A DNA stretch of 40,358 bases. Source: Pirellulales bacterium. Its GTDB lineage: Bacteria; Planctomycetota; Planctomycetia; Pirellulales; PALSA-1355. Of the stretch, positions 1 to 40,358 are shown one piece after another. Every line of letters begins with the position of its first letter. Position 1 is the first letter of the stretch. Under the pieces are notes generated by a model. The model was not told where the DNA came from. It saw only the letters and a program-made list of their open reading frames with translations, and made no database searches. The translations under genes and the position numbers were made by a program. The stretch lies in assembly GCA_022844125.1 (NCBI GenBank), contig JALHMI010000019.1, positions 1-40,358 on the forward strand, read 5' to 3'.

Positions 1-134
1 TAGCCGGCCAGGACCTTCAGATCGGCGCTCGTGCAATCGTGGTCTTTAAAGAACGTGAAAATGCGATCCTTGGGCCAAAAAATCGCGAGGATGCAGCTCT
101 TCATGCACCCTTTGATGTCGCTCGGAAAACTCAT
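1..134 (-). CDS. Partial gene of unknown function, N-terminal 44 residues only
   Basis: The minus strand from 134 opens with ATG and stays open to the window edge, giving 44 complete codons. The protein begins MSFPSDIKGCMKSC and continues with a hydrophobic/aromatic stretch ending FWPKDRIFTFFKDHDC. A GGAGGG ribosome binding site lies 8 bases upstream of the ATG. A promoter-like pair on the same strand (TTGGGG at 216-211, TATACT at 194-189, 16-bp spacer) lies about 50 bases further up. The pattern 'MKxCILxIFWPKxxIxxFF' recalls N-termini of uncharacterised bacterial proteins that I associate, from memory only, with defence-type neighbourhoods; this is a weak inference. The start is well supported, the function is not. 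Confidence 0.6.
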   Translation of the reverse strand, partial: MSFPSDIKGCMKSCILAIFWPKDRIFTFFKDHDCTSADLKVLAG

Positions 135-188
135 CCGCCGGCCCTCCGAATCCCGCCTACCGCCGCGTGGCGAATGCCAAGCCGACCC

Positions 189-216
189 AGTATAATGACC
201 GTCTCGCGATCCCCAA
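189..216 (-). promoter_or_regulatory. Putative promoter of the left-edge partial gene
   Basis: Read on the minus strand, TTGGGG (216-211) and TATACT (194-189) are separated by 16 bases. The predicted transcription start near 182 lies about 48 bases before the ATG at 134. Sequence resemblance only. Confidence 0.35.
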
Positions 217-423
217 GAACAAGGGAGAGCTGACCAGAGATTGTGCGGTTCGGGCTTTTGCGGTGATTCTTGACCGTCCTCGGTTTGGGAAGGTTCGGGG
301 CCATTCAAGCCCCATACTGAGCCCACGCAAAACGAGAGTGTTTTGAACCGGAAATGGAGGCAGGACAACACTTTGCCACGCAATTGCCGCGCTAGTCTTC
401 TCGCCGGAAACTAGTTTGAGGGA
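217..423. other. Intergenic, no gene seen
   Basis: No convincing ORF with a ribosome binding site was found. The only local structure is a short ACTAGT repeat around 410-428, next to the end of the integrase-tail remnant. An octamer TGAGGGAC at 417-424 recurs at 5202-5209 in the equivalent place beside the second remnant. Confidence 0.4.
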
Positions 424-612
424 CTAGTGGTCTGCTTGCGATTCCACGATTGCCAAGATCGCTCCTCGCAGTAGTTGCGAAAGCGTGCGCCACGCTACGA
501 TTACTTGCTTCAAATCAGAATCAAGTTCCTTCAGGCCGCCTGCTGCGTCGGATTCTGCGTCGCGCGTTCCAGAAAATGCCGCTTTCTTCGGGGAATCTGC
601 CGATTTTTCAAC
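424..612 (-). pseudogene. Integrase-tail-like remnant, copy 1
   Basis: A 62-codon minus-strand stretch ending in TAG aligns without gaps to 60 codons at 5220-5402. By my count 31 of 60 residues are identical, and 21 of the last 28. The conserved core is DLxQVIxAWxTLxQxLRxAILAIVExQA. Conservation is clearly at the protein level, and a 14-base block ATTGCCAAGATCGC (449-462) is shared exactly. From memory, tails of the form 'DLxxVIxAWPxLPxxIRxxIxAMV' occur at the C-termini of planctomycete proteins, including tyrosine integrases, so I interpret this as the 3' end of a lost integrase. No start codon or ribosome binding site in the right place was seen. The frame stays open upstream to about 750, but the similarity to copy 2 ends near 612. 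Confidence 0.55.
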
Positions 613-864
613 GCCCCGTGGACCTTGCTTGCAAGGCCTTGCAAGTGCGTGCAACTGCATGTGGCCGGCCCGGATATCACTACGGCCCAAGGTGAAGCTG
701 CGGGTGAACCCCGGGGGCCAGCGCCGGTCCGGCCCTCGGGCTATTCTCACGCGCTAACATGCGTCGGTGTGTCGGACCGACGCATGTCGGATGATTTGCA
801 AAGTCGACGGTCAGACCGGACGACGCGGGCCTCAGCCTGGCAGGAATGGTGTGGTCCGCAGAGT
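613..864. other. Intergenic with a perfect 12-bp-stem hairpin
   Basis: This stretch lies between the integrase-tail remnant and the end of the first P460 gene. The only notable element is the inverted repeat at 757-787, listed separately. Plus-strand ORFs here have no ribosome binding site and no recognisable protein features. Confidence 0.4.
757..787. repeat. Perfect inverted repeat, 12-bp arms and 7-base loop
   Basis: ACATGCGTCGGT (757-768) is exactly complementary to ACCGACGCATGT (776-787). It lies about 80 bases downstream of the minus-strand P460 gene, so it could end that transcript. No T-run follows it on either strand, so it is not a textbook intrinsic terminator. A recombination or protein-binding site is possible given the integrase remnant nearby. 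Confidence 0.6.
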
Positions 865-1494
865 TCAATCGGCGGCTGGCGGCTTTGTATTCAATGCCGG
901 ATAGCACTGAGTGTAGACCCGGTCTGTTTTCTTCGCAGGGACGTGGCACGTCCGACAGTCAGTTCTGTAACTGTCGGCAACTTGCTTGGTCCGATCTTCT
1001 CCTTCAAACAAGCCCCATCCCCAGCCGTCGCCCCAGAGTTCGTTCTCCGGAAACCGCCCCTTCGAATCCTTGATCATCACAAACCAGACTTTGATGTCCG
1101 CGCCGTAAGCCGCCTCTCCTGTCGTGAGCTTCGAGTTGCTGGTCGATCGGACCTCTTTGACTAACACCGCGCCATCGGGGAACTTTCCATCTTTCAGAAA
1201 TGCGGCCAGATCCTCGTGGCGGGTGTATGTGCCGTGCAACTCGTTGACCGGCTGATCCGATTTTGGAGCGACCGCTACTGACCCGATGTGAACGAATGTC
1301 GTCTCAAAGTCACCAGGCAGCGCGATGTTCCCCGACGCATCGACGTACTTCGAGAACTGTTCGGGCTTAGAATTCTGAGCACGAAGCTCTCGGATTGCGC
1401 CGACTCCTGCGACAACGAGGAGGCCAACGGCAATGAGGCTTATTCGACCATGCCTGGAAGTAAGTCGTGACTTTAGGCAATTGGATTCATTCAC
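865..1494 (-). CDS. Cytochrome P460-family haem protein (distal gene of module)
   Basis: A 209-residue exported protein with a membrane anchor or uncleaved signal at about 17-38 and a C-terminal CxxCH haem c motif (C180-R-T-C183-H184). The middle region (FPDGAVLVKEV, VWFVMIKDSKGRFPEN) and overall length match the cytochrome P460 family. Characterised members use a haem cross-linked to a lysine to oxidise hydroxylamine or handle NO; other members lack that chemistry. The GTG start is supported by GGGAGTC upstream. It lies 48 bases after the lactonase gene on the same strand and is probably co-transcribed with it and with the second P460 gene. Whether the Lys cross-link forms cannot be judged from sequence. 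Family call is strong, substrate unknown. Confidence 0.85.
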   Translation of the reverse strand: MNESNCLKSRLTSRHGRISLIAVGLLVVAGVGAIRELRAQNSKPEQFSKYVDASGNIALPGDFETTFVHIGSVAVAPKSDQPVNELHGTYTRHEDLAAFLKDGKFPDGAVLVKEVRSTSNSKLTTGEAAYGADIKVWFVMIKDSKGRFPENELWGDGWGWGLFEGEDRTKQVADSYRTDCRTCHVPAKKTDRVYTQCYPALNTKPPAAD

Positions 1495-1542
1495 AGCAGG
1501 ACTCCCGAGGTGTTTGAGGCATCCGTGCGGGCTTAAGGAATT

Positions 1543-2928
1543 TCATTTGTCGATGGTCGCGATGCCTTGTGGACGAGATTTAAAATGGATTCCGTCCTGT
1601 CCTAGGTTGCGTGACTGGATCTTTGAAGGAACCCCATTTTCATCCAGCTGCAAACTATGGAGGATATTTCCTGCCTCGCTCTTGTTCTCATCAGTCTGGT
1701 TGACGCGCTGACAGATGACATAGAGGGTCGTCTCTGCCGGGTTCAGACTGCACTGAAAAGCGGTGCTGCCCGGCTGTTCAAAGTTGCGGTTGTTCTTAAA
1801 CGACTCCCCTGGCATTGGAAGCTCAAGCACACCGATCTCCAGCGGTTTCTCCGCGTGCTCACCGGAGATGTCGTAGGTTGTCACCGTCGCCGCCTTTTGC
1901 CCCAAGTCTGGCCGAGGTAGATTGTTGACCGTGTAGAGCCTGGTTCCCTCTTTGTTGGGCAGCACCCAGCAAATGTCTTGACCGCTATTGGCGACGGAAC
2001 CCTTGAAGTGCATTTCACCTTCCTTGGTGAAGTGGTACACGCCAAGTTCGTTCCTCGTAACGAAGCCCACGTACAGCAACGGTTGCTTGGGATGGGTCCA
2101 GATGCCCAGTGGCATTGACGGGACGCCAGCCATTCCCTTGTATTTGTATTCGGCGTTGGTTTCCGGAACTTGCAGGCGACGCTTTTCTGTCAGGACACTT
2201 CCGTGACCAATCTGAAATACATGCAACTGCCCTTGAACACTCGGCTTGAGGCCTGCAACAAACGAGCGTTGTTCATCCCCATCGAAATCAGCATCCACCT
2301 GAAAGTCGGATCCGAACGCGATAGCGGGCTCTGTCTGCGAGGCATGGATCTGAGTCGGCTTCTGTGATCCTTCTACCTCAATTTTCGACACCTTCCGTAA
2401 CGCCCCGTCATCCTCAACCACGAATGACACATAGCTGGCATTTGCCCGGCCGCGCAGTTCCTCTAATTGGTGATAGTCCTCGTTACGATTGGCCGCCAGC
2501 AACGTATGGCCACTGATGGACAAACTGTTTGGGCCCACCCCATGCGATGGAAACGGCGAACCCTTGACCTGTTTCAACGAGCCGTCATCGTGAATCGTGA
2601 ATGCGGCGATCGTATTGCTGTGCGTGTTGACGGTAAATAGATACTTGCCATTCGGGCTGATGATCAGCGGCGTGTCATTGTCATGCGGTCCCAGCTTCGC
2701 GTGAGTGTCGTTGTTCATCCCGGTTCCGGCCGTGTAGAACGGGTTCCCCGACAGCGGCGATAGTGATCCATCGTCGTGCCGGACGTATCCCAGTACCGCA
2801 TTTTGCCCTTCACGAGTATCGTTCGCCTGGATGTAGAGGTAACCAACATGATCAGCGAGCGAAGGATCAATCAGGGTCACGAACAACAAGAACGCGCCGA
2901 CTACGGTGCGAAAAATAGTCTGAGACAA
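1543..2928 (-). CDS. Exported beta-propeller protein, lactonase (6-phosphogluconolactonase-like) family
   Basis: A 461-residue protein with an N-terminal signal sequence (about 1-25, ending SLADH) followed by repeated propeller blades, e.g. LIISPNGKYLFTVNTHSNTIAAFTI and LGIWTHPKQPLLYVGF. This is the pattern of the lactonase/YVTN seven-bladed propellers. Relatives include 6-phosphogluconolactonase and muconate-lactonising enzymes, but an exported copy between two cytochromes is unlikely to act in the pentose phosphate pathway. It may be a periplasmic scaffold or electron-transfer partner; that is inference. The apparent start is TTG at 2928 with CGGAGT 8 bases upstream. It lies 117 bases downstream of one P460 gene and 48 bases upstream of the other. 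Confidence 0.8.
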   Translation of the reverse strand: MSQTIFRTVVGAFLLFVTLIDPSLADHVGYLYIQANDTREGQNAVLGYVRHDDGSLSPLSGNPFYTAGTGMNNDTHAKLGPHDNDTPLIISPNGKYLFTVNTHSNTIAAFTIHDDGSLKQVKGSPFPSHGVGPNSLSISGHTLLAANRNEDYHQLEELRGRANASYVSFVVEDDGALRKVSKIEVEGSQKPTQIHASQTEPAIAFGSDFQVDADFDGDEQRSFVAGLKPSVQGQLHVFQIGHGSVLTEKRRLQVPETNAEYKYKGMAGVPSMPLGIWTHPKQPLLYVGFVTRNELGVYHFTKEGEMHFKGSVANSGQDICWVLPNKEGTRLYTVNNLPRPDLGQKAATVTTYDISGEHAEKPLEIGVLELPMPGESFKNNRNFEQPGSTAFQCSLNPAETTLYVICQRVNQTDENKSEAGNILHSLQLDENGVPSKIQSRNLGQDGIHFKSRPQGIATIDK

Positions 2929-3045
2929 GTGCGGTACTCCGAAATGTGGGTGTAGATGCGCATGTGACGCAATTGAGTGCTTCAGTCGACTTTGAACGAC
3001 AGGGCATCGACACCGCGGACCTAATGCTCCGTCGATGCGGTGTAA

Positions 3046-3645
3046 TCACTTTGACGCCTTCTGCAGCGCATCCTTTAGCACCGGGAAGACGCCGGAGAAG
3101 ACAAAGTTTGTGGCGTTCTTCTCGTGACAGCTATTGCAGGACATAACTCCGCTTTTCGCAGCCTCTGCCTTAAGCGGGTATTTGTGCCCGAAGCTGAAGT
3201 AGGCCCAATTTCCTGGTTCTTTCGGAAAACGCTTACTATCCTTCATGGAGACTTCCAGACCAATGAAGTCGCCTTGGAAGTAGCCTTTTCCGCTGGTTTG
3301 CTCCTTGGAGCCGACCGACAGCAGCTCCTTGACGATCACGGTCCCGTCTCGGTACTCACCCGTTTTTTCGACATGGGCGAAGCTATCAGGGTCCATATAC
3401 GTGTTGTGGAATTCCGGGAAGCTGGCCTCACCGTCATTCATGTCATTCGGCGTGAGAGGTGAGCCAATGAATACCCACTTGCGGTATCCCACCGGCTGTT
3501 TTGCCTTTCCGTCAGCTGTAAACTCGATCCAAGACTTCGCTTCGCTCTTCTGTTGCGCGAATGCCGCGGGACCATTTGAAAGCCATGCGCCGATCACACA
3601 CGCGCCCGCCGCACACGACAGACCAACCATCAATCGAACGTTCAT
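3046..3645 (-). CDS. Cytochrome P460-family haem protein (promoter-proximal gene of module)
   Basis: A 199-residue exported protein with a signal sequence at about 1-31 (ending AAFAQQ), the P460-like core (YRKWVFIGSPLTPNDMN, FHNTYMDPDSFAHVEKTG, GTVIVKELLSVG) and a C-terminal CxxCH (C170-N-S-C173-H174). I chose ATG 3645 over an upstream in-frame alternative at 3681 because GAGGA lies 5 bases before it and the signal peptide begins there. It is the first gene of the minus-strand set and has its own promoter and a palindromic operator (3722-3772). It is divergent from a Crp/Fnr-type regulator. It differs from the distal P460 over most of its length, so the pair is not a recent duplication. Likely role is periplasmic hydroxylamine, NO or related redox chemistry, inferred from family. 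Confidence 0.87.
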   Translation of the reverse strand: MNVRLMVGLSCAAGACVIGAWLSNGPAAFAQQKSEAKSWIEFTADGKAKQPVGYRKWVFIGSPLTPNDMNDGEASFPEFHNTYMDPDSFAHVEKTGEYRDGTVIVKELLSVGSKEQTSGKGYFQGDFIGLEVSMKDSKRFPKEPGNWAYFSFGHKYPLKAEAAKSGVMSCNSCHEKNATNFVFSGVFPVLKDALQKASK

Positions 3646-3721
3646 TGCAGTCCTCGCTCTGGGGGTTAAGCAGGCTGGCAACTACCAGCGGATTAGGCCA
3701 ACCGGAAATTCAGTTGGTGTG

Positions 3722-3750
3722 CAATCATCTTATAGGGGCCCCTACCGCAC
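3722..3750 (-). promoter_or_regulatory. Predicted promoter of the P460-lactonase-P460 genes
   Basis: On the minus strand a TATAAG -10 element occupies 3734-3729, which places transcription start near 3722. The -35 position overlaps the palindrome next to it (CTGACA, 19-base spacer). A weak -35 overlapped by a regulator site is the usual layout of an activator-dependent promoter. Confidence 0.45.
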
Positions 3751-3772
3751 TTCTGTCAGGTAAATGACAGAA
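3751..3772. promoter_or_regulatory. Palindromic operator, TTCTGTCA-N6-TGACAGAA
   Basis: Two perfect 8-base arms (3751-3758 and 3765-3772) are separated by six bases. The core TGTCA-N6-TGACA has the arm length and spacing of Crp/Fnr-family sites. It resembles the CO-sensor CooA site as I recall it (TGTCA-N6-CGACA) more than the Crp site TGTGA-N6-TCACA. Its centre is about 40 bases upstream of the predicted start at 3722, close to the -41.5 of class II activators. It also lies in front of the divergent regulator gene, so that regulator is the obvious ligand and may autoregulate. Confidence 0.6.
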
Positions 3773-3909
3773 ACGTCGGTTTTCATCAAATACTCTTCAC
3801 ACAGGCATATCGCCGAGGTGCCCTCACTCTCGGTTGCAAAGTCCGATCCGCAGTGATGTGTGTCTCTGCAGGATATGCTCTAAATAGAAATGAACTACAG
3901 GACGACAGC

Positions 3910-4578
3910 ATGCAAATCCTCTCTGATCTCTCCACGCCATTCGTGAACGCCTGCAGCAAAATCAACTCCGCTGTCACTCGTGATCTGAGGCCCAAAACGC
4001 TCATCTACCTACGTCGAACGCCCGGAACCACATGGATCATCAAGCGTGGATACGTGCGGCTTTCCTATGTCGAACCCAAGGGAAGATCTTTGACGCGACT
4101 GCTGCTCGGGAAGGGAGCGATGTTTGGTGATCTGCCCTTTACCCCGGGCTTCTTCCTGCCAAATGAGCAGGCAATTTCAAGTGGGATTTCGTGCGTGATC
4201 GAGATCAGCCGACAGGAATTAGAGAAACACGCATTGGCGATGCCCATTTTCGAATCGTTGTTGCTTCAGACTTTCTCGTCGCAGTTGCAAGCTCTTGATC
4301 GACGCATGCAGTGGCAATTGATCTTCCCGCTGCGTACTCGTATCGCCACGGCGCTCCATGACCTGGCGTGCTTTTCCGGTGGACGTTGTGGGCACGGTCA
4401 CCTCGTCGACGTGCGGCTCACGCACGAGGAGTTTGCCGAGTTAGTCGTGGCGGCGCGGCCAGTTGTCTCCGAAGTACTGGTAGAACTCAAGCAGGAGGGG
4501 ATTATCGACTACACGCGATCTTACATTTGCCTGCTCAGTCTGGATCGCCTGTCCAGCCTGAGCGCTGCTGAGCATTGA
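3910..4578 (+). CDS. Crp/Fnr-family transcriptional regulator
   Basis: A 222-residue protein with an N-terminal cyclic-nucleotide-binding-like beta-roll (about 20-105), a long dimer helix (about 110-150, LLLQTFSSQLQALDRRMQ) and a C-terminal winged helix (about 170-215, LTHEEFAELVVAARPVVSEVLVELKQEGII). The recognition helix reads ARPVVSEV where Crp has SRETVGRI: the Arg is kept, but the Glu and second Arg are replaced by Pro and Glu. This suggests a changed DNA half-site, consistent with the nearby TGTCA arms. No Cys cluster of Fnr type is visible. I use ATG 3910; an in-frame GTG at 3853 would add 19 residues not typical of the family. It is divergent from the P460 genes and overlaps the next small gene by one base. 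Confidence 0.85.
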   Translation: MQILSDLSTPFVNACSKINSAVTRDLRPKTLIYLRRTPGTTWIIKRGYVRLSYVEPKGRSLTRLLLGKGAMFGDLPFTPGFFLPNEQAISSGISCVIEISRQELEKHALAMPIFESLLLQTFSSQLQALDRRMQWQLIFPLRTRIATALHDLACFSGGRCGHGHLVDVRLTHEEFAELVVAARPVVSEVLVELKQEGIIDYTRSYICLLSLDRLSSLSAAEH

Positions 4579-4790
4579 TGCCGATGGTGACGAGCGCGGT
4601 CTTGTTAGTGAGTTGGGGGATGATGTTCACTTATCTTTTCTTTCTTGGCTATTTGCGGTGGGCCGATCTTCAGGCAGAAAACGTCGCCACGAAGAGCCCA
4701 ACAAAAAAACGGCGCTCCGCGGCTAACCGGGATGCCGTTCGTTTAGTCGTCCGATTCGTCTTTCGCGTGAAAGCTAATCACTACGGGTGA
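4578..4790 (+). CDS. Tiny single-pass membrane protein
   Basis: A 70-residue product begins at ATG 4578, overlapping the regulator stop by one base (TGATG), so it is translationally coupled to it. One hydrophobic segment at about 5-27 (SAVLLVSWGMMFTYLFFLGYL) is followed by a strongly basic tail. Size and layout resemble CcmD or CcoQ-type small subunits of cytochrome assembly or oxidase complexes, which would suit the haem-protein context. The similarity is only in general architecture, so I leave it unnamed. Coupling and composition support a real gene. Confidence 0.6.
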   Translation: MPMVTSAVLLVSWGMMFTYLFFLGYLRWADLQAENVATKSPTKKRRSAANRDAVRLVVRFVFRVKANHYG

Positions 4791-4794
4791 GCAA

Positions 4795-4929
4795 ATGCCG
4801 GACCGCGACATAACTCCTACGTATACGCGTCGCCCCAAGCGGTTAGAGGTCGAGAGGCGCTCACTCTGGCTTCAAACGGACCATTCTGGCGGCATCAAGA
4901 AAGACGCGGATCAATCATTGCTGCGGTAA
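4795..4929 (+). CDS. Possible 44-residue small ORF after the membrane protein
   Basis: ATG 4795 follows the previous stop by 4 bases, with GGGTGAG just upstream. It encodes a basic, hydrophilic 44-residue peptide starting MPDRDITPTYTRRPK. No family is recognised. Position in a tightly packed gene string is the only support; it may be a chance ORF. Confidence 0.3.
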   Translation: MPDRDITPTYTRRPKRLEVERRSLWLQTDHSGGIKKDADQSLLR

Positions 4930-5219
4930 ATAGCGACGAGTATTAGTCAGTGCACCACCTCGCCGAGATAAATAGCTTCGCCAATGGTTCGTTTTTTGGC
5001 AGTCGTCGCCGAGAGTCGCCATAAGGGCAAATTCCTTCGGGCAGCATTCTAAAACTCAATGCAAAATCCTACATCCGACTGTCCCGGAAAGTCGTCGCGC
5101 ATCAGACATCTCAGAAAACTACCGTTTCCCGGGAAGAGTGTCGGGGCAATTCGGCAACGCTTGCTCGCTTCGGTCACATCGACCGACGCACCGAATCACG
5201 CTGAGGGACGGTTGTTCCG
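4930..5219. other. Intergenic, nothing recognised
   Basis: This 290-base stretch is less GC-rich than its surroundings and has stops in all frames. No gene, hairpin with T-run or repeat was found, apart from the octamer TGAGGGAC at 5202-5209 shared with 417-424. Confidence 0.4.
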
Positions 5220-5402
5220 CTATGCTTGAGTCTCGACAATTGCCAAGATCGCCTGGCGCAGGGTCTGCGGCAGGGTACCCCAGGCTGCGATCACTTGCTG
5301 GAGATCGCGGGCATGTCTACTTTGATTCGCAACTGCGTTGTTTCGTGCGTCGCGCGATTGTGAAATCCCAGTTTTTCCCGGCAGTTTCGAGGATTGTTCG
5401 AC
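5220..5402 (-). pseudogene. Integrase-tail-like remnant, copy 2
   Basis: Sixty codons plus stop on the minus strand align gap-free with copy 1 at 424-612. The shared end is DLQQVIAAWGTLPQTLRQAIL followed by AIVETQA. As with copy 1, upstream of the similarity the frame continues only briefly (to 5474) and holds no recombinase catalytic motif. The two copies have the same orientation and enclose the whole P460/regulator module. I read it as the 3' end of a lost or deleted tyrosine integrase; the family assignment is from memory of planctomycete integrase tails. Confidence 0.55.
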
Positions 5403-5433
5403 TGCCCGTGGGGGTACTTTGGAGGAGTTTCCT

Positions 5434-5655
5434 ATGGGAAGCGTGATCGAGGTTACGACCACCCAGGGCAGCAAACGTCTCGACCTCGAGGCCGCAGACC
5501 ACCTCGAGATCGCTGTCGGCGGTGTGACCTACCGAGTGGAGGCACCGCACATCCAAGAGATGCTTAAGGCGTACATGAACGGAAGCTTCGCGGCGCAGAT
5601 CCAACAGCAGTCGCTCGAACGAATTCGAGCGGCAGATCGCCGAGCACAATCGTAA
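5434..5655 (+). CDS. Small protein of unknown function beside an integrase remnant
   Basis: A 73-residue acidic protein (MGSVIEVTTTQGSKRLDLEA, then a YRVEA strand and a helical, Gln/Arg-rich C-terminus). A clear GGAGGAG ribosome binding site 6 bases before ATG 5434 fixes the start; upstream in-frame codons to 5338 are read-through into the integrase tail on the other strand. No family is recognised. Its place 280 bases upstream of an integrase N-terminus suggests an accessory factor of the lost element, such as an excisionase-like or regulatory protein, but nothing in the sequence shows DNA binding. Confidence 0.6.
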   Translation: MGSVIEVTTTQGSKRLDLEAADHLEIAVGGVTYRVEAPHIQEMLKAYMNGSFAAQIQQQSLERIRAADRRAQS

Positions 5656-5938
5656 AAGACGCGGACGTCGGATCAACACACCGACGTCCCAAAAAAATCT
5701 CGCTAGAATTCTGAGCGGCTGAGGAACGCCATGTCGTGAGGCATGGCGGGGCAACAATTCACGCGTTTCTCGCGATGGACTGCGACGCCCGGTACCCCTC
5801 CGCCGCTCTTTTTGTGCACCTGCACGGTGACAACCTGTTGTCACCACTCGCGGCGTCAAGGCTTGGCGCATCGACGACGCGCGGTACAGTACGCGAACCA
5901 AAGTCGATAGTCCCAAAAGTTCCCTCGGAGCCGCGACC
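5656..5938. other. Leader with three inverted repeats before the integrase fragment
   Basis: Three perfect inverted repeats lie in 283 bases: GGACGTCGG/CCGACGTCC at 5663-5689 (9-base loop), CGCCATG/CATGGCG at 5727-5748 (8-base loop) and GGTGACAAC/GTTGTCACC at 5826-5845 (2-base gap). The first is followed by an A-run, not a T-run, so on the plus strand it is not an intrinsic terminator. Operators or recombinase arm sites are plausible. Confidence 0.5.
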
Positions 5939-6244
5939 GTGGATGCCACGTCGCTCACGCTCGGCGCTTTTTTTGCGCGCCGCTACCTACCCACGTACCT
6001 CGCTGGAGCCAGCGAGCGGACGATCGTCGAGTATCGAACGTCGCTCGCCAAGTGGGCCGCGCTCACTGCGGATCGGCCGCTCGAAGCGATCACGGTCGAA
6101 GATCTCGCCGCGTTCAAAACCAAGCTCCTGGAGCTGCACGGCCGCCGCGCCGCCACACTCGCCGCCGCGACTGCCAACAAACACCTCCGCCACATTCACG
6201 GCGTGCTCGTCACGCTGTCCGCCTCTGCGCCTGCTATGCATTGA
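5939..6244 (+). pseudogene. Truncated tyrosine recombinase (N-terminal core-binding domain only)
   Basis: A 101-codon frame starting at GTG 5939 encodes a SAM-like integrase core-binding domain: LTLGAFFARRYLPTYL, then ERTIVEYRTSLAKWAAL, then ITVEDLAAFKTKLLEL, then TANKHLRHIHGVL. Family members continue for about 250 more residues with the catalytic R..HxxR..Y domain. Here the frame ends at TGA 6244 soon after the fourth helix and runs straight into a redoxin gene. No catalytic domain is found nearby on either strand, so the gene cannot make an active recombinase. Confidence 0.75.
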
Positions 6245-6282
6245 TCAACTCTGTCCAGTTGCCGGCATACGAGCGGTTCGTG

Positions 6283-6762
6283 ATGATCGAGAACCGCGCT
6301 TGGAAAACGCACGTCGGCGATCCGGCGCCGGACATCACGGTCGTCATGCTCGATGGCTCGACCAAGCGGCTGTCAGAACTGCGCGGCAAGCTCGTGGTGG
6401 TGAACTTCTTCGCGACCTGGTGCGGTCCGTGCAACTATGAACTTCCGCACCTCCAGACGCTGTGGGCCAATCTGAAGGCGAACGACGGCGTCACGATGCT
6501 GGTGATTGATCTTAAGGAAGACGCCGACACGGTGAAGTCTTTTCTTTCCCAGCACGAGTACACGTTTCCGGTGGCGCTCGATCCAAGTGCCGAGGCGTTC
6601 AAACAGTTTGCCGACGAGGGCATCCCGCAGACGTATCTGATCGGCCGCGATGGCAGGATTCTGTTTCAAACGCTGGGGTTCGCCAAAGATTCGCCGGTCT
6701 ACGAGCGCGAACTGGCGACATTGCGGCGCACGATCGCCAGCGAGCTGGCGTCCGCCCGGTAA
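6283..6762 (+). CDS. TlpA/AhpC-type thioredoxin-fold protein, apparently 5'-truncated
   Basis: The 159 residues from ATG 6283 form a redoxin domain: GDPAPDITVVMLDG, LRGKLVVVNFFATWCGPCNY with the redox pair CGPC, then the cis-Pro loop GIPQTYLIGRDGRI. Such proteins reduce disulphides or apocytochrome thiols outside the cytoplasm and normally carry a signal peptide or longer N-terminus. None is present. The reading frame stays protein-like upstream (LPAYERFVMIENRAWK) to the end of the integrase fragment, which suggests that the original 5' end was replaced. No good ribosome binding site is seen at 6283; TTG 6241 or GTG 6280 are alternatives. Domain call strong, start and functionality doubtful. 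Confidence 0.7.
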   Translation: MIENRAWKTHVGDPAPDITVVMLDGSTKRLSELRGKLVVVNFFATWCGPCNYELPHLQTLWANLKANDGVTMLVIDLKEDADTVKSFLSQHEYTFPVALDPSAEAFKQFADEGIPQTYLIGRDGRILFQTLGFAKDSPVYERELATLRRTIASELASAR

Positions 6763-6795
6763 TGCGGAACGGGCCGCGTGCGCGATCCGCCGTGC

Positions 6796-7275
6796 TTACT
6801 TCGCATGCCCGGCGGCCTCTTCGTCCGCGGCCGTCACACGCTTGAAGACTTCGGTCCGGCCCAGGAGCGCGATGCCGATGTAGCCCCGGGCGTAGAGCTC
6901 GTCGGGTTTGTTCGGTTCAAACCACATCGTGCACTTGTAGGTCTTGCCGCTGTCGCCGTCGTAGATGGTGCCGCCCAACCACTGATTCTCGCCCGGGTCG
7001 TATTTGAAGTTGCTCAGCATGTCGATCCCGATGAACTTGCGCTTGGCCAGCTCGGGATCGGGATTGTTCTTGTCGAGCGCTACGGCATCGTCGTAGGCGA
7101 CGACCGTGCCCTTGTAGATTCCATCAGACTTCGTGATTTCGAACTGGCCGTTCTTCTTGGGAAACCACCACTTGCCGAGCACCGCATCGGCGGCCGGCGG
7201 TTCTGCAGCGATCGCCGCGAGGAATGGAATCACCAGCAGGGTAAGAACCAACAGCACGAGCTTTCGCGTTTTCAT
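6796..7275 (-). CDS. Exported DUF2147-family protein
   Basis: A 159-residue protein with a signal peptide at about 1-24 (ending IAAEPP) and the DUF2147 pattern: GKWWFPKKNGQFEITK, IYKGTVVAYDD, FIGIDMLSNFKYD, then WLGGTIYDGDSGKTYKCTMW and YARGYIGIALLGRTEVFKRV. The family forms small periplasmic beta-barrel or lipocalin-like proteins of unknown role. I chose ATG 7275, not the in-frame GTG 7281, because AGGAGG is spaced 7 bases from the ATG. It is convergent with the redoxin gene and lies downstream of the sulfatase on the same strand. Confidence 0.85.
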   Translation of the reverse strand: MKTRKLVLLVLTLLVIPFLAAIAAEPPAADAVLGKWWFPKKNGQFEITKSDGIYKGTVVAYDDAVALDKNNPDPELAKRKFIGIDMLSNFKYDPGENQWLGGTIYDGDSGKTYKCTMWFEPNKPDELYARGYIGIALLGRTEVFKRVTAADEEAAGHAK

Positions 7276-7424
7276 CGACACACCTCCTGGTTCGAGATTG
7301 CGAGATTTGCGAGCGGACGATGGGACGCCATGTTTATGGGCAACGAATCGATGATGGTTCTCTATATTCTGCGCGCAGTCCTGGCACGAGGCGAGACCAG
7401 TGCGGCTGTGATGTCCCGGTTGGA

Positions 7425-9809
7425 TCAGGGATGCGTCAGCTCAAAGTCAACCTGCTTAATCGTGCCGGTGAACTCGAACTTGCCTTGGTCCTTGTAGGCA
7501 GGGTCGACGGGCGTGATCGAATCGCGGCCGACCTCGAATGGCTCCAGCCCGTGACGCGGGAAAGTTCGCGTCAGCTTTCCCTCGCCGGCGGGCTTGCCGT
7601 TGACGAACAGCTTCAGCGTTCCGCCGCCAATCTTGGAAGCCGGATCGGGTGTGAATTCCGTCTTGAGCGTCACCTTGCCGTTGGGAATCTCGACGGTGCC
7701 GGGAATCTCGACGTCGGCGATTTCGAACGCCTGGTAGCGGAAGTGCGGCTTGCTAGCCTTCAGATAGAGCGTCCAACCTGCCGAGAAGGCACCGGCGCAC
7801 GTGACGACGCCTTCCGCTCCTCCCTCGGGAACCTCGATTTCAGCCGTGATCGTGTGCGCCCGCGGGAAGATTTGCGGCCCGATCGGCTCGGGTAGCCAGA
7901 CGTGGTTGCCGTGGTAGGTCCACTTTGTGGGAGGCGTGCCCGACTCGCGCAGCGTCGGATCCATACGTTCGGCCATCCGTGGGTCAAGCGGCAGGACGTC
8001 GTAAGCCTTGGCCTCTTCGATGAACCTGGCCTGCAGTGCCTTGAGCTTCTCGGGTTCCCTGGCCGCGAGATCGTTGGCCTGGCTGAAGTCTGCTGTGATG
8101 TTGTAGAGCTCCCAGGGGGCCTTCATGAAATCCATGCCCTTGCCGGCAGTCTGCCATGGAAAACCGTAACGACTGCAAGCAACCCAGCCATCGTGATAGA
8201 TGGCCCGGTTGGTCATCATCTCGAAGTACTGCGTGGTGCGTTGGCCCTTCGCGTTGGCATCGTCAAACGAGTACAGCATCGAGATGCCTTCGATCGGCTT
8301 TTGCGAGATGCCGTTGACGACCTTCGGTTCGGGAATCTGGCATGCTTCCAGAATGGTCGGCACGATGTCGATCACGTGGTGGAATTGCGAGCGCAACTGG
8401 CCCTTGGATTTGATTCCCTGGGGCCAATGCACGACGAGCGGGTTTCGCGTGCCGCCGAAATGCGAGGCCACCTGTTTGGTCCATTGGAACGGAGCGTCCA
8501 TCGCCCAGGCCCAGCCGACCGGCACGTGCGGCTCGCTGGTCGGCCCGCCGATTTCGTCGATGCGATTGATCATGCTTTTCAGACCAAGTTGCAAGCCGAG
8601 CAAGCTGGCCAGTTCACTGAAGGTCCCCTCGAGTCCGCCCTCGGCGCTCGCGCCGTTATCGCCCACGACATACATCACGAGTGTATTGTCGAGCTCGCCG
8701 GAGGCCTGCAGGCTGTCGAGCAAGCGACCCACTTCATGGTCGGTGTAGGCCATGTAGCCGGCGTAGTTTTCCATCAAGCGAGTGTAAACCCTCTTCTCGT
8801 CGGCGGACCGAGAGTCCCAGGATGGGATGGCTTTGTCTCGCGACGTGAGTTTGGTTCCCTGGGGAATGAGGCCCAGCTCCAGTTGCCTGGCGTGGGTCAG
8901 CTCGCGTTGTTTGTCCCAGCCATAATCGAACTTGCCCTGGAACTTCTCGCGCCATTCTTTCGGCGGTTGGTGCGGCGCGTGAACGCCCGACGTGCTGAAG
9001 TAGTTGAACCACGGCTTGCCGGGGTTTGCGGCGCGGACGTTGTTCGTCCAGGCAATGGCTTCGTCGGTCATGTCGGCCATGAAGCTGTAGCCCTGCTCAG
9101 GCGACTTCGGCTGCGGCACGGGATTGGTGTTGCGATAGAGCGTGGGATAGTACTGGTTTGTTTCGCCCTGGTTGAAGCCGTAGAAGTATTCGAAGCCCTG
9201 GCCGGTGGGCCAGTTGTGGAACGGACCCGCCGGGCTGATTTCCGGTTCCGGCGTGTTGTGGGCCTTGCCGAACATCGCCGTGGCATAGCCATTGTCACGC
9301 ATCGTCTGGGCAATGACGCTTGTCGCCTGCGGCACCTTTCCGGTGTAGCCGGGAAAGCCGGTGCCCATTTCGATGATTACGCCCGTAGCGCAGCTGTGGT
9401 GGTTGCGACCCGTGAGCAGCGCGGCGCGCGTGGGACTGCAGAGCGCCGTGGTGTGGAAGCGGTTATAAATGAGTCCGTTCCTGGCGAGCTTGTCGAGGTG
9501 CGGGGTGGGCACCGGTCCGCCGAAGGTCGAACACATACCGAAGCCGACGTCGTCGAGCAGAATCACCAGGACGTTGGGCGCGCCCTGGGGAGCCTTCACC
9601 GGCTTCGGGTAGTCGGGCGTCGAGTCTTTGAACGTCGTGCCGATCTTGCCCTTAAATTCTGGATCCGGCTGGGGTAACTGGCTGCCCTTGGCAAACCCCG
9701 GCCGAGACTTGGTGCGCTGGGCAAATGACTTTGCGAGCCAGCCCGATTCGGCCAGCCCAAGCGCTCCGCCCACGACAACCAGGGCGAGGGGAATCATGAA
9801 TCGACGCAT
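7425..9809 (-). CDS. Exported arylsulfatase (type I, formylglycine-dependent), copy A
   Basis: A 794-residue secreted sulfatase with a signal peptide at 1-30. The metal-binding Asp pair (ILLDDVGFG, D86-D87) and the C124-S-P-T-R motif (TALCSPTRAALLTGR) are present; the Cys is converted to formylglycine by a maturation enzyme not found in this window. The second metal site region (VVGDNGASAEGG) is also visible. The last 200 residues form a beta-rich accessory region absent from short bacterial sulfatases. It resembles the AtsA-like group but is about 250 residues longer. ATG 9809 is preceded by CGAGGT; a TTG at 9836 is less likely. The substrate is unknown. The protein is clearly paralogous to the gene at 18989. 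Confidence 0.9.
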   Translation of the reverse strand: MRRFMIPLALVVVGGALGLAESGWLAKSFAQRTKSRPGFAKGSQLPQPDPEFKGKIGTTFKDSTPDYPKPVKAPQGAPNVLVILLDDVGFGMCSTFGGPVPTPHLDKLARNGLIYNRFHTTALCSPTRAALLTGRNHHSCATGVIIEMGTGFPGYTGKVPQATSVIAQTMRDNGYATAMFGKAHNTPEPEISPAGPFHNWPTGQGFEYFYGFNQGETNQYYPTLYRNTNPVPQPKSPEQGYSFMADMTDEAIAWTNNVRAANPGKPWFNYFSTSGVHAPHQPPKEWREKFQGKFDYGWDKQRELTHARQLELGLIPQGTKLTSRDKAIPSWDSRSADEKRVYTRLMENYAGYMAYTDHEVGRLLDSLQASGELDNTLVMYVVGDNGASAEGGLEGTFSELASLLGLQLGLKSMINRIDEIGGPTSEPHVPVGWAWAMDAPFQWTKQVASHFGGTRNPLVVHWPQGIKSKGQLRSQFHHVIDIVPTILEACQIPEPKVVNGISQKPIEGISMLYSFDDANAKGQRTTQYFEMMTNRAIYHDGWVACSRYGFPWQTAGKGMDFMKAPWELYNITADFSQANDLAAREPEKLKALQARFIEEAKAYDVLPLDPRMAERMDPTLRESGTPPTKWTYHGNHVWLPEPIGPQIFPRAHTITAEIEVPEGGAEGVVTCAGAFSAGWTLYLKASKPHFRYQAFEIADVEIPGTVEIPNGKVTLKTEFTPDPASKIGGGTLKLFVNGKPAGEGKLTRTFPRHGLEPFEVGRDSITPVDPAYKDQGKFEFTGTIKQVDFELTHP

Positions 9810-9998
9810 GTCGAACCTCGAGAGCGACGGTATCAATAAATGCCGAATGGCTAGGTGACTGGAACTGTTTAGGCATAGTTTCCGACACTGCTGACACGAA
9901 GTCCAGCACTTGTGGCGAGAATCTTCAAACGGCGCGAGTTCGGTATTTTTGCATCCAACTCGGTTGATTGTTCCTCGCCCACGCTCAGGCGCCAGCCG

Positions 9999-10595
9999 CT
10001 AGCGCTTCTCGACCAGGCAGGACCAGCCGAGAAATTGCACCGGAACGCCGGGGGCTTCGTCGAAACGGAACTCACGCAGGTCGAGGATCTCGAAGGCCTG
10101 GCCGAGTTCGCCGCGAAGTTGCTCTTCGGTGACCACCGGCGGCCCGGGCTCGTGCGGCTCGCGGGCGTTGCCGGCCAGGACGAGCCCGCGTGCGCCGGCG
10201 GCCAGGTGCCGGGCGACGGCCGGAGCGTACGCTTGGGGCGCGCTGCGCCGGACTGCGTGGTAACAACCGCGATCGAAGAAGAATCCGAACGGGCCCTTCA
10301 GCTCGGGCAAGGCGAGGACGTCGGCGGTGAGGAACTCCGCCTGGACGCCGGCGGCCTGAGCGCGCTCGTGGGCCTTTTCGATTGCCAGCGAAGCGACGTC
10401 AACGCCGGTGACGGTGAAGCCCTGTTGGGCCAGCCAGACGCAGTTGGTGCCGGTTCCGCAGCCGATCTCCAGCGCGCGGCAGGGATGAATCGCGTGCTGG
10501 GTGACGACGCGCTGCAGCTCTGCCGATGGCCGGCCCGTATCCCACGGCATGCTGCCTTCGCGGTAGCTATCGTTCCAATCGCGGTGGTCTTTCAT
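9999..10595 (-). CDS. SAM-dependent methyltransferase
   Basis: A 198-residue class I methyltransferase. Motif I is ALEIGCGTGT (41-50), followed by an acidic strand end (VTGVDVASLAIEKAHERA) and motif post-I AEFLTADVLALPEL. The N-terminus WNDSYREGSMPWDTGRPSAE is typical of thiopurine S-methyltransferase-like and tellurite-resistance-like members. Substrate not predictable. The frame is open far upstream to 11489, but ATG 10595 matches the family start. It is divergent from the DUF2007 gene with about 125 bases between them. Confidence 0.82.
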   Translation of the reverse strand: MKDHRDWNDSYREGSMPWDTGRPSAELQRVVTQHAIHPCRALEIGCGTGTNCVWLAQQGFTVTGVDVASLAIEKAHERAQAAGVQAEFLTADVLALPELKGPFGFFFDRGCYHAVRRSAPQAYAPAVARHLAAGARGLVLAGNAREPHEPGPPVVTEEQLRGELGQAFEILDLREFRFDEAPGVPVQFLGWSCLVEKR

Positions 10596-10721
10596 CGCGG
10601 TTGCTCGGGGATTGGTGAAACGTGATTGAACAGGAAAGCGGAGAACTGCAATCGGTGTTCCGCAGTATACGTTTCGCGCCATGGGATTTGATAGACTGCC
10701 GGGGTCCCAATGGAGATCACC

Positions 10722-11162
10722 ATGGAACTCAAACAGCCGATTGCGGTGTACAACGCCGCGACGAACGTCGAGGCGCATGTCGTGGCGATGTTTCTGGTCG
10801 AAGGCGGCGTCGAGGCGTTCGCGACCGAGGATCTGTCGCTCGTCGGCCTGTGGATGTTTGGCACGCTGCCCGAGATTCATAAGCCACAAGTCTGGGTGAG
10901 CGCGGCCGACCGGGAGCGGGCCGCACAACTGCTGCAAGACTACGAGCGGCAAGCGGCCGAGCGAACGCAGACCACGCAGGATGACGCATCCGCCACTCCG
11001 ATCGAAGTCGTCTGTGAAGAGTGCGGGCAGACGGCGAGCTTTCCGGCCGAGCAACGCGGACGCGTGCAGTATTGTCCGCACTGCGCCGCGCACCTGGACG
11101 TGGAGAGCGGTGATGACGGCGACCGCTACTGGCTCGATTCGAACAAGCCGGACGGCGGGTGA
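10722..11162 (+). CDS. DUF2007-type protein with C-terminal zinc ribbon
   Basis: The 146 residues comprise a DUF2007-like domain (about 1-70: VYNAATNVEAHVVAMFLVEG, AFATEDLS, PQVWVSAADRERAAQLLQDY), a short charged linker, and a zinc ribbon with CEECG and CPHC pairs about 18 residues apart. DUF2007 proteins resemble PII-like signal proteins, with no established function. ATG 10722 has GGAG 6 bases upstream; an ATG at 10710 is also in frame. The zinc ribbon suggests a nucleic-acid or protein contact, which is inference. Confidence 0.78.
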   Translation: MELKQPIAVYNAATNVEAHVVAMFLVEGGVEAFATEDLSLVGLWMFGTLPEIHKPQVWVSAADRERAAQLLQDYERQAAERTQTTQDDASATPIEVVCEECGQTASFPAEQRGRVQYCPHCAAHLDVESGDDGDRYWLDSNKPDGG

Positions 11163-11202
11163 AGTCCGGGCGCTGGCGATCGCTGGCACAGGACCACGAA
11201 TC

Positions 11203-11369
11203 ATGCAATGGATAGTGCTGCTCGGTTGCCTTGCCGCATTGCTGCCGTGGCTGTCGGGTTGCTCCGAGTCTGGCAAGCGGCAATCCGCGCTCTGAGCGAA
11301 CCGGAGAACCCCTGGCTGAAGGACGGAGCAATCCGGGCACAGCAACAGATCGCAGCGGACACGCGTTAG
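11203..11369 (+). pseudogene. Small lipoprotein gene, probably frameshifted
   Basis: ATG 11203 opens a 30-codon frame with a textbook lipoprotein signal: hydrophobic core LLGCLAALLPW and lipobox L-S-G-C, ending at 11295. In another frame the DNA then encodes a natural-looking sequence (AIRALSEPENPWLKDGAIRA and so on) up to TAG at 11367-11369. A single shift near 11280 would join them into one lipoprotein of about 55 residues. It follows the DUF2007 gene by 40 bases. It may instead be an intact 30-residue product. Confidence 0.4.
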
Positions 11370-11440
11370 CGGGCATGGGGCCAGCATTCCGCCGCTTACG
11401 TAGGCGCGGAAGACGGCGAGCCCGGCAGCCTGAGGGCGCC

Positions 11441-12814
11441 TTACGGCGACTTCACCGTGAAGAACAGCACCATCCCGACGAGCGAGCACACGGCCAGTGT
11501 CGTGGCCATGCCGCGCTTCCAGACGAAGGTCATCAACAGCGCCAGCACCGCCACGCAGCAGGCGGCCCAGTCGAAGGTGGACCAGTCGGGTACCAGCAAT
11601 CGCATGCTGTAGATGTCGCGCTCATCCACCGAGCCGAACAGGGTGTGGACTGCAAACCAGATCGCCAGATTCAGCACCACGCCGACTACCGCGGCCGTGA
11701 TGGCTGAGAGCGCGGAAGTGAGCAAGCGGTTGCCGCGCAGGCGCTCGATGTATGGCGCGCCCAGAAAGATCCAGAAGAAGCAGGGCACGAACGTCACCCA
11801 GGCGGTGACCACCGAGCCTAGGATGCCGGCTGCGAGCGGGCTGAGCGAGCCGCTGTCGCGGAAGGCGCCCATGAAGCCCACGAATTGCACGACCTGGATC
11901 AGTGGCCCGGGCGTGGTTTCGGCCATGCCGAGTCCGTCGAGCATTTCGCCCGGCTTGAGCCAACCGAAGTTCTCTACGGCCTGTTGCGCCACGTAGGCCA
12001 GCACCGAATATGCACCTCCGAAGGTGACGACGGCCGCTTTGCTGAAGAAGATTCCTTCCTGCACGAACACCGACTGGCGTCCGAACGTGGCCGCTAAAAG
12101 CGCCAGCGGACCAAACCACAAAATGCTGAAGACCAGGCAGACCCTGAGCGTGCGCCGCCACGACGGCGCCACGGAGTGCAGGCGGACGGCGTCGGCTGTT
12201 TCTGCCGCGGTGCCGGCGCCGTGTCCTTTGAGCACGGCCATACGTTCGGGCAAGAACCGGCCACCCAGGTAGCCGAAGAATCCCGCGGCGAGAATCAAGA
12301 GCGGGAACGGCACGCCGAAAAAGAAGATACCCACGAAGGCGGCGGCCGCGATAGCGACCATCACACCGTTCTTGAGCACGCGCTTGCCAATCCGCAGCAC
12401 CGCCTCCACGACGATTGCCAACACCGCGGGTTTGAGTCCAAAGAAGAGAGCCTGCAGCAGATCCGTCTGCTGGTAATGCGCGTAGAGAATGCTGAGCACC
12501 AGAATCGAAACGAAGCCGGGCAGGATGAATAACGTGCCGGCGACCACTCCGCCCAGCGTGCGATGCAGCAGCCAGCCGGTATAGGTGGCAAGTTGTTGCG
12601 CCTCTGGGCCCGGAAGCAGCATGCAGTAGTTGAGGGCATGCAGAAAACGGGCTTCGCTAAGCCACTTCTTTTCTTCGACCAGAATGCGGTGCATGACCGC
12701 GATTTGTCCCGCCGGTCCGCCGAAGCTGAGCACGGCCACGCGACACCAGGTGCGCAGCGCCTCGGACCAGGAGACGACCTGGACGTCGGCGGCATTCTGT
12801 GATGGCTCGGGCAT
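11441..12814 (-). CDS. chrA: Chromate transporter, long two-domain ChrA type
   Basis: A 457-residue membrane protein with two homologous halves. The first carries FGGPAGQIAVMH and the PGPEAQQLATYTGW loop; the second carries FGGAYSVLAYVAQQA and TTPGPLIQVVQFVGFMGA. About a dozen hydrophobic segments are visible. The ChrA (CHR) family exports chromate, probably in exchange with sulfate or protons, giving chromate resistance. I chose ATG 12814 because the 63 upstream in-frame residues are Arg-rich and not family-like. No ChrB regulator is nearby, and the gene stands alone between the lipoprotein and esterase genes. Confidence 0.9.
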   Translation of the reverse strand: MPEPSQNAADVQVVSWSEALRTWCRVAVLSFGGPAGQIAVMHRILVEEKKWLSEARFLHALNYCMLLPGPEAQQLATYTGWLLHRTLGGVVAGTLFILPGFVSILVLSILYAHYQQTDLLQALFFGLKPAVLAIVVEAVLRIGKRVLKNGVMVAIAAAAFVGIFFFGVPFPLLILAAGFFGYLGGRFLPERMAVLKGHGAGTAAETADAVRLHSVAPSWRRTLRVCLVFSILWFGPLALLAATFGRQSVFVQEGIFFSKAAVVTFGGAYSVLAYVAQQAVENFGWLKPGEMLDGLGMAETTPGPLIQVVQFVGFMGAFRDSGSLSPLAAGILGSVVTAWVTFVPCFFWIFLGAPYIERLRGNRLLTSALSAITAAVVGVVLNLAIWFAVHTLFGSVDERDIYSMRLLVPDWSTFDWAACCVAVLALLMTFVWKRGMATTLAVCSLVGMVLFFTVKSP

Positions 12815-12965
12815 TTGCGGGCGATCGCGGCCGTGGCAGGTTCGCGGGCGCGCCAGTCTAGCAGGTTCGATCCCTGCAGTGAGCCTGCAATTGCCCTGTT
12901 GACGAGTCAGCCGCGCGCGTGGAAGCTGACGGGGACGAGTCACGGGCCCTATTGCCGCGAATGCA

Positions 12966-13958
12966 CTAAGCTGCGCGACGCGTGCGGCTTTTGCCGGCGA
13001 CACGTGTGATCGCCAGCAAACCTGCTGCCAGCAGGGCCAGCGAGGATGGTTCCGGCACGGCGTTCATATAGACGTAGCTGGCGTAGTCGAGATTCGACGT
13101 CTGGCCCGTGTACTGAGCGCTCAGGCCGGCTCGCTGCAGCATCAATTGATCGGGGATCAGCGCAATGTTCTGGTCGAAGCCTTCGTTGATGGCCGTAATC
13201 ATCAGGTTTGCGAAGATGCCGTTGCCGACAACGGCCGGGTGCAGACCATCCTGAAAGAAGTAGGTCGCGTTCGAGCTGGAACCGACGGTTTGGATGGTCA
13301 CACCGCCGACGACGAGCGGCGCGGCGTTCATGTCGCGCATGGCCTGGGCCGTGTCGAGGAACACCAGGTCGCGAGCCAGCGCCTCGGCCTTGAGCTGCGT
13401 GTTCACCAGGTTGATCGCATCGAGCACGTTCTGCAGCGCTTCCGGCGGAAGCAATGGCACGTAAGCCTGCGCTGCGGGCACGAGGGTCATGTCCGGCAGG
13501 CCGGCGATGATCATGCCTTCCGGGTTTGCAGTGAGCACGGTGTCGGTGGCCGTCATCATGCGACTCACCATTCCGGCTGCCCAGGTGTTTTTGTCGAGCG
13601 CGCCGGTCGCAAGATTCAACACCGAGGGTCCAAAGTCATTGCCGCCGATGAACAGGAATGCGACGTCCGCGTTGCCCGCCTGAACGATATCGCGCACCTG
13701 CGTGTGCTGGCCGCCCGAGAGGAGGCTGGTGGTGGTAGCGCCGCCGACAGCCCGGTTGTAGGTTTGGCTGGGACCGAAGTTGAGGCCGCGATCTACGGCC
13801 AGATAGGGAACCCAGCTGCCCCTGTGTGCGGTGCCTTGGGTTTCGCTGGCGCCCATGGCGGCGAAGCCAGCGAGCGGGGCAGCCGAGGCCGACGATTGAA
13901 TCGCGGCGCAGTGGGAGAATACGGAGAGACCGATGAAGAGTAAACCGACCCGAATCAT
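12966..13958 (-). CDS. SGNH/GDSL hydrolase with PEP-CTERM sorting tail
   Basis: A 330-residue exported esterase/lipase-like protein: signal peptide at about 1-27, block I around S38, block III GGND (IGGNDFG) and block V DGLHP supplying the catalytic Asp-His. Block I reads GAS (G36-A37-S38) instead of GDS; the nucleophile Ser is kept. The C-terminus has the PEP-CTERM signal VPEPSSLALLAAGLLAI followed by a basic tail. This is recognised by an exosortase and directs the protein to the cell surface or exopolysaccharide. The exosortase is not in this window. Substrate unknown. Confidence 0.85.
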   Translation of the reverse strand: MIRVGLLFIGLSVFSHCAAIQSSASAAPLAGFAAMGASETQGTAHRGSWVPYLAVDRGLNFGPSQTYNRAVGGATTTSLLSGGQHTQVRDIVQAGNADVAFLFIGGNDFGPSVLNLATGALDKNTWAAGMVSRMMTATDTVLTANPEGMIIAGLPDMTLVPAAQAYVPLLPPEALQNVLDAINLVNTQLKAEALARDLVFLDTAQAMRDMNAAPLVVGGVTIQTVGSSSNATYFFQDGLHPAVVGNGIFANLMITAINEGFDQNIALIPDQLMLQRAGLSAQYTGQTSNLDYASYVYMNAVPEPSSLALLAAGLLAITRVAGKSRTRRAA

Positions 13959-14160
13959 TAGCGGTCTCCCAGGAAAAATGACGTGCGCCAGTCCCCGATT
14001 GTAGTTGGCACAAGTGCCGAAAACACCCTATTTCTGGCGGGTTGGCAGAATAATCCCTTGGCCCCCCCGCGCCCGGCCGCAGCCCCCAATCGAGGTCGGG
14101 CACACTACAATCTCTGCACGCACCTGAGTCTGTTGCAATGCGGCCCCCTTGGAGATCGAG
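13959..14160. other. Divergent intergenic region
   Basis: This region lies between the PEP-CTERM hydrolase and the following plus-strand gene. TACAAT at 14106-14111 is a possible -10 for the gene at 14161. No other structure was noticed. Confidence 0.3.
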
Positions 14161-14766
14161 ATGGGATTGTTTCTGGCGTTAACTGGCGTCGCGAACGCCG
14201 ATTCGGAGGCGGTCGAGAAAGCCTTACGCGAGTATGCCCGCGCCCGGGGTGGCACGATGGAGCAAGGGGCCGCGAATGATGCGGACGATCGGCTCGTCAT
14301 CGCCAGGTCCAACGCCGGGAACGTCACCGTGGTTTATCCCAGCGACTTCATGGGCTGGGACGACGCGGCTCGCTTTCTTTCGGAGACGCTGGGCGCGGCG
14401 ACCATCTCGCTGCACATTCACGACGAAGATCTATGGATGTACGTTCTCGTTGACGGTGGGAAAGACGTCGACTGGTTCAATCCGATTCCGAACTACTGGG
14501 GCAACGTCTCGAGTGGCGAGCTGACCCAATGGGCCGGTAACGCTGCGACCTTGGCCGGGCACTGGCCGCGACTGTCAGCAGAGGCCGTCGAGAACTACCT
14601 GGTTAGCTGGGACTTCGACGGGTTCGAGGAGCAGGCCTATCCCGAAGATGAATTTCCTCGCGGAGACTGCTGGCAAATGGTCGACTTTATGAACAAGCTG
14701 CAGCTCGTCTATCCGGACAGCGACGTGGACACGCCGGATAAAAGGTCGTTTGAGTTTCGTGTGTAA
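14161..14766 (+). CDS. Hypothetical cytoplasmic protein
   Basis: A 201-residue acidic protein without signal peptide or membrane segment. Notable stretches are VVYPSDFMGWDDAARFLSE, IHDEDLWMYVLVDGGKDVDW and FNPIPNYWGN. The style resembles single-domain immunity-type proteins, but I cannot assign a family. GGAGATCGAG directly before ATG 14161 supports this start over TTG 14149. Confidence 0.7.
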   Translation: MGLFLALTGVANADSEAVEKALREYARARGGTMEQGAANDADDRLVIARSNAGNVTVVYPSDFMGWDDAARFLSETLGAATISLHIHDEDLWMYVLVDGGKDVDWFNPIPNYWGNVSSGELTQWAGNAATLAGHWPRLSAEAVENYLVSWDFDGFEEQAYPEDEFPRGDCWQMVDFMNKLQLVYPDSDVDTPDKRSFEFRV

Positions 14767-14821
14767 GAGAAACGGGGGCACTCGTGATGTCCCCGTTGCG
14801 TATCCCGACAAACGCGTGTGT

Positions 14822-14827
14822 TATAAT
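14822..14827 (+). promoter_or_regulatory. Consensus -10 element before the antitoxin gene
   Basis: A perfect TATAAT lies 55 bases before the ATG at 14882. A -35 candidate TTGCGT at 14796-14801 is 20 bases away, longer than ideal. Confidence 0.4.
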
Positions 14828-14881
14828 TTCAACAGCCCTGTCGGCGACGTTTCTTTGGTCCACAAGTGGCTGGTAAATACT

Positions 14882-15136
14882 ATGGCGACCGCAGAGCAGG
14901 AACTCGAACAGTTCCGACAGTTTGTCATAAGTCGGCTTGGCGCGGACTCGACCGACGCAACGCTCGACGAACTGTTCGATCTATGGCGGCATGAGAATCC
15001 ATCGGAGGAGCTGCATGCAGAGAACGTCGCTGCCATCGCTGCTTCGATTGAGGACTTCAAGCGAGGTGAGCGGGGGACACTTGCCGGCGAACACTCGGCC
15101 GAATTGCGACGTGAGTTTGGCATTCCAGAATCATGA
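14882..15136 (+). CDS. Antitoxin-like small protein of a toxin-antitoxin pair
   Basis: An 84-residue acidic protein (MATAEQELEQFRQFVISRLG, then LDELFDLWRHENPSEE, and a C-terminal helix ending LRREFGIPES). From memory, proteins of this shape precede RelE/ParE-like toxin genes in planctomycetes. The stop codon overlaps an ATG (ATGA at 15133-15136), the usual coupling in such pairs, but the downstream toxin frame is cut after 14 codons. The antitoxin has its own TATAAT promoter and looks intact. Confidence 0.55.
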   Translation: MATAEQELEQFRQFVISRLGADSTDATLDELFDLWRHENPSEELHAENVAAIAASIEDFKRGERGTLAGEHSAELRREFGIPES

Positions 15137-15177
15137 GTTTCACGGTCCGTGCAGCAGTTTGCACTGCGCCGGCTTGA
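15133..15177 (+). pseudogene. 14-codon stub of a ParE/RelE-like toxin gene
   Basis: Directly coupled to the antitoxin stop, the frame reads MSFTVRAAVCTAPA and stops at TGA 15175. MSFTVR is a typical ParE-like toxin start; the remaining codons are not. A second frame continues FALRRLDELETQLLLE up to about 15216. This suggests a frameshift plus deletion, but the toxin core is not found before the next gene. Confidence 0.4.
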
Positions 15178-15334
15178 TGAGTTGGAAACTCAATTGCTGT
15201 TGGAAACTATGAGTTGATTCCGACCGTCCCCCCGGTTGACGATCGGCCCCGGCGCCGGGAAGCTAACGGGACCGAACGCCGCCCACGGGCGCTGCTCGGC
15301 GTGGATTCCCTGCCTCCCGTGTAAAAGACCCTTC

Positions 15335-16588
15335 ATGCCCACGCAACTTGCCCTGCTCGGCGGACAACCGGTCCGCGAGCGTTCATTTACCCGCTGGCCA
15401 ATCTTTGACGAGCGCGATGAGCAGCGCGTGCTCGCGGCGCTGCGGAGCGGCAAGTGGGGACGACTCGACGGCAACGAAGTCGAGACGTTTGAGCAGGCCT
15501 TCGCCCGGATGCACGGCTGCCGGCATGGCATCGCGATGGTTAACGGCACGGTGTCGTTGCGGCTGGGGCTCGTAGCGGCGGGGATTGAGGCGGGCGCGGA
15601 AGTCATCGTCCCGCCGTATACGTTCTTCTCCACCGCGTCGGCCGTGATCGAAGCGAACATGGTGCCCGTCTTCGCGGACGTGGACCTGGCGACGTTCAAT
15701 CTTGATCCGGCGGCCTTCGAAGCAGCCATCACCCCGCGCACCCGGGCCGTGATCCCTGTGCACTTTGCTGGTCAACCGGCCGACATGGATGCGATAGGTG
15801 CCATCGCCAGAAAGCACAAGCTGCTGGTAATCGAAGACGCGGCACATGCCCACGGCGCCAGCTACAAGAATCGTCCGGCCGGGAGCCTGGGCGATCTGGC
15901 GTCTTTCTCGTTCCAGTCGAGCAAGAACCTCACCAGCGGCGAAGGGGGCGTTGTCACCAGCAACGACGAGCGGCTCGCCGCCGAGTGCCGCTCGCTGCAC
16001 AACTGCGGGCGCATTCCGACCGGCATCTGGTATGAGCATCACGTGATCTCGGGCAACTACCGCCTGGGCGAACTGCAAGGGGCACTCTTGAACGCGCAGC
16101 TTGAGCGGCTCGAAGAGCAAACCCGCACGCGCGACGAGAACGGCCAGTACCTGGCCGCGCGACTGTCAAAGCTGCCGGGCATCCATCCGCAAGCGCGGCC
16201 GGAGTTCGTCACCCGGCACGCGTATCATCTGTTCATGCTACGGATCGACGGCGAGGCGTTCGGCGCGCCGCGATCGGCGGTGGTCGAGGCGCTCAAGGCC
16301 GAGGGGATCCCCTGCTCTGCCGGCTATGGCTTCTCGCTCAACCAGCAGCCGATGTTCCAGAAGAAGGCATTCGGGCCTTATCTGGCAGTCGAGCGCGACA
16401 AGCTGGAGTACAGCAAGGTACACTGCCCGAACAGCGATCTGCTCTGTAAGGAGCAGGCGTTGTGGCTGGAGCAGGCGATGTTCCTGGGCACGCGCGCGGA
16501 TATGGACGACATCGCCAGTGCGTTTGAGAAGGTCTCTGAAAACGGCGTCGCACTCACGGACTGGTGGCGCAAACGAGGCGCGAAGTAA
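15335..16588 (+). CDS. DegT/DnrJ/EryC1/StrS-family PLP aminotransferase
   Basis: A 417-residue fold-type I PLP enzyme. Visible features are the substrate loop GKWGRLDGNEVETFE, VPPYTFFSTASAVI, the cofactor Asp in VIEDAAHAHGA (D168) and the Schiff-base lysine in FSFQSSKNLTSGEGG (K197). Family members make amino sugars from keto sugars or, in the AHBA-synthase-like branch, aromatic precursors. This N-terminus (LALLGGQPVRE) is of the type found in diverse planctomycete members. ATG 15335 matches the family start; in-frame sequence upstream to 15236 is not conserved-looking. The flavin oxidoreductase starts 40 bases later on the same strand. Confidence 0.87.
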   Translation: MPTQLALLGGQPVRERSFTRWPIFDERDEQRVLAALRSGKWGRLDGNEVETFEQAFARMHGCRHGIAMVNGTVSLRLGLVAAGIEAGAEVIVPPYTFFSTASAVIEANMVPVFADVDLATFNLDPAAFEAAITPRTRAVIPVHFAGQPADMDAIGAIARKHKLLVIEDAAHAHGASYKNRPAGSLGDLASFSFQSSKNLTSGEGGVVTSNDERLAAECRSLHNCGRIPTGIWYEHHVISGNYRLGELQGALLNAQLERLEEQTRTRDENGQYLAARLSKLPGIHPQARPEFVTRHAYHLFMLRIDGEAFGAPRSAVVEALKAEGIPCSAGYGFSLNQQPMFQKKAFGPYLAVERDKLEYSKVHCPNSDLLCKEQALWLEQAMFLGTRADMDDIASAFEKVSENGVALTDWWRKRGAK

Positions 16589-16627
16589 GTTCACCGCATT
16601 AGGAACTTGGTGGGGAATGGCTAGGAG

Positions 16628-17971
16628 ATGAACAGCCAAAGCCGATCGCACTGCCGCACGCTACGGCGCGGAGAATCCGGATACGAAGATGCCCGCCGCG
16701 GCGCAATGTGGAACGCGCGGGTGCCGGATCGTTTTCCCGCGGTGATCGCGCAAGCCCGCGATGTCTACGACGTGATCGCGGCCGTGCGGCTGGCCAAGCG
16801 CGAAGTGCTGCGCGTGGGCGTGGTATCGGGCGGGCACAGTTGGTCGGGCAATCACTTGCGCGAGGGTGGCCTCTTGCTCGACGTGTCACGGCTCAATGAC
16901 CTGACGATCGACCGCGATGCGATGCGTGCGACGACCGGCCCGGGCCGCAAGGGACATGAGCTGGCCGGGATGCTGGCCAAGCAGAAGTTATTCTTTCCGG
17001 CGGGGCATTGTCGCGGGGTGGCCGTGGGGGGCTACCTGCTGCAAGGCGGATACGGCTGGCACAGTCGCGAACTGGGACCGGCCTGCATGAGCGTCGTGGG
17101 TCTCGACATCGTGACGGCGGATGGACGGCTGGTGCACGCGAGCGCCGATGAGAACGCCGACTTGTACTGGGCGGCGCGCGGCTCAGGGCCCGGCTTCTTC
17201 GGCATCGTCACGCGGTTCCACTTGCAGCTTTACCCGCGACCGCAAGTGATCGGGATGGGCGTGCAAACCTACGGGCGCGAGATGTTCGACGACGTCTTTC
17301 GCTGGCTGCACGAAGTTGGGTCGGAAGTGCCGCGCTCGATCGAGCTGCAAGCGCTGATGTCGCGCGATGCCCCGCGCGTGCGAGGAGCGGGACTGCTGGT
17401 CGTGGCGCCGATCTTTGCCGAAAGCTATCGCCAGGCCTGGCACGAGCTGGCGTTCTTCCGCAAGAATCCGCTGCGAAAGAAAGCGAAGCTGAGCATTCCA
17501 TTTCTGCCCTGCGGGATCAACTTCATGTATCGCGGCGTGGGGCAGCACTATCCGGCCAACCATCGTTACGCGGTCGACAACATGTGGACTCGCGCCGCCA
17601 TCGAAGACCTGCTGCCGGGGCTGAATCGCGTAGCCGACACGCTGCCCCCAGCGCCCTCGCACATGCTGTGGATGAACTGGTCGCCACCGACGCAGCGACC
17701 AGACATGGCCTACTCGGTGGAAGACAACACCTACCTCGCGCTGTACTCGGTGTGGCAGAATGCCGCGGAGGACGAGCAGTTTGCCAGTTGGCCCGTCGAT
17801 TGCCTGCGGCCGATGCAGGAGCTGTCCAGCGGCTGCCAACTGGCGGATGAGAACCTGGGCCAGCGGCCACAACGGTTTGTCACCGAGGAAAACCTGTCGC
17901 GGCTCGACGAACTGCGGGCGAAGTACGATCCCGAGCGAAAGTTCTATTCCTGGATGGGGCGCCCACAATGA
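16628..17971 (+). CDS. FAD-linked oxidoreductase, berberine-bridge-enzyme-like
   Basis: A 447-residue protein of the PCMH/FAD_binding_4 family. The FAD domain includes VVSGGHSWSG, where H70 is the usual 8-alpha-histidyl flavin ligand, and GHCRGVAVGGYLLQGGYGW, where C128 is placed like the 6-S-cysteinyl ligand of bicovalent members. The C-terminus ends with a BBE-like motif (LRAKYDPERKFYSWMG). Such oxidases act on sugars, alcohols or aromatic/alkaloid substrates using O2. There is no signal peptide. The stop overlaps the start of the PhlG-like hydrolase (ATGA), so the two enzymes are made together and probably act on related compounds. Confidence 0.85.
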   Translation: MNSQSRSHCRTLRRGESGYEDARRGAMWNARVPDRFPAVIAQARDVYDVIAAVRLAKREVLRVGVVSGGHSWSGNHLREGGLLLDVSRLNDLTIDRDAMRATTGPGRKGHELAGMLAKQKLFFPAGHCRGVAVGGYLLQGGYGWHSRELGPACMSVVGLDIVTADGRLVHASADENADLYWAARGSGPGFFGIVTRFHLQLYPRPQVIGMGVQTYGREMFDDVFRWLHEVGSEVPRSIELQALMSRDAPRVRGAGLLVVAPIFAESYRQAWHELAFFRKNPLRKKAKLSIPFLPCGINFMYRGVGQHYPANHRYAVDNMWTRAAIEDLLPGLNRVADTLPPAPSHMLWMNWSPPTQRPDMAYSVEDNTYLALYSVWQNAAEDEQFASWPVDCLRPMQELSSGCQLADENLGQRPQRFVTEENLSRLDELRAKYDPERKFYSWMGRPQ

Positions 17972-18810
17972 GCCACGCGCCGTGCCAAGAGCGATACCTG
18001 GGCATGCGGCCGGGCGACCTGGATAGCAAGCCGTACGCACGGTTTTGGAATCCGCGGATGGCGCCGCTCGCTCAGCACTTTCGCGAGGCGCTGGCGCGGG
18101 GACCTGTAGCCACGCCGCTGATGCCGGCCGTGGCCGACTCGGCACGCGCGCTTGAAAACGGCTCCTGCCCGATTGAGAACGGATACGCGTTGCTGCCGGG
18201 CGGATCGATGCACCTGGCGCTGCGAACGGACCTGCCGGGGACGTCGCCGGAGATGGTCGACTGGTGGTTCGGCTGGCACAGCGCGGAACCGGAGCGCTAC
18301 AAGCTCTGGCATCCGCAGGCGCATGTCCATGCGGCATGGTGTGCGAAGAATCCGCCGAATGCACCTTCACTGCGGGGGCGCGAGCGCTACTTGGGGCGAA
18401 CCTCTTGTGTGGACGAATATCTGGGCAGCACGCTCGGCAGCTATGCGATTCGCTTCATTCCACCAGCAGAGCTCGGCTTCGATGAACAGAAGCTGGCCGA
18501 TCCGCGGCGGGCGACATGCGTGTGTGCTCGTGTGGGGTTTGCGAACTTGCCGTTCGACTTCGGATATCTCGCGCATCACGTGTCACGCGTCGAAGGCGGC
18601 GCGGTGATGCACTCGCGGTTCTGGGTAGGCGGCAGCTACGCAGCGCCGAGGCGCGGAGGACTGCTCGGTTCGGCCGTGCTATGGGGCGTGCAACGGGTGC
18701 TGAAGCCGCGCCGGACCGATGCCGAGGACTTGCTGGTGCACTGCGCGCAGGAGATGCCGCACCTGGCCAGCTTTCTGCCGGAAATCTATGCGGAGTTCGG
18801 CACGTCGTAG
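17968..18810 (+). CDS. PhlG-like (2,4-diacetylphloroglucinol hydrolase family) C-C hydrolase
   Basis: A 280-residue protein of the DAPG hydrolase family. PhlG cleaves an acetyl group from 2,4-diacetylphloroglucinol by zinc-dependent C-C hydrolysis. Its zinc ligands, as I recall, are H129, E160, H270 and E274. Here H119 (HPQAHVH) and E150 (VDEYLG) keep the 31-residue spacing, and H258-CAQ-E262 keeps the H-x3-E pair. The family signature MVDWWFGWHSAEPERYKLWH is at 96-115. The start overlaps the flavin oxidase stop by 4 bases. The natural substrate may be another acylated phenol. Confidence 0.82.
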   Translation: MSHAPCQERYLGMRPGDLDSKPYARFWNPRMAPLAQHFREALARGPVATPLMPAVADSARALENGSCPIENGYALLPGGSMHLALRTDLPGTSPEMVDWWFGWHSAEPERYKLWHPQAHVHAAWCAKNPPNAPSLRGRERYLGRTSCVDEYLGSTLGSYAIRFIPPAELGFDEQKLADPRRATCVCARVGFANLPFDFGYLAHHVSRVEGGAVMHSRFWVGGSYAAPRRGGLLGSAVLWGVQRVLKPRRTDAEDLLVHCAQEMPHLASFLPEIYAEFGTS

Positions 18811-18871
18811 AGTGCTGGTTTGTCACACCTGCTGGCGGTACGCGGTCAGGGGACTAATTTTTCGCCCCCCT

Positions 18872-18902
18872 TTGGAATTCTTGCCGCTGGGAATGTTATA
18901 GT
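18872..18902 (+). promoter_or_regulatory. Putative promoter of sulfatase copy B
   Basis: TTGGAA (18872-18877) and TATAGT (18897-18902) are 19 bases apart, about 80 bases before the sulfatase ATG. It lies within a 178-base intergenic stretch with no other feature. Confidence 0.35.
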
Positions 18903-18988
18903 ACTTCGCGTCGCACGTCTCATCGTTCGATCCACTGGGCAGCAGTTCCTGGCGGCCTTTCTCCCTCACAACCTTTTCGGGCTCTGAT

Positions 18989-21367
<2,379 letters not shown>

Positions 21368-21384
21368 CGGCGTGACTGTTCGCT

Positions 21385-22332
21385 CTAGCCCGTCACCAGC
21401 TCGCCGGTGCCTTCGGTGAGCGTGGTCGGCGGGTCGATGGTCCGGCCGACGTGCTTGCCGGCCGCCATTTGGCCCGTGTCGCGCGCAATGGTCAGCGTGT
21501 AGGTGACCATGTCGAGACAGTTGTCGTCGGTGCCGAAAGGATCTTCGGTCTCGACGCCGGCCTCTTCCATGCCGAACAAGCCCAGCGAGACGATCGCCAT
21601 TACCACGGGCGACCACCAGCCGCACTCCTTGCCCACGGCAAAGGGGAGCGTGAGCAGGTAGACCATGATGAGCTGCTTGATCATCACCACGTAGACGAAC
21701 GGCAGCGGCGTCTTGCGAATCTTTTCGCAGGCCCCTTGGGCGTCGACCAGCTTCGAAAGCTGCTCTTCCATGTGCCGCACGAGCTGCGGTTCGAGCTGAC
21801 CCGAGCTAAACTCGCGTTCGATCCAGGCCGAGATGGCGAACGCCACGGCGGTGGGCGGATTGCCGAACCGCTCGGCCTGGCAGCGGAGCTCGTCGGGCAG
21901 GAAGACCTCGGTTTCTTCCAGGTCCATGTTGCCTTGCAGTGAACGGCGGAGGCTGATCACGTAGCCGGCCACGAGATCGGCCAGTTCCGAGCCGGCGTGC
22001 GTGTGGGCCACTCCGACGCGCACCAGGTTGCGACTGGCGTTGATGATGGCGCCCCAGGCGCTGCGGCCTTCCCAGTAGCGTCCGTTCGAGGCGTTCATCC
22101 GGAACACGATCAGGAAGCCGAGCAACGAGCCGAGCACGGCGTGCTGCGCGGGGTTGAGGCCGAAGAAGCCATCGAAGGCAAAGCCCCCCTGCTCCTTGCC
22201 GATCGTGTAGATGGCCTGGATGATGACGGCATAGATCGTCATCACGACAACGCGCTTGCCGGCCTGACGCAGGGCCGTGCCGCGATAGGAGAAGAGGTTG
22301 CCGATCCAGTCTTTACGGTTGTACTCGATCAT
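21385..22332 (-). CDS. Bestrophin-family anion channel
   Basis: A 315-residue membrane protein of the bestrophin/RFP-TM family. Landmarks are the N-terminal MIEYNRKDWIGNLFSYRGTA, FLIVFRMNASNGRYWEGRSAWG, and the late DPFGTDDNCLDM motif corresponding to the conserved DPFG(x)D region. Bacterial members form pentameric chloride or cation channels. It is convergent with sulfatase B, with only 17 bases between the genes. Confidence 0.88.
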   Translation of the reverse strand: MIEYNRKDWIGNLFSYRGTALRQAGKRVVVMTIYAVIIQAIYTIGKEQGGFAFDGFFGLNPAQHAVLGSLLGFLIVFRMNASNGRYWEGRSAWGAIINASRNLVRVGVAHTHAGSELADLVAGYVISLRRSLQGNMDLEETEVFLPDELRCQAERFGNPPTAVAFAISAWIEREFSSGQLEPQLVRHMEEQLSKLVDAQGACEKIRKTPLPFVYVVMIKQLIMVYLLTLPFAVGKECGWWSPVVMAIVSLGLFGMEEAGVETEDPFGTDDNCLDMVTYTLTIARDTGQMAAGKHVGRTIDPPTTLTEGTGELVTG

Positions 22333-22545
22333 ACGGTGGATCGTCCGAGGGTGTCGCGTGCGAGGTATCAGCCAGTGTTGGCCGAGTCCGCCTCTCGGAC
22401 GGTTGCAATTCTGGCTAGCGGCGCGGGGTCAGGTCAAGTAGCTGATAGGTGGCATTGCGCGGCTAGAAAACTGCTTTTCGTGGTTTGGACGTGAATTGCT
22501 AGACTCAGTTCGCCAAGTAGGAGCTTGAGTAACTGGAGGTGGGGC

Positions 22546-22983
22546 ATGGCAGTGAGCTCAGCGAAAACGCCGATCGAAGCAAGTGGCCCAGGGCCCCGTT
22601 CACGTCGCCGCTGGTTTACATTCTCGCTGAGAATGATGCTCATCGTATTCACCGCAGTGGCTTGCCTGTCGGGCTATGTGGTGAACCAGTATCGCTGGAT
22701 GCTCGAACGGCAGGCATTTTTTGCGGATACCAAGCGGTGCGTTGTGGCAGAGCCCAGACCGAACGTGCACTCACCGGGATTGTTGTGGGTCTTTGGCGAA
22801 GTCAGTTGGAAGGAAGTCAGCCTGGCCACTTACAGCAAGATGCGGCCCACCAGCGAAGAGGATCTGGCGCGCGCGAGGTGGTTATTTCCAGAAGCGAAGG
22901 TTGGCTCGCAGCTCCGGGGGACCGAAATGGACGGGGAGATCGAGGATGTCTATCGGGCGTTGAAATGGCAGCTGCCGCGATAA
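22546..22983 (+). CDS. Small membrane-anchored hypothetical protein
   Basis: A 145-residue protein with a basic N-terminus (PRSRRRWFTFSLRMML) leading into a single membrane segment (about 32-52, LIVFTAVACLSGYVV) and a soluble remainder. This Arg-rich RRWFxFSLRxML anchor is common in planctomycete proteins of unknown role. GGAGGTGGGG just before ATG 22546 fixes the start. Confidence 0.7.
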   Translation: MAVSSAKTPIEASGPGPRSRRRWFTFSLRMMLIVFTAVACLSGYVVNQYRWMLERQAFFADTKRCVVAEPRPNVHSPGLLWVFGEVSWKEVSLATYSKMRPTSEEDLARARWLFPEAKVGSQLRGTEMDGEIEDVYRALKWQLPR

Positions 22984-23456
22984 GTGGCGTGATCGTGTAT
23001 CGTGCCGAGAATCCGTGCCGCCCTTACAGGGCTGTTGCCCGTTGTGGGTGACTCTTCCCCTGGGCGGCGCCCAGGGCTGGCATGTTGCCGGCCTACGGTC
23101 GAAAGACGTTTCTGAGACTGCGACAGAGGATAAAACCTCCACCGCCACGCACCGCGCTGTCGCATTTCACCTCGCATTACTTTTCCAAGTTCGCGCTGAG
23201 CGGATGTCAGTCGCGGTGATGCGTTGAGCGCGTTCCAGATCGCAAGCTGTTCCTCTGGAGTCAGACGGATGACGCCATCGCGTGCGGCACTCACTTCACG
23301 TTGCGCTTGGGGAACGGCCGTCGTGCGGACGTACTCGCTGACACTGATGCGGCGGAGCCTGGCCGCCTCGACCAAGTAGCGTTTGCTCGCGGCATCGAGA
23401 CTCACTCCTATCGAACTGTTGGCAGCGGCAGACTTGCGCGAACGTCGTTTGGGCAT
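22950..23456 (-). CDS. TacA-type (DUF1778) antitoxin, orphan and with a run-on C-terminus
   Basis: Residues 1-97 match the DUF1778/TacA antitoxin pattern: an RHH-like DNA-binding segment (SSIGVSLDAASKRYLVEAARL, SVSEYVRTTA) followed by the toxin-contacting tail VIRLTPEEQLAIWNALNAS. GGAGG lies 7 bases before ATG 23456 and TACAAT at 23482-23477 could be its -10. After about 23165 the frame runs on for some 70 codons through a REP-like palindrome and over the 3' end of the opposite gene, so the original stop was lost. No GNAT toxin (TacT) follows. Confidence 0.7.
   Translation of the reverse strand: MPKRRSRKSAAANSSIGVSLDAASKRYLVEAARLRRISVSEYVRTTAVPQAQREVSAARDGVIRLTPEEQLAIWNALNASPRLTSAQRELGKVMRGEMRQRGAWRWRFYPLSQSQKRLSTVGRQHASPGRRPGEESPTTGNSPVRAARILGTIHDHATYRGSCHFNAR
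23017..23104. repeat. REP-like palindromic element
   Basis: The core is a perfect hairpin, CCCTGGGC/GCCCAGGG (23058-23076, 3-base loop), with GCCGCCCTTACAGGGCT on one side and a related GCCGGCCTACGGTC on the other. Sequences of this type recur between planctomycete genes as I remember them. It replaces the original 3' end of the TacA gene. Confidence 0.55.
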
Positions 23457-23624
23457 CGCGAATCCTCCGGGAAATCATTGTAGTGCGTGGTTTTCCCACG
23501 ATATGCGCTAGAACCGGGCCCATTCCCTCCCCTTCCGGCCGCGGGTAAACTGGGTAATTTCCCGCACGTCCACAGGGATTGGCGGGGCACGACCTTTCGA
23601 TTGTGTTTGCCAGGAGTATCTGCC

Positions 23625-24017
23625 GTGTCGCATTCCAACGCCACTTCGCCCGACTTTGCTAAAGGGAATGGCATGCTTCCCGCCATCGCTCAGGACGCCG
23701 CCACTGGCGAGGTGCTGATGCTGGCCTACATGAATCCCGAAAGCTATGCCGAGACGCTGGCCACGGGCCGGGCCGTGTATTTCAGCCGCAGCCGCAACAA
23801 GCTGTGGCGCAAAGGTGAAGAAAGCGGCAACGTGCAGGAAGTGCGCGGCATCTACTTCGATTGCGATGCCGACACGATCCTGCTCAAGGTCAACCAGATC
23901 GGCGGCGCGGCCTGCCACGAAGGTTACTCGAGCTGCTTCTTTCGCCAGGTGACGCCCGAGGGCTTCAAGGTCGTCGGCGAGCGGGTGTTCGACCCGGCCA
24001 CAGTTTACAAGAAGTAA
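23625..24017 (+). CDS. hisI: Phosphoribosyl-AMP cyclohydrolase (histidine biosynthesis step 3)
   Basis: A 130-residue HisI without a fused HisE domain. It opens the purine ring of phosphoribosyl-AMP. Motifs: [37 protein letters not shown], and the metal site [20 protein letters not shown] followed by [12 protein letters not shown] 23625 is preceded by CAGGAG at 8 bases; the 46 in-frame codons upstream are not family-like. hisG follows 84 bases later on the same strand. Confidence 0.93.
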
Positions 24018-24101
24018 GCGTTTTATAAGAAGTAAGCCAAGCGCGATTCACCCGCGCACTTGATGCTCTCCCTCGCTTCCACACTTTCCCCACGATCCAT
24101 C

Positions 24102-24977
24102 ATGCCAGACTCCCTCAAGCTTGGAATTCCCGCCGGCAGCCTGCAAGAAGCCACGGCCGAACTCTTCCGCCGCGCCGGCTACAAAATCACGTTCAGCTCG
24201 CGCAGCTACTTCCCGCAGATCGACGACGACGAGATCGAATGCATGCTGATCCGCGCGCAGGAGATGGCCCGCTATGTCGAAGACGGTGTGCTCGATGCGG
24301 GCCTGACCGGCAAGGACTGGATCATGGAAAACCAGTCGGACGTCGAGGAGGTGGCCGAGCTCGTGTTCTCGAAGGTCAGCCGGCGGCCGGTTCGCTGGGT
24401 GCTGTGCGTGCCGAACGATTCGCCCGTGCAAACGGTGAAGGACCTCGCGGGCAAGCGGATAGCGACCGAGGCGGTGGGCATGACCGAGCGCTTTCTGGCC
24501 AGCCATGGCGTGAAGGCGAAAGTTGAGTTCAGTTGGGGCGCCACGGAAGTGAAGCCGCCCAAGCTGGCCGACGCGATCGTCGAAGTGACCGAGACCGGCA
24601 GCTCGCTACGGGCCAACAACCTGCGCATCGTCGACGAGGTGCTGCAGAGCACGCCGCGGTTCATTGCGAATCGCGCGGCCTACTCCGATCCGTGGAAAAA
24701 GCAGAAGATCGACGACATCGTGCTGATGCTCAAGGGGGCGATGGCCGCCGAAGGCAAGGTCGGCCTGATGATGAACGTCGAGCGCGAGAAGCTGAAGGCC
24801 GTGCTCTCGATCTTGCCCGCGCTGCAGCAGCCGACGGTCTCGAGCCTTTCGGACGAGGCCTGGGTCGACGTGAACACGATTCTCGACGAGTCGGTCGTGC
24901 GGAACATCATTCCGCGATTGAAGGCCGCCGGCGCGCGGGGCATCGTCGAGTACGCACTGACCAAGATCATCGAGTAA
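24102..24977 (+). CDS. hisG: ATP phosphoribosyltransferase, long form (histidine biosynthesis step 1)
   Basis: A 291-residue HisG with the catalytic periplasmic-binding-like domains ([30 protein letters not shown], the PRPP-binding [16 protein letters not shown] region and [16 protein letters not shown]). A C-terminal PII-like regulatory domain (about 215-291) ends [15 protein letters not shown]. The long form is usually inhibited by histidine and does not need HisZ. ATG 24102 fits the family; ATG 24063 is in frame but adds a non-family segment. Confidence 0.93.
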
Positions 24978-25002
24978 CTCGCGCCTTTTGAGAGGTCACC
25001 CC

Positions 25003-25668
25003 ATGCGACACGTTGTGCTGTTTGCGCTGTTGGCTTTAAGCCTGCTGGCGACTCGCGTTCAGGCGGCCGAATTGCCGCTCGTGTTCAGCGAGAACTTCGA
25101 AAAGGGCGCCGAGCGATGGAAGCCGACAGATCCGAAGTCGTGGGCGATCACCAAGACGCCGGAAGGCCAAGTCTATAGTCTGACGAAGGACAGCGACTAC
25201 AAGCCCGTTCATCGCAGTCCAGTGAACATCGCGCTGCTGGAAGACGTGACCGTGAGCGACTTCGTGCTCGACGTCAAACTTCAGAGCACGGTGAAGGACT
25301 ATGACCACCGGAGCCTGGTGCTGGTGTTCGGCTATCAGGATCCGTCGCACTTCTACTATGTGCACTTTGGCAAGAAGACCGACGATCACGCGAACCAGGT
25401 CTTCATCGTGAACGACGCACCCCGGGTGAAAATCTCGACGAAGACCACGCCGGGCACGCCGTGGGATGACGCCTGGCATAAGGTACGGATCACGCGCGAC
25501 GTCGAGAGCGGCAAGACGGCCGTGTACTTCGATGATATGAACGAGCCAGTGATGACGGCCGAGGATAAGACGTTCGCCTGGGGCCGGATCGGCATCGGAG
25601 CGTTCGACGACCTGGGGAACTTTGACGACGTCGAGCTTCGCGGTACGATCGTCGAACCGGGGAAGTAG
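25003..25668 (+). CDS. Exported LamG-like / DUF1080-like protein
   Basis: A 221-residue protein with a signal peptide at about 1-21 (ending VQAAE) and a concanavalin-like jelly-roll: LVFSENFEKGAERWKPTD, DFVLDVKLQS, LVLVFGYQDPSHFYYVHFG, WHKVRITRDVESG, and GRIGIGAFDDLGNFDDVELR. Similar domains in planctomycetes bind or hydrolyse carbohydrates (3-keto-disaccharide hydrolase-like DUF1080), but catalytic residues cannot be assigned. GAGAGGT supports ATG 25003. It follows hisG by 25 bases, but a role in histidine synthesis is unlikely. Confidence 0.75.
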   Translation: MRHVVLFALLALSLLATRVQAAELPLVFSENFEKGAERWKPTDPKSWAITKTPEGQVYSLTKDSDYKPVHRSPVNIALLEDVTVSDFVLDVKLQSTVKDYDHRSLVLVFGYQDPSHFYYVHFGKKTDDHANQVFIVNDAPRVKISTKTTPGTPWDDAWHKVRITRDVESGKTAVYFDDMNEPVMTAEDKTFAWGRIGIGAFDDLGNFDDVELRGTIVEPGK

Positions 25669-25756
25669 TTTGCTTTCGTAGCCCGACTCGCCTAACCAAA
25701 ACACACAACAACGACACTCACAAACGAATCATCAACAAAAGGAAAAGGACATCGCC

Positions 25757-26248
25757 ATGAGCGCTGACGCCAAGGTGAAGGAACTCGGACTCGAATTGCC
25801 CCCCTGCCCCAAGCCGGCCGGCGTCTATAAGCCGCTGGTGATCACCGGCAAGTGGTGCTATGTCTCGGGGCATGGTCCGCTGAAGAGCGACAAGACGATG
25901 ATGACGGGCCGCGTGGGAACCGAAGTCGACGTGCAGGCGGGCATCGCCTCGGCGCGGCAAACGGGCCTGGCGATTCTCTCGACGCTGAAGGAGTACTTGG
26001 GCAGCCTCGACCACGTGGTGAAGGTCGTCAAGGTGCTCGGCATGGTCAACGCCGCGCCCGACTTCAAGGATCATCCGCTGGTGATCAACGGCTGCAGCGA
26101 GCTGTTCCGCGACGTGTGGGGCGAAGACAACGGCGTCGGCGCGCGCAGTGCCGTGGGCATGGGCTCGCTGCCGGGGAACATCTCGACCGAGATCGAGGTG
26201 ATCTTCGAGCTGGATCAGACGTGGCTGGATAGCCGCCCGAAGAAGTAA
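25757..26248 (+). CDS. RidA/YjgF-like protein
   Basis: The 163 residues belong to the longer YjgF-like subgroup: ITGKWCYVSGHGPLK, VGTEVDVQAGIASARQTGLAIL, DHVVKVVKVLGMVNAAPDF, and VGARSAVGMGSLPGNISTEI ending in EVIFEL. Classical RidA deaminates reactive enamine/imine intermediates using a conserved Arg; an Arg is present in GARSAVG. Members of this subgroup have no firmly known substrate. A purine-rich stretch (AAAAGGAAAAGGA) precedes the ATG. Confidence 0.87.
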   Translation: MSADAKVKELGLELPPCPKPAGVYKPLVITGKWCYVSGHGPLKSDKTMMTGRVGTEVDVQAGIASARQTGLAILSTLKEYLGSLDHVVKVVKVLGMVNAAPDFKDHPLVINGCSELFRDVWGEDNGVGARSAVGMGSLPGNISTEIEVIFELDQTWLDSRPKK

Positions 26249-26251
26249 CGC

Positions 26252-26872
26252 TTACAAGTCGCCGCCGCTGGAGAGGAGGCCGTGCAGGTGGCCGGTCTCG
26301 TTGAGGGTCAGGAGCTTGAACTCCTTCTCCCAGTGGATCGTGCTAATCGAGCCGTTCCCCAGTTCGAACGGCGTGCGCGAGGCGGGAATCTCGAGCAGGG
26401 CCTTGAAGGCGGCGGACAGCGAGCCGCCGTGGGCCACGACAATCGCATTGGCATAGCCGGCTTCGCGAATCGCCCGAAAGGCGTCGGCCGTGCGGAGCAT
26501 GACGTCGCGGCGCGATTCGCCGCCGGGAATGCGAAAGTCCGGATCGTGGCTCCGCCAGCGCGCGGCTTCCTCGGGAAAGTGCTGGTCGAGCTCGTGCCAG
26601 TTGTGTCCTTGAAACACGCCGGCGTGGATCTCCATCAGCCGCGGCTCGAGCTTGACCGGCACGTTCAGCCGCCTGGCGATGTATTCGGCCGTCTCTTCAG
26701 CGCGGCGCAAGGGGCTGGCGATGACCGCGTCGCAGGCGATGCCGGCCAGCGCTTCGGCCGCCGCTTCGCACTGTTTGTGCCCCAGCGCGGAGAGGGCGCT
26801 ATCAAACTGCCCCTGGATGCGATGCTGGAGGTTGTACTCCGTTTCGCCGTGCCGCACGCAATAGAGTTTCAT
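26252..26872 (-). CDS. Histidine phosphatase family protein (phosphoglycerate-mutase-like)
   Basis: A 206-residue protein with the catalytic VRHGETEYN at 6-14, the second-site SPLRRAEETAEYIA, a catalytic Glu region (LMEIHAGVFQGH) and the distal VAHGGS histidine. The fold dephosphorylates diverse small phospho-compounds; members like this may act in cobalamin or sugar-phosphate metabolism, but no context supports one choice. ATG 26872 is the family start; upstream in-frame codons to 27055 are not conserved. It is convergent with the RidA gene, 3 bases apart. Confidence 0.88.
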   Translation of the reverse strand: MKLYCVRHGETEYNLQHRIQGQFDSALSALGHKQCEAAAEALAGIACDAVIASPLRRAEETAEYIARRLNVPVKLEPRLMEIHAGVFQGHNWHELDQHFPEEAARWRSHDPDFRIPGGESRRDVMLRTADAFRAIREAGYANAIVVAHGGSLSAAFKALLEIPASRTPFELGNGSISTIHWEKEFKLLTLNETGHLHGLLSSGGDL

Positions 26873-27276
26873 CGAGTTGCAACTGCCTTCCCAGCACCGT
26901 TCGCCGCCTAGCTTGGTAGCGCTCGAATGTCGTTCAAAGCGGGACGAAGTGCAAGGGGCGAATCGCACCTGAGTTTTCAGCCAGCCTGAAAAACGTGGGT
27001 GCCACGCTATGCCGTTAACCCTTTGCACGCGGTGTGTGATACAGTCGGGTGCCACAGGTGGCCGCGTGGCGGCTCACCTGTGACGCGCCGGGGAATGCCA
27101 GCACGGTTTGCGAGGCGAGCTCTTTTAGGTCGCGAAGTGCACCCGTACTGCTGGTTCGCCGTCGAGAAAGGCCACGCGGGTGTTTGGGGATGATGTGATG
27201 CGTAACGAGCACAGGTGAGCCGCAACGCGGCCACCTGTGGCACCCAGCGGTTCGCTTATTGGACTCGACAGGCTCC
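26873..27276. other. 404-base gene-free region carrying a MITE-like element
   Basis: No gene is apparent. The region contains the inverted-repeat element at 27047-27245 and a third, isolated GGGTGCCAC at 26998-27006 that matches the end of the element. It lies between two minus-strand genes. Confidence 0.5.
27047..27245. repeat. MITE-like element with 36-bp terminal inverted repeats
   Basis: The left end (27047-27082) and the reverse complement of the right end (27210-27245) are the same 36-base sequence except for one base. Both begin GGGTGCCACAGGTG, and each end is itself a hairpin (CACAGGTG pairing with CACCTGTG). The 127-base interior holds no ORF of note. This fits a non-autonomous REP-pair or MITE mobilised in trans. 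No target-site duplication is clear. Confidence 0.7.
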
Positions 27277-28827
27277 CTAGCGCCGCACCGGCTGCCGCGG
27301 GATGCCGCTGCCCGTCACGTTCAGCGAGGTGAGATGCCGCGCCTGCTGGGCCTGGCGGTCGCTGGACAATTGCTGCAGGAGCTGCGGCGAAGCCCGATCG
27401 AGCATGATCACTTCGCTCTTGGCCCGGGGATTGGAAAGCGGGCGGATGATGCAGATCACCTCGGCCGATTCGCCACCGGGACCAACGGCGGCGAGCGCCG
27501 CGGGGTTCACCCCTGGCAGAGCTTCGGCGGCGGTCATCTCGGCCGGGCCGGGCATGTTTGCCGGGGTCACGCTGGCGACGGGAATGTCTACCGGTGCTGC
27601 GGAGGAGCGCGTCATGCTGGCCGCCACGGGCATGACCGGCGTTCCAACCGGTCCGGCGGAAGGCGGAACCTGCTGCTGATAGATCGCCGAGAGGCCGATT
27701 TCGTCGAGTTCCTGCTGAATCGCGGGGAGGGCGGCAAACAGCCCTTCGTTGTCGGTCGGATCGGCCGCGTTGCAGACGCCGATCACCTGACCGTCCGTCG
27801 TGAACAAGCCGCCACCGCTGCGACCTTGCACCGGCAGGCCGGCGACTTGCAGGTTCGGCGGACCGAGGAACTTGTCGAGCGCCGTGATCGTGGTCTGCTC
27901 GGCGGTCGGCGGACCACCGTTGTTGCAGCCGACCGTCGTGACGCGATCGCCCTTGGCGGCCAGATATCCCTTGGGAGCCAGCCGCGCGACACGCACCGGC
28001 ACGCCGGGCGCAAAGCTTACCAGAGCGATGTCCGTCTCGAGGTCGTAGCTCACCAGCTTGCCGGGCACCTTCTGCGGAGCACTGGGGCCAAGCATATCGA
28101 TGGAAATGTCACCCTTGCCTTGCGAGTCGCGGAAGATGTGACCGCAGGTGAGCACGAGCGCTTCGCCGGCGCGGGCATCGATGAGCGTGCCCGATCCGTA
28201 GGAGACGCCGGTCGGATCAGCAATCGTGAGCCGGACGCTGGAGGCGATCAGATCTTTCGGGGCTGGAGCCTGTGCGCTGGTCTCAAAGCCGCGCGGCGGC
28301 AGATCGCGGAGCGACTGGTTGACGGGTTGCTGGTGGTTGACGGGTTGCTGGTGGTTGACGGGTTGCTGGTGGCTGACGGGTTGCTGGTGGCTGACAGGGC
28401 GGAGCGGGCGATCGATCACGCCGCCGGATTGATTTTGTAGTGCAGAAAGCCGCGCGAGCGGTCCATCGGGGGACTGCGCGCGAACCATTGGCGCCGAGCT
28501 ACCGGAATTCTGCCGCGGGCCCACACCGGCGCGGCTGAACAGCGAGGCCATTTCGGCGCGGCTCATGCCGCCGGTCTGGCGGGCAACTTCGCGGCCGTCA
28601 ACCAGGAGCACGAAGCAGGGAATGTTTTGAACTTTGTGTTGCCTGGCAAGTTCGCGCTCGCGATCGACATCGACGCGGCGGATCGGATAGCCAGCCTGCA
28701 CCATTTCGTTCACGGTGCTTTCCATGGCGCGGCAGGGACCGCACCAGGTAGCTTGAAAATCGAGGAGGACGGTGTCACCCGCCTGCGATAGAGCTGCCAC
28801 GAGCGCGGCGATCTGCACCGAGATCAT
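27277..28827 (-). CDS. Thioredoxin-domain / trypsin-like serine protease fusion
   Basis: A 516-residue two-domain protein. Residues 1-100 are a thioredoxin fold with C29-G-P-C32 (LLDFQATWCGPCR) and cis-Pro loop NIPCFVLL. A linker follows with tandem HQQPV[SN] repeats (144-171). Residues 195-370 are a trypsin-like protease with H230 (LTCGHIF), D266 (LETDIALVSF) and S337 (GRSGGGLF), then a low-complexity Pro/Ala tail. No signal peptide precedes the thioredoxin domain, which is odd for a trypsin-like protease. ATG 28827 has GGAAGG upstream. It could couple redox state to proteolysis; that is inference. Confidence 0.82.
   Translation of the reverse strand: MISVQIAALVAALSQAGDTVLLDFQATWCGPCRAMESTVNEMVQAGYPIRRVDVDRERELARQHKVQNIPCFVLLVDGREVARQTGGMSRAEMASLFSRAGVGPRQNSGSSAPMVRAQSPDGPLARLSALQNQSGGVIDRPLRPVSHQQPVSHQQPVNHQQPVNHQQPVNQSLRDLPPRGFETSAQAPAPKDLIASSVRLTIADPTGVSYGSGTLIDARAGEALVLTCGHIFRDSQGKGDISIDMLGPSAPQKVPGKLVSYDLETDIALVSFAPGVPVRVARLAPKGYLAAKGDRVTTVGCNNGGPPTAEQTTITALDKFLGPPNLQVAGLPVQGRSGGGLFTTDGQVIGVCNAADPTDNEGLFAALPAIQQELDEIGLSAIYQQQVPPSAGPVGTPVMPVAASMTRSSAAPVDIPVASVTPANMPGPAEMTAAEALPGVNPAALAAVGPGGESAEVICIIRPLSNPRAKSEVIMLDRASPQLLQQLSSDRQAQQARHLTSLNVTGSGIPRQPVRR
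28321..28392 (-). repeat. Four tandem 18-bp units inside the protease linker
   Basis: The unit GACGGGTTGCTGGTGGTT occurs at 28321 and 28339, and with one change (GGCT for GGTT) at 28357 and 28375. It encodes the repeated six residues (P-V-[SN]-H-Q-Q). It is an in-frame microsatellite-like expansion, not a CRISPR: there are no spacers. Confidence 0.9.
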
Positions 28828-29410
28828 CGGAGGTTCCTTCCCTGGAATGTATGTCGCTGCCGACGTCCATGCCGGCGGTTTGTGTCGCCCGCGAGCGAAG
28901 GTTCTTCCGGCTAGCGACCCGAGCTGATGGGCGACCGCGAGACTGCGGTCCGCCGTGCAGGCAATCCTTGCCTGACGAGCAGCGCGAGCGATACTCCGAG
29001 AGGAACAATCCGCCGTGGGGATGGGTCGCTTGCACGAGTGACGACTGGCCTCCTGCCAGGAGCCGCTCTCTGTCGATGGGCAAGCGACGGTGGGACAAGA
29101 CGCTGGTGGCCCCGCGCCAGGACTTCCTGGCGCACTTGAGGCTGCAACATCTTGCCCCGCGTTTCCCTTTCTTACAACCGCAGTTTCAGGGCGTCTGGCG
29201 CTGGCGCGGGGGGCGATAGCATGCTTAAGTCGATGCTCTGGCAGGCTCTCGCTCCGCCAGCGTGCCGGGCGCGTGGCGCCGTGCAAACTGCGATCGCCCC
29301 GCGTAGTGCAGGCCGCGTGCCAATGGCTGCGAAACGGGCCGGCGAGTGTGGTACGATTGAAAGCGAACTCCCGATCACAGTCGCTTCACCTCCTACGCCG
29401 CGAACCTGCC
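28828..29410. other. 583-base divergent intergenic region rich in inverted repeats
   Basis: This region separates the thioredoxin-protease gene from the divergent histidine kinase. No convincing ORF was found. Perfect inverted repeats are GACCGC/GCGGTC (28933-28950), CAGGCAA/TTGCCTG (28958-28974), GTCGCTTGC (29025-29033) with GCAAGCGAC (29080-29088) enclosing CTGGC/GCCAG, and GCGCCAGGA/TCCTGGCGC (29114-29133). It may hold a structured RNA or decayed REP elements. Confidence 0.45.
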
Positions 29411-30403
29411 ATGCGCAATTCCTACGGTTGGCCGATCACGCTAGCAGTCGTGATGATCGTGCTCGTGGTCGCGCTCATCATCGGCTGGGTGATCCTGACG
29501 GTCGAGATCGAGAACACGGGCCTGTTCTGGACGCTGCTGGTCATGGGGACCAGCTTTTTGGGCCTGGTGCTGGTGGGCGTCGTGCTGTACCTGGTGCTGT
29601 CGATCAAGGGCATTCGCCTCTCGCAGCGGCAGAGCAATTTCATCGACAGCGTGAGCCATGAGCTTAAGAGTCCGATTGCCTCGCTGAAGCTGTATCTGCA
29701 GACGCTCTCGCGGCGAACCGTGACCGAGGAGCAGCAGGCGAATTTCTATCGCTTCATGCTCGAGGACGTGCAACGGCTCGATACGCTGATCAATCACATG
29801 CTCGACGCGGCCAGGCTCGACCAGGAGCCGGTGGAAACCGACCTGGTGGACGTGGAGCTGTCGCGCGTGCTGGCAACCTGCGCGGAGACGGTCTGCCTGC
29901 GCCACCATCTGCCGAAAGAAACCATTCGCGTCACCAGCAGCGAGGCGATTGTCCGCGCGCGACCGATCGACCTCGAGATTCTGTTTCGCAACCTGATGGA
30001 TAACGCGATCAAGTACGGCGGCTCGCCGCCCGCCGTGGAGGTCGATTCGCAATTCGGCGGCACGCTGAAAGGAACCGACCAGATAGTCACGCGGATCGTG
30101 GACAACGGGCGCGGCATTCCAACCAAGCTGCGGCGCAAGATCTTCGGCCGCTTCGTCCGCCTGGGAAGCGAACTGGAACGCGTGCAGACCGGCACGGGCC
30201 TGGGACTGTTTATCGTCCGGACGCTGGTCAAGCGGATGAACGGGAAGATCAACGTGCGCGGGCGGCTGGACGCGAGCGGCACGATCTTTGAAGTGGTGCT
30301 GCCGGCGCGGCGACCCCACGTGGAGAGCGCTGCGCCCACGGCCACCGCAGCGGGCGCTGCCAGCGAGCGGCCGCTCGATAAAATGGATGCGGGCATCCGA
30401 TAG
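29411..30403 (+). CDS. Membrane sensor histidine kinase
   Basis: A 330-residue kinase with two membrane segments (about 9-31 and 39-64) separated by a very short periplasmic loop of under 10 residues, so it has no real extracellular sensor domain. The HisKA region is FIDSVSHELKSPIASLKLYL with H83; the ATPase domain has N box LMDNAIKYGG, G1 VDNGRGIP and G2 GTGLGLFIV. It probably senses a membrane or partner-protein signal. ATG 29411 is the family-like start; upstream in-frame codons to 29090 are non-conserved. Its response regulator starts 26 bases later. Confidence 0.88.
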   Translation: MRNSYGWPITLAVVMIVLVVALIIGWVILTVEIENTGLFWTLLVMGTSFLGLVLVGVVLYLVLSIKGIRLSQRQSNFIDSVSHELKSPIASLKLYLQTLSRRTVTEEQQANFYRFMLEDVQRLDTLINHMLDAARLDQEPVETDLVDVELSRVLATCAETVCLRHHLPKETIRVTSSEAIVRARPIDLEILFRNLMDNAIKYGGSPPAVEVDSQFGGTLKGTDQIVTRIVDNGRGIPTKLRRKIFGRFVRLGSELERVQTGTGLGLFIVRTLVKRMNGKINVRGRLDASGTIFEVVLPARRPHVESAAPTATAAGAASERPLDKMDAGIR

Positions 30404-30429
30404 GCGTTACCCGAAACGAATCGCGCGCG

Positions 30430-31158
30430 ATGAAGCATATTCTCGTTGTCGAAGACGAAGAGCATCTGGCATTCGGCATCAAGTACAACCTTGAGGCCGA
30501 GGGCTACGAGGTCTCGACCGCGGCCGATGGGCCTGCGGCGCTGGCGATCATGGAAAGCGCGGAGCCGCCCATCGACCTGGTGGTGCTCGACCTGATGTTG
30601 CCGGGGATGAGCGGCTATGCCGTGTGCGAAACCTTGCGGCAGAAGGGAAACAACGTGCCGGTGCTGATGCTCAGCGCTCGAACACTGGTGGAAGACCGCG
30701 TACGCGGATACGACGTCGGGGCCGACCAGTACCTGCAAAAGCCGTTCGAGCTGGAAGAGTTGCTGAGCATGACGCGGAGCCTGTTGGCGCGGCGCGCGAC
30801 GATGGCAACTGCCGGTGCCGGTTTGCCGCCGCGCACCGGGGAGCCCATGCTGTACGAGTTCGGCAACGCGAAGGTGAACTTCGACACCTTTGACGTCACC
30901 GTGGCCGGCGAACCCGTGCGGCTCACGCACACCGAGATGAAACTGCTCAAGTACTTTGTCGAGAACGAAGGCTCGGTGGTCACGCGGGCGGAACTGCTCG
31001 AACACGTGTGGGGCATGTCGCACGTGCCCACCACGCGCACGGTCGACAACTTCATCGTCAACCTGCGGAAGTACTTCGAGGAAGACCCCGCCAAGCCGAA
31101 ACACTTTCTGAGCGTGCGCGGCACGGGGTATCGGTTCGTGGCGGGCGGCGCGGGTTGA
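30430..31158 (+). CDS. OmpR/PhoB-family response regulator
   Basis: A 242-residue regulator. The receiver domain (1-118) has acidic residues E8-D9, phospho-acceptor D54 (LVVLDLMLPGMSG), the Thr/Ser position LSART and K104 (LQKPF). A trans_reg_C winged helix (about 145-240) carries LTHTEMKLLKYFVENEGSVV and TVDNFIVNLRKYFEEDP, with the C-terminal hairpin GTGYRFVAGG. It pairs with the kinase upstream. Targets are not evident. Confidence 0.92.
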   Translation: MKHILVVEDEEHLAFGIKYNLEAEGYEVSTAADGPAALAIMESAEPPIDLVVLDLMLPGMSGYAVCETLRQKGNNVPVLMLSARTLVEDRVRGYDVGADQYLQKPFELEELLSMTRSLLARRATMATAGAGLPPRTGEPMLYEFGNAKVNFDTFDVTVAGEPVRLTHTEMKLLKYFVENEGSVVTRAELLEHVWGMSHVPTTRTVDNFIVNLRKYFEEDPAKPKHFLSVRGTGYRFVAGGAG

Positions 31159-31175
31159 GTGGGCAGCTTCTTCTG

Positions 31176-31240
31176 TAGCCGGCCTCTGTGAGGCTGGAGG
31201 AACCGGATGAAGGCCCCGGGGTCACAGACCCCGGCTATAG
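31176..31240. repeat. Paired REP-like hairpins between convergent genes
   Basis: CCGGGGTC/GACCCCGG (31216-31234, 3-base loop) is a perfect hairpin. It is preceded by an imperfect GGCCTCTGTGAGGCT palindrome at about 31183-31197. Both begin or end with the GTAGCC/GGCTAT type of flank. They may act as a bidirectional terminator for the response regulator and the PPC protein gene. Confidence 0.5.
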
Positions 31241-31254
31241 CTTAATAACATCCA

Positions 31255-34131
31255 CTACGGCTTCACGAGTTTGAAGTCCTCGACGCTCGTGCCGAGGTAG
31301 ATGTGATCGTAGAGGCCGAATTCACCGTCGACCGGCGACAGGGCGATGCCATTGAGCGTGAATTCGCCAAAGTCGGCGAACAGGTCGCGCGTCACGACTT
31401 CCCAGTCTTCGGGCAGCGCGGCGTCAACCGTGAGCGAAGCGCCGAACACCTGGGGCGCAGGCCCGGCGCTATAGCGGAAGCTCGGCGCGCCGGCCGCTGC
31501 TGGTCCCCAGACGCCGTCGTGGTTGAGCTGCACGCAGATGGCCGAGCCCCCCTGCTTCTTCCAGGCGTAACGCAGGTAACGGAACTCGCCCGGACCGGGA
31601 TTCTCGCGAACCTTGATCGCCCAGCCAGGGATGGCGGGATTGAACTTCTGGTCGAGCGTGACGCGGACGCTGGCGGCGCCAGAGTACTTTTGCTCGGCGT
31701 CGAGCGTGGCGGTGCCGCCTCCTTCGGTGAGCGCGGCGACGAACTCGGCCTGGTCCTCGAAGAGCTGCCGCGGCTGTTCGGGCGGCTTCGTGCCAGCCAC
31801 GATCGACAGGCTCAGGTCGAGCGACGTCGTGTGCACGGCCGTCTTCGGATCGGCGGGATCGGTGAGGCAGACGGCAGCCAGCTTCACGTTCGGGAGTGCG
31901 CCTGCGGCCGTGCCGAAGGGAAACGTCACCGGGAAGCTGAAGTCGGTTTGATCGGCGGCAAGATTGAACGTGGGCGCGGGAACGCCCTCCGGCAGCCCGG
32001 TGAGCGTGAGCTGCACGGGAAGCGCGAAGCCCGGCGTGCGGGTGAGCTTGCCCGTGATGCTGCCGGTGGAACCAGCGCCAGCGCGAGCTTCGACCGCTGC
32101 GGCGGCGAGTTCGAGCTTGATCGGAGGGATGGTCGGCAGTCGTCGCGCGGGGGTGACGAGCGTGGCGATCGCGGTCTTGTTGTCTTCGCCCAGGAGCTCG
32201 GCTTGAATCGCCAGGTCGTATTGAAGCCTGGCCAGGTCGCCGGGGACGATGATCGCCGGCGCGGCTTCGGCGGCGTCCGCGGCGATGACCGATTCGGCCG
32301 CGAAACGGAGCGCGCGATCGACGTCGTCCACCTCGCGCTCCTGGTTGTTCTCTTTAATCTTCTTCTTCGGCATTCGCTGCGTCGTCAGCAGCGAGAGACG
32401 TATGGCGCCTTTGATGCCCTCGGCTCGCTCAACCTTGAGATGATTCGCGAGCTGCGTCCCCTGCACGAGTTGCACGTCGGATGGATACAGATCCCACACG
32501 AGTTGGAGCGGCGCCGGCGTGGTGACGGCCACGGCTAGCGAATCGCCCAGCCACGGCTGATTGCGCGTGACGTCGGTTGGCGTCGTGGTCGCACGACGCT
32601 TGAGGCTCGGCTCGTTATCAACCGTCGTGCCGAGCACACGAGTCACGGCTTGAGATGGCGGCAAACCCGGCGCGCTGAGCGTCACGAATGCCTGCGTGGC
32701 ACGCGGAGGGATGCGGTTGCCGGTGACCGAGACGCTTTGCGGCAGGTGCGGGAACACCAGGTCGATGGGGCCGCCGTAGCCGGCGCGCCGCACATCAACG
32801 CGGACGATCGCCGCCCCGTCCTTGGGAACGTGAATGCGATCTTCCGGAAGCGAAAGGGTGAACGTGGGAGCGACCGGCTGGACGTCGATCCGATAGACGA
32901 AGTTTGCCCCGCCGGCGGAACGCAGGTCACGCAGCGCAAGCACGAGCCCACTTACGCCTTCGGGCACGGTAAACTCAAGTCCGGGATCGGTCGTGTCGGG
33001 GCGATCGTCGCTCGAGGCGAGTTCGGCGCCTTGTTCGTTTTGGATCGAGAGCACGCCGTCGAGCGGCGAGCCGCGGCGTCGGGCCAGGACGTCGATGTTC
33101 AGCTTCTGTCCGGCAGTCACAACCAGACGGTAGCGATCCTGCTGACCCTTTTCCAAAATGCGTCCGCTCACGGCAACTGGCGCTGCGGGCAGCTCCTGCG
33201 GCTTGTCGCTCGCCGCGGCTTCAACCAGTTCGACATGCTCGCTGACGATCACCGCGGGACGATTGCCCGAGAGCATGGCGACTTCCGGCCAGGGGGCGGG
33301 CTGCACTTCGCGCGACAGGCCGTCTGGCGAAGTCAGCTTGCCGGCGGCGCGAACGTCGGCGGCGAGGTTCGTGTCGACGAACTCAAAGCTGGCGTCGGTC
33401 CCCTGTTGAACGGCGAGCGGAAAGGCCAGATCGGCGAACTTGAAGTCGCCCAGCTTGAGGCGGAAGAAGCCCGGCTCCGCGCCGCGAAATACGGCGTCGT
33501 GAACTTCGATGCTGTATTCGCCGTCGGCCGGGAGCGTGACCACGGTGCGCGGATCGCCGCCGAGGGCCGCCAATCCGCGACTCCAGGCAAGCTGCGTGTG
33601 GCGTGCATCATAGACGTGCACGACGGGGTCGAGCTTGGAACCCAGCCGACGGGCTTCGAGTTCGACGACCAGTTGTTGCCCCTGCTTACCGCTGAACCTG
33701 GTGGTGGCGATTGCGCTGCCGCTGACGGCGCCGGTGAGCGAAACATTCGTCGTGCTGATCGCGGGGGCGAAAGCCAGTTGCGGAAGGTTGTCGATGCCAA
33801 GCGCGACGGGGTCGGAGATCCCGCTCGTCGAGCCCGCGCGGAGCAGGTAGATGCCGCTCGGGCAGGAGCCGTCGATCGTGACTTCGACGTCCAGATGCTC
33901 AGGCCTGGCGCCGTCTTTAATCTTGTAAGTCGTGCCGGCGGAGCCAAAGTGGAGCGTCGGTTCGGGCAGCAGTTCGGCGCCGTCGATCGCGATCGTGGTC
34001 ACCCCGCCGGCCTGCAAGCCGCGGAGCGAAACGCGATCGATCCTGGGAGCCGCAATCGCTGGAACAGCAACCAGCCAGATTGCGGCGGTAAGCAGCGCCG
34101 AACGAACGAAGCGAAACCTCTGCCAATTCAT
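31255..34131 (-). CDS. Large exported protein with pre-peptidase C-terminal (PPC) domain
   Basis: A 958-residue protein with a signal peptide at about 1-28 (ending AIAAPRID) and many beta-sandwich segments. One segment is a PPC-type domain (SGRILEKGQQDRYRLVVTAG to FVYRIDVQPV); an earlier region has the IPT/Ig-like ISDPVALGIDNLPQ pattern. The C-terminal 200 residues look like a carbohydrate-binding sandwich (SVRVTLDQKFNPAIPGWAIK, FRYLRYAWKKQGG). Planctomycetes encode many such surface proteins, with no established role. ATG 34131 begins the signal peptide and has GGAGAC upstream. No catalytic motif was seen. Confidence 0.8.
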   Translation of the reverse strand: MNWQRFRFVRSALLTAAIWLVAVPAIAAPRIDRVSLRGLQAGGVTTIAIDGAELLPEPTLHFGSAGTTYKIKDGARPEHLDVEVTIDGSCPSGIYLLRAGSTSGISDPVALGIDNLPQLAFAPAISTTNVSLTGAVSGSAIATTRFSGKQGQQLVVELEARRLGSKLDPVVHVYDARHTQLAWSRGLAALGGDPRTVVTLPADGEYSIEVHDAVFRGAEPGFFRLKLGDFKFADLAFPLAVQQGTDASFEFVDTNLAADVRAAGKLTSPDGLSREVQPAPWPEVAMLSGNRPAVIVSEHVELVEAAASDKPQELPAAPVAVSGRILEKGQQDRYRLVVTAGQKLNIDVLARRRGSPLDGVLSIQNEQGAELASSDDRPDTTDPGLEFTVPEGVSGLVLALRDLRSAGGANFVYRIDVQPVAPTFTLSLPEDRIHVPKDGAAIVRVDVRRAGYGGPIDLVFPHLPQSVSVTGNRIPPRATQAFVTLSAPGLPPSQAVTRVLGTTVDNEPSLKRRATTTPTDVTRNQPWLGDSLAVAVTTPAPLQLVWDLYPSDVQLVQGTQLANHLKVERAEGIKGAIRLSLLTTQRMPKKKIKENNQEREVDDVDRALRFAAESVIAADAAEAAPAIIVPGDLARLQYDLAIQAELLGEDNKTAIATLVTPARRLPTIPPIKLELAAAAVEARAGAGSTGSITGKLTRTPGFALPVQLTLTGLPEGVPAPTFNLAADQTDFSFPVTFPFGTAAGALPNVKLAAVCLTDPADPKTAVHTTSLDLSLSIVAGTKPPEQPRQLFEDQAEFVAALTEGGGTATLDAEQKYSGAASVRVTLDQKFNPAIPGWAIKVRENPGPGEFRYLRYAWKKQGGSAICVQLNHDGVWGPAAAGAPSFRYSAGPAPQVFGASLTVDAALPEDWEVVTRDLFADFGEFTLNGIALSPVDGEFGLYDHIYLGTSVEDFKLVKP

Positions 34132-34391
34132 GGCCGACTGGTCTCCAACTTTTCTGCGCACCCGAGGGCCGAAGCCGCGCGGGATGCTGGGCGGGCGGCT
34201 TTGGCGGCGCTTTGAGTCGGTGGGCGACTCCCCCTGCGCGCGTCAGGCCAGTTCTGGTCGAGCCGCCCCTGATGCGCGCGAGCTATGTGCATCAGGAACG
34301 GTTCGAAGGCGTGATTCGAAAACTCTCAACTCGGCTGTGGTGGAACGGCGACCATGCCGCACGCGCACCACCGACCTACATGTCTCGTTCG

Positions 34392-35216
34392 TTAGTTCGG
34401 ATCGTCACCGAACGGGTTCTCGCTCGACGGAGCTTCGGCAGCCGGGGCGCCGAACGGATCGTCGGCCGCGGCAGGCGCAGGTTCGGCCGGCGCTTCCGCG
34501 GGTGCTTCGGCAGGCATCTCGGCCGGCAACTCTTCTGCAGGCGCGCCGAACGGATCATCTGCTGCGGCTGGCGCGGGATCGGCCGCAGGCGCGCCAAACG
34601 GATCGGCGGCAGCAGGAGCCGGCGGCGTGGCAGGCGGAGTCACGGTGGGAACAACGCCAGGTGCAGGCGCCGGGGGTACCGCGGCAGCAGGCGCCGGAGC
34701 AATGCCCGCGGCAGGAGCTACCAGCGGTGCGGGAGCGGGTCCGGTCGGCACGGCACGGAGCACTTGAGTTTCGTTGCGGCGGCGCTGTTCGTAGCGCATG
34801 GCATCGCGGGTGCGCTGCCGCTGGCGAGCATGGGCCCTGGCGATCGAGCGGTATTTTTCGAGTTGCTTGCGATCCGCGCCCTGTACGCGTTCGAGCGATT
34901 TCGCGACGGGGTAGAACTGATCCACGTCGTCGGCTTCGAGCTGCGCGCCCATCTGCATGTCGTCGTGGGCGCCGTAGTGATCGCCGGTCCGCAATCGAGC
35001 CAGGCCGCGATAGTAGTAAGCACGCGGATCCTTTGATCCGCCGTCGATGGCGATCGACAGGTTTTGCATCGCCTGGAAGAAGTCGCGGTCGTAGAAATTG
35101 TGCACGCCATCGCCGTAGAACTCATCCATCACGGCTTCCTGCGCCGCGGCCGAGGAAACCAGTCCGCCGGCCACAAGCAAACCTAACGTCACGGTGCGCA
35201 CAATATTCTTAAGCAT
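34392..35216 (-). CDS. Exported TPR-like protein with Ala/Pro-rich C-terminus
   Basis: A 274-residue protein: signal peptide at 1-25 (ending SSAAAQEA), two helical repeats of TPR character (FFQAMQNLSIAIDGGSKDPR, AYYYRGLARLRTGDHYGAHDD), a basic helix (LEKYRSIARAHARQRQRTRD), then a disordered tail with several DPFGAPA-type repeats and a final NPFGDDPN. The repeats suggest binding or spacing in the periplasm. No known function. It lies about 260 bases from the PPC gene on the same strand. Confidence 0.75.
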   Translation of the reverse strand: MLKNIVRTVTLGLLVAGGLVSSAAAQEAVMDEFYGDGVHNFYDRDFFQAMQNLSIAIDGGSKDPRAYYYRGLARLRTGDHYGAHDDMQMGAQLEADDVDQFYPVAKSLERVQGADRKQLEKYRSIARAHARQRQRTRDAMRYEQRRRNETQVLRAVPTGPAPAPLVAPAAGIAPAPAAAVPPAPAPGVVPTVTPPATPPAPAAADPFGAPAADPAPAAADDPFGAPAEELPAEMPAEAPAEAPAEPAPAAADDPFGAPAAEAPSSENPFGDDPN

Positions 35217-35444
35217 GGCAAACGACTCGATGGCTGCGGGTCTTGGTGAGTATGTTCCAAATGTCGGCTACAAGTGCGGGGAGCACTCGGAACGGGGAGC
35301 CGTGGCGGGCCGCTACCCCCCGATGCCGGACGCATTGTAGCAAGCAATTCATGCTAATTGCCCAGTTTGCGCTTTTCAAGGAAACCCCCAGGTCGCAGTG
35401 AGCTACTCGCGGGCCAAAAGCCGGGTGTTTTCGGGGCAAATCGC

Positions 35445-36158
35445 TCAGTTCGTGGAGCTGACCCGGTCCAGGCTGTCGTCGTGACAGTGCCGGCAGCTCT
35501 GAGCGACCAGCCGCGTGGCCGTACTGGGCACCGAGTCGGAAGCTGCATTATGACAGCCCGAGCAGCAATTCAGGTTTTCGAGTTTCGCGCTGGCCAGAAG
35601 CTGATCGTCGCGCAACCGATACCGCGGGGCGTGATCGGGTTTGTGCCCATAGCAGGCCGCGGGGAGCGTGGCGAGCTGCATCCAGTCGGCCTGAGAGATC
35701 GCTGGTTTCTCGTCGGCGGGTGGCGGCGGAAGTGCCGCGCCGGTCGTCAGGCTGGGAACTCCCAGGCGATCTGCCGCGCCGCCGCTGAGGAGCAATCCCA
35801 CGGTGACGCCGATCGCGATCATGGCCGCGGTGCGCCAAGCGGCGACCGGCACGCGCGGACGAACCTGCGGTAGTTGGACGGCGAGCCGCCGGCGCGCGGG
35901 GCGCGTCTCATACTCCGCGGCATAGGAAAGCACCGGCGACTGGCGTTCGCCGCCGGTCGCGCAGAAGTAGCCCGGCAGGTCGCGGCTTTCTTCCGGATCG
36001 ACCGCTTCTTGAAACAGCTCGAGCGCAGGGCGGAGCGCTTCGGCCAGGCGATGGCACTCAGCGCACTCATTCAAGTGCGTTTCGACGTGCTCATCGCAGG
36101 AAGTGCCGGTCGGAAAAGGACCGCGGGTCAGAATGTCGAAGACCTGATCGCAATTCAT
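35445..36158 (-). CDS. Anti-sigma factor with two periplasmic CxxCH (haem c-type) motifs
   Basis: A 237-residue protein. The N-terminal zinc anti-sigma domain has H28-x3-C32-x2-C35 (THLNECAECH). A single membrane segment lies at about 108-128. The C-terminal periplasmic part has two haem-attachment motifs, C199-S-G-C202-H203 and C222-R-H-C225-H226. Standard ZAS anti-sigma factors end in an unrelated sensor domain; CxxCH motifs are unusual and suggest sensing of redox state, oxygen or NO. Its ATG overlaps the sigma factor stop (ATGA), so the two are translationally coupled. The haem call is by motif only; metal or disulphide use is possible. Confidence 0.8.
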   Translation of the reverse strand: MNCDQVFDILTRGPFPTGTSCDEHVETHLNECAECHRLAEALRPALELFQEAVDPEESRDLPGYFCATGGERQSPVLSYAAEYETRPARRRLAVQLPQVRPRVPVAAWRTAAMIAIGVTVGLLLSGGAADRLGVPSLTTGAALPPPPADEKPAISQADWMQLATLPAACYGHKPDHAPRYRLRDDQLLASAKLENLNCCSGCHNAASDSVPSTATRLVAQSCRHCHDDSLDRVSSTN

Positions 36159-36781
36159 GACTGGTTCGACTCCGAAGCGTGTGGCAGGCGAGCGTTGCAT
36201 GAGGCGCCCGCCGATTCCAGTAACTGTGCCATGCGCTCCAGCCCTGTTCGCACGCGATTCTTCGCGGTGTTGAGGCTGCACTGCATGGCGTCGGCAATTT
36301 CGTGAAACTTCAGTCCGCCAAAGAACCGCAAGCGCAAGGCGTCTGCCTGGGCCAGCGAAAGCTGCGCGAGCAGCAGTTCGAGCTGTTCGGCCCGCTCCTT
36401 GGCGAGCAGATGACCGAGCGGCGTGCCTGAAGAGGGTTCGCTTGGCGCGGGCACGTCGCGCTCCGCTTCGCTCCCCAGCGGTTCGACGGGCACGCTCCGC
36501 TGGCGGCGATGATAGTGCGCGTGGCAGTGCCGCAGGAGGATCGTCCACAACCAGGTGCGAAAGCTGTACTGCGGGTCGAACGTGGCACGCGACTTGAACG
36601 CCGAGAGGAACGTTTCCTGCACGATGTCTTCGGCCCAGTCGGTGCGGCCCAGGCGGCTGCGCGCGACGCGCCGCAGCGCCGGCTCATAGCGCGCCACGAG
36701 TTCGGAGAACAGCTCCGTCTCGCCGCGCTGGATGCGCGCCATCAGCAGGGCGTCCGAGTTTTTGTCCGTGGGTTCAAACAC
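36155..36781 (-). CDS. ECF-type RNA polymerase sigma factor
   Basis: The roughly 208 residues contain region 2 (LFSELVARYEPALRRVARSRL, DWAEDIVQETFLSAFKSRATF, FRTWLWTILLRHCHAHYHRR) and region 4 (LSLAQADALRLRFFGGLKFH, EIADAMQCSLNTAKNRVRTGL). A 40-residue acidic linker joins them. It should direct transcription of a stress or surface regulon when released by the coupled anti-sigma factor. The start is uncertain: GTG 36781 keeps the conserved SDALLMARIQRGE segment, whereas ATG 36742 would cut into it and TTG 36820 adds 13 residues. Confidence 0.87.
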   Translation of the reverse strand: MFEPTDKNSDALLMARIQRGETELFSELVARYEPALRRVARSRLGRTDWAEDIVQETFLSAFKSRATFDPQYSFRTWLWTILLRHCHAHYHRRQRSVPVEPLGSEAERDVPAPSEPSSGTPLGHLLAKERAEQLELLLAQLSLAQADALRLRFFGGLKFHEIADAMQCSLNTAKNRVRTGLERMAQLLESAGASCNARLPHASESNQS

Positions 36782-36932
36782 TTTCCGGCCACATCCCTTC
36801 GAATCGGTTCGACTGGCCAAGTTTGGCGCGGGCGGGGAATCCGCCGCGCGAGAGCGGTCGATTTCCGGGCTGTATTGTCATCCGGTCGCTCGGGCGAAGC
36901 AAGCGTTTCGCGTGCGAAAGAAGGACCGCGGT

Positions 36933-37511
36933 TTACCCCAGCCGGGCCAGGTGTTCTGCCAGCGAGCGGCCGAGCGACCGGACCTGCTCCTGCTGCTTGG
37001 GGTCGGCCAGCGAGCCGTCGTCGGCAAAGGCCTTTGGGGCGCCCGAAATCGAGAGCGTGGCCGGCAGCACGACGACGCCGATGTTGCCGAGGATGGCCCT
37101 GACGTGGACGAGACCTCGCAAGCCGCCGAGGCCTCCCGGCGAAGCACTCATGATCACCGCCGTCTTGCCGGCATACTCGGCAAGCTGCTGCTGCCCCTCG
37201 ACCGGGCGCGAAACCCAATCGATCGTGTTCTTCAGCAGCGGGCTAATCGAGCTGTTGTACTCGGGCGAAGCGATCAAGAGCCCCTGATGCGAGAGGAACA
37301 GGTCCTTCAGCTTGCGGGCGTTCGGCGGAAGTCCGTAGGCGGCCTCCTCGTCCTGGTCAAAGAGCGGCAGCGGGTACTCTTTCAGGTCGATGAGCGTCAC
37401 CTCGGCCCCGGCCTCGCGGGCACCGTCCGCCGCGATCCGGATCATGCGTTTATTGAACGAGGCCTCGCGAGCGCTGCCGGCGAAGGCCAGGATTTTCGGT
37501 GATTCGGGCAT
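36933..37511 (-). CDS. NADPH-dependent FMN reductase
   Basis: A 192-residue flavodoxin-like protein: FMN phosphate loop GSAREASFNKRM near the N-terminus, LIASPEYNSSISPLLKNTID contacting the isoalloxazine, and SASPGGLGGLRG. The family reduces FMN, quinones, azo dyes or chromate with NAD(P)H. A chromate transporter lies elsewhere in the window, but 24 kb away, so a link is speculative. The genes on either side are divergent, so it is probably transcribed alone. Confidence 0.88.
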   Translation of the reverse strand: MPESPKILAFAGSAREASFNKRMIRIAADGAREAGAEVTLIDLKEYPLPLFDQDEEAAYGLPPNARKLKDLFLSHQGLLIASPEYNSSISPLLKNTIDWVSRPVEGQQQLAEYAGKTAVIMSASPGGLGGLRGLVHVRAILGNIGVVVLPATLSISGAPKAFADDGSLADPKQQEQVRSLGRSLAEHLARLG

Positions 37512-37557
37512 AGGTCGCTTTCAAAATGAGTTAGCGGATCACGTCATGGAGTGACCG

Positions 37558-37679
37558 TAGCCCGACGCGAGCGAGGGTACCCTGTCGTGCGGTTTTCTCT
37601 TCAATTTCGACCCTGGTAAAGCGTCAAACGATCTAGGTAAAGTCAACCAGCGGGGCTCCCTCGCTCACGCGTCGGGCTA
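37558..37679. repeat. Short inverted-repeat (REP-pair/MITE-like) element
   Basis: TAGCCCGACGCG-AGCGAGGG at 37558-37577 and the reverse complement of 37660-37679 (TAGCCCGACGCGTGAGCGAGGG type) match except for a 2-base gap. They flank 80-odd bases without an ORF, in the divergent region between the FMN reductase and the ferredoxin. This end sequence is of a kind I remember as recurrent in planctomycete genomes. Confidence 0.65.
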
Positions 37680-37799
37680 TGATTAGGGAGGCCGCCCGCC
37701 CACTGCGGCTACCGTAGTATATAACGTACCCGGACAGTGGGTCAGCTACTGGGCCGGCGAACACCACCACGAGAATCCAACCGCCGAGTGTCGACCGAT

Positions 37800-38120
37800 A
37801 TGCCTAAGTTCGAGAGCCATATTTTCGTCTGCTGCAAGGCGGGCAAATGCGACAAGGACGGCAAGGAAAAGCTGCGCAGCGCCTTCAAGAAGGAACTCAA
37901 GCACCGCGGGCTGAATCCGCAGGTGCGGGCGAACTCATCAGGCTGCCTGGACCAGTGCGACGAAGGGCCCACCGTAGTCATCTATCCGCAAGCGATCTGG
38001 TACGGCGGTGTGAAACTGGACGACGTCGAGCGCATCATCGAAGAGACGATCGTCGGCGGCCGAATCATCGAGGAGCTGGTGATTCCGGACGAGCGGTTGA
38101 ATTGCAAGAAGAAGGATTGA
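37800..38120 (+). CDS. Thioredoxin-like [2Fe-2S] ferredoxin
   Basis: A 106-residue protein of the thioredoxin-fold ferredoxin family. Cluster-ligand cysteines are in VCCKAGKC near the N-terminus and SGCLDQCDEGP in the middle; IYPQAIWYGGVKLDDVERII completes the fold. These proteins carry a 2Fe-2S cluster and serve as small electron carriers or NuoE-like relatives; the partner is unknown. ATG 37800 is chosen because MPKFESHIFVC is the family start; the upstream frame to 37737 is not conserved. TATAAC near 37715 may be its -10. Confidence 0.87.
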   Translation: MPKFESHIFVCCKAGKCDKDGKEKLRSAFKKELKHRGLNPQVRANSSGCLDQCDEGPTVVIYPQAIWYGGVKLDDVERIIEETIVGGRIIEELVIPDERLNCKKKD

Positions 38121-38166
38121 GGGGCGCGGTCGATCACCTCGAATCGCACGCTTGGCCAGTTTGATT

Positions 38167-38460
38167 TCAGTGCGAAAGTCGCCAGAGCGAGTCCCGCCGC
38201 TGCTGCTCTGCGGTGATAAAAAACGCGTAGACACCCGCCGAGACTTCACCCGCCGCGAACTCGATGCTTTGCTCGGGTGTCGTGATGCGATAGATATCCA
38301 GCATCTCGGGCTGAGATGGGTAAGTGGGGTGAAACAGCAGCACTCGCTCATCCAGCGATTCCCAGGGGAACTTCCACAGGTCAACGCCGGCGGTTGCAAT
38401 CGGCTCGCCTTCAAAGACGACGCCCAGCGGGATCCACTCTCGAGATGCAGACTTGGTCAT
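38167..38460 (-). CDS. Small hypothetical protein
   Basis: A 97-residue soluble protein (REWIPLGVVFEGEPIATAGV, then VLLFHPTYPSQPEMLDIYRI). No motif identified. It is divergent from the gene at 38493 with 32 bases between, so the two share a control region. Amino-acid composition is that of a real gene. Confidence 0.65.
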   Translation of the reverse strand: MTKSASREWIPLGVVFEGEPIATAGVDLWKFPWESLDERVLLFHPTYPSQPEMLDIYRITTPEQSIEFAAGEVSAGVYAFFITAEQQRRDSLWRLSH

Positions 38461-38492
38461 CTTGATATCCTACCACCAGCTGAGAGAGTCCA

Positions 38493-38741
38493 ATGAGCGA
38501 TAGCCCAGATCAGTCGGAAGAGGTCGTGCTGGGGCTTTCCCAGAATGAGGCGCTCGTGCTGTTCGAGTATCTGAGTCGCTGCGACCAGGACGGAAACTAT
38601 CAGTTCGTCGATCAGGCGGAACAGCGCGTGCTGTGGGACCTTGTGTGTCTCCTGGAGAAACAACTCGTGACAATACTCGACTCGCGGTATGACGAGTTGG
38701 TCGAGCAGGCTCGGAAGTCCGTTCGCGAGCGGATGGAATAA
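38493..38741 (+). CDS. Small hypothetical protein, all-helical
   Basis: An 82-residue acidic protein: LGLSQNEALVLFEYLSRCDQ and FVDQAEQRVLWDLVCLLEKQ form two amphipathic helices. I recall similar short proteins in planctomycetes and proteobacteria, without known function. GAGAGAGT precedes ATG 38493. Confidence 0.65.
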   Translation: MSDSPDQSEEVVLGLSQNEALVLFEYLSRCDQDGNYQFVDQAEQRVLWDLVCLLEKQLVTILDSRYDELVEQARKSVRERME

Positions 38742-38832
38742 ATGAAGCGCTGGCAGAATGCGACGATACCTAACCCGCTGCCTTTTCAGCATTTCCGGGC
38801 CCCGACAATTTCGAGCGAATAGGGCCAATTTC

Positions 38833-38862
38833 TTGCTTCTGGGCCACCCGGGTGTGTATATT
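38833..38862 (+). promoter_or_regulatory. Putative promoter of the cytochrome-WD40 gene
   Basis: TTGCTT (38833-38838) and TATATT (38857-38862) are 18 bases apart, about 95 bases before the ATG at 38958. Sequence resemblance only. Confidence 0.35.
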
Positions 38863-38957
38863 CGCATGTTGGGCGCGGCCCCTCTGCTGCGCCCTCTGTG
38901 CATGCCCGCCTACGCGTCCAACCTCCCCCGCCCGTGCTGAACCTAAGGTGCTCTCTT

Positions 38958-40358
38958 ATGACCCGATCGCTCGCGGTTGCGATCCTGTTTCCCGTAGCCT
39001 TGGCGGCTGTCGCTCTGAGCGCTGCTCGCGCGGATGAAACCGCGAAGCCGGCCGAGGCTGCGCCCGGGGCCAAGCTCAGCTACTTCAAGGACATCCGCCC
39101 GCTGCTCCAGGCGAACTGCCAGGGTTGCCATCAGCCGGCGAAGGCCGAGGGTGGCTACATGATGACCAGCCGCGAAGGGCTGCTCAAAGGGGGCGAGAGC
39201 GAGCAGGCGGCGATCGTGCCCGGCAAGCCCGAGGAGAGCTACCTGATCGAGCAGATCACGCCAATTGAGGGCAAAGCCGCCATGCCGGCTGGCAAGCCGC
39301 CGCTCAACGAAAACGACATCAAAAAGATCGCCCAGTGGATCGCCGAAGGCGCGGCCGACGATACGCCGGCCTCGGTGCGCGACGCGATCGACGCCGAACA
39401 TCCGCCGATGTACGAGTCGGCGCCCGTGATCACGGCGCTCGACTTCTCGCCGGACGATTCGCTGCTGGCTGTGAGCGGCTATCACGAGACGCTCCTCTTC
39501 AAGGGTGACGGCAGCGGACTCGTGGCCCGGCTGATCGGTCAATCGGAACGGATCGAAACGGTTGCCTTCTCGCCCGATGGCAAGCAACTGGCCGTAGCAG
39601 GCGGTTCGCCGGGCCGGTTGGGTGAGCTGCAAGTCTGGAACGTTGCCGATCAGAAGCTCGCGTTCACGCTGGCCGTGACGTTCGACACGATCTATGGCGT
39701 GAGCTGGTCGCACGATGGCAGCAAGATCGCCTTCGGCTGCGGCGACAACACGCTCCGGGCAGTGAACGCGGCGGACGGCGCGCAGGTGCTTTATCAGGGC
39801 GCTCACAGCGATTGGGTGCTCGACACCGTGTTCTCAAACGACAGCACGTACCTGGTGTCGGTCAGTCGCGACCGCTCGATGAAGCTGGTCGAAGTGGCCA
39901 CGCAGCGGTTCGTCGACAACATTACCAGCATCACGCCGGGCGCGCTTAAGGGCGGGCTCGACGCGGTCGATCGCCGGCCTGGGAAAGACGAACTGCTGAT
40001 CGGCGGGGCCGACGGCATTCCCAAGACGTACCAGATGCTCCGCACGCAGGACCGCAAGATCGGCGACGACTTCAACAAGATCAAAGAATACGAAGCGCTG
40101 CCGGGCCGGATCTACGATCTCGAGTTCAACGCCGATGGCAGCCGGTTCGCCGTGGGGAGCAGCCTCAACGGCACGGGCGAAGTTCGCGTGTACGAAACCG
40201 ACAGCGGCAAGCTGCTCGCCAAGATGGATGGCCAGAAGGGCGCGATCTATGCCGTGGCCTTCAGCCGTGGCGGCAACATCGTGGCCTCGGCCGGCTTCGA
40301 CGGCGTGATTCGCCTGAACGACGCCGCGACCGGAGCGCTCGTGAAAGAGTTCTCGCCG
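38958..40358 (+). CDS. Planctomycete cytochrome c (PSCyt1-like) plus WD40-repeat protein, 3'-truncated by the window edge
   Basis: From ATG 38958 the frame is open for 467 codons to the window end. A signal peptide (1-25, ending SAARAD) leads to a PSCyt1-like domain, YFKDIRPLLQANCQGCHQPA with C54-Q-G-C57-H58, ending IKKIAQWIAEGA. WD40-type blades follow from about residue 150: ITALDFSPDDSLLAVSGYH, ETVAFSPDGKQLAVAGG, YGVSWSHDGSKIAFGCGDN, and more to the edge. Such proteins sit in the periplasm beside DUF1549/DUF1553-type partners; the role is unclear. The missing end prevents a domain count. Confidence 0.87.
   Translation, partial: MTRSLAVAILFPVALAAVALSAARADETAKPAEAAPGAKLSYFKDIRPLLQANCQGCHQPAKAEGGYMMTSREGLLKGGESEQAAIVPGKPEESYLIEQITPIEGKAAMPAGKPPLNENDIKKIAQWIAEGAADDTPASVRDAIDAEHPPMYESAPVITALDFSPDDSLLAVSGYHETLLFKGDGSGLVARLIGQSERIETVAFSPDGKQLAVAGGSPGRLGELQVWNVADQKLAFTLAVTFDTIYGVSWSHDGSKIAFGCGDNTLRAVNAADGAQVLYQGAHSDWVLDTVFSNDSTYLVSVSRDRSMKLVEVATQRFVDNITSITPGALKGGLDAVDRRPGKDELLIGGADGIPKTYQMLRTQDRKIGDDFNKIKEYEALPGRIYDLEFNADGSRFAVGSSLNGTGEVRVYETDSGKLLAKMDGQKGAIYAVAFSRGGNIVASAGFDGVIRLNDAATGALVKEFSP

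Follow-up and report, generated by a model that had tools for sequence, protein, structure and literature searches.

The closest described relatives of the haem proteins considered here are the cytochromes P460 of Nitrosomonas europaea and Nitrosomonas sp. AL212, and part of a recent review lists a cross-link lysine, a distal carboxylate and a capping residue as the determinants of hydroxylamine oxidation (PMC11928373, Table 2). Passages of the same 2025 review describe 'halfway-house' P460s and cytochromes c'-beta (e.g., NsP460 and McCP-beta), which keep the P460 lysine but have a non-polar residue in place of the carboxylate, and call the function of such non-polar-pocket proteins unresolved (PMC11928373). 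Propellers are known from 6-phosphogluconolactonases, from the periplasmic gluconolactonase PpgL of P. aeruginosa and, accompanying nitrogen-active haem proteins, from the beta subunit of hydrazine synthase. Sections of two papers on the E. coli rclABC and rcrARB operons report that the DUF417 members RclC and RcrB protect against HOSCN/HOCl, and describe these operons without a P460 or a propeller (PMC12096828, PMC9600549). Open-access PMC literature yielded no paper joining cytochrome P460 with a lactonase, with or without Nitrospira; the part of it covered gave no related paper on cytochrome P460 with hypochlor- or methionine sulfoxide reductase, and P460 and lactonase go unmentioned in the available portion of the PMC9751292 main text.

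The window analysed here, a 40,358-nucleotide stretch of DNA from a Pirellulales bacterium, brings two P460 proteins and a propeller together on one strand with a regulator opposite, an arrangement claimed by a first-pass annotation and confirmed by Pfam profiles, gene order and strands (Table 1). The gaps within P460A-propeller-P460B (117 and 48 nt) are short and operon-like, and a PF16694 search of the 6.44-Mb genome found P460A and P460B and no further match. Alignment with orthologues places the likely starts of P460A (3645) and the regulator (ATG at 3910) downstream of their ORF starts. The contig begins 864 nt past P460B, so that flank is short. The tiny ORF beside the regulator, previously taken for a coupled membrane protein, has no Pfam match, and a search of 14,457 ORFs from 43 related loci gave no homologue at E<=10; it was dropped as a module part because it is not conserved there. 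The cassette is bracketed by 84-nt direct repeats and accompanied by an integrase-like remnant, which are possible traces of mobility.

Table 1. Features of the P460 module and its surroundings in the window.
Feature	Position	Strand	Evidence
P460A, catalytic-type cytochrome P460	3046..3681	-	PF16694 95.5 bits (cut-off 27)
Propeller, 7-bladed lactonase fold, hydrophobic leader, TTG start	1543..2928	-	PF10282 34.2 bits
P460B, cytochrome P460 with hydrophobic pocket	865..1494	-	PF16694 84.7 bits (cut-off 27)
Crp/Fnr-family regulator	3853..4578	+	HTH_Crp_2 48 bits (cut-off 27)
Operator candidate, perfect 8+8 palindrome TTCTGTCA-N6-TGACAGAA, 22 bp, between divergent genes	3751..3772	.	site comparison
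Left direct-repeat copy, 84 nt	433..516	+	71% identical to right copy
Right direct-repeat copy, 84 nt	5223..5306	+	71% identical to left copy
Tiny ORF, not supported as conserved gene	4575..4790	+	no Pfam match, no homologue

Both P460 proteins exceed the PF16694 cut-off and carry CXXCH, which identifies them as cytochromes P460, and their active sites differ, in keeping with the earlier claim that the two are divergent. By alignment, P460A carries K118, E143, F88 and C182-x-x-C185-H186; its residues 42-204 align with Nitrosomonas cytochrome P460 (PDB 6e17, E=8.3e-51), and all three determinants of hydroxylamine oxidation are kept. The lysine is present in 23/23 aligned P460A rows, and the carboxylate position holds Glu in 16, Asp in 5, Cys in 1 and Ala in 1. 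P460A resembles the Nitrosomonas proteins in CXXCH, cross-link lysine, distal glutamate and capping Phe, but differs from them in its setting, a locus that also encodes another P460, a propeller and a regulator. In P460B, K113 is kept, F138 replaces the carboxylate, V83 lies at the cap and C180-x-x-C183-H184 supplies the haem motif; K113 and F138 occur in all 18 aligned P460B rows, none of which has the distal carboxylate of hydroxylamine-oxidising P460s. The predicted P460B model matches cytochrome P460 6e0z (E=2.9e-8). Its combination of lysine and non-polar pocket is that of the 'halfway-house' proteins, although NsP460, in the review section concerned, carries Ala where P460B has Phe (PMC11928373), and P460B is naturally fused to cytochrome c in four loci (L085 and L087 by Pfam; L098 and L099 by a second CXXCH). 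CXXCH is found in every P460 row (23/23 for P460A and 18/18 for P460B, 41/41 together), so the objection that homologues might lack haem binding does not apply; a hydrophobic leader is likewise present in 41/41 by hydropathy. The P460B profile was matched in 16 of 78 relatives of one Nitrospira genome (G443).

The PF10282 score of the propeller (cut-off 21.7) and the fold of its AlphaFold model (pLDDT 86.9, pTM 0.88) identify it as a lactonase-type seven-bladed propeller. The closest folds to the model are the 6-phosphogluconolactonase 6nau (Z 38.1), tied with 1ri6 and PpgL 6igb (Z 37.8-38.1), yet identity to these is 13-16%, and the NCBIfam equivalog for 6-phosphogluconolactonase (PRK11028) scores 25.7 bits against a cut-off of 370. 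The hydrazine synthase beta subunit also resembles the model (Z 30.1), but many unrelated propellers reach Z 28-30. A search of plasmids returned one distant propeller match, with no P460 annotated adjoining. Hydropathy shows a hydrophobic leader in the window protein, in agreement with the claim that it is exported; in 8 of 28 propeller rows (Nitrospira, Acidobacteriota, L098 and L099) the leader is absent, L119 not being counted since its leader lies upstream of the start first used. The proposal that the propeller acts in the periplasm by channelling between the cytochromes therefore does not hold generally: export of all three proteins is not shared by all carriers, whereas the P460 rows all have a leader. 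Leaderless propellers in other cassettes also set the module apart from hydrazine synthase.

The order P460A-propeller-P460B recurs in eight other loci from two phyla, which disposes of the concern that the three genes might lie together only in this genome. It is found with two propeller subtypes that are 30-38% alike. More broadly, a P460 homologue lies within the fetched flanks of 23 of 39 distinct propeller loci, with carriers including Nitrospira moscoviensis and Methylomonas methanica. Several loci have scattered genes or lack the regulator, and in Nitrospira the cassette genes are spread over ~10 kb.

The regulator accompanies the shared order in five of the eight loci (L081-L085; not L117-L119) and, with a palindrome upstream of it in 15/15 regions, the claim of a module with its own divergent regulator stands. 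Its Crp-type HTH is over the cut-off; the cNMP-binding domain scores 23.4 against 27.5 in the window and 31.3 in the orthologue from the Nitrospira locus L086. A C-x5-C-x-H element precedes the HTH in 13 of the 14 orthologous regulators looked at, and may be a hint, read from the sequence, to the signal sensed (cAMP, haem or a thiol). CRP binds TGTGA-N6-TCACA and CooA binds TGTCA-N6-CGACA. The candidate operator, TGTCA-N6-TGACA, has its half-sites 6 bp apart as these do, although the module regulator differs in its sub-cut-off cNMP domain and its C-x5-C-x-H element. With at most one mismatch, the palindrome occurs in 14/14 regions upstream of the regulator (shuffled regions: mean 0.115, maximum 2 in 200), and L089 adds a fifteenth, Nitrospira being included; exact matches in the window number 1 against 0.02 expected. 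Four sites in L086 precede, respectively, P460B-SelO, another regulator copy, MsrB-DyP-propeller-P460 and P460A, and 4/5 sites (<=3 mismatches) of this 4.0-Mb genome fall within 11 kb. Where a P460-linked locus lacks the regulator (L087, L098, L099, L103, L110, L114 and L117-L119), no site scores above 11. Among 14 propeller loci unlinked to P460 there are two one-mismatch 16-mers and no full consensus; one 22-mer in L104 scores 17.9.

A wider regulon in the bacterium's own genome was considered and set aside: the exact 16-mer occurs four times, with the three sites outside the module overlapping ORFs in a six-frame scan, and the 18-mer (<=3 mismatches) occurs in the module and at C24:8856, which also overlaps ORFs. 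The genome with L083, G444, has a one-mismatch site close to the 5' end of a secretin gene, perhaps ahead of the real start, and we make no link from it to the cassette; the remaining extra sites in G444 and G443 are all within ORFs. N. moscoviensis has weaker sites and no 18-mer site within three mismatches.

Stress genes (Msr, Dps-like, SelO, DyP, cytochrome c peroxidase or DUF417) adjoin 18 of 24 P460-linked propeller loci, the window included, versus 0 of 14 unlinked ones (Fisher p=4e-6), in loci picked by homology rather than sampled at random; with lineages collapsed by hand the counts are 10/12 and 0/11 (p=7e-5). Pfam names 15 of the stress proteins. L096, with DUF417 and MsrB, and L093, with neither, do not enter these linked and unlinked counts, as their contigs begin near the propeller. 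The tested families are absent from the window's own flanks and from L082, L092, L103, L118 and L119 despite the presence of P460 and propeller, and from six P460A-type loci without a propeller (L073-L076, L079 and L080). Of two further such loci, L077 has a Dps match and L078 none. Across the phylum DUF417 exceeds its cut-off in 10 of 392 genomes, yet of the eight distinct planctomycete P460-linked loci other than the window four have it in their flanks, and it lies near the propeller in seven loci altogether, among them L096, which is too short to show a P460. This recurrence recalls E. coli rclABC and rcrARB, but no DUF417 match lies beside the cassette or anywhere in the window; the genome's only match is on contig C4, where the surrounding 18 kb contain no operator-like site scoring above 11. 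The module had been called self-contained, which holds only in part: in other loci the same type of operator and the neighbourhood take in methionine-sulfoxide, peroxidase and DUF417 genes. A link to chlorite dismutase was also considered and found uninformative, since PF06778 is matched in 6/6 carrier genomes tested and never inside the cassette loci fetched, and HemQ belongs to this family as well. One PF06778 match, in G023, lies on the module's contig ~9.5 kb beyond P460A (42 bits).

Starting from the observed gene content and order, haem motifs, active-site residues, shared palindrome and neighbours, we favour a horizontally spread, self-regulated cassette against oxidant and nitrosative stress, with a probability of roughly 0.6. 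The regulator would bind the TGTCA-N6-TGACA palindrome, perhaps acting through its C-x5-C-x-H element, and control both the P460A-propeller-P460B operon and itself. P460A, predicted to be exported, may act like Nitrosomonas P460 and oxidise hydroxylamine, either by itself or together with NO, to N2O or NO; P460B, likewise predicted to be exported, is probably inactive in this reaction because the carboxylate is missing, and would instead bind NO or another small ligand and exchange electrons with cytochrome c, its fusion partner in four loci. The propeller could serve as an accessory enzyme or a scaffold under the same control, located in different compartments in different lineages, with no obligatory bridging role. 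The unit would protect the cell envelope from reactive nitrogen species and oxidants, beside Msr, peroxidase, Dps-like and DUF417 proteins, rather than serve energy metabolism. A role in nitrosative stress alone, as originally suggested, is one of two live options; the neighbourhood speaks at least as strongly for oxidants.

A purely hydroxylamine/NO-based periplasmic unit, in which P460A oxidises hydroxylamine, P460B traps NO, the propeller docks both and the stress neighbours reflect damage by peroxynitrite and NO, is possible but clearly less probable. It accounts for the lysine, glutamate and capping Phe of P460A; N. moscoviensis, a nitrite oxidiser, and M. methanica, a methanotroph, would meet hydroxylamine and NO, and methionine is oxidised by peroxynitrite too. 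Docking cannot be general, however, with 8/28 propellers leaderless, and to our knowledge none of DUF417, Dps, SelO and DyP marks nitrosative stress specifically. We think it unlikely that the P460s are instead a haem system against N-chloro or other reactive halogen-nitrogen oxidants (chloramine closely resembles hydroxylamine). In that case such oxidants would be oxidised or dechlorinated by P460A at its cross-linked haem, electrons would go from P460B to cytochrome c, and the regulator would sense the oxidant through a thiol. Similarly improbable is a propeller that is a true lactonase, e.g., a 6-phosphogluconolactonase where cytoplasmic that helps NADPH supply for Msr and peroxidases: its nearest folds and the leaderless Nitrospira propellers agree with this, but the low identity and equivalog score do not, and exported propellers could not serve the 6-phosphogluconolactone pathway. 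Least credible is mere proximity of functionally unrelated P460s, propeller and regulator, stress genes being prone to cluster in mobile islands; the repeats, the integrase-like remnant and the scattered or regulator-less loci would fit, but the palindrome upstream of the regulator in all 15 regions, and in Nitrospira at other members' promoters as well, together with the same order around two dissimilar propeller subtypes, argues otherwise.

In the stress cassette we favour, gene order and fusions connect a non-polar-pocket P460 with cytochrome c, a propeller and a P460 of catalytic type, and a shared DNA site and neighbourhood link the same P460B to oxidant-repair genes, in hosts including N. 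moscoviensis and planctomycetes. Should the N-chloro alternative prove true, the P460 fold would gain a new class of substrate, and a new DUF417-linked oxidant-defence system would be added. The links seen here make of an orphan P460 family a stress regulon that can be tested, one with a candidate operator already defined, and suggest that P460 hydroxylamine/NO or oxidant chemistry, possible N2O release included, may extend well beyond ammonia oxidisers.

Pfam bears out the gene content and arrangement described in the first-pass annotation, two P460 proteins and a propeller with a regulator on the opposite strand, save for the regulator's cNMP domain. A search of the 6.44-Mb genome for PF16694 matches found P460A and P460B alone. 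Since the window begins at the start of contig C19, no more than 864 nt can be seen past P460B.

Features of the cassette and its surroundings in the window
Feature	Positions	Strand	Remarks
Direct repeat, left copy	433-516		84 nt, 71% identical to right copy
P460B	865-1494	-	PF16694 over cut-off
Lactonase-fold propeller	1543-2928	-	Pfam over cut-off
P460A	3046-3681	-	PF16694 over cut-off
Perfect palindrome	3751-3772		intergenic
Crp/Fnr-type regulator	3853-4578	+ (divergent)	Pfam over cut-off save cNMP domain
Direct repeat, right copy	5223-5306		84 nt, 71% identical to left copy
Integrase-like (phage) N-terminal remnant	5939-6244		truncated ORF; 21.5 bits, just below cut-off 22.3
Redoxin/thioredoxin-like protein	6052-6762		Redoxin 86.9 bits; overlaps end of remnant

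Gene order shows the module to be conserved, a point that the first-pass annotation had proposed to check. P460A-propeller-P460B recurs in eight loci fetched from other genomes (numbered L), preceded by the regulator as in the window in L081-L085 and lacking a regulator match in L117 (Methylomonas methanica), L118 and L119. The same genes are all present but rearranged in L095, and are scattered across ~10 kb in Nitrospira. Although P460A of L118 and L119 is 61-63% identical to that of the window, the propellers of L117-L119 share just 30-38% identity with the remaining rows of the comparison; the same slot is thus occupied by two propeller subtypes.

Within the phylum the cassette is rare: a propeller profile gave strong matches (E<1e-100) in only three of 392 genomes (the window, G015 and G298), and the 19 kb fetched from G298 contain no P460, the single PF16694 match of that genome lying ~32 kb off. 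Any P460 occurs in 66 of the 392. Among 57 relatives, own genome included, propellers at E<1e-40 were found in two others, both with a P460 pair nearby. A scan of species-representative genomes yielded 41 propeller loci, or 39 distinct ones once identical copies (L100, L109) were removed: 23 carry a P460A or P460B homologue (E<=1e-5) in the fetched flank (linked), 14 do not (unlinked), and L093 and L096, whose fetched sequence begins near the propeller, were set aside. L095 repeats the G015 locus and L118 the G023 locus. Some unlinked loci hold a second, distant propeller gene in tandem (L101, L105, L107, L113), and the propeller gene at L097:739-2099 is spread over two frames, perhaps through a frameshift or an error in sequencing. 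Two places (L091, L100) on the chromosome record of Nitrospira moscoviensis have identical 17,296-base stretches holding the P460 island, either a genuine large duplication or an assembly artefact. Passages of PMC6311188 and PMC6478695 describe P460 homologues as merely sporadic in comammox Nitrospira; a description of the cassette was not found in the open-access literature searched.

In a quick tree, Nitrospira and Acidobacteriota propellers nest inside planctomycete ones (SH-aLRT 85 and 86 at the forks, below the 95 mark), which suggests transfer between phyla; it should be noted that many of the records come from metagenome bins and may be misnamed. The whole window cassette lies between the two direct repeat copies, and a 137-nt query over the left copy matched nowhere else in the genome than at these two copies (E<=0.001). 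The integrase-like remnant lies beside the cassette. In L081, a peptide similar to the window repeat is seen downstream of its module (10470-10517). A search of the window found no exact operator site near the redoxin gene.

The module has a defined candidate operator. With the window included, each of the 14 stretches that lie upstream of the regulator (3,343 bases, limits drawn by hand) contains TGTCA-N6-TGACA (<=1 mismatch), whereas 200 base shuffles averaged 0.115 and reached 2 at most. P460A follows the site region in all but L088, whose fetched flank stops before any P460A. L089, outside this set, also has a site, and L095, with its divergent propeller, has one on either side of the regulator. 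Nitrospira L086 has four, before P460B-SelO, another regulator copy, MsrB-DyP-propeller-P460 and P460A, and four of the five sites in its 4.0-Mb genome fall in the cassette island. No site scoring >11 was found in P460-linked loci lacking the regulator, and among unlinked loci only L104 had one (17.9; training sites 21.0-29.5). Just ahead of the HTH, 13 of 14 regulators carry C-x5-C-x-H, the first Cys missing in L092; of two extra L086 copies, one is intact and the other lacks the first Cys. Sensing through thiols or metal would be a guess. In the genome of L083 (G444), a one-mismatch operator-like site lies by the start of a secretin/pilus-type gene (L150:5115; G444 C97:10114), reflecting either chance or a wider regulon.

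The window, L011, L132 and 50 fetched loci (L072-L121) were searched for neighbouring genes with representative MsrA, MsrB, Dps-like, SelO, DyP, CCP and DUF417 proteins (E<=1e-8). At least one of these stress families occurs in 18 of 24 linked loci (window counted) vs none of 14 unlinked (p=4e-6), or, with relatives collapsed by hand, 10/12 vs 0/11 (p=7e-5), p-values that are a guide only because L111, L112 and L121, all unlinked, are short loci and the set was chosen by homology. The linked loci without them are the window, L082, L092, L103, L118 and L119. Pfam named 15 of the stress proteins, the Dps-like ones as ferritin-like only. The tightest cases are the Nitrospira MsrB-DyP-propeller-P460 run, MsrB immediately upstream of P460A in Methylomonas (L117), and, immediately past P460B, Dps in L110 and a DUF417 gene in L083 and L095. 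According to parts of PMC12096828 and PMC9600549, DUF417 includes E. coli RclC and RcrB, required for HOSCN and HOCl resistance.

The first-pass annotation had also proposed that the propeller channels between the P460s in the periplasm. As a general statement this fails: a periplasmic bridging complex is not general because, judged by hydropathy only, 8 of 28 propellers (L086, L087, L088, L091, L092, L098, L099, L114) have no hydrophobic leader, while all P460 rows do (18/18 P460B, 23/23 P460A). The eight start 3-9 residues ahead of the conserved strand, or 24 if an upstream GTG is used in L091. The confident propeller model (pLDDT 86.9) is nearest to 6-phosphogluconolactonases and to PpgL (Z about 38); hydrazine synthase beta, at Z 30, stands amid many unrelated propellers.

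A 2025 review (PMC11928373) gives a cross-link lysine, a distal carboxylate and a capping residue as determinants of NH2OH oxidation. P460A, which matches Nitrosomonas cytochrome P460 (E=8.3e-51), has all three by alignment (K118, E143, F88); the lysine is kept in 23/23 P460A-type rows, and at the carboxylate position 16 rows have Glu, five Asp, one Cys and one Ala. The review describes NsP460, a natural variant with Ala there, as inactive. P460B (best PDB match E=2.5e-10) retains K113 and CXXCH, with Phe at the carboxylate position in 18/18 rows and, in the window, Val at the cap, resembling the review's 'halfway-house' class of P460s with non-polar pockets. P460B carries a fused cytochrome c domain, its putative electron partner, in L087 (Pfam), in L098 and L099 (judged by a second CXXCH), and in L085, which has another CXXCH segment besides. 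A further P460-type protein, in which Cys or Ala occupies the carboxylate position, adjoins the Nitrospira propeller (L086:9319-10005, L088:9354-9965), and some phylum genomes hold two or more P460 domains per open frame (L052-L056, L066, L070, L071; 328-364 aa and 541-547 aa).

The nitrosative role originally proposed for the whole unit still stands for P460A. Gene context points to defence against oxidant plus nitrosative stress as the inferred function of the cassette.
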